DNA of 64,000 nucleotides from an uncultured Albidovulum sp. (GTDB lineage: Bacteria > Pseudomonadota > Alphaproteobacteria > Rhodobacterales > Rhodobacteraceae). Both the position numbers and the translations under genes were made by a program. Below, one piece after another: positions 1 to 64,000 of this stretch (position 1 is the first letter of the stretch; the number at the start of each line of letters is the position of its first letter). Where the stretch lies: assembly GCA_913064775.1 (NCBI GenBank), contig CAJYAD010000001.1, positions 186,001-250,000 of the forward strand, given 5' to 3'. The notes under the pieces were generated by a model. The model did no database searches. It was not told the origin of the DNA and saw only the letters and a list, made by a program, of their open reading frames with translations.

Positions 1-1325
1 CGGTGTTCGAGGACGCGCTGAAGGTGACGTCGGACGCGCAGGCCGCCCCGGGTTGCCTGACGTTCGACACGCTCAGCGCCGCCACGCCGGGCCGCGCGCT
101 GACGGAGGCCTATGCCCAGATCACCCCCGACACGGTGGCGAAGATCCTGTTCACCTCGGGCTCGACCTCGCATCCCAAGGCGGTGCCCAACACCCAGCGG
201 ATGCTTTGCGTGAACCAGGCGCAATATCTGGCCTGCCTGCCGGTGCTGGGCCAGCGGCATCACACCCTGCTGGACTGGCTGCCCTGGAACCATACCTTCG
301 CCGGCAATTCCAACTTCAACATGATGCTGTCGAACGGCGGCAGCCTCTATCTGGACGATGGCAAGCCGCTGCCCGACCGCTTCGCCCGCTCGCTCGAGAA
401 CGGCAGACGGGTTCCGGTGACGCTCAGCTTCGACGTGCCGGTCGCCCATGCGATGCGGGTGGCTGCGATGCAGGCGGATGCCGCGTTGCGCCGCGCCTAT
501 TTCCGCGATCTGGATATCTTCTTCTACGCCGGCGCCTCGCTGCCCGCCGATGTCTGGGTCGCGGTCGAGGAAATGGCGCGGCGCGAGCGCGGCGCGGCGC
601 CGTTGATGATGTCCTCCTGGGGGATGACCGAAACCGCGCCCTCGACGCTGATCGTGCATGAGATGGGCGGCAAATTCGGCAATGTCGGCGTGCCGGTGCC
701 GGGGGTGGCGGCCAAGCTGCTGCCCGTCGGGGCCAACCGGTATGAGCTGCGCGTGACCGGGCCGAACCTGTTCCCGGGCTATCTGGATGACGTGAAGAAG
801 AACGCCGAGGCTTTTGATGATGAAGGTTTTTTCATCTCTGGAGATGCGGTGGGGATGGTCGATCCCGGCGATGTGGCGCGGGGGCTTTTCTTCGATGGCC
901 GGATCTCGGAGGATTTCAAGCTGATGACCGGGGTCTGGGTGCGCGCCTCGACCCTGCGGCTTGACCTTCTGCCCCGGCTTGCGGGTCTGGCGCAGGACAT
1001 CGTGGTCGTGGGCGATGGCCATGCCGAGGTTGGGCTGCTGCTTTTCGCGCCGCCGGGTCGGGGGCAGGACGCCGGCGGCGGCGCGGTCGAGGACCCGGCG
1101 CTGGCCGCGCAGATCCGCGCAGAGTTGCGCGAGCTGGCGCGCGAAGCGACCGGCTCCTCGAACCGCGTCGCCCGCGCCCTGGTGATGGCCGAGCCGCCGA
1201 ATGTTGGCGCCGGAGAGATCACTGCGAAGGGCAGCCTGAACGTCCGCGCGATCCTTGACCGCCGCAAGGAACTGGTCGCGCGGCTTTACGACGACGCCGA
1301 TCCGGCCGTTATCAAACCCGACTGA
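1..1325 (+). CDS. Feruloyl-CoA synthase-like acyl-CoA ligase (5' truncated by window)
   Basis: ANL-family adenylating enzyme that would activate an aromatic acid such as ferulate to its CoA thioester with ATP. The frame is open from the first bases, so about 440 C-terminal residues are visible of a family usually slightly over 600 long. The ATP-binding loop TSGSTSHPKAV lies near visible residue 51, followed by SSWGMTETAPS (the YGxTE-type motif), ISGDAVG, the hinge FDGRISEDFKL and the C-terminal catalytic lysine in GEITAKGSLN. The stretch WLPWNHTFAG with the following NGGSLYLDDGKPLP is characteristic of the feruloyl-CoA synthase branch. The amidohydrolase gene follows immediately, so the two are probably co-transcribed. 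The aromatic substrate itself cannot be read from the sequence. Confidence 0.8.
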   Translation, partial: VFEDALKVTSDAQAAPGCLTFDTLSAATPGRALTEAYAQITPDTVAKILFTSGSTSHPKAVPNTQRMLCVNQAQYLACLPVLGQRHHTLLDWLPWNHTFAGNSNFNMMLSNGGSLYLDDGKPLPDRFARSLENGRRVPVTLSFDVPVAHAMRVAAMQADAALRRAYFRDLDIFFYAGASLPADVWVAVEEMARRERGAAPLMMSSWGMTETAPSTLIVHEMGGKFGNVGVPVPGVAAKLLPVGANRYELRVTGPNLFPGYLDDVKKNAEAFDDEGFFISGDAVGMVDPGDVARGLFFDGRISEDFKLMTGVWVRASTLRLDLLPRLAGLAQDIVVVGDGHAEVGLLLFAPPGRGQDAGGGAVEDPALAAQIRAELRELAREATGSSNRVARALVMAEPPNVGAGEITAKGSLNVRAILDRRKELVARLYDDADPAVIKPD

Positions 1326-1337
1326 ATGGAGGCTTTC

Positions 1338-2210
1338 ATGATCGACCTGACGAAGATCCGCGCGATCGACATCCACACCCATGCCGAAGAACCCTGCGGC
1401 TGCCATGCCGACGACGGCTATGACGATCTGCAGACCACGATGGCGAAATATTTCCGCGCGCCCTGGGAACACCCGCCGACGATCCCCCAGACCGCCGCCC
1501 ATTTCCGCGCCCAGAACATCGCCGCCGTCATCTTCCCCGTCGATGCCGAGCGCGAAACCGGCTACCGGCGCTATTCCAACGACGAGGTGATCGAACAGGT
1601 GCGCGCCAATGACGACGTGCTGATCCCCTTCGCCTCGAACGACCCCTGGAAGGGCAAGATCGGCGTGCGAGAGGCCCGCCGCCTGATTGAGGATTACGGC
1701 ATCAAGGGCTTCAAGTTCCATCCCACGATGCAGGGCTTCTACGCCAACGACCGCATGGCCTATCCGCTTTACGAGGTGCTGCAGGAACACGGCTGCATCG
1801 CGCTCTTTCACACCGGGCAGACGGGGGTTGGCTCGGGCATGCCGGGCGGCAACGGGATGCGGCTGAAATACTCGAACCCGATGTATATGGACGATGTGGC
1901 GGTGGATTTCCCCGACCTCAGGATCATCCTCGCGCATCCCTCCTTTCCCTGGCAGGAAGAGGCGCTGGCGGTCGCGCAGCACAAGCCCAACGTCTATATC
2001 GACCTCTCGGGTTGGAGCCCGAAGTACTTCCCCGAAGTCCTTGTGCGCTATTGCAATTCCATCCTGCGCAAGAAGGTTCTGTTCGGCTCGGACTGGCCGA
2101 TGATCACGCCCGAGCGCTGGCTGGAGGATTTCGACAAGATCGCGATCAAGGATGAGATCCGCCCCGATATCATCAAGAACAACGCGGCCCGGCTGCTGGG
2201 GTTGATGTAG
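1338..2210 (+). CDS. Metal-dependent amidohydrolase (ACMSD/resorcylate decarboxylase-like)
   Basis: Amidohydrolase-2 family TIM-barrel enzyme of 290 residues. Relatives decarboxylate or hydrate aromatic-derived acids. Visible metal and active-site motifs in order are DIHTH (His13 and His15), FKFHP, LFHTGQTG, ILAHPSFPW and the closing FGSDWP aspartate. An ATG twelve bases upstream is in frame, but a GGAGG lies just after it and at good spacing from the ATG at 1338, so the later start is preferred. It follows the acyl-CoA ligase by 12 bases and probably belongs to the same transcript, which suggests a role in turning over an aromatic or unsaturated acid. The exact reaction (decarboxylase, hydrolase or hydratase) is not determinable here. 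Confidence 0.78.
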   Translation: MIDLTKIRAIDIHTHAEEPCGCHADDGYDDLQTTMAKYFRAPWEHPPTIPQTAAHFRAQNIAAVIFPVDAERETGYRRYSNDEVIEQVRANDDVLIPFASNDPWKGKIGVREARRLIEDYGIKGFKFHPTMQGFYANDRMAYPLYEVLQEHGCIALFHTGQTGVGSGMPGGNGMRLKYSNPMYMDDVAVDFPDLRIILAHPSFPWQEEALAVAQHKPNVYIDLSGWSPKYFPEVLVRYCNSILRKKVLFGSDWPMITPERWLEDFDKIAIKDEIRPDIIKNNAARLLGLM

Positions 2211-2258
2211 GGGGCAGGCGCGCGCCCGGGTCTCACTCTTGACCACCTCATAGTAAGC

Positions 2259-4226
2259 ATGCTAATCTTTTCCGACAGCCAGTCCGGCGCGGAGGGGGGG
2301 AAGGACATTCAGTATCACCTGAACGGCATCGTCGAGGGGGACCCCGGCATCGCCCCGCCCGCGCCGAAGGGAACGGGGGAGGCCGTCGATGTGGCGATCG
2401 TCGGCTGCGGGCCGGCCGGGCTGACGCTGGCGGCGCAGCTGGCGCTGATCCCCGGCATCTCGACCCGCATATTCGAGCAAAAGTCCGGCCCGCTGGCGCT
2501 GGGCCAGGCCGACGGCATCGCCTGCCGCTCGATGGAAATGTTCCGCGCCTTCGGCTTTCACGACCGGGTACTGCGCGAAGGCTATCAGGTGAACGAGACC
2601 GTATTCTGGCGCCCGGACCCCGACGGGTCCGGCCTGGCCCGCGCCGACCGCATCCAGGATGTCGAGGACGATCTGTCCGAGATGCCGCATATGATCATTA
2701 ATCAGGCGCGGGTGCATCGCTTCTTTCTTGACGTGATGGAACGCGCGCCCGCCCGGTTGACGCCCGATTACAACCGCGCCCTGATCAAGATCGAGGATGG
2801 GGGCCATGATGGGGCCGACACCGACTACCCGATCCGCGCCACCTTCGACTGCCTCGACCGGCCGGGCCAGACCGAGACGCTGCGCGCCCGTTACCTTGTC
2901 GGCGCCGACGGCGCGCGCAGCACGGTGCGCCGGCATCTGGGCCACCGGCTGGAAGGCGCGGCCGCGCGCCAGCTGTGGGGCGTGATGGATGTGCTGGCGG
3001 TCACCGATTTCCCCGATGCGCGGCTGAAATGCGCGGTCCAGTCCGCCGACCGGGGCAGCCTGCTGATCATCCCGCGTGAGGGCGGCTATCTGATGCGCCT
3101 CTATATCGAGTTGGACGCGCTGCACGGGGAGGAGCGCGCCACCGATCGCGGCGTCACGCCCGAGATGCTCGAAGCCCGCGCCCGCGCGATTCTGGCACCC
3201 TACAGTTTCGCGGTGAAGGAGGTCGGCTGGTGTTCGGCCTATGAAATCGGCCAGCGCCTTTGCGATGCCTTCGACGACGTGCCCGCCGACCAGCGTGCCC
3301 ACCGCGCCCCGCGCATCTTCATCGCCGGTGATGCCTGCCACACCCACAGCCCGAAGGCGGGGCAGGGAATGAACGTCTCGATGGCCGACACGTTCAATCT
3401 GGGCTGGAAGCTGGCCGCGGTGATCCGGGGCGAGGCGCCTCCCGATCTTCTGCACAGCTATTCGGCCGAGCGTCAGGCCAAGGCGCAGGAGCTGATAGAT
3501 TTCGACCGCGACATGGCGCGGCTGTTCAGTGAAAAGCCCAAGACCCCGGAAGAGGCCGCGCAATTTCAGGCCTATTTCCAGACCCACGGCCGCTATACTG
3601 CGGGGGTCGAGACGACTTATGACCCCTCCACCATCATCGGCGGGCGGGTGCATCAGGCGCTCGCCGCCGGGCAGGTGGTGGGTAAGCGCTTCCATTCCGC
3701 GCCGGTGATCCGGCTGGCCGACGCGAAGCCGATGCAACTGGGCGAGGTGCTGCTGGCCGATGGTCGCTGGCGGCTGATCGCCTTCGCGGGCGCGGGCGAT
3801 ACCGGCGCGGCGGGGGGCATGGTGGCATTGCTGTGCGATTTCCTGACCGAGGCGCCCGCATCGCCGCTGCGGCGCCACGGGCTTGCGGGGGCGGATATGG
3901 ATGCGCTGTTCGATCTGCGGGCGGTGTTCCAGCACCCCCACCATGCGCTGCGGTTCGAGGCGATGCCGGACCTGCTGCGCCCGCGCAAGGGGCGCCACGG
4001 GCTGATCGACTATGAGAAGATCTTCTGCCCCGACCTCAAACGCGGCCCCGATCTCTTGCGCGGTGCAGACATCTTCGCGCAGCGTGGCATCGACCGCGCC
4101 CGGGGGGCGCTGATCGTGGTGCGGCCCGATCATTTCGTGGCGCAGGTGCTGCCGCTTGACGCCCATGCCGAGCTGGCGGCCTTCTTCGCCCGGATCCTTG
4201 TGGACCGGTCCGGGGCCGCGCGCTAG
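2259..4226 (+). CDS. FAD-dependent aromatic hydroxylase (3-hydroxybenzoate 4-monooxygenase-like)
   Basis: Class A flavoprotein monooxygenase of the phenol 2-monooxygenase group, up to 655 residues, close to MobA-type 3-hydroxybenzoate 4-monooxygenases (about 640). It would use NAD(P)H and O2 to hydroxylate a phenolic ring. The Rossmann motif VGCGPAGLTLA is near residue 49, the DG-type motif YLVGADGARS is mid-protein, and the second FAD motif FIAGDACHTHSPKAGQG is followed by NLGWKLAAV. A thioredoxin-fold C-terminal domain follows, as in phenol hydroxylases. The start is uncertain: the ATG at 2259 has no clear ribosome site, while the family-like beginning QYHLNG appears about 16 residues later, right after a purine-rich GGAGG/GGAAGG tract and an in-frame ATT at 2307. 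Its stop overlaps the stop of the convergent flavin reductase. Confidence 0.8.
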   Translation: MLIFSDSQSGAEGGKDIQYHLNGIVEGDPGIAPPAPKGTGEAVDVAIVGCGPAGLTLAAQLALIPGISTRIFEQKSGPLALGQADGIACRSMEMFRAFGFHDRVLREGYQVNETVFWRPDPDGSGLARADRIQDVEDDLSEMPHMIINQARVHRFFLDVMERAPARLTPDYNRALIKIEDGGHDGADTDYPIRATFDCLDRPGQTETLRARYLVGADGARSTVRRHLGHRLEGAAARQLWGVMDVLAVTDFPDARLKCAVQSADRGSLLIIPREGGYLMRLYIELDALHGEERATDRGVTPEMLEARARAILAPYSFAVKEVGWCSAYEIGQRLCDAFDDVPADQRAHRAPRIFIAGDACHTHSPKAGQGMNVSMADTFNLGWKLAAVIRGEAPPDLLHSYSAERQAKAQELIDFDRDMARLFSEKPKTPEEAAQFQAYFQTHGRYTAGVETTYDPSTIIGGRVHQALAAGQVVGKRFHSAPVIRLADAKPMQLGEVLLADGRWRLIAFAGAGDTGAAGGMVALLCDFLTEAPASPLRRHGLAGADMDALFDLRAVFQHPHHALRFEAMPDLLRPRKGRHGLIDYEKIFCPDLKRGPDLLRGADIFAQRGIDRARGALIVVRPDHFVAQVLPLDAHAELAAFFARILVDRSGAAR

Positions 4227-4747
4227 TCCGGCGTTTCGAGGCCGCGGATGCGTTGCATCTTGCCGCGAAAGAAGGCCAGCGCGTCGCGGCCCTCCTGCAT
4301 CTCGGCGCGCAGCACGCGGCCGATCACCAGCAGGTGGTCGCCGCCCTCATGGCTGGCCTCGCGCCGGCATTCGAAGCGGGCAAGGCAGCCGTCGATCAGC
4401 GGCACGCCCTCGGGGTTCAGGTGATGCGGCACATCGGTCAGGGCGCCGGCGTCCTTTGCCACCGCGAAGCACAGGTTGTCCTGATCTGCGGCCAGCACAT
4501 GGATCGCGTAATGTTCGGCCTCTTCGAAATGGCGAAAGCGCCGCGCGTGGCGGCCCGGCGCCCACATCACCAGCGGCGGGTCCAGCGAGATCGAGGCAAA
4601 GCTGTTGGCGGTGATCGCCATCGGCCCGGCCTTTGTCATCGTGGTGACCACGGTCACGCCGGTGGCGAAATGCCCGAAGGCATCGCGCAGCAGCCGCGTG
4701 TTGTGCGGTCCGGGCTCGAACCGCTTCGATCCATTCGTTGTCGTCAT
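4223..4747 (-). CDS. Flavin reductase (NADH:FMN oxidoreductase) family protein
   Basis: Small FMN-binding split-barrel protein of 174 residues, the size of the reductase component of two-component flavin monooxygenases. Typical features are an N-terminal helix followed by FGHFATGVTVVTT, then ITANSFASISLDPPLVM, which binds flavin, and a C-terminal GGDHLLVIGRVL strand. The ATG at 4747 is preceded by AAGGGG on the minus strand. A longer reading is possible upstream, but that part is proline- and arginine-rich and has no family character. It converges on the aromatic hydroxylase, the two stop codons overlapping in a CTAG. It may supply reduced flavin to a monooxygenase encoded elsewhere, because class A hydroxylases such as its neighbour reduce their own FAD. 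Confidence 0.8.
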   Translation of the reverse strand: MTTTNGSKRFEPGPHNTRLLRDAFGHFATGVTVVTTMTKAGPMAITANSFASISLDPPLVMWAPGRHARRFRHFEEAEHYAIHVLAADQDNLCFAVAKDAGALTDVPHHLNPEGVPLIDGCLARFECRREASHEGGDHLLVIGRVLRAEMQEGRDALAFFRGKMQRIRGLETPD

Positions 4748-4860
4748 CAATAGCGGCCCCTTCCATCCGGGCCTTGCCCTGTTCGCATTCCGCCCGCGCA
4801 AGATAGGGGCAGGAGGGGGCAGAGGAAAGGGCAGCGCGCGGGGAAGATGCGATGGGGGGA

Positions 4861-5074
4861 GCCGGGCGCGCGCCTGCCCGTGGGGTGGCGCCCTCTGCCT
4901 TGCGTGCTTCGCCATTTATGGCGGCAAGGTACTGCCTGCGCTGGGACGTGATCGAAAGCCTCCAAGCGCCAGCCCGCCGGGACGGGCAGGCGCTCGCCCG
5001 GCGCGTTTCACGCGCGTACCGGGCGGAAGGCGGCGGTGGAGGTGACGCGTCCCACGGGCAGGCGCGCGCCCGGC
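4861..5074. repeat. 214-bp element with perfect 24-bp terminal inverted repeats
   Basis: Bases 4861-4884 and 5051-5074 are exact reverse complements (24 of 24). The interior (roughly 4866-5026) shares ordered blocks with 20594-20791 in the opposite orientation: a GCGCGCCTGCCCGTGGGG block, CCATTTATGG followed by a GGCAAGGT box, AAGCGCCAGCCCG, a GGCGCTCGCCC block and GCGTACCGGGCGG. No coding sequence is supported inside. It sits between the divergent flavin reductase and IMPACT-family genes, and its right end is about 37 bases before the next start codon. It resembles a non-autonomous MITE or a REP-type dispersed repeat; no target duplication was identified. Confidence 0.7.
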
Positions 5075-5110
5075 TTGCGCCGCTGTCGTGCCCCGCCTAG
5101 GGTCGCGCGG

Positions 5111-5470
5111 ATGCGGATCCTCGACAATATCCTGACCGATCGCGGTTCCAAATATGCCGTCTCGGGCGCGCCGGCGGCGGATGCTGCGGCGGTGCAGGAG
5201 GTGCTCAGGGAGCTGAAGAGAAAGAAGAAATTCGCCAAGGCCACGCATAATTCCTGGGGCCTGATCTGCGCCGAGGGGCCGTTGAAGAACGATGACGGCG
5301 AAAGCGGCGCGGGGATGGTGATCCTGCGCATGCTGGAGCGCGAGGAACTGCGCGATCACGTGGTCATCGTCACCCGCTGGTATGGCGGCAAGCATCTGGG
5401 CGGCGACCGCTTTCGCCATGTGCAGGAGGCGGTGCGCGCCTATATCGCCGATCTGCGCGGCGCCGGATAG
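5111..5470 (+). CDS. IMPACT/YigZ N-terminal (UPF0029) domain protein
   Basis: A 119-residue protein consisting of one UPF0029 domain, as in the N-terminal half of YigZ and the C-terminal half of eukaryotic IMPACT. The hallmark VTRWYGGKHLGGDRFRHV is near residues 79-96, and the KKFAKATHNSWG segment fits the family. Bacterial members are usually about 200 residues with an extra ferredoxin-like domain, which is absent here. The ATG at 5111 was chosen because the family sequence begins there; upstream in-frame codons lie in the repeat element. Proposed roles (translation control or nucleotide-related) are not established for this short form. Confidence 0.75.
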   Translation: MRILDNILTDRGSKYAVSGAPAADAAAVQEVLRELKRKKKFAKATHNSWGLICAEGPLKNDDGESGAGMVILRMLEREELRDHVVIVTRWYGGKHLGGDRFRHVQEAVRAYIADLRGAG

Positions 5471-5479
5471 GGGCCGCCG

Positions 5480-5896
5480 TCAGTCCGGGATCACCGCCGT
5501 CGCGTCGATCTCGACCAGCCATTCGGGGCGGGCCAGCGCGGTGACCACCACCCCGGTCGAGACCGGGTGCACGCCGCGGATATATTCGCCCATCGTGCGG
5601 TAGACGGCCTCTCGGTGGCGCACGTCGGTCAGATAGACCACCACCTTGACCAGATGCTCCATCTCGCCGCCGGCCTCTTCGATCAGCTGGCGGATGTTTT
5701 GCATCACCTTGTGGGTCTGCGCGACCGGGTCGTGGCTGGCGATGCTTTGGGCGGTGTCCAGATCCTGCGGGCACTGGCCGCGCAGCCAGATTGTCGCGCC
5801 GCCACGGCTGACGACCGCCTGGCACAGGTCGTTGTCGAGCTTCTGCTCGGGGTAGGTGTCACGGGTGTTGAACGGGCGGATGCGGGTGTGAACCAT
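5480..5896 (-). CDS. RidA/YjgF/Rut family protein
   Basis: A 138-residue Rid-family trimer-forming protein. Canonical members hydrolyse reactive enamine or imine intermediates to ketoacids and ammonia. Visible motifs are QAVVSRGGATIWLRGQ near the start, an acidic helix around MQNIRQLIEEAG, VKVVVYLTDVRHREAV and a C-terminal ARPEWLVEIDATAVI. The arginine of canonical RidA (in a CRVQV-like context) is not evident, so it may belong to a non-canonical Rid subgroup. The ATG at 5896 has AGAAGGA upstream on the minus strand. It follows the flavoprotein monooxygenase by 32 bases on the same strand, so an operon is likely and an amine-oxidation intermediate could be its target. Confidence 0.85.
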   Translation of the reverse strand: MVHTRIRPFNTRDTYPEQKLDNDLCQAVVSRGGATIWLRGQCPQDLDTAQSIASHDPVAQTHKVMQNIRQLIEEAGGEMEHLVKVVVYLTDVRHREAVYRTMGEYIRGVHPVSTGVVVTALARPEWLVEIDATAVIPD

Positions 5897-5928
5897 GGTC
5901 AGTTTCCTTCTGCGGGCGCTTGGCCGGG

Positions 5929-7182
5929 TCATTCCTGATCGGGGCGATAGGCCAGATAGCTGCGTCTTGTGGCGATATGTTCGGCCAGATGACGCGCGTC
6001 CTGCCAGACGCCCCAGATAAAGCTGGATTTGCGCCCCGTAAGCCATGGCAGGCCCAGGAAATAAAGCCCCGGCACAAGGCCCACGCCGCGCTGATGCCGG
6101 GCGCGGCCCTTGGCATCGACGGCGCCGTCGATCTTGAGCCAGTCGAAATCCTGCGCGTAGCCGGTGGCCCAGATCACCGTGCTGATCCCTGCCCCGGCCA
6201 GATCGAGCGTCTCCAGCGGATGGGTCAGGCAATCGGGGTCGGGCGGGATCTCTCGTGCAGCCGGCTCGGGCGGCAGATCAAGGCCGTTGCGGGCGATATA
6301 GGCATCGGCCTCGTCCAGAAGTTGCAGGTAATGCGCGTCGCCCCGGGCGATGTTGCGGGCGAGATCCGGGGCGAAGCTCAGCCGCCCGTCAACATAGCTT
6401 TCGCTGCGTCCCACCAGGGTCAGCCCGCGCGCGGCGAGGCGGCGGAAATCGATGGTCTCGCCGCCATGGGCGCCGCTGACGGCGATGGTGACATGTTCGC
6501 TGCCCTCAGCGGCGGGGGGCAGATCCCATTTGCCCAGCACCCCCAGCCACCAGACGAAATCGCGCCCACGGTAGCGGCGCGGCGGGCGGTCATGCGGGCC
6601 GACCGACAGATAGACGCGGCGCCCAGAGGCGGCGATCTCTTCGGCGATCTGCACCCCCGAGGCACCGGCGCCGATCACCAGAACCGCCCCCTCGGGCAGC
6701 GCGCCGGGGTTGCGGTAGGCGGCGGAATGGATCTGGGTGAGACCGGCGGTGGCGGGGATCAGCGGCGGGATCAGCGGGCACTGAAACGGGCCGGTGGCGA
6801 CGACAAGGCGCTGGGCCTCAATCGTTCCCGCGCTGGTCTCTACCTGAAAGCCGGGGGCGCCGGTGCGGGGGCGTGCTCGGGTCGCGGTGACGCCGCAGCG
6901 GATCGGGGCGTGGTTGCGCCGCGCGTAGCTTTCCAGATAGTCGGCCACCTCTTCCTTGGCCGGAAAGTCTTCGGCGGCGGTCTGGGCGAAGGGTTGATCG
7001 GGGAAGCGGTCGTGCCAGGCCGGGCCGTTCGCCACCATCGAGTCCCAGCGCCCGGAGCGCCAGCGTTCGGCGATCCGGGCCTTTTCCAGCACCAGATGCG
7101 GGACGCCCTGGCGGTTCAGATGCGCGCTTACCGCGATGCCGGCCTGACCGCCGCCCACCACCAGGGTATCTATCTGCTCCAT
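5929..7182 (-). CDS. NAD(P)/FAD-dependent oxidoreductase (CzcO-like flavin monooxygenase)
   Basis: A 417-residue flavoprotein with two dinucleotide-binding motifs: LVVGGGQAGIAVSAHL at residues 7-22 for FAD and VLVIGAGASGVQIAEEI mid-protein for NAD(P)H. The third family signature VIWATGYAQDFDWL lies toward the C-terminus. This architecture matches the CzcO/YUC-type class B monooxygenases that oxygenate nitrogen, sulfur or ketone substrates. It is the first gene of a likely two-gene operon with the RidA protein downstream, which fits oxidation of an amine followed by clearance of an imine, but no substrate can be named. Confidence 0.82.
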   Translation of the reverse strand: MEQIDTLVVGGGQAGIAVSAHLNRQGVPHLVLEKARIAERWRSGRWDSMVANGPAWHDRFPDQPFAQTAAEDFPAKEEVADYLESYARRNHAPIRCGVTATRARPRTGAPGFQVETSAGTIEAQRLVVATGPFQCPLIPPLIPATAGLTQIHSAAYRNPGALPEGAVLVIGAGASGVQIAEEIAASGRRVYLSVGPHDRPPRRYRGRDFVWWLGVLGKWDLPPAAEGSEHVTIAVSGAHGGETIDFRRLAARGLTLVGRSESYVDGRLSFAPDLARNIARGDAHYLQLLDEADAYIARNGLDLPPEPAAREIPPDPDCLTHPLETLDLAGAGISTVIWATGYAQDFDWLKIDGAVDAKGRARHQRGVGLVPGLYFLGLPWLTGRKSSFIWGVWQDARHLAEHIATRRSYLAYRPDQE

Positions 7183-7326
7183 CCGTCGTCCTCGTGCCGC
7201 TGCGTCCAGATCAAAAGTGTAGCGCCTTGATGCGCGCGCGCAACGCGCGATTTCGGGCGCGACTTTCTGGCTCGGGGGCCAGCCCTGGCTGAGCCTGAGC
7301 AGGCCCTACCCTGTCGGAGCTGCGTC

Positions 7327-9711
7327 CTAGCTCTCGTCGTCGGCGTCGTCGGCGTCCTCGGCGTCTTCGGGGGCCTCGGCGGCGGGCGTGTCCGACAGCA
7401 CCGGCAGTTCGAACCAGAACAGCGATCCCTTTTGCGCGCGCGGGGCGTAGTTCACCGAGCCGTCGTGCAGGCGCATCAGGAAGGCGGCCACCGCCAGCCC
7501 CAGACCCGCGCCTTCGGCGGCGCGGCTGGGGCTGGAATCGGCCTGGGTGAAACGATCCCAGATCTTCTTGCGGTTCTCTTCGGGCACGCCCGCGCCCTCG
7601 TCCTCGACCGTGACCATGCCCAGAAGCCCGTCCGTGGTGCGGCGGACGCCAAGGCGCACCTCGCCGCCCTCGGGCGAGAACTTGACCGCGTTCGACAGCA
7701 GGTTCTCCAGCACCAGTTCCAGCCGTTCCTTATCGCCCGACACAAGGACGTTTTCACAATCCTCGGCCACCACGATCCGCACGCCCGAGCGCGCCTCCAG
7801 CTCTTGCCGGTAGGCGGCAGAGGCCGCGACCAGATCCACCAGATCCAGCGGAGTGCGGGCGACCGAGTGGATGTTGCCCTCGAATTCCATCATTTCGGTC
7901 ATGTTGACGATCAGCCGCCGCAGACGTTCGCTGTTGGTCGCGGCGATGCCGATGAACCGTTCGCATTTCTCGGGGTCGTTGCGGATCGTGTCATTGCCCA
8001 GAAGCTTCAGGATCCCGTGGATCGAGGTCAGCGGCGTGCGCAATTCATGGCTGACGGTGGCCAGGAATTCCGATTTCGCCTGCTCCAGCTTCTGGCGCTC
8101 GGAAATGTCGCGCAGGATGCCGATGAAATGCAGGTTGCCGTCGATCTCGGTCTCGGTGACGGTCAGTTCCAGCGGAAAGCGGCTGCCGTCGCTGCGCCGG
8201 CCGATTTCCTCGCGGCCCGCCCATTCGATCTTGCGCTCGCCGCTTTCGACATAGCGGCTTAGGTATTTGTCGTGCGACCGCGCCTGGCGCAGCGGCATCA
8301 GCATGCTGATATTCTCGCCCAGGACCTGCGCGCGGTCATAGCCGAACATACGCTCGCAGGCGGGGTTGAAGTTGAGGATCGTGCCGGTGCTGTCGATCGT
8401 GACGATGCCTTCGCCAATGCTGTCGAGGATCAGGTTCAGGCGCGTCTCGGCCTGGACGCGGTGGTCGAAGAGCTTCTGAAACGCCCGCGCCAGGCGACCC
8501 AGTTCGTGGGGCCAATCTTGCGGCAGGCGCAGCTCGGAACGGCCCGTCGTCGCATCGTCGATCGCGCGTCCCAGCACGCGCAGCGGGCGCATGGCCATGC
8601 CGATCAGGATCACGGTAGCGATCAGCGCGAACGCCATGACCAGACCGGCCGCGACCCAGCCTTCCCAGGTCGGGTTGCCGAGCGCGCTCAACAGGTCTGG
8701 CAGGGATTCGACATAGGCCACTCGAAGCAATTGCCCGGGCTGGTCCGGCGACAATTCCACCGTGGTGTAATAGCCGATCGCATCCGAGAAGGTCAGGGTC
8801 CCGCTTGTCGCCTTGGTGTTCTGGATGTTTCTGACCAGCGCCGAGGGCGCATGGGTGTAGTCGCCGCTGAACTGGAAATCCGTGGTGTCGTTGCGACCGT
8901 CGACCGTCAGGTAATCGCCCTGATCATTGGTCACCACTGCCCGCGCCGTTTGCGGCAGCTTGTCGAAGACATGGGTCAGAAGGTCACTGTAGTCGAAGTT
9001 CAGAACGACGAAGGCCACCGGCTGTTGCGCCGGGTTCAGCAGCGGGTACATGACTCGCTGGGTGAACACCACGGGGTAGGAGATCTTGCCGAATTCGCGG
9101 TTGAAGTCGATCCGCGAGAACAGGGCAGGCGGGCGAACTACGCCCGCCCGGGTGCTTGCCTTCCAATCGTGTCGCGCGACAGTCTTGAAATAGCTCTCGT
9201 TGGATTTGTCCTGCAGCCCGGCCTCTGGCACGGACGAGACCGACCCATCGGGCAGCTTGTCGATGCGCAGAATCTCTTGTCCGCTGCGGATCGAGATGAC
9301 CCGCGCCTGGACATACTCGTGATTCGTTTCAAGAAGCGTCTCGAACAGCGCGGTGGCCGCCTGCTTCGCCAACGCCGGATTGGCGACGGGTGGCACAGCC
9401 CCGTCGGTGGGGGCGGTGTCGGCGGCCGGCCCATTGCCGATCGCCAAAGGGAGTTTCTTCTGGATTGGTCGCAGACCTACGATCATCCGCACACTGGCGG
9501 TATTGCCCATCAGGGCGGCGTCGCGCGCGAACTGTTTGAACTGCAACTCATACTGCCGGGCTAGCCAGATGGATTGAGTCTGCACCGTCGCCCTGGCGCC
9601 GGCCTGCGCGATTTCGCGTGCCTGCAGGTGGAACAGCACGGCGATGATACCCGCCGCCACGATCGCGACGGCGCCGGTGACAGCTGGGATGGAGACACGA
9701 AGTGAAAACAA
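7327..9711 (-). CDS. Membrane sensor histidine kinase with periplasmic cache-like domain, HAMP and PAS
   Basis: Inner-membrane kinase of about 794 residues. A first membrane segment lies at residues 8-28, a large periplasmic region of double-cache type to about 355, a second membrane segment at about 358-382, then a HAMP-like linker, a PAS domain (about 433-550), the dimerisation box FLATVSHELRTPL with His555, the N box LENLLSNAVKFSP, and the glycine boxes VEDEGAGVPEE and GAGLGLAV. No receiver domain is fused and no response regulator lies nearby, so its partner is elsewhere. The last 20 residues are a strongly acidic Glu/Asp/Ala tail encoded by GTCGGC-like repeats. The start appears to be TTG with a weak ribosome site. 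It lies 229 bases downstream of the NrtA-like binding protein on the same strand. Confidence 0.85.
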   Translation of the reverse strand: MFSLRVSIPAVTGAVAIVAAGIIAVLFHLQAREIAQAGARATVQTQSIWLARQYELQFKQFARDAALMGNTASVRMIVGLRPIQKKLPLAIGNGPAADTAPTDGAVPPVANPALAKQAATALFETLLETNHEYVQARVISIRSGQEILRIDKLPDGSVSSVPEAGLQDKSNESYFKTVARHDWKASTRAGVVRPPALFSRIDFNREFGKISYPVVFTQRVMYPLLNPAQQPVAFVVLNFDYSDLLTHVFDKLPQTARAVVTNDQGDYLTVDGRNDTTDFQFSGDYTHAPSALVRNIQNTKATSGTLTFSDAIGYYTTVELSPDQPGQLLRVAYVESLPDLLSALGNPTWEGWVAAGLVMAFALIATVILIGMAMRPLRVLGRAIDDATTGRSELRLPQDWPHELGRLARAFQKLFDHRVQAETRLNLILDSIGEGIVTIDSTGTILNFNPACERMFGYDRAQVLGENISMLMPLRQARSHDKYLSRYVESGERKIEWAGREEIGRRSDGSRFPLELTVTETEIDGNLHFIGILRDISERQKLEQAKSEFLATVSHELRTPLTSIHGILKLLGNDTIRNDPEKCERFIGIAATNSERLRRLIVNMTEMMEFEGNIHSVARTPLDLVDLVAASAAYRQELEARSGVRIVVAEDCENVLVSGDKERLELVLENLLSNAVKFSPEGGEVRLGVRRTTDGLLGMVTVEDEGAGVPEENRKKIWDRFTQADSSPSRAAEGAGLGLAVAAFLMRLHDGSVNYAPRAQKGSLFWFELPVLSDTPAAEAPEDAEDADDADDES

Positions 9712-9940
9712 GTCTGGTGCTCGTTGGTTTCTCGTTGCGATCGGCCAAGGCTTTCCGTCGCGGCAGCGGGCCTTTTGCCTGTCCTATCGTCTATACGGCG
9801 GTTCTTCCATACCCCGGTCATCGATGTCGACACCGGATCGCAAAGCCCTGACCGCCGGGATGCCGCTTCGCGCGGCGGGCGTCCTGGCGGTATCTTGGCC
9901 GATTGAACGATCGGCTATGGGGTAAATACGCGAAAGGGCC

Positions 9941-11350
9941 TTAGTTCTGAAGCTTGATCCTGTCGGACGCGGTTTCCCTTCCCTTCAGGCCGATTTCGAA
10001 CTGATCGAGATAGGCATTGGGCTGGCGCGCGTCGAAGATCTTGCCGTCGATCGCGGCGGCGTCGGGTTGGTGGCGATTGCTGCCGTCCTGCCAGTCGAAA
10101 TCGCTGGATTTCGCCCGGCCCGCGGCGACCAACTGGTGCGCCGCTTGCAGATAAAGCGCCGGGCGGAACACCGCGCGGGCGGTTTCATCATACCAAGCGT
10201 CGTGCTTGTAGGTCGCGATCTGGCCCCAGCGGCGCATCTGGGTCAGGTACCAGGTCGCTTCGGAATAGAAGGGGATGCCAGCGCTGCCGCGAAAGAAGCG
10301 CGACGGCTCTTTCAGCAGCCGCTCGGTGTCCCCCGAGCCGCGCGAATGCCCCGACAGCGACAGCGCGATGACCGAGGCGCTGATGCCCACATATTCCGGC
10401 GCCGCCAGCATCCGCGCCGCGACCTCGCGGTTCTCGCCGTTGTTTGCATCCAGCCAGATCGAGGCGCGGATCAGCGCCCGCACCAGTGCGAGGGTGGTGT
10501 TGGGGTTTCGCGTGGCAAAGGCCTGGCTGATCACGAAGGCTTTCTCGGCCCCGCCGGGACGGATCGCCGAAGAACTGATCACCGGCACCCCTTGGTCCAG
10601 CACCGCCGCGCTCTGGTTCCAGGGCTCGCCCGCGGCAAAGCCCTGGATCGTGCCGGCTTCCAGTGTCGCCGTCATCCGGGCGGCGGGAACCGGCCAGATG
10701 TCGATCTGCGCCCCGGCGGTCCCGGCCTTGTCGCTGGCCGTGTAATAGCCCGGCCTAATCCCGCCCGCCGCCAGCCAGTAGCGCAGCTGGTAATTGTGCG
10801 ATGAAAGCTCTGACACCACAGCGAAGCCCAGACGCGGGGCCGGTCGGGCGACGTTGTGGTTCGTGCCAGACAACACGTCGGCCCGAATCGGCAGACTGAC
10901 CTGACCATCCGGATCGGTCGCAAGGGCGGGGCGGATCTGCTTCCAGATCTCGCGCGACAGCGTCACCGCATTGCCGTTCGTGCCCAAGATCAGCGGCACG
11001 ATCAGGTCAGCCCGCGCGCCATAGCCGATGCGCGTCGCCAGCGGCAGGCCCACCGGTGCCTGAGATCCGTCCAGCGCCCCCGACAGAAGCCGGGCCTCGA
11101 GCACGCCGATATCGGATTGCGGCTCTAGCGTGACATCAAGACCCTCGGCTGCGAAATATCCCAGCTCCTTGGCCACGATGATCGGCGCGGCATCGGTCTG
11201 CTTCAGATAGCCGAGCGTCAGATGTGGGGTCTCTATCGGCCCGGTGCCGGCGCCGGAGAAAGGGCGTGTCAGTCCGACAAGCGCCAACGCCGCGCCTGCA
11301 AGCAGGCCGCCCAGTAGGAACGTTCGTTTCGTCAAGCGCAACCTGTGCAC
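9941..11350 (-). CDS. NrtA/CmpA-like solute-binding protein with N-terminal Tat-like anchor
   Basis: A 469-residue protein of the nitrate/bicarbonate/sulfonate binding family, about the length of NrtA and CmpA. The N-terminus LTKRTFLLGG followed by a hydrophobic stretch resembles a Tat signal or signal anchor with a Lys-Arg pair. The family start LTLGYLKQTDAAPIIVAKELGYFAAEGLDV and the GAARADL-like ligand region with LGTNGNAVTLS are visible. It starts at GTG (11350) with GGAGGG seven bases upstream. No ABC permease or ATPase gene accompanies it; instead a histidine kinase follows. A receptor role feeding the kinase is therefore an inference. The ligand could be nitrate, bicarbonate or another small anion and cannot be assigned. 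Confidence 0.8.
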   Translation of the reverse strand: MHRLRLTKRTFLLGGLLAGAALALVGLTRPFSGAGTGPIETPHLTLGYLKQTDAAPIIVAKELGYFAAEGLDVTLEPQSDIGVLEARLLSGALDGSQAPVGLPLATRIGYGARADLIVPLILGTNGNAVTLSREIWKQIRPALATDPDGQVSLPIRADVLSGTNHNVARPAPRLGFAVVSELSSHNYQLRYWLAAGGIRPGYYTASDKAGTAGAQIDIWPVPAARMTATLEAGTIQGFAAGEPWNQSAAVLDQGVPVISSSAIRPGGAEKAFVISQAFATRNPNTTLALVRALIRASIWLDANNGENREVAARMLAAPEYVGISASVIALSLSGHSRGSGDTERLLKEPSRFFRGSAGIPFYSEATWYLTQMRRWGQIATYKHDAWYDETARAVFRPALYLQAAHQLVAAGRAKSSDFDWQDGSNRHQPDAAAIDGKIFDARQPNAYLDQFEIGLKGRETASDRIKLQN

Positions 11351-11654
11351 GTTTCACCCTCCGCCCACCACCTCTAGACGAATATCACGCGGCCGTTATA
11401 TCGTGTATCGCGGCTTCGTGAATGGCCGGAATCGCCGCAGGTGTAATTCGTTGAATATGTGCGATTTTTGCACCATTTCGGGTGTCGACCGGCGCCGTGG
11501 CACTGCTTTTCGCGCGCGTGAACAGACCTGTCGCCCAACGTGGTAAATAGACATATTATAGCCTCAATCGCGACGTCATGCGGCCTCAGCTTTCCCCGAG
11601 AATTAACCATTAACGTGCGGTCATTCCGGCCGCGGAACTCGGGCAGGGGGCGCC
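11351..11654. promoter_or_regulatory. Divergent intergenic region between NrtA-like gene and cache sensor
   Basis: About 300 bases, clearly more AT-rich than the surrounding genes, between two divergent starts. It contains a short dyad GTGC-N7-GCAC near 11460-11474 and AATTAACCATTAACG near 11602-11616, which is AT-rich and about 40 bases before the sensor start. It probably holds both promoters. No RNA gene or coding sequence was recognised. Confidence 0.5.
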
Positions 11655-12848
11655 ATGCGACTGTCAAACAAGGCGGCAATCTGGATCGCGGCGTTTTCTG
11701 TTCTGTTCGTCGTGGTGGGGCTTTATGCGGTGCGTTCGTACCGCGACGCCTTCGAGGCGAGCGTTCAGGCCAACAGCGTCGAACGCAGCGGCGAGGCGCT
11801 GAAACTGATCATCAACCGCTCGCTCAACCGCGAATGGGACAGTCTTGACGCGCTGGCGAGTTCCGCCGACGTGAACAACCCGATCCGTCTGCAGCGCATG
11901 GCCGACACCATGCCGCGTGCCAGCCGCCGTCTGTCCTGGGCCGGGTTCATCTCGACCGGCGGGATCGTCGAGGCCGGCACCGGCGGCGCCGAGGTCGGCT
12001 GGAACGTCTCGAAGGCGCGCTGGTTTCGCAGTGCGCTGCGCGGGCCGACGCTCAGCGACCCGTTCCAGGCCAAGTCGGGCTCGGGGCTGGCCAGTTTCAT
12101 CAACCTCGCCTATCCGGTGCGCCGCGATGGCGGTCAGGTGGCGGGGGTGCTGGTCTACCGCCTCAGCATGAGCTGGCTCGAAAGCTTCGTGACCGATTCC
12201 GCCAAGGCGCTGGGCATGGATGCCTTCGTCGTCGACAGCGCCGGCAACATGCTGGTGTCGGCGCATACGGTGTCGGGGGCGCCGCCCTCGGCGGCCTCGC
12301 TGCATGCCGCGCGGCTGAGCATGCTGCGCGGGCTGTTGCCGGTCGAGACCCGCGAGGCGGGCTATGTCAGCGCCTCGATCCCGCGCCTCCTGGGCAACTC
12401 GCTGCGCAGCAACGACTGGACGCTGATCGTGCGGATGCCGAACCGGCTGCATGTGGCGGTGGGCGGAGAGACCTGGCAGCGTGCCGAGACCGCGCTGATC
12501 GCGATCGCGATGATGGTGGGGCTGTGCCTGATCGCGGCGATGCGGATGTTCCTGCGCCCGATCGAGATTCAGTCGCAGGCCCTCATCGATCTGACCGAGG
12601 GCAAGTTCACCTACCCGCCGGAATTCCACAGCTCGCGCGAGGCGCGTGATCTGGGGGCGTCTCTGGCCTTTCTGCAGACCCAGTTCGAGGATCTGCGCGC
12701 CAAGGTGAACGCCGGTGTCGATGGTCGAGGCGGCGCTGGTGGCGCTGGTGGCACCGGCAAAGGCACATCCCCGGATGCGTCCGGCAAAAGCGGCCGTGTG
12801 GCCCGGCTGCACCCGGTGCGCGGCAATCCCTACCGCAAGGCCAGCTGA
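11655..12848 (+). CDS. Stand-alone membrane cache-domain sensor without output domain
   Basis: A 397-residue inner-membrane protein. It has an N-terminal membrane segment at residues 8-27, a periplasmic region to about 270 with cache-like elements (SWAGFISTGGIVEAGTGG, a KARWFRSAL helix, LASFINLAYPVRRDGGQVAGVLVYRLSMSWL), a second membrane segment at about 277-298, and a short HAMP-like piece ending near 350. The last 50 residues are Gly/Ser/Lys-rich and look disordered. There is no kinase, GGDEF, EAL or methyl-accepting domain, so it would need a partner protein. AGGGGG precedes the ATG. It is convergent with bgsA and divergent from the NrtA-like gene, so a role in sensing for one of these systems is plausible but unproven. 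Confidence 0.75.
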   Translation: MRLSNKAAIWIAAFSVLFVVVGLYAVRSYRDAFEASVQANSVERSGEALKLIINRSLNREWDSLDALASSADVNNPIRLQRMADTMPRASRRLSWAGFISTGGIVEAGTGGAEVGWNVSKARWFRSALRGPTLSDPFQAKSGSGLASFINLAYPVRRDGGQVAGVLVYRLSMSWLESFVTDSAKALGMDAFVVDSAGNMLVSAHTVSGAPPSAASLHAARLSMLRGLLPVETREAGYVSASIPRLLGNSLRSNDWTLIVRMPNRLHVAVGGETWQRAETALIAIAMMVGLCLIAAMRMFLRPIEIQSQALIDLTEGKFTYPPEFHSSREARDLGASLAFLQTQFEDLRAKVNAGVDGRGGAGGAGGTGKGTSPDASGKSGRVARLHPVRGNPYRKAS

Positions 12849-13069
12849 CCTGTTCGCGCGTGTTTCGGACGGCAGGGCGCGGCTTTCGCGGCCCGCCTGT
12901 GCCATTCCTGCCTGCGCCACGCCTGCTTTGCCGGACAGAGCGCGCAAGCCCTAGGCGCGGCGCAAACTTTGTCCCGGCCCCGCGCCGCAGGGCGTCCCGG
13001 GCGGGAACCGGGCCTTGCCAGACACTCCACGCAAAGCACAAGCCCGCCCATGGCGGCGCCCGCCGCAGG

Positions 13070-15046
13070 TCACTTCGGCCTCAGGCCGAGTCGCCTGATG
13101 ATGTCTTGCGCCAGCGCCGCGCCGCGCACCTGAGAGATGCCGGGAACGCCACGGCGCGCATAGAAGCGCCGGGCGAGGCGGGCGCGCTGTTCGGCGTCCG
13201 GCTGCAGGGCAAGCACGACCCCGTCCTCGGTTTCGCGCTCGGCGCTGCAGGGCACGTCGCCCACCTCTGGCAGGCGCAGCACGCCTTGCGCCCCGGCGGG
13301 ATAGGCAAAGCCGCGGATCCGGGCGCGCTCGGTCGTCAGGTTCACGATCCAGACGCGGTGGACCTGACGGCCCAGTTGCACGATCACCCGTTCCGGGGCG
13401 TCGCCGACATGCATCTCGCGGCGCGGCAACTCGATGCAGGTGAAGATCATGACTGCCAGCACCACCAGATTGTAGAACGACCAGAACAGGATCACGATCT
13501 TGCCGTCGCCGGCATCGGCGAAGGCGAAGCGGTCGGACAGGATGCCGATCAGCAGCCCGCCAAGCGTCAGCGCGAAGAGTACGAGGAAGGGCCACATCAG
13601 CCCCCATTGCACGACCACCTCATCGCGCGCGCCACCCTTTGCGGTGACCTTGAAGCTTTGCGGTTTGCCGCTTAGCAGCCCGGTGAAGGCGCCGCGCACG
13701 ATCGGGATCGCCCCCACCAATTGCTGAACGTCGTTCAGGATCGGCGCCAGCATGTTGCCGAACAGCAGATAAAACGTCATCAGCGTCCAGACATAGTAGC
13801 AGCCGAAGTAATCGATCGCCTCGCTCAGCGGCGCGTTCAGCACGGTGACATTGCCGAACCAGTAGAGCATCGGAAAGATCAGCGCGGCCAGCCGGAACAG
13901 GAAGGTCGTGGTCCAGTAGAACGAAGAATCGAGGATGCTCCAGCGCCCCATCAGGCCCAGCTTCGCGCGCCCGAAGGGGCCGAAGCGGCTGCGCGCGATC
14001 TCCAGCGTGCCCATGCCCCAGCGGCCGCGCTGGGTGATGTATTCCTTCAGCCCCTCGGGGGCGAGGCCCTCGGTCAGCGCTTCGTTCAGATAGATGGTTC
14101 TCCAGTCGCGGCCGCGCAGCACCTGGGTCAGCAGGAAGTCTTCGGTCACGCTGATCGTCGGGAAGCCGCCGATCTCTTGCAGCGCCTGCCAGCGGATCAT
14201 CGACGACGTGCCGCAGCAGATCGCGATGCCCCAAGCGTCGCGCGCCGGCTGGACATGGTCGAAGAAGAAGCGCTGCTCATCCGGGAAAGAGCGGGTGAGC
14301 CCCAGGTTGTGCTGGATCGGATCGGCGTTGAAGAAATGCTGGGGGGTCTGCACCAAGCCGACCCGGTGGTCGTGAAACAGCGCCAGCGTGCGTGAGATAA
14401 AGCCGTGGTGGGGCACGAAATCGGCATCCAGAACGGCGATGAAATCGGGGGGCGTACGGTCGGCGGCCAGAACCCCGAGCGCGTTGTTCAGGTTGCCGGC
14501 CTTGGCGCCCTTGTTGCCCTCGCGCCGCAGGTAGCGCACGGAATTGGCGGCGCAATAGTCGCGCAGCCAGTCGCGGCGGCCGTCGTCCAGCACCAGGATC
14601 TGCTTGTTGCTGTGGCTCAGGCCACGGGCGCCGGAGATGGTGCGTTCAAGCACCTCGAGATCCTCGTTATAGGTGGCGATCAGGATCGCGACCCGGGGCT
14701 CTGGGTCGGGCTGCCACCAGCCCAGATGCGCCTTGGCTTCGGCCTTTCGGTCGCGGGTCCGGGTCAGGATCAGCGAGGCGCTGAGCGCGCCGATCATGGT
14801 CAGCGCCTCGATTATGAAGAACGACAGGCTGGCGACGTAGTCCAGCGTCAGCCCCGGCGGCGCAAGGGTGGCTGTCCCCCGCCACCACAGATAGCGCAGC
14901 GCAAAGACCGCGACGCCAAGGTACAAAAGGGCGCGATGGCTTGTCCGTTCGCGCGAGATGAAAAGCGGCAGCACTAGCGACAGGCCCAGGATTGCCAGCA
15001 CATGCATGAAGGCGGATTGGACGGGGTCGAGGTAAAGCATTGGCAT
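13070..15046 (-). CDS. bgsA: Processive GT2 beta-glucan synthase (BgsA/curdlan synthase-like)
   Basis: A 658-residue inner-membrane family-2 glycosyltransferase that polymerises and exports a linear beta-glucan from UDP-glucose. It has membrane helices at the N-terminus, then a cytosolic GT2 domain with VAILIATYNED, VLDDGRRDW, AVLDADFVP (DxD), VTEDFLL (TED) and QRGRW at 339-343, and further helices. After the last membrane segment comes a cytosolic C-terminal domain of about 110 residues rather than a standard PilZ domain. In Sinorhizobium meliloti, BgsA makes a mixed-linkage (1-3)(1-4) beta-glucan and its C-terminal region binds cyclic-di-GMP. Curdlan synthase CrdS is the main alternative. 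The pairing with a HlyD-like gene only 6 bases upstream favours BgsA. Confidence 0.78.
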   Translation of the reverse strand: MPMLYLDPVQSAFMHVLAILGLSLVLPLFISRERTSHRALLYLGVAVFALRYLWWRGTATLAPPGLTLDYVASLSFFIIEALTMIGALSASLILTRTRDRKAEAKAHLGWWQPDPEPRVAILIATYNEDLEVLERTISGARGLSHSNKQILVLDDGRRDWLRDYCAANSVRYLRREGNKGAKAGNLNNALGVLAADRTPPDFIAVLDADFVPHHGFISRTLALFHDHRVGLVQTPQHFFNADPIQHNLGLTRSFPDEQRFFFDHVQPARDAWGIAICCGTSSMIRWQALQEIGGFPTISVTEDFLLTQVLRGRDWRTIYLNEALTEGLAPEGLKEYITQRGRWGMGTLEIARSRFGPFGRAKLGLMGRWSILDSSFYWTTTFLFRLAALIFPMLYWFGNVTVLNAPLSEAIDYFGCYYVWTLMTFYLLFGNMLAPILNDVQQLVGAIPIVRGAFTGLLSGKPQSFKVTAKGGARDEVVVQWGLMWPFLVLFALTLGGLLIGILSDRFAFADAGDGKIVILFWSFYNLVVLAVMIFTCIELPRREMHVGDAPERVIVQLGRQVHRVWIVNLTTERARIRGFAYPAGAQGVLRLPEVGDVPCSAERETEDGVVLALQPDAEQRARLARRFYARRGVPGISQVRGAALAQDIIRRLGLRPK

Positions 15047-15052
15047 GGCGGC

Positions 15053-16222
15053 TTAGAAGAAGCTGCGCAGGAAATCGAGCGGCGAGGTCTGGAAGAACAC
15101 GCGCCCCGTACGGCCGATCGCGCATTGCAGATTCGGGTCCGCCGCCAGCCCCGGCACCGCGATGGCCACGTCGAAGCGCTGCAGGTGGCGGCGGCTGGGG
15201 GCGACGGCCAGACCCTCATAGACGGTGGCCGCGCCAGAGCCGGCAAGGCGCAGGACATAGCCTTCGAACAACCGGTTCTCGCCCAGCGCGCGGAAGGTGA
15301 CCTTCTGACCCCGGTGCAGTCGCTGATAGGTGATCTCGGGCACCGATGCGGTGACAAGCACCCGGTCGCAATCCGCGACCCGCGCGACCGGATCACCGCG
15401 GTTCACATAGCCGCCGCCATGGGCCAGCTCCTGCCAGTAGATGCCGTCGACATGGGCCAGGATATCGCGGGTGCCGTCGATCTGCGCATCGCCCTTTCCC
15501 TGCTTGAGCCGCGCGGCAACCACCGCGACGCGCTGCTTTTGCGCGATCTCGCGTGCCTTGAGGTCGGCGAGGTTCTGGTCCAGCAGCAGCGTCTGCTGTT
15601 CGGAATAGGGCGCGTCGTTGTAGCCGTCGCCCAGATAGGTGCCCTTTTGGGCGGCGGCCAGCGCCTCTTCCAGCACCGCCACGCGTTCCTGCGCGCGGTT
15701 CAGGGCCAGACGGCCGGCGGTGGTGCCATCGCTCGCCGCGCCGTTCTCGCCGCTGCCCGAAGACGCCGCGCCAGGGTCCGTGACGGCCTTGGACGCGGCG
15801 GGGCCTTGCAGCGCCAGCCGCTCGCGCGCGAATTTCAGCTCCAGCGTCAGGGTCTGGATGCGGCCGGCCTGAAAGGCCGTGGTGCGCTGCTGCAACCGGT
15901 CGCGAAAGCTGCGCAGACCGGTGGCCTCGGCCTGCATGCGGGCCAGCGCGGCCTGCTCCAGGCCCAGCTCCATCTGCAGATCGGCCAGCCGGGTGTGATC
16001 GACACTTTCGTCCGAGACCGTGGCCAGCACGTCGTTCGCGACCACGCTGCTGCCGATCTGGCGCTCGGGCACCGACAGCGTGCCGCCGATCGGCGCCCGG
16101 GCCAGCGTGACGGGGGCATTGATCGTGGCATCGGCGCTGGCGCCGGTCAGCTGTTCACCGACGATGACCCAGATCGCGACAAGCAGAACCACAATTCCGA
16201 CGGCGGCCTTGAAGTAACGCAT
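15053..16222 (-). CDS. bgsB: HlyD-like membrane fusion protein of the beta-glucan operon (BgsB-like)
   Basis: A 389-residue inner-membrane protein with one N-terminal membrane segment (residues 4-22), a lipoyl/barrel-sandwich start INAPVTLARAPIGGTLSVPERQIGSSV, two long alpha-helical hairpin arms between about 60 and 240 rich in Gln, Ala, Glu and Arg, and a return to the barrel near GGYVNRGDPVARVADC. This is the membrane-fusion-protein fold that helps carry product through the periplasm. GGAAGAG precedes the ATG. Its stop lies 6 bases before the bgsA start, so the two are translated from one message in the order bgsB-bgsA, as in the S. meliloti locus. Confidence 0.72.
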   Translation of the reverse strand: MRYFKAAVGIVVLLVAIWVIVGEQLTGASADATINAPVTLARAPIGGTLSVPERQIGSSVVANDVLATVSDESVDHTRLADLQMELGLEQAALARMQAEATGLRSFRDRLQQRTTAFQAGRIQTLTLELKFARERLALQGPAASKAVTDPGAASSGSGENGAASDGTTAGRLALNRAQERVAVLEEALAAAQKGTYLGDGYNDAPYSEQQTLLLDQNLADLKAREIAQKQRVAVVAARLKQGKGDAQIDGTRDILAHVDGIYWQELAHGGGYVNRGDPVARVADCDRVLVTASVPEITYQRLHRGQKVTFRALGENRLFEGYVLRLAGSGAATVYEGLAVAPSRRHLQRFDVAIAVPGLAADPNLQCAIGRTGRVFFQTSPLDFLRSFF

Positions 16223-16494
16223 ACTCTTCCTTTTTTTCGGCTGGTTAGACTGATCCGGGCGCGGTTGATCGAAAGGTATCCCAAGACGCCCGGCCGCGCC
16301 ACCGGTATGGGCGCCTGCGCCGTCGCCCCGCCTTGCGACCCGCGCATATCACGCGCGCCGCCGCCGGGACCGGGCGCTTTGCACTGGTCGCCGGTGGTGC
16401 TTGCCCTATTGTCTTGCGGGCGGAAGGGACGGGTTGAACAAGACCTCGCCGCCTTCCACACGGGCAGCATCACGGGCAGCAGCGGAGGCCGCGC

Positions 16495-18777
16495 ATGACA
16501 CTTCCCTTCAATGGCCGGAGAGAGGACCCCCGCCTGCTGACCGGGCAGGGCCGCTATACCGCCGATCACAACCTGCCGGGCCAGGCCTGGGCTGCCTTCC
16601 TGCGCGCCGATGTGGCCCATGCGCGGATCTGCGGCCTCGACATTTCAGCGGCCCGCGCCGCCCCGGGCGTGCTGGCGGTGCTGACCGGCGCCGACATGGA
16701 GGCGGCGGGCTATCGTCGCGGCGTGGCACCCTTGCCCTTCAAGGGCCGCGATGGCGCGATCCTGACCGCCGATACCCCGGCGCTGGCCTCTGACCGGGTG
16801 CGCTATGTGGGCGAACCGCTGGCCCTTGTGGTGGCCGAGACCGAGGCCCAGGCCCGCGACGCGGTCGAACTGATCGAACTGGATCTTGAAACGCTGGAGG
16901 TGGTGCCGGATCTTCCCGCAGCGCTGGCGGACGGCGCGGCGGTCATACATGAGGATATCCCCGGAAATATCTGTTTCACAATGGATTTCGGTGATGATGA
17001 GGCGATCGATAAGGCCTTCGCCGAGGCCGCCCACCAGGTCCGCGTGACGCTGGAAAGCCCGCGTCTGTTCGGCACCCCGATGGAGCCGAAGGCGGCGCTT
17101 GCGCGCTGGGAGGGCGCGGTGCTTGACCTCTGGTGCCCGAGCCAGGGCATCACGCCGCTGCGCGGCGGGCTGGCAGCGGTGACCGGCCTCGCGCCCGAGC
17201 AGATGCGGCTTCATGCCGAGGATGTGGGCGGCGCCTTTGGCGTGCGCGGCCAGATCTATCCCGAATATACCGCCGTGGCGCTGGCCGCGAAGCGCATCGG
17301 GCGGCCGGTCAAATGGGTGGCCTCGCGGTCCGAGACGATCCTGTCGGATTATCAGGGCCGCGGCCTGACCCTTGGCGCGGAGCTGGCGCTTGATGCGAAG
17401 GGCCGCTTTCTGGCGCTGCGCCATGACGTGCTGGCCGACATGGGCGCCTATCCGTCGGCCGCGGGGCCGGTGACTAGCATCCAGAACCCGCTGCAGATGG
17501 CTTGCGGCGCCTATCGGATTCCGGCGGTCGGCGGCCAGATCCGGCTGGTGTTGACCAACCGCACGCCGGTCTCAGCCTATCGCGGCGCGGTGCGGCCCGA
17601 CATGGCCTATATCGTCGAGCGTCTGGTCGACGAGGCCGCCCGCCAGACCGGGTTCGACCGGATCGAACTGCGCCGCAAGAACCTGATCCCGGTGGCGGAT
17701 TTTCCCTATCCGATCGCCACCTCGCCGGTTCCCACGGCCTATGACAGCGGCGATTTCGCGCGGCTCCTGGACCGGGCGCAGGCGCGGTCCGATTGGGCGG
17801 GCTTCCCGGCCCGGCGGGCCGAGGCGCGGGCGCGCGGCAAGCTGCGCGGCATCGGCTGCGCGTTGTTCATCGAACCGGCCGGCGGCGGGCCGCAAAGCGA
17901 TCAGGTCGCCCTGACATGGGAGGCGGATGGAAGCCTGACGATCCACACCGCCGCCGTCGCCTCGGGTCAGGGGCATGAGACGGTGTTTCCCGAACTTCTG
18001 GGCGTCCAGCTTGGCCTGCCGGCTGGGCGCATCCGGCTGAAGGGCGGCCGCTCGGACAGCCCGTTCATCTCGGGCGGCGGGGCGTTCGGGTCGCGCAGCA
18101 TGATGGCGCAGGGCTCGACCACGCAGGAGGCCGGGCGCCAGATGCTGGCCAAGGCGCACGGTCTGGCGGCCGCGCTGCTGGAGGTGGCGCCCGAGGCGCT
18201 GAGCTATGCCGAGGGCCTGTTTACCGCCGAGGGCAGCAACCGTTCGCTCTCGCTGTCCGATCTGGCGGCGCAGGCGCCGGGGGGGCTGGATGTGCTGGCG
18301 GAATTGCCGGGGCCGCGGGCCTTTCCCTCGGGCATGCATGTGGCCGAGGTCGAGATCGACCCTGAGACCGGCATCTGCGTGGTGCTGCGCTATACTTCGG
18401 TCGACGATTGCGGCACCGTGATCAACCCGACGCTGGTCGAGGGGCAGATCATCGGCGGGTTGGTCCAGGGTCTGGGTCAGGTGTTCGGAGAGGCGGCGGG
18501 CTATGACGCAGAGGCCCAGCTGCTGACCGGCAGCTTCATGGATTACCCGATGCCGCGCGCCGATCTGCTGCACCGCATCGATATTGAGCTGAATGGCGTG
18601 CCCTCGCCCGGCAACGGGCTGGGCGCCAAGGGCGTGGGAGAGGCCGGCACCGTCGGCGCGCTGCCCACGGCGATGAACGCGGTGATGGATGCGCTGGCGC
18701 CGGACGGCGTGGCGCATCTGGACATGCCGGCGACGCCATGGCGCATCTGGCAGGCGTTGCAGGACGCGAAGGGCTAG
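16495..18777 (+). CDS. Xanthine dehydrogenase-family molybdopterin-binding subunit (CoxL-like), solitary
   Basis: A 760-residue large subunit of a molybdenum hydroxylase, normally binding Mo-molybdopterin cytosine dinucleotide. The a/b hammerhead domain starts at RREDPRLLTGQGRYTADH. Cofactor and substrate motifs include DVGGAFGVRG, AYRGAVRPD (the place of the CoxL-type loop), ASGQGHETVF and the catalytic glutamate in KGVGEAGTVG near the C-terminus. The loop reads AYRGAVR, which is neither AYxCSFR of true CO dehydrogenase nor exactly AYRGAGR of form II, so CO oxidation is not supported. The FeS and FAD subunit genes are absent from both flanks. GGAGG-like GCGGAGG precedes the ATG. An oxygen- or nitrogen-heterocycle or aldehyde substrate is possible. 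Confidence 0.85.
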   Translation: MTLPFNGRREDPRLLTGQGRYTADHNLPGQAWAAFLRADVAHARICGLDISAARAAPGVLAVLTGADMEAAGYRRGVAPLPFKGRDGAILTADTPALASDRVRYVGEPLALVVAETEAQARDAVELIELDLETLEVVPDLPAALADGAAVIHEDIPGNICFTMDFGDDEAIDKAFAEAAHQVRVTLESPRLFGTPMEPKAALARWEGAVLDLWCPSQGITPLRGGLAAVTGLAPEQMRLHAEDVGGAFGVRGQIYPEYTAVALAAKRIGRPVKWVASRSETILSDYQGRGLTLGAELALDAKGRFLALRHDVLADMGAYPSAAGPVTSIQNPLQMACGAYRIPAVGGQIRLVLTNRTPVSAYRGAVRPDMAYIVERLVDEAARQTGFDRIELRRKNLIPVADFPYPIATSPVPTAYDSGDFARLLDRAQARSDWAGFPARRAEARARGKLRGIGCALFIEPAGGGPQSDQVALTWEADGSLTIHTAAVASGQGHETVFPELLGVQLGLPAGRIRLKGGRSDSPFISGGGAFGSRSMMAQGSTTQEAGRQMLAKAHGLAAALLEVAPEALSYAEGLFTAEGSNRSLSLSDLAAQAPGGLDVLAELPGPRAFPSGMHVAEVEIDPETGICVVLRYTSVDDCGTVINPTLVEGQIIGGLVQGLGQVFGEAAGYDAEAQLLTGSFMDYPMPRADLLHRIDIELNGVPSPGNGLGAKGVGEAGTVGALPTAMNAVMDALAPDGVAHLDMPATPWRIWQALQDAKG

Positions 18778-18860
18778 GGCGCGCGGCGCCCCATGCGGGG
18801 GCGGCGTCCGGCCCGGGCGGCCCGCTTTATGCCCATGTCCTGGGCAAACACCGCCCGCGC

Positions 18861-18881
18861 GACCCCGGCGCGGGGTTTTTT
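18861..18881 (+). terminator. Rho-independent terminator after CoxL-like gene
   Basis: Stem CCCCG (18863-18867), loop GCG and CGGGG (18871-18875), followed by six T residues. It lies 86 bases past the stop codon of the molybdenum hydroxylase gene and before the SulP gene, separating the two transcripts. Confidence 0.75.
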
Positions 18882-18957
18882 CCCGCAGCCAAGGGTTCCT
18901 CGGGATTGCGGCATGTCGTAAGAAAGCCGCTTACGCGCAACGTCCCGAAGGTTTGAC

Positions 18958-20559
18958 ATGCCCACTTCCGCCCTGGCGGCATTTGCCCGCGCCGTCTCGC
19001 CCGCCAATGCGCCGCTGGTGCCCTATTCGCTGGCCGACATCCGGACCGAGCTGTTGGCCGGCCTGACCGTCGCGCTGGCGCTGGTGCCCGAGGCGGTGGC
19101 GTTCTCGCTGGTGGCGGGGGTAAACCCTTTGGTCGGGCTTTATGCCGCTTTCATGGTGGGGCTGATCACTGCGCTGTTTGGCGGGCGGCCGGGGATGGTT
19201 TCCGGGGCGACCGGGTCGATGGCGGTGGTCATGGTCAGTCTGGTGGCAGTGCATGGCGTCGAATATCTGTTCGCGACCGTTGTGCTGACCGGGGTGTTGC
19301 AGATCCTGGCCGGCGTCTTCCGGCTGGGCAAGTTCATGCGTCTGGTGCCGCATTCGGTGATGATGGGCTTCGTCAACGGGCTGGCCATCGTGATCGGGCT
19401 GGCGCAGCTGCATCAGTTCCACATCAGCGACGGCCACGGAGGCCTGGTCTGGATGCAGGGCCAGCAGTTGTGGATCACGCTGGGGCTGGTGGTGCTGACC
19501 ATGGCGGCAATCTGGGCCGCGCCGCGGGTGACGCGGGCGGTTCCGGCGCCGCTGGTGGGCATCCTGATCACCGCCGCGATCGTCATCGGCTTTGGCATCA
19601 ATGTGCCGCGGGTGGGCGACATGGCCTCGATCACCGGCTCTCTGCCCAGCTTCCATCTGCCGATGGTGCCGTTCGATCTGCACACGCTGAAGATCGTCGC
19701 GCCCTATGCGGTGATCCTGGCCGCCGTCGGCCTGATCGAAAGCCTGCTGACCCTGAACCTGGTGGGCGAGATCACCGGCAAGAAGGGCGGCGCCAGCCAG
19801 GAATGCATTGCCCAGGGCGCGGCCAACATGGTCACCGGCCTGTTCGGCGGCATGGGCGGCTGCGCGATGATCGGGCAGTCGATGATCAACGTCACCTCTG
19901 GCGGGCGCACGCGGCTGGCGGCCACGGTGGCGGCGCTGTTCCTTCTGTCCTTCATTCTGGTGGGCGCGCCGCTGATCGAACAGATCCCGCTGGCCGCGCT
20001 TACGGGCGTGATGTTCATGGTGGTGATCGGCACCTTCGCGTGGAACTCGTTCCGGGTGCTGCTTCGGGTGCCGCGCGCCGATGCGGTGGTGATCGTGCTG
20101 GTGACGGTGATCACCGTGTTCACTGATCTGGCGACCGCGGTGGTGGCCGGGGTGATCGTCTCGGCGCTGGCCTATGCTTGGCAGAACGCCCGGCGCATCC
20201 ACGCCCGCACCCGCATCACGCCCGAAGGCGCCAAGGTCTACCAGATCGAGGGGCCGCTGTTCTTCGGCTCGGCCGAGGGCTTCGCCGAGATCTTCACCCC
20301 CGAGACCGACCCGGCGCTGGTGATCGTCGATTTCGAAGGCAGCCGGGTCGCGGACCAGTCGGCCCTGGCCGCGATCGAGGCGCTGGCGGCGAAATACGAC
20401 GCCCGCGGCAAGACCCTGGTGCTGCGCCATCTGAGCCGCGACTGCCACCGCCTGCTGCACCGCGCGGGGCAGCTGATGGTCGACAGCGATGACGACCCGG
20501 TCTATGGCGTCGCCGTCGATTACAGCGTGCGCCCCGGCGCGCTGGGCGCGGCGCATTAG
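18958..20559 (+). CDS. SulP/SLC26 anion transporter with C-terminal STAS domain
   Basis: A 533-residue inner-membrane transporter. The SulP core starts at YSLADIRTELLAGLTVALALVPEAVAFSLVAGVNPLVGLYAAF, with a dozen or more hydrophobic segments to about residue 410. A STAS domain occupies roughly residues 430-525 and includes EGPLFFGSAEGF and SRVADQSALAAIEAL, the equivalent of the DxSG regulatory site. Substrates in the family are sulfate, bicarbonate or C4-dicarboxylates. The size and STAS layout fit BicA-type Na+/bicarbonate transporters as well as sulfate carriers. Since this genome encodes a Calvin cycle, bicarbonate is an attractive but untested guess. GAAGG precedes the ATG. Confidence 0.85.
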   Translation: MPTSALAAFARAVSPANAPLVPYSLADIRTELLAGLTVALALVPEAVAFSLVAGVNPLVGLYAAFMVGLITALFGGRPGMVSGATGSMAVVMVSLVAVHGVEYLFATVVLTGVLQILAGVFRLGKFMRLVPHSVMMGFVNGLAIVIGLAQLHQFHISDGHGGLVWMQGQQLWITLGLVVLTMAAIWAAPRVTRAVPAPLVGILITAAIVIGFGINVPRVGDMASITGSLPSFHLPMVPFDLHTLKIVAPYAVILAAVGLIESLLTLNLVGEITGKKGGASQECIAQGAANMVTGLFGGMGGCAMIGQSMINVTSGGRTRLAATVAALFLLSFILVGAPLIEQIPLAALTGVMFMVVIGTFAWNSFRVLLRVPRADAVVIVLVTVITVFTDLATAVVAGVIVSALAYAWQNARRIHARTRITPEGAKVYQIEGPLFFGSAEGFAEIFTPETDPALVIVDFEGSRVADQSALAAIEALAAKYDARGKTLVLRHLSRDCHRLLHRAGQLMVDSDDDPVYGVAVDYSVRPGALGAAH

Positions 20560-20593
20560 GGGCGCGGAGCCCGAGTTCGGCCCTCTTACCGCC

Positions 20594-20791
20594 CGGTACG
20601 CGCCGCAGGCGCAGGGCGAGCGCCTACCCGTCACGCCGAAGGCGTGCCGACAATTGGCGGCGTGCCTTTGGCACGACGGGCTGGCGCTTTGGGGCTTTTT
20701 GATCCCGCGGGCAGTCTCGCAGAACCTTGCCACCATAAATGGTGTCGCGGCCCGGTCAGGGCGCGCCACCCCACGGGCAGGCGCGCGCCCT
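20594..20791. repeat. Second, inverted copy of the 4.9-kb repeat family, with two tandem hairpins
   Basis: On the minus strand this region repeats in order the blocks of 4866-5026: GCGCGCGCCTGCCCGTGGGG, CCATTTATGG followed by a GGCAAGGT box, AAGCGCCAGCCCG, a GGCGCTCGCCC block and GCGTACCGGGCGG. It lacks the second outer inverted repeat of the other copy. It carries two extra hairpins, CACGCC-GAA-GGCGTG (20632-20646) and CGTGCC-TTT-GGCACG (20661-20675). It lies between the convergent SulP and flavin reductase genes, where these stems may also protect or end transcripts. Confidence 0.68.
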
Positions 20792-20804
20792 GCTTGGGCC
20801 GGGG

Positions 20805-21413
20805 CTATTTCTCGCCCGGCCGGGTCATCTGAAAGACGCTCTCGACCACCGAATAATCCTTGTAGCCAAGCCGCGCGACCGGGTTGAAGCGGGTCACGTC
20901 GAACATCCCCTCGACCAGGCAATCATCGCGCATGTGAATGCCGATGACCTCGCCCAGCACCATGTAATTCGTCTTGCCTTCCAGCTTGACCACCTGGGTC
21001 AGCCGGCATTCCAGCGCCGCCGGCGCATCGGCCACGCGCGAACAGGGGATGGTTTCGCAAGACGCGCGCCCCAGGCCCGCAAGGTCGAATTCGTCCACCT
21101 CGCGGCCATAGGCGCCCGAGGTCAGGTTCATCGCCTCCTTCTGGGCCAGGCCCACCACGTTGACGCAAAACACCCCGGTTTCCTCGATATTGGCCAGGCT
21201 GTCCTTGCCGCGCGGGCGGTCGGGCTTGTCGGTGGTGGTCGAGAACATCACCTGCGGCGGCACATAGGCGACCGCGTTGAAGAAGGAATAGGGCGCAAGG
21301 TTTTCCGACCCGTCCTTGCCGCGGGTCGAGATCCAGCCAATCGGCCGGGGCGTGACGATGGCGTTGAACGGGTTGTGCGGCAGGCCGTGGCCGTCGGCGG
21401 GGCGGTAGAACAT
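20805..21413 (-). CDS. Flavin reductase-like FMN-binding protein
   Basis: A 202-residue split-barrel flavoprotein of the DIM6/NTAB group, longer than the HpaC-type reductase at 4.2 kb. Family features are an N-terminal MFYRPADGHGLPHNPF, TPRPIGWISTRG, LAPYSFFNAVAYVPPQVMFS for FMN binding, and NYMVLGEVIGIH near the C-terminus. The ATG at 21413 has CAGGAG upstream on the minus strand; a longer reading is possible but has no family resemblance. It would bind flavin in the cytoplasm and might act in aromatic or xenobiotic metabolism. The partner is unknown. Confidence 0.85.
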   Translation of the reverse strand: MFYRPADGHGLPHNPFNAIVTPRPIGWISTRGKDGSENLAPYSFFNAVAYVPPQVMFSTTTDKPDRPRGKDSLANIEETGVFCVNVVGLAQKEAMNLTSGAYGREVDEFDLAGLGRASCETIPCSRVADAPAALECRLTQVVKLEGKTNYMVLGEVIGIHMRDDCLVEGMFDVTRFNPVARLGYKDYSVVESVFQMTRPGEK

Positions 21414-21502
21414 GGGCGGCTCCTGTTTGGTTTGCCCCTGACCTAGCCTCGTGCTACCCGGCTTTCCAGTGCCAAGCGGAGGGATGGCCCCTGTATCAGC
21501 TG

Positions 21503-21988
21503 ATGGAAGAGGCGCCCGAGGACATCTGGGAGGTCGAGGCACTTTACGACCTGTGCTTCGCGCCCGGGCGCACGGCGCTGTCCTCTTACCGGCTGCGCGA
21601 CGGGGTGGCGCCGGTGCGCGCGCTGTGCCTTATTCTGCGCGAGGACGGGGTGCTGGCGGCGGTGATCCGCTACTGGCCGGTGCTGGTGGGCGGGCAATCG
21701 ACGCTGCTGCTGGGCCCGGTGGCGGTGCATCCGACGCGCCAGGGAGAGGGGCTGGGCGGCTATCTGATCTATGAAAGCCTTGATGAGGCCCGGCGTCTGG
21801 GCTGGGCTCGCGTGTTGCTGGTGGGCGACGCGCCCTATTACAGCCGCTTTGGCTTCACCAAACGCGCCGGGGTCGCGATGCCGCCGCCCACCAACCCCGA
21901 GCGGGTGCTGGGATATGAGCTGATCCCCGGCGCCTGGGAAGGGGTGGCCGGCCCGGTCCAGAAATGGCCGAAGGCGGGTGCGGAATAG
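21503..21988 (+). CDS. GNAT-family N-acetyltransferase
   Basis: About 161 residues with the GNAT fold. LGPVAVHPTRQGEGLGGYLIYESLDEARRLG carries the acetyl-CoA pyrophosphate-binding Q/RxxGxG/A motif, and VLLVGDAPYYSRFGF follows. The layout resembles putative acetyltransferases of the YhbS type. The start is odd: the GGAGGG at 21478-21483 is 20 bases before the ATG at 21503 but 8 bases before an in-frame CTG at 21491 that would add LYQL to the N-terminus. Initiation at CTG is therefore possible. Substrate unknown. It is divergent from the flavin reductase gene, sharing a short intergenic region. Confidence 0.82.
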   Translation: MEEAPEDIWEVEALYDLCFAPGRTALSSYRLRDGVAPVRALCLILREDGVLAAVIRYWPVLVGGQSTLLLGPVAVHPTRQGEGLGGYLIYESLDEARRLGWARVLLVGDAPYYSRFGFTKRAGVAMPPPTNPERVLGYELIPGAWEGVAGPVQKWPKAGAE

Positions 21989-22015
21989 GGCTGGCCAGCC
22001 GCCCTGCTGCCCGGT

Positions 22016-22450
22016 TCAGGCCGCAAGGGCCGCGCGCATCCGGCGCCGCTCGTACAGCGCAAACAGGCCCATGCCGCCGACCATGGCGACGAAGAAGGCG
22101 CCGCCGCCCAATCCGCTGAAGCTGAGCGCCGCGACCGCCGGGCCGGGGCAAAAGCCCGCCAGCGCCCAGCCCAGACCGAACAGCGCCGAGCCGGTCAGCA
22201 GCCGCGCGTCGATCACCTGTTCGGGCAGGCTGGGGATCGGATCGCCCAGCACCGCGATGGGCCGGCGCCGGGTGACCCGCCAGGCGATCAGCATCGGCAG
22301 GATCGCCCCGCCCAGCACGAAGGCCAGCGTCGGATCCCAATGGCCGAAGAGGTCCAGAAACCCCTGCACCCGCGCCGTATCCGTCATCCCCGAAACCATT
22401 AGGCCAAGGCCGAAAAGACCGCCCGAAAGGGCTGAAACCAGACTGCGCAT
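22016..22450 (-). CDS. YeeE/YedE-type membrane protein, second subunit (DUF6691/PmpB-like)
   Basis: A 144-residue inner-membrane protein with four hydrophobic segments, beginning MRSLVSALSGGLFGLGLMVSGMTD and carrying the family motif LFGLGWALAGFCPGPAV with its conserved cysteine. Such half-size proteins pair with a second half to form a sulfur-compound channel like thiosulfate-importing YeeE. Its start codon overlaps the stop of the upstream partner in TGATG, so the two are translationally coupled. It likely moves a reduced sulfur species across the inner membrane. Confidence 0.82.
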   Translation of the reverse strand: MRSLVSALSGGLFGLGLMVSGMTDTARVQGFLDLFGHWDPTLAFVLGGAILPMLIAWRVTRRRPIAVLGDPIPSLPEQVIDARLLTGSALFGLGWALAGFCPGPAVAALSFSGLGGGAFFVAMVGGMGLFALYERRRMRAALAA

Positions 22451-22890
22451 CAGATCACTCCCAGAACATGACGGGCGAGGAACAGGGTGACGAAACCCAC
22501 GCCCAGATAGACCAGCGTCGCGACGATCGAGCGGGCCGAGAATCGCGATATCCCGCAGACCCCGTGGCCCGAGGTGCAGCCATTCGCCATCCGCGTGCCG
22601 AACCCCACCAGCAGCCCGGCCAGCACCATCAACCCGACATCGCCCGAAACATGGGTGGCGTGCGGCGCGCCGAAGATCAGAACCGCGACCGCAGGCGCCC
22701 CGATCAGCGCGCCGACGAAGGCCAGCCGCTCGGCGGCATTCGACTGGCCCGAGCCGTCCACCAGCCCGCCCAGAATGCCGCTCGCCCCCATGATGCGGGC
22801 GTTGACCAGCAAAAGAAGCGCGGCGGCCAGGCCGATCATCAGCCCGCCGGCCAGGCCGAGGATCCAGGGTTGGGGCAGGACGGTCAGCAT
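22450..22890 (-). CDS. YeeE/YedE-type membrane protein, first subunit (PmpA-like)
   Basis: A 146-residue membrane protein forming the other half of the YeeE-like pair. Hydrophobic segments include WILGLAGGLMIGLAAALLLLV, and the conserved cysteine motif GTRMANGCTSGHGVCGISRFS is clear. In known systems these cysteines relay thiosulfate or persulfide. The ATG at 22890 with GAAAG upstream was chosen; longer readings run into the AT-rich promoter region. Genes of this type are often near persulfide-responsive repressors, but none is seen within the window. Confidence 0.83.
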   Translation of the reverse strand: MLTVLPQPWILGLAGGLMIGLAAALLLLVNARIMGASGILGGLVDGSGQSNAAERLAFVGALIGAPAVAVLIFGAPHATHVSGDVGLMVLAGLLVGFGTRMANGCTSGHGVCGISRFSARSIVATLVYLGVGFVTLFLARHVLGVI

Positions 22891-23210
22891 CTTTCGGATC
22901 CCTCTTATGGGGTGATAGTGGGAAATCTTCCTTGGCTTATATTTAGGGAGTTCTGCTAATACATTGCAATTGCGAGAAAATAATAAGGATCGGGTTTGCC
23001 TTGTGGTGCCGCCTGCGGAACGAGCGTTCTGCGGTGGCGGCCTTGGCAGGACAAATTCTCGCGCCTGGGATGGGGGCCGGAACAATCGTCCGGCACGGCG
23101 CGGGCATCCGCGCAAGCGGGCCGTTCAGGGGGGGCGAGGTTCTGCCGGCCCGAGGCGGGGATTGCGGATCGAACGGGGCAAGAAACGCCCCGCGACAGGG
23201 TCACGCGCGC
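22891..23210. promoter_or_regulatory. Intergenic region with AT-rich upstream segment of the YeeE pair
   Basis: The 320 bases between the YeeE-pair start and the stop of the phosphoesterase gene. About 80 bases (22905-22985) are strikingly AT-rich for this genome and include the palindrome GCAATTGC and a TTGCAA hexamer, read on the minus strand upstream of the YeeE pair, which is a plausible promoter with an operator. The remaining 220 bases are GC-rich, with no coding or RNA signal recognised. Confidence 0.45.
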
Positions 23211-24872
23211 TTAGAAATGAGCGGGTTCGCCGGTTTCGGGGTTCAGGATCAGCGCCTGGGCCATCGGTTTCTCCCAGTCGAACATCCCGTCGATCGGGCC
23301 CGCGACCGCATCGAACGACCCCTGGCCCAGGCGCTGGCCACCCATCCAGTTATCCTCGATGAAGCGCATGACCGAGGTCTGATCGGTCAGCGTGTGATCG
23401 ACGTGATCGGGCTTGGCATAGGGCGAGATGACGACAAAGGGCTGCCGCGTGCCATAGCCGCAGCGGCCCTGCACCGGCCTGCCGCCAAGCCCCGGCAGCG
23501 GCACGCCGGTGGTGCCGCATCTGTCGCCGTCCAGCACGTCAAAGCCCCTCACTCGCAGGTCCGAGGGGTTGATCACCGCATGGGCGTGGTCGTACCAGCC
23601 ATCGGAATCGTCATAAAGCACGACGATCGCCGCATCCTTCCAGAATTCCGAGGTCTCCACCGCGTTCACCGCGCGGACGATGAAATGCTGCCCGTCGAGC
23701 GGATCGGAATAGCCGGCGTGGCCATCCTCAAATCCCGGCGCCTTGAGGAAGCTGACGGCGGGCAGGTTGCCGGCCTTCAGCGCCGCGTACCAATCCTTCA
23801 TGTCGTACTGGTGGTTGGCGCCGCCGTCGTGATCGGTGCCGATCACCGCGACCGAGGCGGGGCGTTTGTGCGTGGGGTTGGCGGTCGAGGGGTAGTATTG
23901 GAACGGCTCGTGATGCGGGATGTAGTCGGCGACGGTGACATGGGTCACCGCCGAGGTCGTCTTGCGCGCGCAGCTGGTGGTGCCGTTCGGGTTGGTGAGC
24001 GACAGATCGAACCCGCCCTCGAACCAGCCCCAGGTGATGCCGCGCGCGTTCAGCATGTCGCCGATGTTGTGCCCGGTCATCAGCACGGTCTTGCCCTGCG
24101 CGCAGACATCGCCCGTGGGGTCGAGATCCGAGATCATCGTCCAGCCGCCCTGTCCGTCGGGCACCACGCGGCCCTTGTCATAGGTGCCGTCGGCGTCCAG
24201 CGTCGCGCCCACCGGCAGCATCGCGCCATTGGTCTGGCCCGAGATCAGGTTGATCGCGCCCGGGCTTGACGGGCCGAAGGTGGTCGAGAAGGAATTGTCG
24301 CTCATCGCGAAGGATTGGGCGTAGTTCCAGAGCGCGGTGACGGTGTTGCCGTCGTAATAGCCCATCACCTGGCCTTGGGTGCCGAACGACCCGGCCGCGC
24401 CCTTCGATCCGCGCCCGGTCTTGGCGGGGAAAAGATCCATCCTGCCGCCGTCATAGGTGGCCTGCTCGGCGCTATAGCCGTGGTTCTGGTCGGCGGTGGC
24501 GGCCTGGCTGCGGTCCAGCCGGAACGGCAGGGCGGCGTTCGGGCCGTTCCGGGCGTTGGTCTTGTTGGGGTTCCGCTCCAGCAGCCCCGCGGCAAGCAGC
24601 GTGTTCGCCGCGGGCGTGTCGGGTTTGGCGTGGAAGGCGGGCTCACCCTCGGGGTTGGTGGCCTTGGGATAGGTGCCGAAGTAATGGTCGAAGGAGACGT
24701 TCTCCTGGAAGATCACCACCAGATGCTTGATCGGCGTCGCGGTGTTGCGCTGGGCGGCGATCTGGCCCGCACTCTGGCCCGCGATCTGGGCCTGCGCGCC
24801 CGGCGCGGCGGCACAAGCCAGCGCCAGCCCCAAGCCGGCGGCGGCCCGCAGTCGGTGGAAGCGATTGGTCAT
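23211..24872 (-). CDS. Secreted alkaline-phosphatase-superfamily phosphoesterase (acid phosphatase/phospholipase C type)
   Basis: A 553-residue protein with a Sec signal peptide (residues 1 to about 28, ending AAAPGAQA) and the phosphoesterase family fold. IKHLVVIFQENVSFDHYFGTYP supplies metal ligands. FSTTFGPSSPGAINLISG holds the nucleophile region, GWFEGGFD and VIGTDHDGGANHQYDMKDWYAALK follow, and LYDDSDGWYDHAH with YGTRQPFVVISPYAK closes the site. It would act in the periplasm or outside the cell to release phosphate from organic phosphates or phospholipids. Relatives include AcpA-type acid phosphatases and non-haemolytic phospholipase C. The ATG at 24872 has a GGGGAC ribosome site, and a longer in-frame reading lacks a signal peptide. 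Confidence 0.86.
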   Translation of the reverse strand: MTNRFHRLRAAAGLGLALACAAAPGAQAQIAGQSAGQIAAQRNTATPIKHLVVIFQENVSFDHYFGTYPKATNPEGEPAFHAKPDTPAANTLLAAGLLERNPNKTNARNGPNAALPFRLDRSQAATADQNHGYSAEQATYDGGRMDLFPAKTGRGSKGAAGSFGTQGQVMGYYDGNTVTALWNYAQSFAMSDNSFSTTFGPSSPGAINLISGQTNGAMLPVGATLDADGTYDKGRVVPDGQGGWTMISDLDPTGDVCAQGKTVLMTGHNIGDMLNARGITWGWFEGGFDLSLTNPNGTTSCARKTTSAVTHVTVADYIPHHEPFQYYPSTANPTHKRPASVAVIGTDHDGGANHQYDMKDWYAALKAGNLPAVSFLKAPGFEDGHAGYSDPLDGQHFIVRAVNAVETSEFWKDAAIVVLYDDSDGWYDHAHAVINPSDLRVRGFDVLDGDRCGTTGVPLPGLGGRPVQGRCGYGTRQPFVVISPYAKPDHVDHTLTDQTSVMRFIEDNWMGGQRLGQGSFDAVAGPIDGMFDWEKPMAQALILNPETGEPAHF

Positions 24873-25108
24873 GATGTCCCCTCGTTCGGTGGCGGGCCCG
24901 CGGTTCTCGGGTCGGGTCGCAACCGCTCTAGGCGGGGTCTTCTGCACTTCGGTGACGCGGCGCTTCACGTCACCTCAAGGTCGCGTGATCCGGCCCCGGT
25001 CGCGCCATGGTCGCCCCCCCGATCGCCGCCCCAGTCGCCCTCGGTCCGCCGCCCGTCTTGCGCGCGCGGCCCATTGCAAGGCCGCGCGCGCCGCCTTACC
25101 TGATAGGC

Positions 25109-25876
25109 ATGGACCATAAGAACCTGCCCGTTTCCGCGCCGCCGCCGAACGCCGAGGAGATTGCCCGCCTTGCTGCCCGCTACCGGGCCGCGGCGGGGCC
25201 GGTGATGGCTGCGGTCAATCTGCTTGGCGCTCAGGTCGAGAAACGGGTCGAGGCGCTGCCCGACGGCGTGAAGGACCGCATCGAGACCGTGGTCGAGGGC
25301 GCCCTGCGCCGGGTCTACGGGCTGGCCGGCCGCACCCTCGGTCAGGGCGTCAGCACCGCCGAGCCCGGGCACCGCACCGCCGCGATGCTGACCGGGGCGA
25401 TCGGCGGCTTTGGTGGTTTGCCCTCGTCGCTGGCCGAGCTGCCGGTGACGGTGACGCTGATCTTCCGCGCGATCCAGAAGATCGCGGCCTCTTACGGCTA
25501 TGATCCGGAGGATCCTTCGGTGCGGCTGGAATGCCTGCAGGTGTTCGGCGCGGGCAGCCCGCTGCATCGCGACGATGGGGTCAACACGTCGTTCCTGGGT
25601 GCGCGGGTGGCGATCACCGGCCCGGCGCTGAACCGGGTGCTGGCGACGGTGGCGCCGCGTGTCACGGTGGTGCTGAGCGAGAAGCTTGCCGCCCAGGCGG
25701 TGCCGCTTCTGGGCGCGGTGGCGGGGGCGGGGATCAACTATGCCTTCCTGCGCTATTATCAGGAAATGGCCCATGTCCGCTTTGGCCTGCGCCAATTGGA
25801 AGATCAGGGCCACGACCGCGAGGCCGTGCTGACCGCCTTCCGCGCCGCGGCGACCCGGGCGCCCGCACGGCGCTAG
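25109..25876 (+). CDS. EcsC-family protein
   Basis: A 255-residue protein with an EcsC domain. GALRRVYGLAGRTLG precedes a glycine-rich hydrophobic stretch TAAMLTGAIGGFGGLPSSLAELPVTVTLIFRAIQKIAASYG typical of the family, and VPLLGAVAGAGINYAFLRYYQEMAHVRF closes it. EcsC proteins are of unknown biochemical role; in Bacillus the gene sits with an ABC exporter. The ATG at 25109 was chosen from a modest AGG and because family sequence begins shortly after. It is divergent from the phosphoesterase gene with 236 bases between the starts. Confidence 0.8.
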   Translation: MDHKNLPVSAPPPNAEEIARLAARYRAAAGPVMAAVNLLGAQVEKRVEALPDGVKDRIETVVEGALRRVYGLAGRTLGQGVSTAEPGHRTAAMLTGAIGGFGGLPSSLAELPVTVTLIFRAIQKIAASYGYDPEDPSVRLECLQVFGAGSPLHRDDGVNTSFLGARVAITGPALNRVLATVAPRVTVVLSEKLAAQAVPLLGAVAGAGINYAFLRYYQEMAHVRFGLRQLEDQGHDREAVLTAFRAAATRAPARR

Positions 25877-25956
25877 CGCCGGATTGCGCAGGAAACGGGC
25901 TGATCCGCGGTCGTGCCCGGTGCCAGATACGGGGGCCAAGCAAGATGGAGGTTCCC

Positions 25957-26424
25957 ATGGCATTCCGCATCCGCGGGCTTTCGCCCGACCCGTTCCGGCG
26001 GCTCTACGGCCTTTCCGACGCGGCGCTCGCCGCCGAGGGCGTGGTCCGCCACCATGTCGCGCCGGGGGCTGGCGCGCCCGATCGCGTCTCGATGCGCGAT
26101 CTCGCGCCCGGCGAGACCGCGCTGCTTCTGAACTACGAGCATCTTCCGGTCGATTCGCCCTACCGGTCGCGCCACGCGATCTTCGTCGCCGAAGGCGCCG
26201 AGACCCGCTATGACGCCCGCGACGAGGTGCCAGAGGTGATGACGCGGCGGATCATCGCGCTGCGCGGGATCGACGGGCGCGGCCATATCGTGACCGCCGA
26301 TCTGGCCGAGGGCGCGGCGATCGCCCCCGCGATCCGCAAGATGCTGGCACAGGAAGAAGTCGCCTATATCCACAGCCATTACGCGAAATACGGCTGCTTC
26401 GCGGCGCGCATCGACCGGGGATGA
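25957..26424 (+). CDS. DUF1203 family protein
   Basis: A 155-residue protein of a family of unknown function common in Proteobacteria. Family features are MAFRIRGLSPDPFRRLYGLSDAAL at the start, LLLNYEHLPVDSPYRSRHAIFVAEGA in the centre and the C-terminal IHSHYAKYGCFAARIDR. There is no signal peptide or membrane segment, so it is cytosolic. The start at 25957 is supported by GGAGG five bases upstream; an earlier in-frame ATG overlaps that site and is disfavoured. No function can be assigned. Confidence 0.82.
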   Translation: MAFRIRGLSPDPFRRLYGLSDAALAAEGVVRHHVAPGAGAPDRVSMRDLAPGETALLLNYEHLPVDSPYRSRHAIFVAEGAETRYDARDEVPEVMTRRIIALRGIDGRGHIVTADLAEGAAIAPAIRKMLAQEEVAYIHSHYAKYGCFAARIDRG

Positions 26425-26465
26425 GAGAGAAAGGGCCCAGGCCGCAGGGCGCTAGGCCCGGGCGG

Positions 26466-27092
26466 CTAGTCCTCTTTCGCCTCCGGGTCGGCCTCCGGAT
26501 CTTCTTCCACCGCGTATTCGGTGAAGATCCGGCCCTGCATCATGAAGAAGGCGAACATCGCGATGGTCAGCACGAAGGTCTTGAAGGTGACCCAGGCCTC
26601 GGTGCTCATGGTGCGCCAGACGATCTCGTTCAGCACCGCCATCCCCAGAAAGAAGACGCAGACCCGGCGGGTGAGGATCATCCAGCCCTCATGCTTCAGC
26701 GGCACCACCTCTTCCATCACCACGCGCAGATAGCTTTTGCCGCGCAGAAGGCCGACGCCGAGGATGCCGCCGAACAGCAGGTAGATGATGGTGGGCTTCA
26801 TCTTGATGAATTGCGGATCGTTCAGCCAGACCGTCAGCCCGCCGAAGATCACCACCAGAATGGCGGTGGTCACCTGCATCTTGGAAAGATGCCCGGTCAG
26901 CTTCCACAGGATCGCCGTGGTGATCAGCATCAGCGGGATGAAGGCCGCGGTGACCAGGATGAAGCCGTCGTAATTGGTTCCTCCGATCATGAAATGCTGG
27001 CCCTTGAGCCGCATGTACCCCAGGAAGAACACTAGGATCGGGCCGAATTCCAGCACCATCTTGACGATCGGATTGATCTTGCGTCCGGCCAT
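26466..27092 (-). CDS. yciB: Inner membrane-spanning protein YciB (septation protein A homologue)
   Basis: A 208-residue integral membrane protein with five or six hydrophobic helices. Family motifs are LEFGPILVFFLGYMRL near residue 14, PTIIYLLFGGILGVGLL and NEIVWRTMSTEAWVTFKTF, which is strongly conserved in YciB/IspZ. It helps envelope integrity and cell division in other bacteria. AGGAGG precedes the ATG at 27092. The last 18 residues are acidic. It converges with the DUF1203 gene. Confidence 0.92.
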   Translation of the reverse strand: MAGRKINPIVKMVLEFGPILVFFLGYMRLKGQHFMIGGTNYDGFILVTAAFIPLMLITTAILWKLTGHLSKMQVTTAILVVIFGGLTVWLNDPQFIKMKPTIIYLLFGGILGVGLLRGKSYLRVVMEEVVPLKHEGWMILTRRVCVFFLGMAVLNEIVWRTMSTEAWVTFKTFVLTIAMFAFFMMQGRIFTEYAVEEDPEADPEAKED

Positions 27093-27194
27093 TGCCCGCC
27101 TCCTGTCAGCCCGGGACGTGATGCCCCGGATCGTGCCTGCACGCAAGGCGCGTGCGAGTTTCTGAACGTGATTTCGGCGCGGATCCGTCGCCGC

Positions 27195-27833
27195 TCAGAC
27201 CCCGCCGCCGGGGCTCAGGGTCGACGCGGCCCCCAGTGTGATCAGCGCCTGACCGCCCCAATAGCACAGCCACACCGCGCGTGAGAGCCAGGGCGACGGG
27301 CGCTCCCGGCAAAAGAGATCGAGCGCAAGCAGCAGATCCGACAGCAAGAACAGCGCCGCCCCCAGCATCACCGGCAAGGCCCGCCCGGGCAGGGTGAGCG
27401 CGGCCAGCATCATCGCCGTGATCACCAGCACATAGCCCCGCACCGGCCATTTCAGCGCGCCGGTGCGCGGCGCCAGCCAGAATTCGGTGGACCCCGCCAG
27501 CACCAGCACCACCAGCGACGGCACGATCAACGGATCATTGGTGCCCACCCGCAGGAACAGCCAGGCATAGGCCAGATGGCCCGCGGCAAACGCCGCCATG
27601 CCGATCAGAAAACTGCGCTGCCCCGGCCGCGACAGCGCCAGATCGCCCAATGCCCCCAGCGCCAGCCCCACAGCCACCCAAAGCGGCGCCCCAAGCGGCA
27701 GCGCGGCGGCGGCCAGCAGGGCCGTGGCCGCGGTCTTGACGACACTGCGCGGCCAGGAAACCGGCCGCGTGCACCAGCGCAGCAGATAGACCGCCGCCAG
27801 CCCGAAACCGAGTGAGAACAGCATCCCCGCCAT
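27195..27833 (-). CDS. YhhN-family lysoplasmalogenase
   Basis: A 212-residue membrane protein with about eight hydrophobic segments and the family motifs LGALGDLALS, GMAAFAAGHLAYAWLF and LFLLSDLLLALDLF, the acidic residues of which form the intramembrane site. Family members cleave the vinyl-ether bond of lysoplasmalogens; bacterial substrates are poorly known. GAGGA precedes the ATG at 27833; an ATG three codons later is also possible. It ends 100 bases before the yciB start on the same strand. Confidence 0.82.
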   Translation of the reverse strand: MAGMLFSLGFGLAAVYLLRWCTRPVSWPRSVVKTAATALLAAAALPLGAPLWVAVGLALGALGDLALSRPGQRSFLIGMAAFAAGHLAYAWLFLRVGTNDPLIVPSLVVLVLAGSTEFWLAPRTGALKWPVRGYVLVITAMMLAALTLPGRALPVMLGAALFLLSDLLLALDLFCRERPSPWLSRAVWLCYWGGQALITLGAASTLSPGGGV

Positions 27834-27948
27834 CAGCGGATCCTCGCTGTTCGGGCCGGCCTTTGCCTTGCTCGCGCCATGATTTCCTGTTTCGCTTTGG
27901 GCTTGGACACCCCCTTTACGCAATCCGGGCCCTCGCGGGAAGAGCACC

Positions 27949-29280
27949 ATGTATCTATTCGCCATTGCCACCTTGTTGCCCGTGCCATTGTTCGCCGCCG
28001 GGGCCAGCCTGGGAGGCCCTTGGGCGCTCGCGGCGCTGGCCTATATGACCGTCTTCGTCTATCTGATGGACGCGCTCGTCGCCTACGGCGGCGGCGCCGC
28101 GCGGGAGGGGGTGGAATTCCCCGCCGCCGACCGGCTTTCGACGCTGCTGGGGGGGCTGCATTTCGCGCTCTTGCTGCTGGCCGTCGCGGCGCTGAGCGGC
28201 GCGACCGGGCTGGGCTGGGGCGCGCGGATTGCGTTGTTCGTGGCCTTCGGGCTCTATTTCGGACAGGTGAGCAATCCGAACGCGCATGAGCTGATCCACC
28301 GCACCCGCCGGGGCCTTTTCCGGCTGGGGATGTGGATCTATATCTCGCTGCTCTTCGGGCATCACACCTCGGCCCACCGGCATATCCATCACCGCTTCGT
28401 CGGCACGGTCGACGACCCCAACACCGCCGTGCTGGGCCAGGGCTTCTACGCTTTCGCGGCGCAGGCCTGGTGGGGCAGCTTCCGCGCAGGGGCCGAGATC
28501 GAGACCGCCCTGCGCAAGAGCCGCCGCGACGACAGCGGGCCGCATCCCTATGCGATCTACCTGGGCGGGGCGCTGGCCTGCCTGCTGCTGGTGGCGGCGC
28601 TGTTCGGGCTGCGCGGGGTGCTGGCCTATCTGCTGCTCGCCGCCTATGCGCAGTTGCAGCTTCTGGTGTCGGACTACGTCCAGCATTACGGGCTGGAGCG
28701 GCGCCGCGAACGCCATGGCCGGACCGAGGCAGTGGGCCCCGGCCATTCCTGGAACGCATCGCACTGGTTCTCGGGCGCGATGATGCTGAACGCGCCGCGC
28801 CATTCGGCGCATCACGAACGCCCCGGCACGCCCTATCCGGGCCTGGCGCTGCCGGAAGGCGGCACCGCGCCGATGCTGCCCTATTCGCTGCCGGTGATGG
28901 GGGCGGTCGCGCTTTGCCCGCCCTTGTGGCGGCGGGTGATGGACAGGCGCGTCGAACGCTGGCGCGCCAAGGCGCCGCCGCCGCCGCCGGCAGTGCCCGA
29001 ACCCGCCGTCTCGGGCCGCGCGACCGAGTACCCCAGCGCCGCGCTGGCGTCGGCACCCGTCGCGAAGCCCACCGCAAAGCGCAAGCCGCGCCCCGCGGCC
29101 GCGAATGCCGCCGCTACGCCGGGCAGGGCGCCCGCGTCGCCCGATGCGCCCCCCCGCCAGCATCCGGCGCCCGAAAAGGCCGCCGAGCCGACGGATGACC
29201 CGACGGAAGACCCGGCCGAGGATGCCGCGATCGCCGAGGCGGTGGCGCGCACGATGCGGCGGGTGACCGAGACCGGCTAG
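27949..29280 (+). CDS. AlkB-like membrane di-iron monooxygenase/desaturase with long disordered C-terminal tail
   Basis: A 443-residue inner-membrane enzyme. The histidine boxes of the alkane hydroxylase branch are present in order: NAHELIHR, FGHHTSAHRHIHHRFVG, SDYVQHYGLERR, HSWNASHWFSG and APRHSAHHERPG. These residues bind a di-iron centre for hydroxylating or desaturating a hydrophobic chain. About six hydrophobic segments surround them. The recognisable enzyme ends near residue 335. The last 105 residues are rich in Pro, Ala, Lys and Glu with no domain, which is unusual for AlkB. No rubredoxin gene is adjacent. GGAAGAG precedes the ATG. It is divergent from the lysoplasmalogenase, so a lipid substrate is a reasonable guess. 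Confidence 0.82.
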   Translation: MYLFAIATLLPVPLFAAGASLGGPWALAALAYMTVFVYLMDALVAYGGGAAREGVEFPAADRLSTLLGGLHFALLLLAVAALSGATGLGWGARIALFVAFGLYFGQVSNPNAHELIHRTRRGLFRLGMWIYISLLFGHHTSAHRHIHHRFVGTVDDPNTAVLGQGFYAFAAQAWWGSFRAGAEIETALRKSRRDDSGPHPYAIYLGGALACLLLVAALFGLRGVLAYLLLAAYAQLQLLVSDYVQHYGLERRRERHGRTEAVGPGHSWNASHWFSGAMMLNAPRHSAHHERPGTPYPGLALPEGGTAPMLPYSLPVMGAVALCPPLWRRVMDRRVERWRAKAPPPPPAVPEPAVSGRATEYPSAALASAPVAKPTAKRKPRPAAANAAATPGRAPASPDAPPRQHPAPEKAAEPTDDPTEDPAEDAAIAEAVARTMRRVTETG

Positions 29281-29358
29281 GCCGCCGCGCCGCGCCGCCT
29301 CCAGCCGCGAACCAGCCGCTATCTTGCCAACTGCGCGACTTCGTGGGATTGCGGAAGC

Positions 29359-30327
29359 ATGGCCAATGGCTCCGCCTCCAGTCACCTTCCCGTTGCGGGC
29401 GCCGCCTTGGGGCCGGGCCCGGCCAGGGCTGCTGTGGTGGCGCGGCCGATGGCGGGCACGCTTTGGATGCTGGCCTCGGGGCTGTGCTTTGTCGCCGTCA
29501 ACGCGATCGTCAAATATCTGGGACAGGCCCTGCCATCCAGCGAGGCGGCCTTTCTGCGCTATGCGCTGGGGCTGGTGTTCCTGCTGCCGATGCTGCGACC
29601 GATCCTGCGCAACCGCTACACGCTGCGCTCGCTGTCGATGTTCGGCGCGCGCGGGGTGGTGCATGGGCTGGGGGTGATGCTGTGGTTCTATGCCATGGCC
29701 CGGATCCCGATCGCCGAGGTCACCGCGATCAACTATCTCGCGCCGGTCTATGTCACCATCGGGGCGGCGGTCTTTCTGGGAGAGAAGCTGGCGTTGCGCC
29801 GCATCGTCGCCGTTCTGGTGGCGCTGCTGGGCGTCGGGGTGATCGTGCGCCCGGGCATTGCCGCCGTGTCCTCGGGCGAGTTGGCGATGTTGGCGGTGGC
29901 GGTGTTCTTCGCCGCCTCCTACCTGATCGCCAAGAAGCTGGCCGATGAGGCCCCGGCCTCGGTGGTGGTGGCGATGCTGTCGATCACGGTGACGATTGCG
30001 CTGGCGCCGATGGCGGCAGCGGTCTGGGTGACGCCGCAGTGGCATGAGGTGATCTGGCTGCTGATCGTTGCCGCCTTCGCCACGGCCGGGCATCTGTGCA
30101 TGACCCACGCCTTCCGGCTGGCGCCGGTGACGATGACCCAGCCGGTGACCTTCCTGCAGCTGATCTGGGCCACCGCGATCGGCGCGATCTGGTTCAATGA
30201 GCCGGTCGACATCTGGGTGGTGACCGGCGGCGGGATCGTCATCGCCGCGGTCAGCTTCATCACCTGGCGCGAGGCGATGATCAAACGGCGCCTGGTGACG
30301 CCGGTGGTCAACGAGATGAAGGGCTAG
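29359..30327 (+). CDS. EamA-family (DMT superfamily) transporter
   Basis: A 322-residue inner-membrane transporter with ten predicted hydrophobic segments in two EamA repeats. The first starts GTLWMLASGLCFVAVNAIVKYLGQALPSSEAAFLRY, and the second with LAMLAVAVFFAASYLIAKKLA. The signature VTAINYLAPVYVTIGAAVFLGEKL ends repeat one. About 30 residues precede the first helix; a later ATG near 29449 is an alternative start. Members export amino acids, nucleotides or metabolites, and the substrate here is unknown. Confidence 0.85.
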   Translation: MANGSASSHLPVAGAALGPGPARAAVVARPMAGTLWMLASGLCFVAVNAIVKYLGQALPSSEAAFLRYALGLVFLLPMLRPILRNRYTLRSLSMFGARGVVHGLGVMLWFYAMARIPIAEVTAINYLAPVYVTIGAAVFLGEKLALRRIVAVLVALLGVGVIVRPGIAAVSSGELAMLAVAVFFAASYLIAKKLADEAPASVVVAMLSITVTIALAPMAAAVWVTPQWHEVIWLLIVAAFATAGHLCMTHAFRLAPVTMTQPVTFLQLIWATAIGAIWFNEPVDIWVVTGGGIVIAAVSFITWREAMIKRRLVTPVVNEMKG

Positions 30328-30562
30328 CCGTTTCAGCCCCCGGCTTGGCGGCGCGATCCATTCGCGGGACTGTCAGCCCCCCACCGGCGTCTTTCGTTGG
30401 GTGTGATGCCGCGCGACCGGCGCGCTCGCAAGGCCGGGATGCCCCGCCCGCAGGGGCCGCCGCCAGCGCCGCGTCTGGTGTCGCCTCTCACCGGTCCCAT
30501 GGCGGCTTGATTTCGCCCCGCGCGTCGGGCAGGAAGGCCGAAGCCAGTTCGAGGACGCCATC

Positions 30563-31354
30563 ATGACCCGCATCGATACCAGATTCGCCCAGCTCAAGGC
30601 CGAGGGGAAGAAGGCGTTCGTCTCCTACATCATGGCGGGCGATCCGGATCTGGAAACCTCGCTTGCGGTGATGAAGGCGCTGCCGGGGCAGGGGGTCGAT
30701 ATCATCGAGCTGGGCATGCCCTTCACCGATCCGATGGCCGATGGCCCGACGATCCAGCTGGCCGGTCAGCGCGCGCTGGAAGGCGGGCAGACGCTGCAAA
30801 AGACGCTTGATATGGTGACCGCGTTCCGCCGCGAGGACGACATCACCCCGATCGTGATGATGGGCTATTACAACCCGATCTATTCGCGCGGGGTGGACCG
30901 CTTCCTGACCGATGCCAAGGCGGCCGGGATCGACGGGCTGATCATCGTCGACCTGCCGCCCGAAGAGGATGACGAGCTGTGCATCCCGGCGCGCGACGCG
31001 GGGATCAACTTCATCCGCCTGGCGACGCCCACGACCGACGACAAGCGCCTGCCCAAGGTGCTGCAGAACACCTCGGGTTTCGTCTATTACGTCTCGATCA
31101 CCGGTATCACCGGGGCGGCGTCGGCGCAGGCCGCACAGGTCGGCCCCGAAGTGGCGCGGATCAAGGCCGCGACCGATCTGCCGGTGGTGGTGGGCTTTGG
31201 CATCAACACCCCCGAAACCGCGCGCGAGATCGCCGGTGTGGCCGATGGCTGCGTCGTCGGATCCGCGATCGTGAAGGAAATCGCCGCTGGCAAGTCCCCC
31301 GCCGAGGTCGCCGCCTTCGCCGGCGCGCTGGCCGCCGGCGCGCATTCCGCCTGA
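30563..31354 (+). CDS. trpA: Tryptophan synthase alpha chain
   Basis: A 263-residue TIM-barrel enzyme that cleaves indole-3-glycerol phosphate to indole and glyceraldehyde 3-phosphate and passes indole to TrpB. Catalytic Glu49 and Asp60 are at canonical positions in [15 protein letters not shown]. The family motif [12 protein letters not shown] and the phosphate-binding stretch [15 protein letters not shown] are intact. The 235 bases upstream carry no gene and trpB is not adjacent, so trpA is separate from the rest of the pathway here, as commonly seen in this group. CGAGGAC lies before the ATG. Confidence 0.97.
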
Positions 31355-31369
31355 ACGCCCCCGGATGGA

Positions 31370-31396
31370 GCCGCCCGGCCCTTGCGGGCGGGCGGC
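31370..31396 (+). terminator. Strong hairpin between trpA and ABC permease gene
   Basis: GCCGCCCG (31370-31377) pairs perfectly with CGGGCGGC (31389-31396) across an 11-base loop, just past the trpA stop and before the convergent permease stop. There is no T tract on either side, so it may be a Rho-assisted or RNA-stabilising end rather than a classic terminator. Confidence 0.45.
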
Positions 31397-31404
31397 GCTT
31401 GGGT

Positions 31405-32193
31405 TCAGCCCAGCTTGGCGGGCACCTGACGTTCGATGAAGCGGAAGGCCAGCACGATCAGCCCGGTATAGAACATGTATAGCACCGCGAGCAGCAAGAG
31501 CGGCTCGTAGATGATGAACGTGTCCTGACGGATCTGCAGGCTGACCTGATAGAGGTCGAGCACGGTGATCGTGGCGATCAGCGGCGTCGATTTCAGCTGC
31601 AGCACGGTCTCGCCGCCCAGGGTCGGCAGCACCCGGCGGATCGCCTGGGGCAGCCAGATCCGGCGCAGGATGGTGAGGCGCGGCATGCCATAGGCGCGCG
31701 CTGCCTCCAACTGGCCCTTGGGCACGCCCAGAAGCGCGCCGCGCATCACCTCGCCCTCGTAGCCTGCGAAGCTCATGGTCAGGGCGAACAACCCGTAGGG
31801 CCAGGCCTCGCGCAGGTAGGCCCAGGCCCAGGATTCGCGGATCCACGGGAACTGCGGGAAGAGCGAGCCGAGCCCGTAGTAGAGGAACCAAAGCTGCAAC
31901 AGCAGCGGCGTGCCGCGGATGACCGAGCAGAAGCCCTTGGCCGGCAGCGCCACATACCAGGGCCCGGCGGCCTGGGCGAGGCCCAGCCAGATCGCCAGGA
32001 ACAGGCCCATCGCCCAGCTGAGCACCAGCATGTAGGTCGTGGTCCAAAGGCCTTTGAGCAGCAGGCCATTGTCAAGATAGGTGGGCAGCCAGCTCCAATC
32101 GAGGGTCAGGATTGCCCAGGCCACGATGGCGATGCCCATCGCCAGCAGGAACAGCCGGTGCGGCTGCATCATCGGCTTGATCAGCGCCCTCAT
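31405..32193 (-). CDS. Polar amino acid ABC transporter permease (HisM-like)
   Basis: A 262-residue inner-membrane permease of the His/Glu/Gln/Arg/opine family with five or six helices. The domain starts at LLLKGLWTTTYMLVLSWAMGLFLAI, and the ATPase-coupling EAA loop reads LEAARAYGMPRLTILRRIWLPQAIRR. Last gene of a four-gene importer operon; its start overlaps the stop of the preceding permease in ATGA, implying coupled translation. With its twin permease it forms the membrane channel for a basic amino acid, probably arginine, ornithine, lysine or histidine. Confidence 0.9.
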   Translation of the reverse strand: MRALIKPMMQPHRLFLLAMGIAIVAWAILTLDWSWLPTYLDNGLLLKGLWTTTYMLVLSWAMGLFLAIWLGLAQAAGPWYVALPAKGFCSVIRGTPLLLQLWFLYYGLGSLFPQFPWIRESWAWAYLREAWPYGLFALTMSFAGYEGEVMRGALLGVPKGQLEAARAYGMPRLTILRRIWLPQAIRRVLPTLGGETVLQLKSTPLIATITVLDLYQVSLQIRQDTFIIYEPLLLLAVLYMFYTGLIVLAFRFIERQVPAKLG

Positions 32194-32942
32194 ATCCCGC
32201 CTCCGCGAATGGAGGGCTGGCCGCGCCGCGCCCGGCGTTCGGCCAGCGCGAAAAGCCGGCCCGACAGCGCCGAGATGATCAGATAGAGGATACCGGCCGC
32301 GGTGAAGAACAGCATGAAGGCCTTGGTGGTGCCGCCGGCCTGCAGCGAGGTCTCGGTCAGCTCGTTAAAGCCGATGACCGCCAGCAGCGCGGTGTCCTTG
32401 GTAAGGTTCAGCCACAGGTTCGCCATGCCGGGCAGCGCATAGGCCAGCATCTGCGGCAGGGTGACCCGGTGCGCCACTTGCAGCGGCGTCATGCCATAGG
32501 CGCGGGCGGCCTCGACCTGGCCATGCGGCACGGCAAGGATGGCGCCGCGCAGCACCTCGGTCATATAGGCGCCCAGCACGAAGCCCAGCACCAGCGTGCC
32601 CACCAGGATCGGCGGCAGGTCGATGCGCGGGCGGCCCAGGCTCAGCAGGAACCGGTTCACGATATCGGGGACCAGATAGTAGAGCAGCAGGATCTCGATC
32701 AGTTCGGGGATTGCCCGGATCGCGGTGGTGTAGATCGCCAGCAGATCCTTGACGATCGGCCCGCCATAGAGCTTGCCGAACGCGCCGCCGACGCCGATCA
32801 CGGTGCCAAGGATGTAGGATCCGATGGCGATTTCCAGCGTATGCGACAGGCCCGTAAGCAAAGCCCCCCCCCAACCGGGGGGGGACAAGGCCAGCAGGCC
32901 CAGCGCATGGCCCGGCTCGAAAAGCCCGAACAGCCAATTCAT
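32190..32942 (-). CDS. Polar amino acid ABC transporter permease (HisQ-like)
   Basis: A 250-residue inner-membrane permease. It carries the same permease domain as the next gene, with LLTGLSHTLEIAIGSYILGTVIGVGGA near the start and the EAA loop VEAARAYGMTPLQVAHRVTLPQML. It starts 10 bases after the binding-protein stop and overlaps the following permease. It would form a heterodimer with the HisM-like subunit. Confidence 0.9.
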   Translation of the reverse strand: MNWLFGLFEPGHALGLLALSPPGWGGALLTGLSHTLEIAIGSYILGTVIGVGGAFGKLYGGPIVKDLLAIYTTAIRAIPELIEILLLYYLVPDIVNRFLLSLGRPRIDLPPILVGTLVLGFVLGAYMTEVLRGAILAVPHGQVEAARAYGMTPLQVAHRVTLPQMLAYALPGMANLWLNLTKDTALLAVIGFNELTETSLQAGGTTKAFMLFFTAAGILYLIISALSGRLFALAERRARRGQPSIRGGGI

Positions 32943-32952
32943 CGGTCAGGCC

Positions 32953-33729
32953 TTATTTGCTGCCGTAGATGTCGAAGGTGAAGTACTTCTTGGTGATCTT
33001 CTGGTACTCGCCATTGGCGCGCACGTCGGCGATCCCCTTGTTGAACTTCTCGCGCAGCGCGGTGTCGGATTTGCGGAAGCCCGCGCCGATGCCCGAGCCC
33101 AGCGTCTCGTTGTCATAGGGCAGCGCGCCGACCAGTTCGCAGCAGGCTTCGCCCTGCTTGGTCTTCAGGAAGCCTTCCAGCGCCATCTCGTCGGCGATGG
33201 TCGCGTCGATGCGGCCGGCGGCGAGGTCCTGGTTGGCCTGGTCCTGGGTCTGATAGGTCTTCAGCGTCGCGGTCTTCGAGAAGAACTTCTTCGCATAGGC
33301 CTGGTTGGTCGAGCCAACCTCGACGCCGATGGTCAGGCCCTTCATGCTGGCCGGGGTGGCCTTGAACTTGGCGCCCTTGGGGGCGGCGACGGCGGCCGGG
33401 GTCTCGTAATACTTGTTCGAGAAGGCGATGACCTTCTCACGCTTCTTGGTGATCGACATCGACGACATGATCATGTCGATCTGGCCCGAGGTCAGCGCCG
33501 GAATGATGCCATCCCAGGCGACCGTGGTGATCTTGCAATCCAGCTTCTGGTCCTTGCAGATTGCGTGCATCAGGTCGATTTCCCAGCCCTGCCAATGGCC
33601 CGAGGCGTCCATCGTCGAGAACGGCGGGTAGGGTTCGGACGCGACGCCGACCTTGATGACCTTCGCCTGGGCGGTGCCCACGAGGCCAAGCGCGGCGATG
33701 CCCGCGATGATGAGGGTCTTGAGTTTCAT
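32953..33729 (-). CDS. Periplasmic basic amino acid-binding protein (HisJ/ArgT-like)
   Basis: A 258-residue solute-binding protein with a Sec signal peptide (residues 1-22, ending GTAQA). The SBP_bac_3 domain opens with KVIKVGVASEPYPPFSTMDASGHWQGWEIDLMHAI, and the mid region DMIMSSMSITKKREKVIAFSNKYYETPAA fits lysine/arginine/ornithine binders. A pair of cysteines (KDQKLDCK and EACCELV) is also typical of this group. GGAGAG lies upstream of the ATG at 33729; an earlier ATG would bury the signal peptide. Second gene of the importer operon. Confidence 0.92.
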   Translation of the reverse strand: MKLKTLIIAGIAALGLVGTAQAKVIKVGVASEPYPPFSTMDASGHWQGWEIDLMHAICKDQKLDCKITTVAWDGIIPALTSGQIDMIMSSMSITKKREKVIAFSNKYYETPAAVAAPKGAKFKATPASMKGLTIGVEVGSTNQAYAKKFFSKTATLKTYQTQDQANQDLAAGRIDATIADEMALEGFLKTKQGEACCELVGALPYDNETLGSGIGAGFRKSDTALREKFNKGIADVRANGEYQKITKKYFTFDIYGSK

Positions 33730-33781
33730 GGTCTTCACTCTCCGTTGGTCTTTCAAGTTTTTCGCTGTTGTTGCGGGGGCC

Positions 33782-34588
33782 TTACCAGCCCACCGTTCTA
33801 AGGAACTGCTGCAGCCGTTCCGATTTGGGATCGCCGAACAGCTGATCGGGCGGCCCCTCTTCCTCGACCTGCCCGTTGTAGAGGTAGATCACATGATCCG
33901 AGACCTCGCGGGCGAATTTCATCTCATGGGTCACCAGCAGCATCGTGCGGCCTTCGCGGGCGAGGTCGCGGATGACGTTCAGCACTTCGCCCACCAGTTC
34001 GGGGTCGAGTGCACTGGTGGGTTCGTCGAACAGCATCGCGCGCGGCTCGATCGCCAGGGCGCGGGCGATGGCGGCGCGCTGCTGCTGGCCGCCCGACATG
34101 AAGGCAGGGTAGACATCGGCCTTGTCGGAAAGGCCAACCCGCGCCAGCAGCTTCTCGGCCCGCGCGATCGCCTCGGCCTTGGGCACCTTCAACACGTGGA
34201 CGGGCACCTCGATCAGGTTCTCCATCACCGTCTTGTGGGACCACAGGTTGAAGGACTGGAACACCATCCCCAGCTTCTGGCGGATATGTTCGATCTGGCG
34301 GCGCGAGGCGGGGCTGCCGTCGGCGCGCATCTCGACATCCTCGCCGGCGATCACGATGCGGCCCGAGGTCGGGGTTTCGAGGAAGTTGATGCAGCGCAGC
34401 ATCGTCGACTTGCCCGAGCCCGAGCCGCCGATGATCGCCACGACATCGCCTTCATGGGCGGTCAGCGAAACGCCTTTCAAGACTTCGAGGTCGCCGAAGG
34501 TCTTGTGCAGGTTCTCGACGCGTATTGCCTCGGACCTGTCGTTTCCGTTTTGATCTTGCGGGGCGCTTTGGGCCGTGGCAGCCGTCAT
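33782..34588 (-). CDS. Polar amino acid ABC transporter ATPase (HisP-like)
   Basis: A 268-residue ATP-binding subunit. Walker A IIGGSGSGKST, the Q-loop MVFQSFNLWSH, signature SGGQQQRAAIARAL, Walker B MLFDEPTSALDPE and the switch histidine in LLVTHEMKFA are all intact. The extra loop before the Q-loop (EDVEMRADGSPASRRQIEHIRQ) is typical of HisP/AotP transporters for basic amino acids. It is the first gene of the operon, starting at 34588 with GGAGAAG upstream. The 131 bases between it and the divergent thiamine-diphosphate enzyme hold both promoters. Confidence 0.93.
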   Translation of the reverse strand: MTAATAQSAPQDQNGNDRSEAIRVENLHKTFGDLEVLKGVSLTAHEGDVVAIIGGSGSGKSTMLRCINFLETPTSGRIVIAGEDVEMRADGSPASRRQIEHIRQKLGMVFQSFNLWSHKTVMENLIEVPVHVLKVPKAEAIARAEKLLARVGLSDKADVYPAFMSGGQQQRAAIARALAIEPRAMLFDEPTSALDPELVGEVLNVIRDLAREGRTMLLVTHEMKFAREVSDHVIYLYNGQVEEEGPPDQLFGDPKSERLQQFLRTVGW

Positions 34589-34719
34589 ACAGCGTCTTCT
34601 CCGTGCTTTCGGTGCGGGCGAATAAATCATCGTGCCAGTTCGGAGCGCAAGCGCATAATTGGGCAGCTATCCGTTTGAAGTACCGGCAGCGAAGGCAAGA
34701 AATAGCAGGAGGTTCCGCG

Positions 34720-36303
34720 ATGGTGGCAGTGGGCCGGGCCCTGGTGGAGGGGCTGAAAGCCCGGGGTGTTTCGGTGATCTTCGGCATTCCCGGAGTGCAT
34801 ACGGTCGAGCTTTATCGCGCTCTGCCCGGCTCAGGGCTGCGCCATGTGACGGTGCGTCATGAACAGGCGGCGGGCTTTGCCGCGGACGGCTTCGCGCGGG
34901 TCGCGGGGCGGCCGGGGGTGGCCTTGGTGATCACCGGGCCGGGGGCGACCAATGCGCTGACGCCGATGGCCCAGGCGCGCGCCGATTCGGTGCCGATTCT
35001 GGTGATTTCGGGGGTGAACCCGCGTGCGGTGCAGGGGCGGGGGCTTGGCCATCTGCACGAATTGCCCGATCAGCTGGCGACCATGGCCTCGGTCGCGCTG
35101 CACGCTGAAGAGGTCGCTTCGGGCGCCGATCTGGCCCCGGCGCTGGATCGCTGTTTCGCCGCCATGGCGGGGCGCGGCGGGCCGGTGCATCTGCAGGTGC
35201 CGCTTGACGTGATGGCAGCCGAGGCCGGGCCGCAGGCCGCCCCCGCCGTGCTGCCCGCCGTGTCGCCCGTGTCGCCCGGGCCGCCGCTGCCGGATCTGGC
35301 ACGGGCGCGTGCACTTCTGGCCGGCGCGGCGCGGCCGGTGATCCTGGCCGGAGGCGGCGCGAAGCGGGCAGGCGGCGCCCTGCGCGCGCTGGCCGAGGCG
35401 CTGGATGCCCCGGTGGTGATGACCGCCAATGGGCGCGGCCTGCTGCACGGCCATCCGCTGGGGGTGCCGGCCAGCGCCTCGCTGCGCGCGGTGCGCGGGC
35501 TGATCGCGGCGGCGGATCAGGTGCTGGCGGTGGGCACCGAACTGGGGCCGACGGATTACGACATGTATGGCCGGGGCGGCCTGCCGGATCTGTCGGGGAT
35601 GATCCGGATCGACGCCGATGCCGATCAGCTGGCCCGCCACCCGGCGGCGGTGACCTTGCAGGGCGATGCCGCGACCCTGCTGGCGGCGCTGGCCGAGGGG
35701 CTGGTGCCACGCGCGGGCGACGGCGCCGCCCGGGCCGAGGCCACGCGCCGGGCCGCATGGGACGAGATCGGGCCGGGCTACCGCGCCATGGTGGTGATGC
35801 TCGATGCGCTGCGCGGCGCCTTGCCCGGTGCGATCGTGGTCGGCGACAGCACGCAGCCGGTCTATGCCGGCAACCTTTACTACGATCACGACCGCCCGGG
35901 CGGCTGGTTCAACGCGGCCACCGGCTACGGCGCGCTGGGCTACGGTGCGCCGGCGGCGATCGGGGCGGCTCTGGCAGCCCCCGACACGCCGGTTGTCTGC
36001 CTGACCGGCGACGGCGGGTTGCAGTTCAGCCTGGCTGAGCTGATGACCGCGCGGGACGAGGGCGTCGATGTGACCTTCGTGGTCTGGAACAACCATGGCT
36101 ATGGCGAGATCGCCGAGGCGATGGCGGCGGTCGGGGCCGAGGTTCTGGGCTGCGATCCGACGCCGCCGGATTTTGCTGATCTCGCCCGCGCCTGCGGCCT
36201 GCCGCATCAGCGCATCACGGCCGATCCCGCCGCGCTGGCGCAGGCCCTGATGCAGACGCGCGCCACCCGCGGCCCGGCGATGATCGAGGTGATTGCGGGC
36301 TGA
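34720..36303 (+). CDS. Thiamine diphosphate-dependent decarboxylase/synthase (acetolactate synthase-like, possibly AruI type)
   Basis: A 527-residue TPP enzyme with three domains. The N-terminal one contains the catalytic glutamate in VTVRHEQAAGFAADG, then comes a central Rossmann domain, and the TPP-binding motif LTGDGGLQFSLAELMTARDEGVDVTFVVWNNHGYGE is near residues 428-465. True acetolactate synthase large subunits are longer, have an FAD-binding middle domain and usually neighbour ilvH, which is absent. The VFGIPGVHTVELYRALPGSGLRHVT start resembles enzymes called 5-guanidino-2-oxopentanoate decarboxylase in the arginine transaminase route. Divergence from a basic amino acid importer supports that reading, but the substrate is not proven. 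AGGAGG precedes the ATG at 34720. Confidence 0.75.
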   Translation: MVAVGRALVEGLKARGVSVIFGIPGVHTVELYRALPGSGLRHVTVRHEQAAGFAADGFARVAGRPGVALVITGPGATNALTPMAQARADSVPILVISGVNPRAVQGRGLGHLHELPDQLATMASVALHAEEVASGADLAPALDRCFAAMAGRGGPVHLQVPLDVMAAEAGPQAAPAVLPAVSPVSPGPPLPDLARARALLAGAARPVILAGGGAKRAGGALRALAEALDAPVVMTANGRGLLHGHPLGVPASASLRAVRGLIAAADQVLAVGTELGPTDYDMYGRGGLPDLSGMIRIDADADQLARHPAAVTLQGDAATLLAALAEGLVPRAGDGAARAEATRRAAWDEIGPGYRAMVVMLDALRGALPGAIVVGDSTQPVYAGNLYYDHDRPGGWFNAATGYGALGYGAPAAIGAALAAPDTPVVCLTGDGGLQFSLAELMTARDEGVDVTFVVWNNHGYGEIAEAMAAVGAEVLGCDPTPPDFADLARACGLPHQRITADPAALAQALMQTRATRGPAMIEVIAG

Positions 36304-36327
36304 GGCCAAGCGCAGGGGCGGGGGCTG

Positions 36328-37020
36328 TCAGTCCTTTGCGGGGACGATCTGCTGGGCGATGCCGGCGAAGACGAGGTAGAGGCTGGTGATCGTCAGGCCC
36401 GCGTGGGAAATCGGGCCTGCATCGAAATTCGCCGCCGCGCACCAGCCGGCAAAGCCGGTCCAGGCCAGCGCCACCGGCAGCGATACCTTCCGCCAGCGCT
36501 CGGTCCGCACCGGGTGGATGAATTTCAGCGGCGTGAACATCGCCCCCGCCAGCACCACCACCAGTCCCAGCGTGACCCAGCTGGACGGTTCCAGCGCGAA
36601 GATCACGATGGCGAACATGTTCCAGCAACCGGGGAAGCCGGCAAAGGAATTATCCTTTGTCTTCATGCGCGTATCGGCGAAATAGATCACGCTGGCATAG
36701 GTGATGACGATGATCGCCAGCCAGCCCGACCATCCCGGCAGCAGCCCCGACTTGAACAGCGCATAGGCCGGGATGAAGACATAGGTCAGGTAATCGATGA
36801 TCAGATCCAGCAGCACCCCGTCGATCTGCGGCGCGTTGTGTTTCACATCGTAGCGCCGCGCCAGCGGCCCATCGATGCCGTCGACCACGAAGGCGAAGAC
36901 CAGCCACAGGAACATCAGCGCCCATTTGCCCTCGACCGCCGCCAGCATGGCCAGCATCGACAGCACCGCGCCGGTGCCGGTGAGCAGGTGGACGAGAAAG
37001 GCTTTTTGATGCGCGCTCAT
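36328..37020 (-). CDS. pcs: Phosphatidylcholine synthase (CDP-diacylglycerol-choline O-phosphatidyltransferase)
   Basis: A 230-residue membrane enzyme that condenses choline with CDP-diacylglycerol to make phosphatidylcholine at the inner membrane. The CDP-alcohol transferase motif is visible as DGIDGPLARR (residues 47-56), followed by QIDGVLLDLIIDYLTYVFIPAYAL with Asp72 and Asp76. The sequence after Asp76 is typical of bacterial Pcs and not of PgsA or PssA. Seven or eight hydrophobic segments. This pathway is characteristic of alphaproteobacteria. It ends near the stop of the convergent TPP-enzyme gene and is not in an obvious operon. Confidence 0.93.
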   Translation of the reverse strand: MSAHQKAFLVHLLTGTGAVLSMLAMLAAVEGKWALMFLWLVFAFVVDGIDGPLARRYDVKHNAPQIDGVLLDLIIDYLTYVFIPAYALFKSGLLPGWSGWLAIIVITYASVIYFADTRMKTKDNSFAGFPGCWNMFAIVIFALEPSSWVTLGLVVVLAGAMFTPLKFIHPVRTERWRKVSLPVALAWTGFAGWCAAANFDAGPISHAGLTITSLYLVFAGIAQQIVPAKD

Positions 37021-37101
37021 GGCCCCGTCATGCAGAAGAATCGCCTCATTTGCAACCGGGCCAGCCCCCCCGGGGGCGGCACAATACGCGGGCGCGCCTG
37101 A

Positions 37102-38025
37102 TCACGCGCGCGGGTGGGCACGGGCGTAGACTTCCATCAGCCGCGCGGTGTCGACGGCGGTATAGGCCTGGGTGGTCGACAGCGAGGCATGGCCCAGCAA
37201 TTCCTGGATCGCGCGCAGATCGCCGCCCGCCGACAGCAGATGGGTGGCGAAGGAATGGCGCAGCGCATGCGGCGTGGCGCTGGCGGGCAGACCCAGCGCC
37301 ATGCGCGCCTGTTCCATCGCCTTGGCAACCTGACGGCGGCTGAGCGCCCCGCCGCGCGCGCCCAGAAAAAGCGGGCCGCCCGGCGCCGGCGGAATGGGGC
37401 AGAGCGCGACATAACGCGCCACCGCCGCGCGCGCCGCCGGCAGCACCGGGACCAGACGTTCCTTGCCGCCCTTGCCGAGGACGCGCAGCATCTCGGGCAG
37501 CGGATGGGCGGCGCCGGTCAGGCCAAGGGCCTCGGAAATCCGCAACCCGCAGCCGTACAGCAGCGTCACCACCGCCGCGTCGCGCGCGCCCTGCCAATCG
37601 TCGCGCGCCTGGGTCTCGACCGCCGCGATCACCGCGCGCGCCGCATCCTCGTCCAGCGGGCGCGGCAGCTTGCGCTGGAAGCTGGGGGCGCGGGCCGAAA
37701 GCACGGCGGTGGCGTCGAACCCCTCGCGGTCGGACAGCCAGCGCAGAAAGCTTTTCACCGCCGACAATTCCCGCGCCAGCGAGCGCGAGGCGATGCCGCG
37801 CTGGCGCTCATGCGCCATCCAGGCGCGCATGTCGGTGGGGGCGAGGTCATGCAGGCTGTTGGTACCGGCGCTGCCGCCCTGATGCTGGCCCAGAAAGGCC
37901 AGGAACCCCCCGACATCGGCGCGGTAGGCCTCGGCCGTGTTCGCCGCCGCCCCGTCGAGCGCCCGCAGATGGGTCAGCCACCCCTCCAGCGCGTCACGCA
38001 GCGCCGGCGAGATCGCCAGGCTCAC
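37102..38025 (-). CDS. xerC: Tyrosine recombinase XerC
   Basis: A 307-residue site-specific recombinase that resolves chromosome dimers at dif with XerD. It has an N-terminal core-binding domain (LRALDGAAANTAEAYRADVGGFLAFLG) and a catalytic domain with GLRISEALGL, the lysine in GKGGKERLVPV, HALRHSFATHLLSAGGDLR, LGHASLSTTQAYTAV with the nucleophilic tyrosine, and the usual C-terminal tail. The start is taken as GTG at 38025, overlapping the TGA of the upstream DUF484 gene, which fixes the length close to that of other XerC proteins. An open reading continues upstream inside DUF484 but is only its shadow. The DUF484-xerC pairing is common and marks this as a housekeeping rather than a mobile recombinase. 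Confidence 0.92.
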   Translation of the reverse strand: MSLAISPALRDALEGWLTHLRALDGAAANTAEAYRADVGGFLAFLGQHQGGSAGTNSLHDLAPTDMRAWMAHERQRGIASRSLARELSAVKSFLRWLSDREGFDATAVLSARAPSFQRKLPRPLDEDAARAVIAAVETQARDDWQGARDAAVVTLLYGCGLRISEALGLTGAAHPLPEMLRVLGKGGKERLVPVLPAARAAVARYVALCPIPPAPGGPLFLGARGGALSRRQVAKAMEQARMALGLPASATPHALRHSFATHLLSAGGDLRAIQELLGHASLSTTQAYTAVDTARLMEVYARAHPRA

Positions 38026-38729
38026 GACAGCCAGCGCCGCATCGAGCGCTCGAACACCCCCGAGAAGAAGGCCAGAAGATCGGTGCCTTGGGCGGGTTTG
38101 AAATGGTGCGGATCCTCGGCGCCCATCACCAGCATGCCGGGCAGGCGGCCGGGCCCCAGATCCAGCCGCATCAGCGCCTCGGAGCGCACCCAGGCTGCGG
38201 CCTCGCCATAGATCATGTCGGAATCGGGCAGGGTCTGGCGCAGGGTCACGGGGCGCACCGGCACGTTGCGCCCGGCGGTCATGTAGGTGTCGACGAAGCC
38301 GGGTTCGGCCACGCACAGCACATCCCCCAGCCGCCGCAGCGCCGGGTCGTCCTCGCTTTGCACCGATTCCAGCACCAGCCGCACGCAATCGACGCGCAGG
38401 GTGTCGGCGACCTCGGATCCCAGCCCGGTGAGAAATTCCTCGAAACTCGCGGGATCCAGCATCCTCAGGATCGCGCGGTGCACCTGATTGGTGCCGGCGA
38501 GGTTCTCATAGGCCGCGGCGATCACCGAACGGTGGGTGTCTTCCAGCCGGTCGAGCCGAGCCTCGAGCCGCTCCATCGCGATGCCGCGCAGGTCGACGAT
38601 ATTCGACCCCATCATGCGTTCGTTCGCCGCGATCAGCGCGCGCATCAGGTCGTGGTCTTCCAGGATCACGTCGGGATCGGCAAGGATCTTGTCGCGAATC
38701 TCTTCCTCGATAGGGGCCGTTTCTGCCAT
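38022..38729 (-). CDS. DUF484 family protein
   Basis: A 235-residue cytosolic protein of the DUF484 family, with a GAF-like fold in the C-terminal two thirds. Family features are EEIRDKILADPDVILEDHDLMRALIAANE near the start, a coiled-coil MERLEARLDRLEDTHRSVIAAAYENLAG, and GMLVMGAEDPHHFKPAQGTDLLAFFSGVFERSM at the end. Its function is unknown; it usually precedes xerC as here, and its stop overlaps the xerC GTG start. The ribosome site before the ATG at 38729 is weak. Confidence 0.85.
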   Translation of the reverse strand: MAETAPIEEEIRDKILADPDVILEDHDLMRALIAANERMMGSNIVDLRGIAMERLEARLDRLEDTHRSVIAAAYENLAGTNQVHRAILRMLDPASFEEFLTGLGSEVADTLRVDCVRLVLESVQSEDDPALRRLGDVLCVAEPGFVDTYMTAGRNVPVRPVTLRQTLPDSDMIYGEAAAWVRSEALMRLDLGPGRLPGMLVMGAEDPHHFKPAQGTDLLAFFSGVFERSMRRWLS

Positions 38730-38941
38730 GTGGAGTCTTGCCTGTGCTGATGCCGCATCGTGCCGCTTGTCGCGGCTTTGCCTCATGTTTGCCCGCGAGC
38801 CTAACGAAATCGCGAGGAAATGGCCAAGATTTTCACCGCCCCGTGCCCGGGGGGGGCGGAACTGTGCCTTTGCCGCACGGGCTTGCGCCGCATGGGGCGG
38901 CATGGTTCACCGGGGGAAACGTCAGCAAAAGGACATCCCGG

Positions 38942-40354
38942 ATGACCCTGTTCCCTGCCGATGAAGCCTTTGCCGCCGCGCTAGAGGCGCGCATGCCCGG
39001 TGTGGTGCGCCCCCTCGGGCCCCAGTATCTGGAAGAGCCGCGGGGCCGCTATGCGGGCACCGGCGGCGTGGTGGCCGCGCCGCGCTCGACGCAGGAGGTG
39101 GCGCAGCTGGTGCGTGCCTGCGCCGAGGCCCGCGTGGCGATCGTGCCGCGCGGCGGCGGCACCGGGCTGGTGGGCGGTCAGGTGATGCCCGGCGATGGCG
39201 CGCCGCTGATCCTGTCGCTGGAGCGGATGCGCAAGATCCGCGCGCTGGATGCGGCGGAAAACGTGCTGATCGCCGAGGCGGGCGTGGTGCTGGAAGAGGT
39301 CCACACCGCCGCCGCCGCCGCCGACCGGCTGTTTCCGCTGTCGCTGGCCTCGCAGGGTTCGTGCCAGGTGGGGGGGATCCTTGCCACCAATGCCGGCGGG
39401 GTGAATGTGCTGCGCTATGGCACGGCCCGGGCGCTGTGCCTGGGGATCGAGGCGGTGCTGGCCGACGGTTCGGTCCTGCACGGGCTGAAGCGGCTGCGCA
39501 AGGACAACACGGGCTACGATCTGCGCGATCTGATCATCGGCGCCGAGGGGACGCTGGGGATCATCACCGCCGCCAGCCTGAAACTGTCGCCGATCCCGGC
39601 GGGAGAGGGCGCGGCGCTGATCGCGGTGGAAAGCCCGGCGGCGGCGCTGTCGCTGCTGGCGCTGGCGCGCGACCGGCTGGGAGAGGGGGTCTCGGCCTTC
39701 GAATTGATCGCCGGCCAAAGCTTCGCCTTCCTGCGCGAGACGATGCCCGAACTGCGCCAGCCCTTCGCCACGCCGCCGGATTGGACGGTGCTGATCGACC
39801 TTGGCCTGCCGCGCGGCCTGTCGCCCGATCAGGCGCTCGCGGATCTGTTCGCCGAAGCTGCCGAGGCGGGGCTGGCCCAAGACGGGGTGATTGCGCAGAG
39901 CGCGGCGCAGCGGGCCGATTTCTGGGCCCTGCGCGAGGCCATCCCCCAAGCCAACCGCCGCATCGGCGCGATCGCCTCGCATGATATATCCCTGCCGCTG
40001 TCGGCGGTGGCGGATTTCATCGCCGAGGCGCCGGGTATACTGGCCGAAATCGCCGAGATCCGGATCAACTGCTTCGGCCATCTGGGCGACGGCAACCTGC
40101 ATTACAACGTCTTCCCGCCGCCGCGCCGCGCCCGTGCCGATTACGACGCGCAGCGCGCCGCGTTCACCCGCGCGGTGCATGATCTGGTGGCCCGGTACGA
40201 CGGCTCGATCAGCGCCGAACACGGCATCGGCCGCCTCAAGGTAGAAGAGCTGGAACGCTACGGCGACCCCGCCGCGCTTGCGGTGATGCGCGCCCTCAAG
40301 GCGACGCTCGACCCGCTGGGCATCCTGAACCCCGGCGCCGTGCTGCGCGGCTGA
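38942..40354 (+). CDS. FAD-binding oxidoreductase of the GlcD/D-2-hydroxyglutarate dehydrogenase type
   Basis: A 470-residue flavoenzyme. The FAD-binding PCMH domain contains VPRGGGTGLVGGQVMPG and SQGSCQVGGILATNAGGVNVLRYG, and the C-terminal FAD-oxidase domain has INCFGHLGDGNLHYNV (metal and substrate histidines) and SISAEHGIGRLK. These features suit D-2-hydroxyacid dehydrogenases such as D-2-hydroxyglutarate or D-lactate dehydrogenase, which pass electrons to ETF or quinone. The glcE and glcF partners of glycolate oxidase are not adjacent, which argues against a classical GlcD. AAGGAC precedes the ATG at 38942. Confidence 0.87.
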   Translation: MTLFPADEAFAAALEARMPGVVRPLGPQYLEEPRGRYAGTGGVVAAPRSTQEVAQLVRACAEARVAIVPRGGGTGLVGGQVMPGDGAPLILSLERMRKIRALDAAENVLIAEAGVVLEEVHTAAAAADRLFPLSLASQGSCQVGGILATNAGGVNVLRYGTARALCLGIEAVLADGSVLHGLKRLRKDNTGYDLRDLIIGAEGTLGIITAASLKLSPIPAGEGAALIAVESPAAALSLLALARDRLGEGVSAFELIAGQSFAFLRETMPELRQPFATPPDWTVLIDLGLPRGLSPDQALADLFAEAAEAGLAQDGVIAQSAAQRADFWALREAIPQANRRIGAIASHDISLPLSAVADFIAEAPGILAEIAEIRINCFGHLGDGNLHYNVFPPPRRARADYDAQRAAFTRAVHDLVARYDGSISAEHGIGRLKVEELERYGDPAALAVMRALKATLDPLGILNPGAVLRG

Positions 40355-40391
40355 TCCGGCGGCGCGCTACGCGCAAGTCACCCTCTGCGAT

Positions 40392-40406
40392 GGGGGCTCT
40401 GCCCCC
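40392..40406. repeat. GC hairpin and Rhodobacteraceae-type intergenic repeat (within 40355-40552)
   Basis: GGGGGC-TCT-GCCCCC forms a perfect 6-bp stem. It is followed by CCCCCGGAGTATT and GGCCAAGGTGAAGG, then by TCCGGTGGAAATATCCCACG and, further on, CGCCATCG/CGATGGCG arms (40489-40518 region). Similar strings recur between convergent genes in this family. The stretch lies between two convergent genes, which fits transcript-end or stabilising roles. No coding sequence is supported. Confidence 0.55.
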
Positions 40407-40552
40407 AAACCCCCGGAGTATTGCGGCCAAGGTGAAGGGTAAGGGGGACTCCTTGTTTCACTCCGGTGGAAATATCCCACGGGGGTCGCCATCGAAGCGC
40501 CATCGGTCCGAGCGACGATGGCGACGGGGGTGTGAAACCCCCGGCTCCGGCC

Positions 40553-41248
40553 TTACAGCTCGATCGGCTGCATCACCTCCGGCTCGATCACGTTGACGCC
40601 CGGCAGCCCGGCCTTCAGCGCGTCCGCGTTCTGTTCAAGCAGCGGGAAGGTCCTGTAATGGCACGGGATCACGGTCTTGAAGTCGAAGAAGGTCTTCGCC
40701 GCATAGGCCGCGCGCTTCATGTCCATGGTGAAATGGCCGCCGGCGCACAGGATGCCGATGTCGGGTTTGTGCAGGTCGTTGAACACCTTCATGTCGGCCA
40801 TCACGTCGGTATCGCCCGACAGATAGATCGTGTGCCCTTCGGCGGCGATCATGAAGCCCGCCTCATGCCCGGCGTAAAGCGGCTGCCCGTCGGGCCCGGG
40901 GACCGAGGACGAATGGGTGGCGTTGACCATGGTCACCTTGACGCCGCCCAGATCGACCGTGCCGCCCTTGTTGAAGCCGACGGTCTGGATGCCGTGCTTC
41001 TGCTCCCACCAGGTGAGCAGGTCGTAGATGCCGACCACGGGGATGCCCAGTTCCTTGGCCAGCGTCACCGAATCCGCGGAATGGTCGCCATGACCGTGGG
41101 TCAGCAGGATATGGGTGGCGCCGGCGATGGCCGCGCCGCGCTGGTCTTCGGGGAAGACCGGGCTGCCGGTGAACCAGGGGTCGATCAGCAGCGTCTGCCC
41201 GCCGATCTCGAGGCGGAAGCTGGAATGGCCAAGCCAGGTAAGTTTCAT
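40553..41248 (-). CDS. UPF0173 metal-dependent hydrolase (metallo-beta-lactamase fold)
   Basis: A 231-residue cytosolic hydrolase of the UPF0173/YtkL group. It begins [14 protein letters not shown], holds the zinc-binding [11 protein letters not shown] motif near residues 50-60, and has VNATHSS, the LSGDTDV aspartate and the terminal [10 protein letters not shown] histidine. GGAGGG precedes the ATG. The biological substrate of this family is uncertain. It converges with the D-2-hydroxyacid oxidase gene and is divergent from gatC. Confidence 0.9.
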
Positions 41249-41421
41249 GCGTTTCCCTCCATTCAGGTTGCGCTAAGCAGGATAGGGCGCGCGGCGCAGA
41301 AGGAAATGGACGGGGGCGCATCGGTGAACGGTTTTTGCGATCGGTCCGCGCGCGCCTGCCGGGCGCTTGCAGCCCGCCCTCCGCGCGGCTAAACGGGGCG
41401 CAAAGCATCAGGGAGTGTCCC

Positions 41422-41709
41422 ATGTCCATCGACATCGATACCGCGCGGCGGGTGGCCCATCTTGCCCGCATCAAGGTGGAAGAGGCCGATCTGCCCGCGC
41501 TGGCGGGCGAATTGTCCGGCATCCTGACCTTCATGGAGCAGCTGAACGAAGTCGACATCGACGGGGTCGAGCCGATGACCGGCGTCACGCCGATGCGCCT
41601 GAAGCGGCGCGCCGATGTGGTGGCTGACGGCGACATGCAGGACAAGATCCTGTCGAATGCGCCCGATGCGCGCGAGGGGTTCTTTGCCGTGCCGAAGGTG
41701 GTGGAATGA
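41422..41709 (+). CDS. gatC: Aspartyl/glutamyl-tRNA(Asn/Gln) amidotransferase subunit C
   Basis: A 95-residue GatC that wraps around GatA and links it to GatB. The family start [19 protein letters not shown] and the centre [19 protein letters not shown] are typical. The ATG at 41422 is preceded by GGGAG; an upstream in-frame ATG would add about 29 unlike residues. Its last codons overlap the gatA start in ATGA, so the two are translationally coupled. Confidence 0.95.
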
Positions 41710-43196
41710 GTGACGCACTGAACAAGCTGACGATCGCCGGGGCGCGCGACGCGCTGCGCAAGGGCGAGGTGAGTGCGGTCGATCTGACCATGGCCTGCAT
41801 GACGGCGATGGATGCGGCGGGGGATCTGAACGCCTTCGTCCACCCCACGCCGGAAATCGCGCTGGATCAGGCCCGCGCGGCGGACGCCCGCATCCAGAAG
41901 GGCGACGCGCCGGCGATGTGCGGCATCCCGCTGGGGATCAAGGATCTTTTCTGCACCAAGGGCGTGCCCAGTCAGGCTGCGAGCCGGATCCTGAAAGGCT
42001 TCAAGCCGGAATACGAATCGACCGTGACGTCGAAGCTGTTCGACGCCGGCGCGGTGATGCTGGGCAAGCTGAACATGGACGAATTCGCCATGGGCAGCTC
42101 GAACGAGAGCAGCTGCTACGGCAATGTCGTGAGCCCCTGGCGGCGCGGCGATGACGCCACGCCGCTGACGCCCGGCGGCTCGTCCGGCGGCTCGGCCGCG
42201 GCGGTGGCGGCGGATCTGTGTCTGGCCGCGACCGGCACCGATACCGGCGGCTCGATCCGCCAGCCCGCGGCCTTCACCGGCATCGTCGGGCTGAAACCCA
42301 CCTATGGGCGCTGCTCGCGCTGGGGGATCGTGGCTTTTGCAAGCTCGCTCGATCAGGCCGGGCCGATGACCAAGTCGGTGCGCGACGCCGCGATCATGCT
42401 GGGCACGATGGCCGGTGAGGACGCGAAGGATTCGACCTCTGCCCCGATCGAGGTGCCGGATTTCGAGGCCATGCTGACCGGAGACATCCGCGGCAAGACC
42501 ATCGGCATCCCGCGCGAATACCGCATGGACGGCATGCCCGACGAGATCGAGGCGCTCTGGGCCGAGGGCCGCAAGATGCTGGCGGATGCCGGCGCCAAGA
42601 TCGTCGACATCAGCCTGCCGCACACCAAATACGCGCTGCCCGCCTATTACGTGATCGCGCCGGCCGAGGCGTCGTCGAACCTCGCGCGCTATGACGGGGT
42701 GCGCTATGGTCACCGCGCCACGCTGGGCACCGGCGACGGCATCACCGAGATGTATGAAAAGACCCGCGCCGAGGGCTTCGGCGCGGAGGTCCAGCGCCGG
42801 GTGATGATCGGCACCTATGTGCTGTCGGCGGGCTTCTACGACGCCTATTACAACCGCGCCCGCAAGGTTCGCGCGCTGATCAAGCGCGATTTTGAACAGG
42901 TCTTCGCCCAAGGCATCGACGCGATCCTGACGCCGGCGACGCCCTCGGCCGCCTTCGGGCTGGGCGAGATGGCCAATGCCGACCCGGTGCAGATGTATCT
43001 GAACGACGTGTTCACCGTGACGGTGAACCTGGCCGGGCTGCCGGGGATCTCGGTTCCGGCTGGCAGTGACCGTCAGGGGCTGCCCCTGGGGCTGCAACTG
43101 ATCGGCCGGCCCTGGGAAGAGGGCGATCTGCTGAACACCGCGCAGGTGCTGGAACGGGCGGCAGGATTCGCGGCGAAGCCCGCGAAATGGTGGTAG
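41706..43196 (+). CDS. gatA: Aspartyl/glutamyl-tRNA(Asn/Gln) amidotransferase subunit A
   Basis: A 496-residue amidase-signature enzyme that releases ammonia from glutamine for amidating mischarged tRNA. Catalytic triad Lys79 ([10 protein letters not shown]), cis-Ser159 (GGSSGGS) and nucleophile Ser183 ([10 protein letters not shown]) are in place. The stretch [14 protein letters not shown] separates GatA from other amidases. gatB is not in the immediate neighbourhood. The peptidoglycan amidase gene overlaps its 3' end by ten bases. Confidence 0.96.
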
Positions 43197-43870
43197 CCGG
43201 GGGCTTTCCCTCGCCCAACCACGGGCCGCGCCGCGACGGGTTGCGGCCCGAGCTGGTGGTGCTGCATTTCACCAACATGGCCAGCGCCGCGGCGGCGCGG
43301 GCGCGGCTGTGTGATCCGGTCGCCGAGGTCTCGGCCCATTGGCTGATCGATGAGGACGGCCAGGCCGAGCAACTGGTCGACGAGGCCTGCCGCGCCTGGC
43401 ACGCCGGCGTCGGCGCTTGGCGGGGGCGGGGGGATGTGAATTCCCGCTCGATCGGGGTCGAGCTGGCCAATTCCGGCGACCGACCCTTCCCCGAGGCGCA
43501 GATGCGCGCGTTGGAGGATCTGCTGCGCGGTATCCTGGCGCGCTGGGCGATCGCGCCCGAAGGCGTCATCGCGCATTCCGACATGGCGCCGGGGCGCAAG
43601 GTCGATCCCGGCCCGCGCTTCGATTGGCGCAGGCTTGCCCTGCAGGGGCTGTCGGTCTGGCCCGAAGGCGCGGGGCCGGCCGATCCTGCGGGCTTTCGGG
43701 CCGATGCGCTGGCCTTCGGCTACCCCGACGTGGCGCCCGAGCGGCTGCTGCATGCCTTTCGGTTACGGTTCCGCCCCTGGGCCCGGGGGGCGCTTGATGC
43801 GGGCGACGCGGGGCGGGCGCGCTGGCTGGCCGAACGCTATCCCGGCCCGGGTGTCGCGCAGGGCGCTTGA
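43187..43870 (+). CDS. N-acetylmuramoyl-L-alanine amidase (AmiD/Amidase_2 family)
   Basis: A 227-residue zinc amidase that cuts the bond between muramic acid and the stem peptide, probably in recycling. Zinc ligands are in [24 protein letters not shown] and the central AWHAG region, with the family context [12 protein letters not shown]-terminal putative peptidoglycan-binding stretch ([21 protein letters not shown]) follows. No signal peptide is evident, so it may be cytosolic like AmpD or start elsewhere. The ATG at 43187 lies within the end of gatA; GTG at 43190 is an alternative. Confidence 0.86.
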
Positions 43871-43901
43871 CCGCCCCCCTGCCGCCGCCTAGAGGTGGCG
43901 C

Positions 43902-44296
43902 CGCGCGGATGGCCGGACGGCCGCGTGCCCCGAAAGGGGTGCGAGGAAAGTCCGGACTCCATGAGATGATGGTGCCGGGTAACGCCCGGCCGGGGAAACC
44001 CGAGGGAAAGCGCCACAGAGAAGAGACCGCCCTCGCTTGCGGGGGTAAGGGTGAAACGGTGGGGTAAGAGCCCACCGCGGGCCTGGCAACAGGAACGGCA
44101 CGGCAAGCCCCACCAGGAGCAATGCCGAATAGGGGCCCCACGCGGCATGATCCCCTCGGGGATATCACCGCAGGGACGTCTCAGCCCGGGGCCCGGGTTG
44201 GCAGCTAGAGCCTGTCGGTAACGGCAGGCGCAGAGGAATGGTCGTCGAGGGGGCGCGAGCCCCTGAACAAAATCCGGCTTACAGGCCATCCGCGCA
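43902..44296 (+). ncRNA. rnpB: RNase P RNA (bacterial class A)
   Basis: Catalytic RNA that trims tRNA 5' ends. Helix P1 is closed by GCGCGGATGGCC (43903-43914) pairing exactly with GGCCATCCGCGC (44284-44295). The universally conserved elements are visible in order: GAGGAAAGTCCGGACTCC, the ACAGAGAAGAGACCGCC region, GGTAAGGGTGAAACGGTGGGGTAAGAG, and near the 3' side GCAGAGGAATG with ACAAAATCCGGCTTACAG. About 395 nucleotides, a normal size. It sits between the amidase and rpmG genes. Confidence 0.96.
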
Positions 44297-44450
44297 AATT
44301 CCTCCCATATTCCGGCAGGGTAAGGGGGCATCAAATCCGGATCTTCAGCCGCCTTTGTGGTTGACTCCGGTCGGGGCATCGCTAAAAGGCGGGCTTCAAG
44401 GATTTCACGGGCGGCGCCAGGGGTGCATGCCCGGCGCAAGGAGAGCGACT

Positions 44451-44618
44451 ATGGCGAAGCCGACGACGATCAAGATCCGTCTGAACTCGACGGCGGGCAC
44501 CGGGCACTTCTACGTGACCAAGAAGAACGCCCGCACCATGACCGAAAAGATGTCGGTCAAGAAATACGACCCGGTCGTGCGTCAGCACGTCGAGTACAAG
44601 GAAGGCAAGATCAAGTAA
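44451..44618 (+). CDS. rpmG: 50S ribosomal protein L33
   Basis: A 55-residue ribosomal protein of the cysteine-free type. [41 protein letters not shown] and the end EYKEGKIK are all standard. AAGGAGAG lies before the ATG at 44451. A clean intrinsic terminator follows 26 bases after the stop codon, so it is probably transcribed alone or at the end of a short message. Confidence 0.98.
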
Positions 44619-44643
44619 GATCTGCCATTCTGACACCGGATCG

Positions 44644-44668
44644 GGCCGCGCATTTGCGCGGCCTTTTT
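44644..44668 (+). terminator. Rho-independent terminator of rpmG
   Basis: Perfect 8-bp stem GGCCGCGC (44644-44651) with GCGCGGCC (44656-44663), loop ATTT, then TTTTT. It is the best-formed intrinsic terminator in the window. Confidence 0.9.
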
Positions 44669-44846
44669 CATTGCGCCACAGATGGAACCCGCCCGGCCCG
44701 GGCTGGGCGGCGCCTGCCCCGCGCCTGCGGTGCGCAGCGGGCGAAAGAAGACTGCGCGCGTCCGTTGGTTCTGGCGATCCCCGGCCCATCGGGGCTATGG
44801 ATGGCAAGGCCCCATCCGCGGGGGCCTGTTCGGGGGAGAAGACAGG

Positions 44847-45968
44847 ATGGCAGGACCGCTTGCAGGGCTGAAGGTGATCGAGATGACCGGCCTTGGCCCC
44901 TGTCCTCTGGCCGGGCAATTGCTGGCCGACATGGGCGCCGATGTGGTGGCGATCGACCGCAATGCCGGCCCGGCTGATCCCACCGATGTCAACCGGCGCG
45001 GCAAGCGCTCGGTGGTGCTGAACCTGAAATCCCCCGGCGGGCTGGACGCGGCGCGGGCGCTGGTCGCGCGGGCCGATGCGCTGATCGAGGGCTTCCGCCC
45101 CGGGGTGATGGAACGGCTGGGCCTTGGCCCCGACGAAGCGCTGGCGCTGAACCCGCGGCTGATCTACGGGCGGATGACCGGCTGGGGGCAGGCGGGGCCG
45201 CTGTCGCACAGCGCCGGGCACGATATCAACTACCTGTCGATCACCGGCGCGCTGCATGCGATCGGCACGCCGCAGACGCCGATCCCGCCGCTCAACCTGG
45301 CGGCCGATTTCGGCGGCGGGACGATGTTCCTGCTGTTCGGTCTGCTTGCGGCGCTGCATGAGCGTCAGGCATCGGGGCGTGGCCAGGTGATCGACGCGGC
45401 GATGTGCGAAGGCGTGCCGGCGATGATGGGGCTGATCCACCAATGGTACGCCCAGGGCGCCTGGACCACGGCGCGCGGCGACAACCTGCTGGATGGCGGC
45501 GCGCCCTTCTACCGCTGCTATGCCACCAGCGACGGGCGCCACATGTCGGTCGGCGCGCTAGAGCCGCAGTTCTTCGCCCAGCTGGTCTCGCTGCTGGGGG
45601 TCGCGGTCGACCCCGCCCGCCAATATGAGCGTGCCACCTGGCCGGCGATGGCGGCAAGCTTCGCCGCCGCTTTCGAAACCCGCACCCTGGACGAATGGAC
45701 CGAGGTCTTCGAGGGTTCGGACGCCTGCGTGGCCCCGGTCCTGACGTTTGAGGAAGCCGAGGCCCATCCCCACAACGCCGGACGCGGTAGTTTCTGCCGG
45801 GTGGGGGGCGTGCTGCAGGCCAGTCCCGCCCCGCGCCTCGGCCGCACCCCCGCCGCACCGCCCCGGGCCCCCGGCGCCCCCGGCGCGGACACCGAGGCCG
45901 TGCTGGCCGAGGCCGGGCTGGACCCCGCCCAGATCGCCGCATGGCGGGCCGAGGGCGCGCTGGGCTGA
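44847..45968 (+). CDS. Alpha-methylacyl-CoA racemase-type CoA transferase (CaiB/BaiF family)
   Basis: A 373-residue class III CoA transferase family protein. The catalytic residues of bacterial alpha-methylacyl-CoA racemases are all present: His in AGHDINYLS, Asp in AADFGGGTMFLLFG and Glu in VGALEPQFF. It would interconvert R and S 2-methylacyl-CoA esters so that branched acids can enter beta-oxidation. The C-terminal 50 residues are Pro/Ala-rich before a short helix, which is normal here. GGAGAAG lies upstream. It is single, with the NIPSNAP pseudogene convergent downstream. Confidence 0.9.
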   Translation: MAGPLAGLKVIEMTGLGPCPLAGQLLADMGADVVAIDRNAGPADPTDVNRRGKRSVVLNLKSPGGLDAARALVARADALIEGFRPGVMERLGLGPDEALALNPRLIYGRMTGWGQAGPLSHSAGHDINYLSITGALHAIGTPQTPIPPLNLAADFGGGTMFLLFGLLAALHERQASGRGQVIDAAMCEGVPAMMGLIHQWYAQGAWTTARGDNLLDGGAPFYRCYATSDGRHMSVGALEPQFFAQLVSLLGVAVDPARQYERATWPAMAASFAAAFETRTLDEWTEVFEGSDACVAPVLTFEEAEAHPHNAGRGSFCRVGGVLQASPAPRLGRTPAAPPRAPGAPGADTEAVLAEAGLDPAQIAAWRAEGALG

Positions 45969-46031
45969 CCCTCGGCCACTGTCCCGACATTGGGCGCGGC
46001 ATGGGGGCAGACGCGGCCCCCGCCGCAGGCC

Positions 46032-46343
46032 TCAGATCAGCGGCGAGAAAACCGCGGGCTTCAGCACCACACATTCCCGATGCGCCACAAGCGGCAGCAC
46101 CTTGGGCACAAAGGCCCGCCAATCTGGATCGGCGTCCAGTTTGGCGTTCTGGTCGCTGCGGTGGCCGTGATCCTTGTACGCCCAGAGGAAGGTGACCACG
46201 TCCAGCGCGCCGCAATCGCTGACCCAGCACCCGGCAAGCAAGGCGTGGCGGGTGATGATCTTCAGCCCCTCTTCCTCATACAGTTGCTAGAAATCGGGCG
46301 CCTTGCCAGGGTGGGTCTGGTAGGTTCGCTGTTCGTAGATCAT
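46032..46343 (-). pseudogene. NIPSNAP-family gene interrupted by an in-frame TAG at codon 19
   Basis: Reading the minus strand from the ATG at 46343 gives MIYEQRTYQTHPGKAPDF, then TAG (46287-46289), then QLYEEEGLKIITRHALLAGCWVSDCGALDVVTFLWAYKDHGHR without further stops to TGA at 46034-46032. The total of 103 codons is the normal length of a NIPSNAP dimeric alpha/beta-barrel protein, and both sides of the stop belong to the same domain and frame. One base change (for example TTG to TAG) would explain the interruption. Translation may restart downstream, but the first beta strand would be lost. A sequencing error cannot be excluded. Confidence 0.8.
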
Positions 46344-46440
46344 GCAGGCTGCTCCTGAATTGGCGGGGGGCAAGAGGTGCCGCACCCGGTGGGCTGACCG
46401 GAAGCTATGCGGAAATAGTAAGTGCTTGCAATATGTAAGT

Positions 46441-46452
46441 CGTCAGATGACG
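46441..46452. promoter_or_regulatory. Palindrome CGTCAGATGACG, probable TetR operator
   Basis: A 5-2-5 dyad in an AT-rich stretch between the NIPSNAP remnant and the tetR-type gene, followed by ATAATGG. The same palindrome with one central change occurs after the regulator gene at 47301. The position, about 140 bases upstream of the probable GTG start, fits autoregulation and control of the divergent NIPSNAP gene. Confidence 0.6.
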
Positions 46453-46591
46453 ATAATGGCGTTGGATAGGAAGGTTGCCGCTGTCGCGGGCGGTGCGTTA
46501 CCAATGGTGTACAATGTGCCGGGCCTGCAAGATCGGGCCTGGAAGATGGGCCCCACAAGATCGGGTCCCGAAGCGCAACGACGGAGCGCGC

Positions 46592-47296
46592 GTGAAAGCA
46601 AAGCCGGACGGGCAGCCCGACCCGGGGCAAGAGCGGGGGCAAGAGCGGCACGCCAAGACCGGGCGGCGTCGGACCGGCGGCGTCCGGCTGCCCTTCAACG
46701 AGCGGCGCGCGCAGATCCTAGAGGTCGCGGCCGAGTACTTTTCCGAGCATGGATTGACCGCGCAAACCCGCCAATTGGCGGACCGCTGCGGCATCTCGCA
46801 GCGGCTTCTCTACCGCTTCTTCCCGGCCAAGGAGGATCTGCTGCGCGAGGTCTACCGCAAGGAAATCATGGGTGGTTTCAAGGCGGTATGGTTCGTTTCT
46901 CTGCAAGATCGCTCGCGCCCGATGCAAGAGCGGCTGGAACGCTTCTATGCAGAATATCTGGCCTCGACGCTTACCCGCAAATGGCTGCGGCTGTTCGTGT
47001 ATGTCTCGCTGGACGAGACCAACATGGCGCCCGATTATATCGCGGCGTTCATCACCCAATTGCTTGAGGTGATCATGCGTGAAACGGCGGCGGAAAAGGG
47101 GGTGGACCTGCCCGACGCCCCGGAGTTGCTGTTGCAAATGGGCTGGTCGCTGCATGGCGCGATTTCGTATTACGCGATGCGTCAGCACCTTTACGGGGGC
47201 GGCAGCAGCCTGCCGGATTCGGTGGTGATCGGCTTGAATGTGCGGCTGTTCTTGTCGGGGTTCGAAGCCATGCTGGCCGCCGCGCAAGAGGGTTAG
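46592..47296 (+). CDS. TetR-family transcriptional regulator
   Basis: A 234-residue repressor. After a 30-residue basic, Gln/Gly-rich leader with a GQERGQER repeat comes a TetR DNA-binding domain: RRAQILEVAAEYFSEHGLTAQTRQLADRCGISQRLLYRFFPAKEDLLREVY (split here as one continuous domain of about 50 residues). The C-terminal ligand domain is helical and unassigned. The GTG at 46592 with GGAG upstream is preferred over an earlier in-frame ATG inside the promoter region. Flanking palindromes at 46441 and 47301 are likely its binding sites. Targets probably include the NIPSNAP gene and itself. Confidence 0.85.
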   Translation: MKAKPDGQPDPGQERGQERHAKTGRRRTGGVRLPFNERRAQILEVAAEYFSEHGLTAQTRQLADRCGISQRLLYRFFPAKEDLLREVYRKEIMGGFKAVWFVSLQDRSRPMQERLERFYAEYLASTLTRKWLRLFVYVSLDETNMAPDYIAAFITQLLEVIMRETAAEKGVDLPDAPELLLQMGWSLHGAISYYAMRQHLYGGGSSLPDSVVIGLNVRLFLSGFEAMLAAAQEG

Positions 47297-47300
47297 ACGT

Positions 47301-47312
47301 CGTCAGTTGACG
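47301..47312. promoter_or_regulatory. Second palindrome CGTCAGTTGACG after the TetR gene
   Basis: It matches the site at 46441 at 11 of 12 bases and shares flanking GT before and ATA after. It begins 4 bases past the TetR stop codon. Its place between two convergent genes is unusual for an operator. Confidence 0.55.
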
Positions 47313-47367
47313 ATATATGCTCTCAGCCAGAGAACGGCGCCGCGCAAAAGGCGTCGGGTGTCAGGCA

Positions 47368-48432
47368 TCAGGCGCCAAGCCGCCGGGCAACCTGTTCGGC
47401 CGCCGCCAGCGCGCCTTCCAGATAGCCGCCCATCTCGGGCGCGGTCTCGCTTGCGGCGAGGTGCAGGCGCCCCTCCCAAAGGTCCGACAGCGCGCGCGGC
47501 AGGCCATAGTCGGGATGGCCCGGGGGCGGGATCAGATCGACCTGCGTCGCGGTTTCGGGCAGGAAGGCCCAGTCCTGCAGGGCCGAGCCCAGGGGCGTCA
47601 GCGCCTCGGGACCGAAGAGGCGGGCAAGCTGGGCCAGCGCCAGCCGCGACAGGTCTTCGGCCCGGCCCGCGCGCTGGGGGGCGGGGATGCCGACAAAGCC
47701 GAAAAGCGCCGCGGGCGTGCCGTCGGCGCCCGAGGCGTCGTGGATCTCGGCCAGCGGGCCGAGGCGGCTCATGACGTCGCCCGACAGGCCCTTGTCGCGC
47801 CAGAAGGGCCGCGGGTAGAGCGCGGCGAACTTGGCCTGACCCGCCATCCATGTGGGGATCGCCAGAAGCGCCGCGTGCTGGGCGGAGGGCAGGGGCGGGG
47901 TGATTTCCAGCGCCGCCACCAGCCGTGGCGGCAGGGCCAGGACGATCTGTGCCACCTGCCATGTCTTGCCGGTGGCCAGGTGCAGCGCGCCCGCCTGGGT
48001 GATCCCGGCGACCGGCGCGGACAGATGCAGCCGCGCGGCGGGCAGGGTGGCGGCCAGCGCCCGCACCAGCGCCACCATGCCGCCCGCGACGCGCAACGAG
48101 CCTTCCATCGAGGCACAGCCGGCGCCGCGCAAGATCCGGCCATCGGCCTCTTCCAGGCAAATCTCGCCCTGCGCGTATTGGTCGAAGACCCGCAGCCCCA
48201 GGGCCCGGGTCAGCGCGGCCATGCGCGGCTGGCCGGGCCAGAACCACGACGGCCCCAGATCGACGGCACCGGGGGCGCCGTCATGCCCTTCAAGCGCGGC
48301 GATGCGTCCGCCCAGACGCGGCCTTGCCTCGAAAAGCTGGAAATCGCGGCCAGCCCGGTGCAGGTGATGCGCCAGCGCCAGCCCCGCAAGGCCGCCGCCG
48401 ATGATGGCGATGTCCGTGGTCTGTGCGCTCAT
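47368..48432 (-). CDS. Flavin-containing amine oxidase family protein
   Basis: A 354-residue FAD enzyme, shorter than typical monoamine oxidases (about 450). The nucleotide-binding start DIAIIGGGLAGLALAHHLHRAGRDFQLFEARPRLGGRI and the second motif VDLGPSWFWPGQPRMAAL are clear. The end GRLHLAASETAPEMGGYLEGALAAAEQVARRL carries the family ETA motif that contacts FAD. A cysteine for covalent FAD attachment is not obvious. It starts 21 bases after the MFS transporter on the same strand, so the two are probably co-transcribed. Substrate unknown. Confidence 0.83.
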   Translation of the reverse strand: MSAQTTDIAIIGGGLAGLALAHHLHRAGRDFQLFEARPRLGGRIAALEGHDGAPGAVDLGPSWFWPGQPRMAALTRALGLRVFDQYAQGEICLEEADGRILRGAGCASMEGSLRVAGGMVALVRALAATLPAARLHLSAPVAGITQAGALHLATGKTWQVAQIVLALPPRLVAALEITPPLPSAQHAALLAIPTWMAGQAKFAALYPRPFWRDKGLSGDVMSRLGPLAEIHDASGADGTPAALFGFVGIPAPQRAGRAEDLSRLALAQLARLFGPEALTPLGSALQDWAFLPETATQVDLIPPPGHPDYGLPRALSDLWEGRLHLAASETAPEMGGYLEGALAAAEQVARRLGA

Positions 48433-48453
48433 CTTGTGCTCATCTTGCGGGCC

Positions 48454-49671
48454 TCATGCCAGGCGTCGGCGCAGGCGGATCAGCGCCAGGATCGCGAGGC
48501 CCGCGAAACCCGCGCCAGCGAGGAAGGTTGAGGCCGCGCCGTGGTCCTGCCACAGCGCCCCGGCCAGCACGCTGGCCGCCAGCAGCGCAATCCCGGTGAT
48601 CAGGTTGAACATGCCGAAGGCGGTGCCGCGCAGCTCTGCCGGGACGGTCTCGGACACCAGTGCCGACAACAGGCCCTGCGTCAGCCCCATATGCAGCCCC
48701 CAAAGTGCGACGCCGGCGCTTAGCCCCGCAAGCGTCGGCACCAGCGCCAGCAACAGATCGGCCACGATCAGCGCAACGAGACCGGTCAGCAGCAGGCCCA
48801 GCCGGCCGATCCGGTCCGACAGCACCCCGGCAGGCCAGGCCGAGGCCGCATAGACCGCGTTCATGCCCACCAGCACCAGTGGCACCAGCATGATCTGCAG
48901 GCCGCTGTCCTCGGCCCGCAGGATCAGGAAGGCCTCGCTGAAGCGCGCCAGGGTGAACAGCGCGCCCACCGCCACCACGGCCCAGTAGCGGCGGCCCAGC
49001 AGGCGCAGCTCGGCCCGCGACAGGGGGCTTTTGATGCGGCGCAGGCCGGGGCGGCGCGGCGGCTCTTTCACCGCGACCAGCAGCAGCACGACGGCCAGCA
49101 GCGCGGGCGGTACGGCGCCCCAGAAGACCAGGCGGAAATTGTCGGACAGCGCCCACATCAGCGCGATCGCCGTCAGCGGCCCCAGAAAGGCCCCCACGGT
49201 ATCGAGCGACTGGCGCAACCCGAAGGCCGCGCCGCGCCGGCCCTCGGGGGCAAGGTCCGACACCAGCGCATCGCGCGGCGCGCCGCGGATGCCCTTGCCG
49301 ACGCGGTCGACGAAGCGCGCGCCGATCAGCCAGCCGATCGAGGGGGCAAGCGGAAACACCGGCTTGGTCAGTGCCGCCAGCCCATAGCCCAGGGCGGCCA
49401 GTTCCTTGCGTCGGCCGATCCGGTCCGAGAGCGCGCCCGAGAACACCTTGGTGATCGCGGCGGTGGCCTCGGCGATGCCCTCGATCACGCCGACGGTCAG
49501 GGCGGTCGCGCCGAGGCCAAGGGTCAGGTAGATCGGCAAAATGGCGTGGATCATCTCCGACGACATGTCCATCAGCATCGAGACGATGCCGAGGACCCAG
49601 ATGCCCGCAGGCAGCCCGCGTCTGGCGGCAGGGGCCAGGACTGGGGCCGGGACCGGGGGCGTCTGCGTCAT
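48454..49671 (-). CDS. Major facilitator superfamily transporter
   Basis: A 405-residue inner-membrane transporter with about twelve hydrophobic segments. The MFS loop motif GALSDRIGRRKELAALGYG follows helix 2, with a second copy GVLSDRIGRLGLLLTG in the C-terminal half. The DRVGKGIRGAPRDALVSDL stretch is typical of a drug/sugar-efflux-like MFS subgroup common in Proteobacteria. First gene of a probable operon with the amine oxidase. Substrate not assignable. Confidence 0.88.
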   Translation of the reverse strand: MTQTPPVPAPVLAPAARRGLPAGIWVLGIVSMLMDMSSEMIHAILPIYLTLGLGATALTVGVIEGIAEATAAITKVFSGALSDRIGRRKELAALGYGLAALTKPVFPLAPSIGWLIGARFVDRVGKGIRGAPRDALVSDLAPEGRRGAAFGLRQSLDTVGAFLGPLTAIALMWALSDNFRLVFWGAVPPALLAVVLLLVAVKEPPRRPGLRRIKSPLSRAELRLLGRRYWAVVAVGALFTLARFSEAFLILRAEDSGLQIMLVPLVLVGMNAVYAASAWPAGVLSDRIGRLGLLLTGLVALIVADLLLALVPTLAGLSAGVALWGLHMGLTQGLLSALVSETVPAELRGTAFGMFNLITGIALLAASVLAGALWQDHGAASTFLAGAGFAGLAILALIRLRRRLA

Positions 49672-49813
49672 GATCCGTCATCCGTGGCGTACCGGCGCCG
49701 CGCCGGCCCGGCCCGTGATACACAGCGCGTGCGGGCCGGGCAATGCGGTGGCGACTGGCCCCCGCGACTGGCCCGGCGTCAGGGCCAGAGGGCAGCGTCA
49801 GGGGGGGGAGGCT

Positions 49814-50842
49814 TCAGGCGGTGCGGGCCTCGGCAAAGGACAGAAGCTTGCGGCTGCTTTCGTCCCACAGATGCAGCCGCGCGCAGTGGAAGCTTTCGCG
49901 CAGCGTCAGGCGCTGGGCGCGATCCAGTGCCGGGTGATCGCGCAGCACCTCGGTTAGCCGGTAGAAGGGGATGCGGCTGTAAAGGTGGTGGACGTGATGG
50001 ATGCCGATATTGCCCGAGAACCACTTCAGCACCGGCGGCAGCACATAGTGCGAACTACCGTGCAAGGCCGCGTCATGGATCTGCCAGTCGGGCTCGCGGT
50101 TCCAGTGGGCGTCCTCGAACTGGTGCTGGACGTAGAACAGCCAGACGCCGGCAGAGGCGCCGACCAGCGTCATCGGCAGGATCAGGAACAGCACCGGCAA
50201 TCCCGCGGACAGATAGATGCCCGCGCCCACAAGTGCGGCGATGCCAAGGTTGGTCGCCATCGCGCTGATCCAGTATCTACGCCCCGACCGCATCAGCCCA
50301 AGGGGCACGCGGTTCTGCACGAAGAACAGCCAGGCCGGGGCCAGGCCGAACAGGAAGAACGGGTTGCGGTAGATGCGATAGACCAGCCGCTTGCGGCGCG
50401 GCGCCGCGCGGTATTCCGCCAGGGTCTGAACCGGCAGGTCGCCGATCCCGCGCCGGTCGAGATTGCCGGTAGAGGCATGATGGATCGCATGGGTCTGGCG
50501 CCACACGTCATAGGGCGTCAGCGTCAGCACCCCCAGCAGGCGGCCGGTCCAGTCGTTCAGCTTGCGGTTGCGGAAGAAGGCGTTGTGGCCGCAATCATGC
50601 TGGATGATGAACAGCCGCACCAGAAAGGCACCGTTCACCGCCGAGATCGCCCCGGCAAGCAGGTAGCTTATCGACAGCGCCCACCAGGCAAGGCCGATCA
50701 GCGCGGCAAAGGGGATCAGCGTCAGCGCCAGTTCCGCGATGCTGCGGGGGTGCGAGGGCTCGCGGTACTTCGCCAGCACGCGGACCCAGTATTTTCCGCT
50801 TTGCTCGCTGGTCTCGTCAGCCACGTCGGGCGCGTTCGTCAT
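49814..50842 (-). CDS. Membrane fatty acid desaturase
   Basis: A 342-residue integral membrane di-iron desaturase with the three histidine boxes HDCGHNAFF, HAIHHASTG and HHVHHLYSRIP. At least four membrane segments flank them. The box spacing and FRNRKLNDWTGRLLGVLTLTPYDVWR fit acyl-lipid delta-9/omega-6-type desaturases. It would introduce a double bond into membrane lipids and help cold adaptation. AAAGGA precedes the ATG. A cold-shock gene lies 430 bases away on the other strand. Confidence 0.88.
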   Translation of the reverse strand: MTNAPDVADETSEQSGKYWVRVLAKYREPSHPRSIAELALTLIPFAALIGLAWWALSISYLLAGAISAVNGAFLVRLFIIQHDCGHNAFFRNRKLNDWTGRLLGVLTLTPYDVWRQTHAIHHASTGNLDRRGIGDLPVQTLAEYRAAPRRKRLVYRIYRNPFFLFGLAPAWLFFVQNRVPLGLMRSGRRYWISAMATNLGIAALVGAGIYLSAGLPVLFLILPMTLVGASAGVWLFYVQHQFEDAHWNREPDWQIHDAALHGSSHYVLPPVLKWFSGNIGIHHVHHLYSRIPFYRLTEVLRDHPALDRAQRLTLRESFHCARLHLWDESSRKLLSFAEARTA

Positions 50843-51274
50843 GTATGTGATCCTTTCGCGCCGTGATCAGCGCGCCTTGCGGCCGGTGCCGCGATCCTTG
50901 GTTATGCCGGACCGTCGGGTCTTGGCGCGTACTGCCCGGGTCGGGGTGCCACTCCTGCGGGTAACACGTCTCCGGTACCAGCGACACGGTGCGCGTGACC
51001 TGCGGAAACCTGGCAAAGACCGTGACAGGTCGTGGGCCTGGGCGCAAGCGCGACATATTGCTCGCGCCCCCCTTCGCGGGCCTCCCGCAGACCCTTCCGC
51101 CGGGGTTATTCCATTGAGGTTTCGTGAATAAATCTTGACTTTTCGCCTGCCGAGGCAGATGCGTCGAAGGCAATCTGATTTTCTATGTTCTGTTCCCTCG
51201 CGGCCAGCCATCGTCAATGAGCTGCCAGGCTGCTGCATTTTGTGGGCGGCGAGAATCACGAGAGGAACATCACG
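50843..51274. promoter_or_regulatory. Intergenic region between desaturase and cold-shock gene
   Basis: About 430 bases with no coding signal. The desaturase promoter should lie at the left end. The right 160 bases are more AT-rich, contain a TTGACT hexamer near 51135, and probably hold the promoter and the long 5' leader typical of cold-shock genes. No riboswitch or RNA family was recognised. Confidence 0.4.
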
Positions 51275-51481
51275 ATGGCCAGTGGCACCGTGAAATGGTT
51301 CAATTCCGCCAAAGGTTTCGGCTTTATCGCCCCGGCTCATGGCAACAAGGACATCTTCCTGCATGTTTCGGCCGTCGAGCGCGCCGGCCTGCGTGAGATC
51401 AAGGATGGTCAAGCCGTCCACTTCGACATCGAGACCGGACGTGACGGCCGTGAATCGGCTGCCAATCTGGTCCTCGCCTAA
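51275..51481 (+). CDS. Cold-shock domain protein (CspA family)
   Basis: A 68-residue single-domain nucleic acid-binding protein. RNA-binding motifs KGFGFI and DIFLHV are present in MASGTVKWFNSAKGFGFI and NKDIFLHVSAVERAG. It would melt RNA structure during cold or growth transitions. The ribosome site AGAGGAA lies before the ATG at 51275. The long AT-rich leader upstream is consistent with thermal control of translation. Confidence 0.96.
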   Translation: MASGTVKWFNSAKGFGFIAPAHGNKDIFLHVSAVERAGLREIKDGQAVHFDIETGRDGRESAANLVLA

Positions 51482-51556
51482 GAACCCGGATGGCGCGGGG
51501 GCGCTCGCGTCCCTGCGTTCTGGCCCATATCTCAGCAGGAGCCAAAGGACGCCATC

Positions 51557-51769
51557 TTGTCGAAGGACCGCAAGACCCGAGACCCTTTCGCGCCCGACCT
51601 GGCCAAACGCCTTGCGCCCTATGATCGGACAAGCGCGGCCTCGCGCATGATAACCGACAGCGAAACCGAGCTTCGCGCCGAAAAAACCGCAAGGTTGCGC
51701 GCGATCCGGCTGGGCGAAGACTACCCGGGCGCACCACAGGCAGACATTCCCTCCAACGAAAAGATCTGA
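51557..51769 (+). CDS. Small hypothetical protein
   Basis: A 70-residue, highly charged, probably cytosolic protein read from a TTG start with AAGGA eight bases upstream. MSKDRKTRDPFAPDLAKRL and the helical SETELRAEKTARLRAIRL are the recognisable parts. No membrane segment, cysteine or known domain is seen. It lies 75 bases after the cold-shock gene on the same strand and could share its transcript. I do not recognise a family. Confidence 0.55.
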   Translation: MSKDRKTRDPFAPDLAKRLAPYDRTSAASRMITDSETELRAEKTARLRAIRLGEDYPGAPQADIPSNEKI

Positions 51770-51830
51770 AACCCGCGCCCTCAGTGGCGTAGGCGGGCAG
51801 CAACCACGTCAGGGGCCCTCGGGGGCCCCC

Positions 51831-53486
51831 TCAGGTCTGTTCCGGCGCCTTCGTCAGCCGGGTCGACAACAGGTCGCCCGCCTGCTCGACCAGCGGATAG
51901 GCGACCTGGCAGAAGGCGGTGTTGACGGTCTTCAGGGCGCGCAGCATCTCCTGATGCAGGTTGCTGGTCTCGATGCTGGCCGTGTTGCCGCCGCGCAGGC
52001 GCGACAGATGCTGCTCTTGCAGGTGCTGCTCGGCGGTGCGGGCGCGGTCCTTTTCCTCGACCAATTGCCGCGCCCCCTCCAGATCGTTCGAGATCATCAC
52101 GTTCAGCGCCAGCCGCCCGTTCGACAGCACCCGGTCGTGGAAATCGGTCAACTCGTCCCAACCCGCGTCGGAAAACGCCAGGCCCGAGTCGTTCATCTTG
52201 CGCGCCAGATCCAGAAGGTTGGTCGAGATCTGATCCCCCGCCTCCTCGAAATTGTTGGCAAAGCTCGCGATCTCCATCGCGCGGCGCGATTGCTCGGGGG
52301 TCAGCGGGGCCTCCTGCAGGCGGGCGACGTAAAGCTTGGTCTCGAAATGCATCCGGTCGACCTCATCCTCGCTTGCCAGGATGCGCTGCACGGCGGCCTC
52401 GTCCCAGCGTCGGAACAGGCCCAGCACCGGCAGCAGCATCGATTGCACCTCTTCGCCCATGCGCAGCACCTCGCGCTGGGCATTGCCGATCGCCTGGCGC
52501 GGGTCGCTCAGCGCGCCCTCGTCAAGCGCGGTGAAGCGCGGCGCGTCGGCGCCGGCCGAGGGATCGGGGAACAGCGCCACCGTGGCGCGCACGACGGCGG
52601 GCAGAAGCGGCAGCGAAAACACCAGCACCGCGAGGTTGAAGACCAGATGCAGGTTGATCGCCTGACGCCCGTGATCGGTGCCCAGCCAGCCAAGGCCCTC
52701 GGGCCAGAGCCGCAGGATCATCAGCGCCACCACCGCGCCACCGCCGCGCAGCATCAGGTTCGCCGCCATGATCCGGCGCGTCGGCACATCGGATTTCAGG
52801 GTCAGCAGGAAGGGGATCAGTGCGCCGCCCAGGTTCGCCCCCAGCACCAGCGCCGCCGCGCCCGGCCCGGGCAGCATGCCCTGCGCGGCGAAAGTCACCA
52901 GCATCAGCACCGCCGCGACGCTGGAATGCATCACATAGGTGATCGCCGCGCCCAGCAGGAAGCTGCTGATCATGTCCGAGGCCAGATAGCGCAGCACCGT
53001 GCCCACCAGGGCGTTGTGCTGTAGCGGATCGGCCGCCTCGCGGATCAGCGAGAGCGCCAGCAAGATCAGCGCCAGCCCGACCAGAATCCGCCCCGCCTGC
53101 CGTGGTCGCCGGTCGGTGGATTTCAGGAACAGCGCCACCCCGGTGACCAGCAGCAGCGGCATCAGCCCCTGCAGCGGCGCCAGCAGGATCTGCGCCACCA
53201 CGGCGGATCCGACATCGGCCCCCAGGATCAGCGCCACCCCGGCGCTGCCGGAAAGCGATCCGGTCCCCGCGAAGGCCGCCGTCAGCACCGCCACCGCGGT
53301 CGAGCTTTGCAACAGGATCGCCGCGGCCGCCCCGGCGCCAGCGGCCGAAACCCAAGAGGAGGTGGCCCGCCGCAACAGGCTGCGCAGCGGCGACAGGAAG
53401 GCGCGCTCGACCCCGGTGCGGATCAGCCGCACCGCCCAGATCAGCAGGGCCACCGCCCCCGCGAGATTGATCAAGAACAGGGCCAA
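51831..53486 (-). CDS. Na/Pi cotransporter family protein with PhoU-like C-terminal domain
   Basis: A 551-residue inner-membrane protein. The N-terminal half has two repeats of the NptA/NaPi-II fold with QSSTAVAVLTAAFAGTG and HSSVAAVLMLVTFAAQG. The last 220 residues form a cytosolic PhoU-like helical domain. The start is a TTG at 53486 with GGAGGAC just upstream. It would take up phosphate with sodium or serve a signalling role. It is divergent from the DeoR-type regulator. Confidence 0.88.
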   Translation of the reverse strand: MALFLINLAGAVALLIWAVRLIRTGVERAFLSPLRSLLRRATSSWVSAAGAGAAAAILLQSSTAVAVLTAAFAGTGSLSGSAGVALILGADVGSAVVAQILLAPLQGLMPLLLVTGVALFLKSTDRRPRQAGRILVGLALILLALSLIREAADPLQHNALVGTVLRYLASDMISSFLLGAAITYVMHSSVAAVLMLVTFAAQGMLPGPGAAALVLGANLGGALIPFLLTLKSDVPTRRIMAANLMLRGGGAVVALMILRLWPEGLGWLGTDHGRQAINLHLVFNLAVLVFSLPLLPAVVRATVALFPDPSAGADAPRFTALDEGALSDPRQAIGNAQREVLRMGEEVQSMLLPVLGLFRRWDEAAVQRILASEDEVDRMHFETKLYVARLQEAPLTPEQSRRAMEIASFANNFEEAGDQISTNLLDLARKMNDSGLAFSDAGWDELTDFHDRVLSNGRLALNVMISNDLEGARQLVEEKDRARTAEQHLQEQHLSRLRGGNTASIETSNLHQEMLRALKTVNTAFCQVAYPLVEQAGDLLSTRLTKAPEQT

Positions 53487-53609
53487 GTCGTCCTCCGCCG
53501 CCGGGCCGCGTCCTGCCGGGGCTGCGCTTCGCCTTTGGCGCGCGCCGCTTTGCCCAGGACCGCGGCTCTTGTTGAATTACCGCACGAAACCATCACCATT
53601 TTCTTCGAT

Positions 53610-53648
53610 TGGCAACCTTTTTCGTTGCCACATAGTGGGGTATCCCAC
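53610..53648. promoter_or_regulatory. Two adjacent dyads upstream of the DeoR-type gene
   Basis: TGGCAAC (53610-53616) pairs with GTTGCCA (53624-53630), and GTGGG-GTAT-CCCAC spans 53635-53648. They lie in an AT-rich stretch 40-80 bases before the regulator start and between divergent genes, a good place for an autoregulatory operator. DeoR/GlpR operators are often such dyads. Confidence 0.5.
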
Positions 53649-53689
53649 AAATTGGTCGGGAAATCGAAGGCCCGACAAAAGGAGAGCCC

Positions 53690-54481
53690 GTGCAGAAGAC
53701 CAAGGCGGCCGCCCCGCGCCTGCGCAAATCCGAGCGCCGCGAGCAGATCGTGGCCGATCTGCGCCTGCAGCCCCACGTCCGGGTCGGCGAGCTGGCCGAG
53801 CGCTTCGGTGTCTCGACCGAGACGGTGCGGCGCGATTTCGACGCCTTGGCGCGCAAGGGGCTGGTGACGCGCGCCCTCGGCGGCGCCTCGGCGCCCAGCC
53901 CCGGCACGGCGCCCACGCTGGATGAGCGCAGCCGCGCCCGCACCCGGGAACGCGAGCGCATCGGGCGTCTGGCCGCCGGCCTGGTTCAGCCGGGCGAGAC
54001 GCTGATGATCGATTCCGGTTCGACCACGCTACAGGTGGCGCGCTTTCTGTCCTTCGCCGGCACCCGATGCACGGCGATCACCAATTCGCTGCATGTGGCG
54101 ATGACGCTGGGCCAAAGCGGCGCGGCGAAGGTGATCCTGTGCCCCGGCACCTATCTGGCGACCGAGGCCGCCGTGGTCGGCGAAGAGACCGCCGATTTCC
54201 TGCGCCGCTACCGGGTGCAGCGCTGCTTTGTCGGGGCGACGGCGCTGCTGCCCTCGGGCCCGATGGAGACGGTCGAGGGTTATGCCGGGGTCAAGCGCAC
54301 GATGCTGGCCCAGTCCGAGTCCCGCCATCTGGTGATCGACAGCGACAAGTTCGGCCGCAGCGGATTTGCGCATCTGGGGCCGCTGGAGGTCTTCGATTCC
54401 CTCATCACCGACCGCGCCCCGCCCGAGGATCTGGCCCGCGCCCTGGCCGAGGCGGGCGTCGCGATCCGCGTGGCCGACTAG
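53690..54481 (+). CDS. DeoR/GlpR-family transcriptional regulator
   Basis: A 263-residue sugar-metabolism regulator. The N-terminal helix-turn-helix is RREQIVADLRLQPHVRVGELAERFGVSTETVRRDFDALARKGLVTRALGG, and the C-terminal sensor domain has MIDSGSTTLQVARFL, ITNSLHVAM and RHLVIDSDKFGRSGFAHL, typical for binding a phosphorylated sugar. The GTG at 53690 has AAAGGAGAG upstream. It ends 31 bases from the convergent cbbR stop. A sugar-phosphate signal relevant to the nearby Calvin-cycle genes is possible but not shown. Confidence 0.88.
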   Translation: MQKTKAAAPRLRKSERREQIVADLRLQPHVRVGELAERFGVSTETVRRDFDALARKGLVTRALGGASAPSPGTAPTLDERSRARTRERERIGRLAAGLVQPGETLMIDSGSTTLQVARFLSFAGTRCTAITNSLHVAMTLGQSGAAKVILCPGTYLATEAAVVGEETADFLRRYRVQRCFVGATALLPSGPMETVEGYAGVKRTMLAQSESRHLVIDSDKFGRSGFAHLGPLEVFDSLITDRAPPEDLARALAEAGVAIRVAD

Positions 54482-54512
54482 CGCCGGGCCGGGGGGGCAC
54501 GGACAGGGGGGG

Positions 54513-55451
54513 TCAGAAGACGCCGGGCAGCCGTGGCAGCAATTCGTCCGCGCGCGCGACCAGCCAGTCATGCACCCGGGCCGCGGCGGGGCGCAGGGGC
54601 TCGGCCCCGCCGTGCAGCAAGAACCACTGGCGCACCAGCGGCGTGCCCTGCACATCCAGGATCGCCAGCCGGCCATCCATCACCTCCTGCACCACCGTAT
54701 GGGCCGAGATCAGCGCGATCCCCAGACCGCTCATCACCGCCTGCTTGATGGTCTCGTTCGAATCCATGACGATGGTGTCCTGACGCAGCCGCGCCGGCAG
54801 CTCGGTCAGGAAGCGGATCGCCAGCGCCCGGGTGCCAGAGCCTTCCTCGCGCAGCAGGAACCGGTGCTGGACAAGTTCCTCCAGCAGCGGCCCCCCGGCT
54901 TCGGTGATCGGATGGCCGGGGGCGGCGACGATGACATGGGGATGCGGGCCCAGCGTGACGGCCTCGACCAGCGGCTCGCGCGGCGGGCGGCCCATGATGC
55001 ACAGGTCGAACTCGCCCCGCGCCAGCGCCGCGATGGTGGCCTGGCGGTTGGCGATCTTCAGGGTGATCTGAAGTTCCGGCATGTCGGTCTGCAGCCGCGC
55101 GACGATGTGCGGTGCGAAATATTTCGCCGTGCTCACCGCGCCCAGCACCACCGTTCCGGTCAGGCCCGCGCCGATATCGTCGATCTCGGCCAGCGCGCGT
55201 TCCAGGATCGCCCGGATCCGTTCATGGGCGGCCAGCAGCACCGCGCCCTCGGGCGTCGGGGAATTCTTGCGCCGCCCCTGATGGGCCAGCAGATCAATGC
55301 CCAAGGCCTCCTGCAGGGTGCGCAGCTGGCTGTGCACCGCCGGCCCGGTCAGGCCCAGGGTCTTCGCCGCCGTCACGATGTTGTCCGAGGCCGCGACCTC
55401 GGACAGCGCGCGCAGTTGCTTGAGGGTGATCCGATCCAGCTTGGATGACAA
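54513..55451 (-). CDS. cbbR: LysR-family regulator of the Calvin-cycle operon (CbbR)
   Basis: A 312-residue LysR activator. The winged helix reads LKQLRALSEVAASDNIVTAAKTLGLTGPAVHSQLRTLQEALG, and the effector domain carries the CbbR-like LKIANRQATIAALARGEFDLCIMGRPP and FLLREEGSGTRALAIRFL. It is divergent from cbbF with only 92 bases between the starts. CbbR proteins respond to RuBP, NADPH or related metabolites. The start is read as TTG at 55451 with a weak AAG-type site, because no ATG lies nearby in frame. Confidence 0.9.
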   Translation of the reverse strand: MSSKLDRITLKQLRALSEVAASDNIVTAAKTLGLTGPAVHSQLRTLQEALGIDLLAHQGRRKNSPTPEGAVLLAAHERIRAILERALAEIDDIGAGLTGTVVLGAVSTAKYFAPHIVARLQTDMPELQITLKIANRQATIAALARGEFDLCIMGRPPREPLVEAVTLGPHPHVIVAAPGHPITEAGGPLLEELVQHRFLLREEGSGTRALAIRFLTELPARLRQDTIVMDSNETIKQAVMSGLGIALISAHTVVQEVMDGRLAILDVQGTPLVRQWFLLHGGAEPLRPAAARVHDWLVARADELLPRLPGVF

Positions 55452-55543
55452 TTTTTCTTACACTCACGTTCAAAAAACGAAATTGTTTTATCACTCTGGA
55501 TCGCCAAGATCAACGGCAATGAAGGGGATGGGAGGCCCCGCCG
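55452..55543 (+). promoter_or_regulatory. cbbR-cbbF divergent promoter with LysR-type site
   Basis: A short region, strongly AT-rich from 55450 to 55495. TTC-N7-GAA at 55469-55481 is a T-N11-A dyad of the LysR type, and TTACACTCACG and TTTTATCACT flank it. It is the expected CbbR binding and promoter region. GGGAGG at about 55530 serves cbbF. Confidence 0.65.
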
Positions 55544-56548
55544 ATGATGCCGAAACTGGCGCAATCTCAACCGCAGATACCGCAAGACCTGGCGCCCGTG
55601 ATCGGGGCGCTGTGCAAGGTCGCGGCCGAGCTGTCGCATCTGATCTCACGCGGGGCGCTGGGCGGCCGGCTGGGTGCGAATGTCGGCGAGAACACCGATG
55701 GCGACATGCAAAAGGCGCTGGATGTGCTGGCGGATGAGGCCTTCTTTGCCGCGCTGCACGGCACCGGGCTGCGCTGGTATGCTTCCGAGGAACGCGATGC
55801 GGTGGCACCGCTGGACCCGGGCGGGGCGCTGGCGCTGGCGATCGACCCGCTGGACGGATCCTCGAACATCGACGTGAACGTCTCGATCGGTACGATCTTC
55901 GCGATTCAGCCGGCACTGGACGATGCCGACGCCACCTTCCTGCGCGACGGCCATGCGCTGCGGGCCTCGGGCTATTTCATCTACGGCCCGCAAACCGCGC
56001 TGGTGATGACCTGCGGTGCCGGTATTCGCCGCTTCGTGCTGGACCACGACAGCGGCCGGTTCGAGGAGACGCCGGATATCCCCTCGATCCCCGAGGGGGC
56101 CAGCGAATTCGCCATCAACGCCTCGAACTACCGCCACTGGTCGAAGCCGATCCGCGCCTATATCGACGATTGCCTCGCCGGGGCGGACGGGCCGCGCGGC
56201 AAGAATTTCAATATGCGCTGGGTCGCCTCGCTGGTGGCCGAAACCCACCGCATCATGTCGCGCGGCGGCATCTTCCTGTACCCCGCGGATCAGCGCGCGG
56301 GCTATGCCCAGGGCCGGCTGCGGCTGGTCTATGAATGCCTGCCGATCGCCTTCCTGATCGAACAGGCGGGCGGCAAGGCCACGACCGGCACCCGCCGCAT
56401 CCTCGACTGCGTCCCCGACCATCTGCACGCCCGCGCGCCCTTCGTCTTCGGCACCGCCGACAAGGTCGATCGCGTGACCTCTTACCACGATCTGCCGGAA
56501 CAGGAGGTCTCGGCGCTGTTCGGCAACCGTGGCCTGTTCCGCGCCTGA
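55544..56548 (+). CDS. cbbF: Class I fructose-1,6-bisphosphatase
   Basis: A 334-residue Mg-dependent phosphatase that returns fructose 1,6-bisphosphate (and often sedoheptulose 1,7-bisphosphate) to the Calvin cycle. The metal-binding [24 protein letters not shown] is intact, along with SSEE-like WYASEERD, and the sugar-phosphate site [15 protein letters not shown] and [14 protein letters not shown]. First gene of the cbb operon, with a ribosome site GGGAGG. The cbbP start follows the stop by 15 bases. Confidence 0.95.
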
Positions 56549-56563
56549 GACGAAAGAAGAGCA

Positions 56564-57436
56564 ATGTCGCAAAAGCATCCCATCATCTCGGTCACCGGCT
56601 CTTCCGGGGCGGGCACGACGACGGTCAAGTCGACCTTCGACCAGATCTTCCGCCGCGAGGGCATCCGCCCGGTGTCGATCGAGGGCGACGCCTTCCACCG
56701 TTTCAACCGCGCCGACATGAAGGCCCAGCTGGAAAGCCGCCTGGCCGCCGGCGACGCGACCTTCAGCCATTTCAGCTATGAGGCGAATGAGCTGGGCAAG
56801 CTGCAAGAGGTGTTCGCCTCTTACGCCGAGACCGGCACCGGCGAGACCCGCCATTACATCCATGACGGGGCCGAATCCGCCCGCCACAAGACGCCGGCGG
56901 GCCATTTCACCGATTGGAAGCCGTTCGAGGAGGGATCCGACCTTCTGTTCTATGAGGGGCTGCACGGCGCGGTGGTCAACGACGATGTCGATCTGGCGGC
57001 GCTGGCGGATCTGAAGATCGGGGTGGTGCCGGTCATCAACCTTGAATGGATCCAGAAGATCCACCGCGACAAGACCAGCCGCGGCTATTCGACCGAGGCG
57101 GTGACCGATGTCATCCTGCGCCGCATGCATGCCTATGTGCATTGCATCAGCCCGCAGTTTTCCCAGACCGACATCAATTTCCAGCGGGTGCCGGTGGTCG
57201 ATACCTCGAACCCGTTCATCGCGCGCTGGATCCCGACGCCGGACGAAAGCCTTGTGGTGATCCGCTTCAAGAACCCGCGCGGCATCGATTTTCCCTACCT
57301 CAACTCGATGATCCACGGCAGCTGGATGACCCGCGCCAATTCGCTGGTGATCCCCGGCGGCAAGATGGACCTCGCCATGCAGCTGATCTTCACGCCGATG
57401 ATCCTGCGGCTGGTCAGTGAATCGAAACGCGCCTGA
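56564..57436 (+). CDS. cbbP: Phosphoribulokinase
   Basis: A 290-residue kinase that phosphorylates ribulose 5-phosphate to ribulose 1,5-bisphosphate, the CO2 acceptor. The P-loop [11 protein letters not shown] is at residues 12-22, and [20 protein letters not shown] and the metal/substrate region [16 protein letters not shown] follow. The octameric proteobacterial type is about 290 residues, as here. Second gene of the operon, with 11 bases to cbbT. Confidence 0.97.
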
Positions 57437-57447
57437 GGAGGCATGCC

Positions 57448-59445
57448 ATGACCATCCAGACCAAGGTGAAATTCGACGAAAAGCTGATGGCCACCGCGAT
57501 CCGCGTGCTGGCGATGGACGCGGTCGAGGCGGCAAATTCGGGCCATCCGGGCGCGCCGATGGGGCTGGCCGATGTGGCGACGGTGCTGTTCAACCGCTAC
57601 CTCAACGTTGACCCCGCCGCCCCCGGCTGGCCCGACCGCGACCGCTTCGTGATGAGCGCGGGCCATGGGTCCATGCTGGTCTATGCGGTCCACCACCTGC
57701 TGGGCTACGACGATATGGGCGCCGATCAACTGCGCGCCTTCCGCCAGCTTGGCGCGCGCACCGCGGGGCATCCCGAATACGGCCATGCGCAGGGGATCGA
57801 GACCACCACCGGGCCGCTGGGGCAGGGCATCGCCACCGCCGTGGGCATGGCGCTGGCCGAGCGGATGCAGAACGCCCGGTTCGGCGACGATCTGGTCGAT
57901 CACTGGACCTATGTGCTGGCCGGCGACGGCTGCCTGATGGAGGGGATCAGCCATGAGGCGATCGACCTCGCGGGCCATCTGCGCCTTGGCCGGCTGGTGC
58001 TGTTCTGGGACGACAACGGCATCACCATCGACGGCGGGACCGAGCTTTCGACCTCGACCGATCAGCGCGCGCGGTTTGGCGCGGCGGGCTGGCATGTGCA
58101 GGGCGTCGACGGCCATGACGCGGAGGCCATCGCCCGGGCGATCGAGGCCGCGCGCGGCGATCCCCGCCCTTCGCTGATCGCCTGCAAGACGGTGATCGGC
58201 AAGGGCGCGCCGACTATGGCCGGCAGCCACAAGGTGCACGGCGCGCCGCTGGGGGCCGAAGAGATCGCCGCGGCGCGCGCCGCCCTTGGCTGGCCGCATC
58301 CGCCCTTCGAGGTGCCCGATCAGGTGCGCGCGGGCTGGGCCCATGTGGCCCGGCGCGGCGCCGCCCGCCGCACCGCCTGGGAGGCGCGCAAAGCCGCCAG
58401 CCCGCAGGCCGCCGCCTTCGACACCAGCCTTTCCGCCCCCGATCAGGCCGCGCTGGCGGCCGCGATGACCGCCCACAAGGCCCGGCTGTCGGATCAGATG
58501 CCCCGGATCGCCACCCGCAAGGCCTCGGAACTGGCGTTGGAGGTGGTGAACGCGGTGCTGCCCAACAGCATCGGCGGCTCGGCCGATCTGACCGGATCGA
58601 ACAACACCCGTACGGCCGGCATGCGCCCGGTTACCCGCGACGATTACGCCGGCAATTACATCCATTACGGCATTCGCGAACATGGCATGGCGGCGGCGAT
58701 GAACGGCATCGCGCTGCATGGCGGCTTCTTTCCCTATGGCGGCACCTTCCTGGCCTTCGCCGATTACTGCCGCCCGGCGATCCGGCTGTCGGCGCTGATG
58801 AGGGTGCCGGTCACCTATGTGATGACCCACGATTCCATTGGACTTGGCGAAGACGGCCCCACCCATCAGCCGGTCGAAACCCTGGCCTCGCTGCGCGCCA
58901 TGCCGAACCTGACGGTGATCCGCCCCGCCGACGCGGTCGAAACCGCCGAGGCCTGGCAGATCGCCGCCGCCGCGACCGCGACGCCGACGCTTTTGTGCCT
59001 GTCGCGGCAGAACCTGCCGCTGGTGCGCACAAGGCACTCGGCCGAGAACCTGACGGCCCGCGGCGCCTATATCCTGCGCGGGGTTCAGGGCGCGCGCGAC
59101 GTGACGCTGATCGCCACCGGATCCGAGGTGGAAATCGCCCTTGCCGCCGCCGACCTTCTGGCCGCGGAGGGGCTGCGCGCCGTCGTCGTCTCGGCCCCCT
59201 CGTTTGAGCTGTTCGCGGCCCAGCCCGCCGAATACCGCGTCGCCGTGCTGGGCTGCGCGCCGCGCATCGGCATCGAGGCTGCGATCCGTCAGGGGTGGGA
59301 GCTGTTTCTTGAACGCGGCGACGCCTTCGTCGGCATGACCGGCTTCGGCGCCTCGGCCCCGGCGCCCGAGCTTTACCGCCATTTCGGCATCACCGCCAAG
59401 GCCGTCGCGGCCCTGGCCAAGACACGCATAGAAGGGAGGTCCTGA
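57448..59445 (+). CDS. cbbT: Transketolase
   Basis: A 665-residue thiamine diphosphate enzyme that moves two-carbon units in Calvin-cycle regeneration. The TPP motif [23 protein letters not shown], the N-terminal [21 protein letters not shown], the [20 protein letters not shown] loop and the C-terminal [24 protein letters not shown] are all present. GAGGAGG precedes the ATG. Its stop overlaps the cbbA start in TGATG, so the two are translationally coupled. Confidence 0.97.
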
Positions 59446-60524
59446 TGGCCCTGATCACGCTTCGGCAATTGCTGGATCACGCCGCCGAGAATGGCTACGG
59501 CGTTCCGGCCTTCAACATCAACAACATGGAACAGGGTCTGGCGATCCTGCGCGCGGCGGCAGCGACCGATGCGCCGGTGATCTTGCAGGCCAGCCGCGGC
59601 GCGCGTTCCTACGCCGGCGACGTGATGCTGCGCCACATCGTTCAGGCCCTGGCCGAGATGTTCCCCGAGATCCCGATCGTCCTGCATCAGGACCACGGCA
59701 ACAATGACGCGACCTGCCTGTCGGCGATCCGCCACGGCTTTACCAGCGTGATGATGGACGGCTCGCTTGAAGAGGACATGAAGACCCCGGCCTCCTATGG
59801 CTACAACGTCGAGATCACCCGCCGCGTCAGCGCCGCCGCCCATGCCGTCGGCGCCTCGGTCGAGGGCGAGCTGGGCGTGCTGGGCAGCCTCGAGACCGGC
59901 GAGGCGGGGGAAGAGGACGGCTCGGGCGCGGAAGGCAAGCTGTCGCGCGAGCAGCTGCTGACCGACCCCGATCAGGCCGCCGATTTCGTGGCGCGCACCA
60001 AATGCGATGCGCTGGCGATCGCCTGCGGCACCAGCCACGGCGCCTACAAGTTCAGCCGCAAGCCCGACGGCGAGATCCTGGCGATGACCACCATCGCGCG
60101 GATCCATGAAAAGCTGCCCGACACGCATCTGGTGATGCACGGCTCTTCCAGCGTGCCGCAGGCGCTGCAGGATCTGATCAACGCCCATGGCGGCATCATG
60201 CCCCAGACCTACGGCGTGCCGGTCGAAGAGATCGAGAAGGGCATCCGCATGGGGGTGCGCAAGGTCAATATCGACACCGATTGCCGGATGGCGATGACCG
60301 GCCAGTTCCGCAAGATCGCCACCGAAAACCCCGCCGAATTCGATCCCCGGAAATTCATGATCCCGGCGATGAAGGAACTCGAAGACCTGTGCCGCGACCG
60401 TTTTCAGCGGTTCGGCACCGCCGGACAGGCCGGCAAGATCAGACCCATCCCGATGGACGAGATGGCCAAGCGCTACGCCAGTGGCGCGCTCGACCCGCAG
60501 ATCGCCGCCGCCCAGGCCGCCTGA
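59445..60524 (+). CDS. cbbA: Class II fructose-bisphosphate aldolase
   Basis: A 359-residue zinc aldolase that joins triose phosphates into fructose (or sedoheptulose) bisphosphate. [15 protein letters not shown], the zinc site [31 protein letters not shown] and [16 protein letters not shown] are standard. The Calvin-cycle type of this length is expected in this operon. GGGAGG lies just before the overlapped start. It is followed by a 24-base gap and cbbL. Confidence 0.96.
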
Positions 60525-62012
<1,488 letters not shown>

Positions 62013-62035
62013 CAACAGCTTACGGGAGAAATTTC

Positions 62036-62455
62036 ATGCGACTTCGCCAAGGACAATACAGCTTCCTGCCCGATCTTTCGGACGACGACATCCGCGTGCA
62101 GGCGCAATATGCGATCGACAAGGGCTGGGCGGTCAGCGTCGAATATACCGACGACCCGCATCCAAGGAATTCCTTCTGGGAGATGTGGGGCCATCCGATG
62201 TTCGACACCCCCGACGCCGCCGCCCTGGTCTATGAGGTGAACGAATGCCGCAAGGCGCACGGCGCCAAATACATCCGCGTGCTGGCCTTCGATGCCAGTG
62301 CCGGCTGGGAATCGATCCGCATGAGCTTCATCGTCAACCGCCCCGCCGAGGAACCCGGTTTCCGCCTCGTGCGTCAGGAGGGCGAGGGGCGGATGATCCG
62401 CTACACCATTGAAAGCTATGCGACGCGCGAACCCGAAGGCGCGCGCTACGCCTGA
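62036..62455 (+). CDS. cbbS: RuBisCO small subunit, form IC
   Basis: A 139-residue small subunit with the red-type C-terminal beta-hairpin extension of about 30 residues (from GFRLVRQEG onward), which replaces the loop of green-type proteins and lines the central channel of the L8S8 assembly. MRLRQGQYSFLPDLSDDDI and the EYTDDPHPRNSFWEMWGHPMFD block are characteristic. GGGAG lies before the ATG. A GC hairpin follows before cbbX. Confidence 0.98.
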   Translation: MRLRQGQYSFLPDLSDDDIRVQAQYAIDKGWAVSVEYTDDPHPRNSFWEMWGHPMFDTPDAAALVYEVNECRKAHGAKYIRVLAFDASAGWESIRMSFIVNRPAEEPGFRLVRQEGEGRMIRYTIESYATREPEGARYA

Positions 62456-62460
62456 CGCCC

Positions 62461-62490
62461 GCCCCCCCTGCCGGTCACGGCGCGGGGGGC
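62461..62490 (+). promoter_or_regulatory. GC hairpin between cbbS and cbbX
   Basis: GCCCCCC (62461-62467) pairs with GGGGGGC (62484-62490) around a 16-base spacer, starting 6 bases after the cbbS stop and ending before the cbbX ribosome site. No T tract follows, so it is more likely an mRNA-stability or attenuation element that keeps cbbLS expression above cbbX than a full terminator. Confidence 0.55.
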
Positions 62491-62524
62491 GAACCGCCCA
62501 GCCAGCATGTCACGGAGCGCGAAG

Positions 62525-63478
62525 ATGACCACCGAGCCCGCAGCCCCCCAGACCGGCCCCCAGACCGCCCCCCAGACCGTCGATCTTGCCGCCGCATATG
62601 AGGCAAGCGGCGTGCGCGAGGTGTTGAAGGAGCTGGACGACACCATGATCGGCCTCGCCCCGGTCAAGCAGCGCATCCGCGAGACGGCGTCGCTGTTGCT
62701 GGTCGATCAGGCGCGGCGGCAGCTGGGTCTGGCGACCGAGACGCCGACATTGCACATGAGCTTCACCGGCAACCCCGGCACCGGCAAGACCACCGTGGCG
62801 CTGAAGATGGCGGATCTGCTGCACCGGCTGGGCTATGTGCGCAAGGGCCATCTGGTGACGGTGACGCGCGACGATCTGGTCGGCCAATACATCGGCCACA
62901 CCGCGCCGAAGACCAAGGAGGTGCTGAAGAAGGCGATGGGCGGGGTTTTGTTCATCGACGAGGCCTATTACCTTTACCGTCCTGAAAACGAACGCGATTA
63001 CGGGCAGGAGGCGATCGAGATCCTGTTGCAGGTGATGGAAAACAACCGCGACGATCTGGTGGTGATCCTGGCCGGATATGCCGACCGGATGGACCGTTTC
63101 TTCGACTCGAACCCCGGGTTCCGGTCGCGCATCGCGCATCACATCGAATTCCCCGACTACAGCAACGAGGAACTTCTGAAGATCGCGGACGTCATGCTGA
63201 CCGAGCAGAATTACACGCTCGACCCGGCGGCGCGGACGGCCATGGCGGATTATATCGCCGCGCGGCGCGGCCAGCCGCATTTCGCCAACGCCCGCTCGAT
63301 CCGCAACGCGCTGGACCGCGCGCGCCTGCGTCAGGCCAACCGGCTGTTCAACGAGGCCGCGGGCCCGCTTGACGGGACGGCGCTGTCGACCATCGCGGGG
63401 GCCGACATCCTCGCCAGCCGGGTGTTTCGCGGCGGGCTTGATGTGGACCGCAAGCCGGCGAAGGAGGCCGCCGAATGA
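62525..63478 (+). CDS. cbbX: RuBisCO activase CbbX (AAA+ protein)
   Basis: A 317-residue AAA+ hexamer that removes inhibitory sugar phosphates from red-type RuBisCO by pulling on the CbbL C-terminus. Walker A GNPGTGKT (residues 82-89), Walker B LFIDEA (142-147), the pore loop [12 protein letters not shown] and the sensor-2 region [19 protein letters not shown] are intact. The N-terminus has a small tandem [10 protein letters not shown] repeat. The ATG at 62525 is chosen over one six codons upstream because GGAG lies between them. Confidence 0.97.
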
Positions 63479-63518
63479 TGCGACCCGCCGCCTGACCCGC
63501 CGCCTGAAAGGAAAGCCC

Positions 63519-64000
63519 ATGGCCGCCATCCCGCCCGTCTGCGATTTCGACTGGCAAGCGCCGGCGTTTGCGCTGCCCGCCACCGACGGCAAGACCTATG
63601 CGCTGGCCGACATCCGTGGCCCGAACGGCACGCTTGTAATGTTCATCTGCAACCATTGCCCCTATGTGCTGGCGGTGCTCGACCGGATGCTGCGCGACGC
63701 GCGCGATCTGCGGGCGCTGGGCATCGGGGTTGCGGCGATCTGTTCGAACGACGCCACCACCCATCCCGCCGACAGCTTTCCCAACATGCGCGATCTGGCC
63801 GCGCGGCACGCCTTTCCCTTCCCCTATCTGCAGGACGAGGACCAATCCGTCGCCCGCGCCTACGGCGCCGTCTGCACGCCGGATTTCTTCGGCTTCAATG
63901 CGGATCTTGCACTGCAATACCGCGGCCGTCTGGACGCGTCGCGCAAGGCGGCGGGGCCTGCGGATCTGCGCCGCGACCTTTTCGAGGCGATGAAACAGGT
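63519..64000 (+). CDS. Thioredoxin-like (AhpC/TSA-type) protein, truncated by window end
   Basis: The first 160 residues of a redoxin. After MAAIPPVCDFDWQAPAFALPATDG come a beta strand and the active site MFICNHCPYV with a CxxC motif, then SNDATTHPADSFPNMR and the cis-proline-like GAVCTPDFFGFN. Its size and PFP-rich PFPYLQDEDQSVARAYGA suit the thioredoxin family proteins often called TlpA- or peroxiredoxin-like. AAAGGAAAG lies before the ATG. It is on the cbb strand, 40 bases after cbbX, so it may share the transcript. The function is not determined. Confidence 0.8.
   Translation, partial: MAAIPPVCDFDWQAPAFALPATDGKTYALADIRGPNGTLVMFICNHCPYVLAVLDRMLRDARDLRALGIGVAAICSNDATTHPADSFPNMRDLAARHAFPFPYLQDEDQSVARAYGAVCTPDFFGFNADLALQYRGRLDASRKAAGPADLRRDLFEAMKQ

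Follow-up and report, generated by a model that had tools for sequence, protein, structure and literature searches.

An NrtA-type binding protein encoded beside a double-Cache histidine kinase in two Allgaiera genomes: a possible receptor subunit

What is an NrtA-type binding protein doing beside a sensor kinase? The question is raised by a 64-kb stretch of DNA (the window) from an uncultured Albidovulum sp., in which the gene of an NrtA/CmpA-family binding protein lies upstream of that of a membrane histidine kinase, on the same strand and 229 bp away (Table 1). No NrtB- or NrtC-type gene stands beside the pair in the window, nor at the corresponding locus of Allgaiera indica (L032), and no other NMT1-type ORF occurs within the window. 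The first-pass annotation, made from the letters alone, had described just such a pair without ABC permease or ATPase genes, and both ORFs are indeed there with none beside them. Two adjoining genes on one strand, that of the binding protein upstream and that of the kinase behind it, without ABC genes, make up a layout of the AioXSR type. An NrtC-like ATPase match at 33.8-34.6 kb is part of an ABC set of His/Arg type, which includes an SBP_bac_3 protein. The possibility that the NrtA-type protein serves this set (31.4-34.6 kb) was rejected, because the set is His/Arg-like and has its own binding protein.

Table 1. Features of the binding-protein and kinase locus (positions within the window)
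Feature	Position	Strand	Basis
Divergent membrane protein, dCache-like region, no recognised output domain (context; membership putative)	11655..12848	+	dCache_1, 35.4 bits (cut-off 45)
NrtA/CmpA-family binding protein, the genome's second, divergent NrtA-type protein; 469 aa, GTG start behind a GGAGGG stretch	9941..11350	-	NMT1_2, 47% to own NrtA, predicted model, tree
Hydrophobic signal/anchor segment at the N-terminus (roughly residues 9-30) with K-R in place of R-R	11261..11326	-	Sequence and hydropathy
229-bp intergenic gap	9712..9940	-	Alignment with Allgaiera indica; promoter scan; Rfam
Membrane sensor histidine kinase, 794 aa, TTG start, no receiver domain	7327..9711	-	ORF and Pfam
Extracytoplasmic double-Cache sensor domain, about residues 30-350	8662..9624	-	PF21623 and predicted model
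FixL-like PAS, residues 424-536; H480/R486/R500 at FixL haem-ligand and Arg positions	8104..8442	-	PF00989, FixL alignment
HisKA-HATPase_c core; H555 in SHELRTP; N, G1 and G2 motifs present	7399..8079	-	Pfam, sequence

That a binding protein should serve a kinase in sensing an oxyanion has a precedent. AioX does so for AioS in the arsenite signalling of Rhizobium NT-26, and the likeness extends to a binding-protein family of ABC-transport type, to its being encoded with a sensor histidine kinase, and to the oxyanion ligand of AioX (PMC5908839). There are also differences: AioX is PhnD-like whereas the window protein is NrtA-like, and aioR is clustered with aioX and aioS whereas the window pair has no regulator nearby. 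In the GltB-GtrS-GltR system, too, a periplasmic binding protein is described as working via a sensor kinase (PMC7927077), and LuxP and TorT are given as signalling binding proteins (PMC5908839). GltB, LuxP and TorT belong to other binding-protein families than the window protein and have other ligands. The kinases of LuxP and TorT are reportedly LuxQ and TorS.

I propose, by analogy with AioX and AioS, that an NrtA-type protein parted from its ABC transporter and became an extracytoplasmic receptor subunit of the adjacent kinase, and I would put the chances of this at a little short of even. I know of no other member of the NrtA family that acts on a histidine kinase; a weak search, of titles and the beginnings of abstracts in the open-access literature, found none either.

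The binding protein matches NMT1_2 at 4.6e-60, over the Pfam cut-off, and at 0.001 it matches only NMT1-type families, not the PhnD-like one. Its closest solved relatives by sequence are the regulatory domains of NrtC and CmpC, followed by NrtA and CmpA, the members of NrtABCD and CmpABCD whose family and fold it shares. The predicted model (pLDDT 83.8) has the NrtA fold, aligning with NrtA 2g29 at Z 49.1 (375 residues, rmsd 2.0) compared with Z 15.8 and 12% identity for AioX structures. In CmpC, a domain of NrtA fold is described as regulatory (entry 9uai, solved with nitrate present). As to the N-terminus, its hydrophobic character is kept in both species, and the description of it as Tat-like is only partly right: the window protein has K-R (LTKRTFLLGG), the A. 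indica orthologue R-R (NNRRTLLLG) and a Cys at a lipobox-like place. The segment may be cleaved or may serve as an anchor.

Might the protein be a NasS? NasS is a cytoplasmic sensor of NrtA fold that acts on the ANTAR protein NasT, and so it too represents the use of this fold for sensing rather than uptake. The window protein differs in having a hydrophobic N-terminus and in falling with NrtA in the tree; there is no NasT match in the window, and NasS and NasT are encoded elsewhere in the genome. They are found in an operon, nasTS-nrtABCD-nirBD-nasA, on contig C6 (gene names come from reading the translations; the NasT-type matches of two relatives are ANTAR proteins by Pfam). The NrtA of this operon is 47% identical to the window protein, which is therefore a second NrtA-type protein. 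With this operon on C6, the idea that the window protein is a sole NrtA moved out of its operon was rejected.

In the tree the protein sits inside NrtA, not with NasS, on a very long branch of 1.55, where the median tip length is 0.097; beyond it the two species have branches of 0.17 and 0.08. The genome's own NrtA falls elsewhere in the tree, and a branch of this length can be placed only with uncertainty, both of which tell against recruitment. A long branch, the loss of fixed residues and presence in two genomes only are what one would see if this were a decaying or functionless NrtA copy, upstream of a kinase by chance. It is very improbable that this is so, for the gene is full-length and open in both species, the model keeps the NrtA fold at the confidence given above, the hydrophobic N-terminus is retained, and dN/dS between the window and A. 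indica is 0.19-0.31 by two methods (0.16-0.26 for the kinase). Far diverged as it is, the protein at present evolves under purifying selection. Between the same two species dN is 0.126 in the binding protein and 0.169 in the sensor domain of the kinase, against 0.04-0.08 in three flanking genes.

What, then, has changed in the protein? Nitrate is contacted in NrtA by Trp102, Gln155, His196, Gly240 and Lys269, Trp102 through a hydrogen bond (PMC13204499), and its charge is balanced by His196 and Lys269 (PMC8786288). These positions map to I81, N127, H185, G241 and K270, an indirect mapping that rests on family alignments and on the His196-Lys269 spacing, 73 residues in NrtA versus 85 in the window protein, with a 12-residue insert relative to NrtC; it makes use of the equivalence of CmpC H409 with NrtA H196 (PMC11349869). 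Of 142 aligned relatives 141 have the tryptophan, whereas both species have Ile in its place. The other four contact positions are as in proteobacterial NrtA relatives: H185, G241 and K270 are kept, and Asn stands at the Gln155 position in 89 of 89 NrtA-like rows as it does here. Without the tryptophan, nitrate or bicarbonate is a less likely ligand, and the bound anion need not be nitrate, although four of the five positions are still NrtA-like. More widely, among the columns in which 93% or more of 89 NrtA-like rows agree, the window protein deviates at 27, and 24 of the 27 are changed identically in both species (L51Q, W81I, L99P, P223A, V240A, W264R, P268A and V271A among them). Close and remote relatives agree in conserving these columns. 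In the sequence, several of the changed residues adjoin contact positions.

The differences from NrtABCD are thus the lack of adjoining NrtB, NrtC and NrtD, the lost pocket tryptophan, the long branch and the presence of another NrtA in the genome. The 27 deviating columns, together with an NrtA, NasS and NasT in one operon of the same genome, argue that the protein is neither an ordinary transport NrtA nor a NasS. To that extent the first-pass view of a receptor system distinct from both finds support. Its other half, presentation of an anion to the kinase, stays a proposal.

The pair is far from being scattered through most relatives: it occurs in 2 of 394 genomes of the family (mostly one per genus), the source genome and A. 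indica. These are sister species with conserved flanks, so their shared adjacency counts only once. The sensor region of the kinase is 73% identical in A. indica; the next match by E-value is at 28% in the 394 family genomes and at 30% in 385 genomes of the class that were also searched. A third congener has no orthologue of either gene, and no clean empty site can be read there because two flank genes are on different contigs and only 47% and 69% identical. Nor is the pair plasmid-borne elsewhere, a possibility rejected on a plasmid collection in which the sensor matches 10 records, 31.7% identity at best, and the binding protein 421, all below 60%.

Looking outwards from the binding protein gives the same picture. 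Besides the A. indica orthologue, its nearest proteins are NrtA at 48% identity or less (80 loci kept of 105 relatives). Could the same kinase stand at other NrtA loci? It is found at one of the 80, that of A. indica, and the idea was rejected. The flanks of the 79 others hold no match to the sensor region; eight have a kinase-core match (L035, L041, L068, L088, L089, L092, L101, L103), and L079 a weak match to the full kinase. At least one further nas/nrt/nir match lies in the flanks of 73 of the 79 (L063 and L075 with just an NrtC-like ATPase about 9 kb off), and none in L057, L059, L067, L082, L083 and L100, of which L082 and L083 are on contigs shorter than 5 kb. No orthologue with ABC genes restored and the kinase missing turned up among the 80 loci; the orthologue group is found only together with the kinase.

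There is a strong rival to recruitment by the kinase, one I regard as plausible though well below even in its chances: that the protein is an accessory uptake protein, loading NrtBCD or another related ABC importer with a related anion, while the kinase is a separate, directly sensing double-Cache protein. One ABC importer can, after all, use several binding proteins, and importers are at hand: the one close NrtB match in the genome is in the nas operon, and there are six weaker permease matches, at 23-31% identity over part of their length. The retention of N127, H185, G241 and K270 as in NrtA fits uptake, as does the company kept by related dCache-PAS kinases, none of whose 21 neighbourhoods has an NrtA-type ORF. 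Unlike the window pair, these kinases have mostly receivers as neighbours: 13 neighbours scanned with Pfam comprise eight receivers or receiver-containing kinases, one other kinase and four that are something else or nothing known, with no binding protein among the 13. This count, the single inherited adjacency and the 229-bp gap are why anion presentation to the kinase is no more than a proposal. Against uptake stand the co-occurrence of the binding protein with the kinase and its changes at columns that close and remote relatives conserve. There is also the count of NrtA proteins. A profile search of the 394 family genomes, scoring at most four candidates per genome, gives among the matches listed one full-length NrtA of at least 648 bits in each of 143 genomes and just two further full-length NrtA-type matches, both at 577 bits, which are the window protein and its A. 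indica orthologue.

What of the kinase itself? It runs dCache-HAMP-PAS-HisKA-HATPase with no receiver domain, HATPase_c, HisKA and PAS matching over the Pfam cut-offs and HAMP and the sensor-domain family HK_sensor_dom_bact (PF21623, 26.1 bits for a cut-off of 27) just under. With its phospho-acceptor His and its N, G1 and G2 motifs it qualifies as a sensor histidine kinase. A search of the window gave no receiver match, and thus no linked response regulator of the AioXSR kind, so that a cache-PAS kinase with neither receiver nor local regulator, as first described, is what the locus contains. The lack of a regulator nearby tells against recruitment. Elsewhere on the contig the nearest two receiver matches, at distances of 19 and 23 kb, are single-domain CheY-like ORFs. 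Read by eye, these appear to sit in a run of chemotaxis genes.

The sensor region is predicted to be a double Cache (model against 3lid: Z 22.9, 263 aligned, rmsd 4.4), a fold that would liken the kinase to dCache histidine kinases of the vpHK1S-Z8 type. LuxQ is absent from the 50 structure matches listed for it, which excludes nothing about a LuxQ-type fold. Seven columns invariant in 18 aligned sensors are all kept (I139, E146, R149, Q167, N204, G208, P223), as might be expected of a directly sensing Cache.

The PAS domain matches PF00989 at 2.4e-15 and a FixL structure at 6.5e-24; FixL and DosP structures match with E-values no higher than 2e-15, and no other PAS structure does better than 9e-8. 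In both species H480, R486 and R500 stand where FixL has its proximal His and two arginines (Arg206 and Arg220), a pattern of proximal His and distal Arg that fits a FixL-type haem PAS. His200 of BjFixL is the haem ligand (PMC10765370). Since the PAS is FixL-like, oxygen input through it is possible. One could go further and suppose an integrating receptor in which the binding protein binds nitrate or nitrite while the PAS carries haem and reads oxygen, a switch like NreA-NreB made of different parts. In the NreA-NreB-NreC system of Staphylococcus a separate nitrate receptor is likewise set on an oxygen-sensing kinase system, NreA differing in being a soluble protein of GAF fold (PMC8199190). 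The preference for FixL and DosP structures, the FixL residues kept in both species and the kept His196 and Lys269 positions of NrtA speak for this; the Ile at the Trp102 position in both species does not. Nor does the His/Arg pair mark out the window kinase, for the His and the second Arg are also found in 11 of 19 related kinases, and the NCBIfam FixL model scores 136 bits where 850 are required, so the kinase is not FixL proper. I think the idea improbable. Scarcely better placed, and in my judgment doubtful, is the broader notion of an independently recruited, exported NrtA-fold co-receptor with a rebuilt anion pocket, in two species that both retain a transport NrtA, coupled to a dCache kinase whose haem-type PAS would let it read oxygen inside while the partner protein reports an anion outside.

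Recruitment by the adjacent kinase would work as follows. In the Allgaiera lineage an NrtA-type protein would have left its ABC transporter. Exported and held at the membrane, it would close on a small anion, not necessarily nitrate, its anion preference having changed; the liganded protein would dock on the Cache domain of the kinase and switch autophosphorylation of H555, with oxygen or redox state as a possible further input through the FixL-like PAS; and an unlinked response regulator would take the phosphate. Binding proteins of different families have repeatedly become receptors of kinases. Should the present pair be a further case, drawn from the nitrate/bicarbonate family, the converted protein of both species could be set against a transport relative and a congener that lacks it, and the steps of conversion (pocket changed, transporter contact lost, kinase contact gained) become testable residue by residue. 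It would also mean extracellular sensing of nitrate-like anions by a route distinct from NarX/NarQ, NasS-NasT and NreA.

A promoter and terminator scan gave 1 and 3 sites, no more than chance, which would yield 1.0 and 4.0. A riboswitch or other known RNA in the gap or leader was rejected, the sole Rfam match in the window being RNase P. In the alignment of the two species the kinase-proximal half of the gap is well conserved, and because the 229 bp between the genes are partly conserved, the kinase may have its own promoter in that half. The divergent neighbour is kept beside the pair in A. indica at 89% identity.

Both members of the pair lie where the first-pass annotation had placed them. 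The closest solved relatives of the binding protein by sequence are the regulatory domains of NrtC and CmpC, followed by NrtA and CmpA, and its AlphaFold model (pLDDT 83.8) superposes on NrtA (2g29) with Z 49.1 and rmsd 2.0 over 375 aligned residues. It has no transporter genes of its own. The same genome carries on contig C6 a nitrate assimilation operon whose genes, named from reading their translations, are NasT, NasS, NrtA, NrtB, NrtCD, NirB, NirD, and NasA. The binding protein is 47% identical to this NrtA and 30% identical to this NasS over 331 residues.

Features of the window discussed here, with the matches that identify them
Feature	Position	Strand or orientation	Evidence
RidA-like ORF	about 5480-5870	kinase strand, downstream	read by eye
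MSMEG_0569-like flavin oxidoreductase	5929-7182	kinase strand, downstream	342 of 498 bits; same place in A. indica, 87% identical
Kinase, 794 aa	7327-9711	(-)	PAS, HisKA, HATPase_c above cut-off; HAMP and PF21623 sensor domain slightly below
Binding protein, 469 aa	9941-11350	(-)	NMT1_2, 4.6e-60
dCache-like membrane protein, no recognised output domain	11655-12848	divergent to pair	89% identical in A. indica
Cellulose-synthase-like family-2 glycosyltransferase	13070-15046	divergent to pair	CelA model, 352 of 699 bits; 92% identical in A. indica
HlyD-like protein	15053-16222	divergent to pair	
RNase P RNA, class A	43905-44297	(+)	292.7 bits

A quick tree with 81 rows places the binding protein and its orthologue in Allgaiera indica together within the NrtA clade; the branch leading to them measures 1.55 changes per site, against a median tip length of 0.097. 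The protein is thus a strongly altered NrtA, the product either of an old duplication or of a transfer. The two orthologues neighbour the NrtA of two further family members, and the NrtA of the window's own genome clusters with that of Acidimangrovimonas. I am unsure where so long a branch as that of the two orthologues would attach. The nas-operon NrtA of A. indica is split into two overlapping frames (locus L153, 6597-7598 and 7505-8785, both on the minus strand), through either a frameshift or an error in the draft sequence.

NrtA is described as contacting nitrate through Trp102, Gln155, His196, Gly240, and Lys269 (PMC13204499, in part). His196 and Lys269 offset the charge of the anion, a place where CmpA uses calcium (PMC8786288, in part), and the equivalent of His196 in CmpC is His409 (PMC11349869, in part). 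Spacing and alignment map the five positions to I81, N127, H185, G241, and K270 of the binding protein. Asn is usual at the second (89 of 89 NrtA-like rows). The pocket Trp, found in 141 of 142 other rows (89/89 NrtA-like, 52/53 others), has given way to Ile in both Allgaiera proteins. Since H185 and K270 are kept and the Trp is replaced in both, the pocket would retain the two residues that balance the charge of a nitrate-like anion, with one contact gone, which is taken here to predict an altered anion preference. Altogether, 27 columns at least 93% fixed in the 89 NrtA-like rows (88 distinct) differ in the binding protein, and A. indica has the same residue at 24 of them, the exceptions being 86, 124, and 259. 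The changes at L51, W81, D86, L99, P223, and V240 affect columns that are also nearly fixed (52 or 53 of 53) among the more remote rows, which include the NasS type; P268 is similar (50 of 53).

What ties this protein to the kinase? A. indica retains the order, strand, and intergenic gap of the pair (229 bp in the window, 9712-9940). It retains flank genes as well, so adjacency in two species counts as one event. The divergent genes at 11655-16222 would make up an exopolysaccharide-type set. Co-occurrence is better evidence, because each gene's orthologue group is confined to the same two genomes among those searched. The co-occurrence could likewise go back to one event. The half of the gap nearest the kinase is better conserved than the remainder, which would allow the kinase a separate promoter. 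This half holds an eight-codon ATG...TAG frame in both species, and the conserved element, frame included, may be promoter or chance.

A survey for the pair, which the first-pass annotation had suggested, found it in two of three genus genomes, the window's and a match to A. indica DSM 24802 (L032 in genome G149), and nowhere else searched. The third, G150, gave NrtA and NasS matches and only a 24% sensor match; it shares an identical NrtA with Acidimangrovimonas sediminis. With the best four or fewer candidates per genome scored, a profile search matched 232 of 394 family genomes. Among the matches listed, 143 genomes each had a single NrtA scoring 648 bits or more, and the only two further full-length matches, at about 577 bits, were the binding protein described here and its orthologue from A. 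indica. The kinase sensor region matched in 24 of the 394 (E at most 0.001), the best by E-value after the two Allgaiera being 28% identical over 303 residues, and in 27 of 385 class genomes, the best besides the window genome being 30% over 299; in both sets, identity is somewhat higher over short stretches. The binding protein has 105 relatives in the genome collection, and 80 of their loci were examined. The kinase was present at one, that of A. indica; 73 of the others had further nas/nrt/nir query matches in the available flanks and six had none.

Between the two species the binding protein is 79.7% identical (dN 0.126, dS 0.41, NG86) and the kinase 80.2% (dN 0.114), with its sensor domain at 72% (dN 0.169) and its HisKA-HATPase part at 88.5% (dN 0.063). 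The flavin oxidoreductase, dCache protein, and glycosyltransferase have dN of 0.077, 0.064, and 0.043. By two methods, dN/dS is 0.19-0.31 for the binding protein, 0.16-0.26 for the kinase, and 0.05-0.21 for these three flank genes. Both genes of the pair are constrained, yet evolve faster than the three.

The kinase has H555 and the N, G1, and G2 motifs. Its residues 1-420 are modelled (pLDDT 81.7) as a double Cache closest to vpHK1S-Z8 (3lid; Z 22.9, 263 aligned, rmsd 4.4) and 2p7j. Its PAS domain best matches FixL structures (6.5e-24), then DosP (3e-16 to 2e-15), and no further PAS structure does better than 9e-8; the kinase falls short of the NCBIfam FixL cut-off and by that measure is not FixL. 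Both species retain the FixL-position His and two Arg. Haem binding is only possible, because His and the second Arg occur in 11 of 19 related kinases and the first Arg in 3. The reference for the His is the proximal His of FixL (PMC10765370, in part). As the first-pass annotation had it, no receiver domain is found in the kinase; nor is there any receiver match within the 64-kb window. The closest receiver matches elsewhere on the contig, two single-domain ORFs 19 and 23 kb off, stand in an apparent run of chemotaxis genes.

The reading I favour, at a little short of even confidence, is that the binding protein is exported, receives an anion and signals through the kinase, in the manner proposed for AioX and AioS. 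In that arsenite system aioX, aioS, and aioR form one regulatory cluster, and AioX, with its orthologues, is the signalling branch of a family whose other members serve ABC transport (PMC5908839, in part). The results establish the family, the lack of transporter genes, the altered pocket position, the complete kinase motifs, and the co-occurrence. Beyond these, the Allgaiera protein would be exported and anchored, take up an anion, and dock on the kinase, from which phosphate would pass to an unlinked regulator; O2 might be a further input. The chief rival, a real but lesser possibility, is an accessory uptake protein, for NrtBCD for example, beside an unrelated kinase. The sole close NrtB match in the genome is the NrtBCD permease of the C6 operon. 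The kinase could also sense without the binding protein, mainly because no NrtA-type ORF lies in 21 related-kinase neighbourhoods and its sensor shares all seven columns invariant in 18 aligned sensors. A Pfam scan of 13 neighbours of related kinases found no binding protein and eight receivers or receiver-containing kinases.

Binding proteins working with kinases are already known (AioX, GltB, LuxP, TorT); the coupling predicted here comes from a sample of two sister species. Searches of an open-access library listed no NrtA-family member in such a role, which argues only weakly that none has been described. A review from 2021 on kinases that sense nitrate and nitrite names, in the part available, NarX, NarQ, NarS, NreA, McpN, and NasR, with no receptor of NrtA type among them (PMC8199190).

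Other neighbourhoods show other arrangements. A Caulobacterales MAG (L092, 2043-5151) has a hybrid PAS-HisKA-HATPase-REC kinase directly upstream of nasTS. In two Rhodocyclaceae MAGs (L089, 5716-7938; L068, 4920-7205) a REC-PAS-SpoIIE gene immediately precedes the NasT, NasS-type, and NrtA genes; L089 also has a CHASE-PAS kinase farther upstream. Several Flavobacterium NrtA genes (L054-L067) have no adjoining NrtB/NrtC-type gene in the available flanks; those of L054 and L056 lie between NirB- and NasA-like genes.
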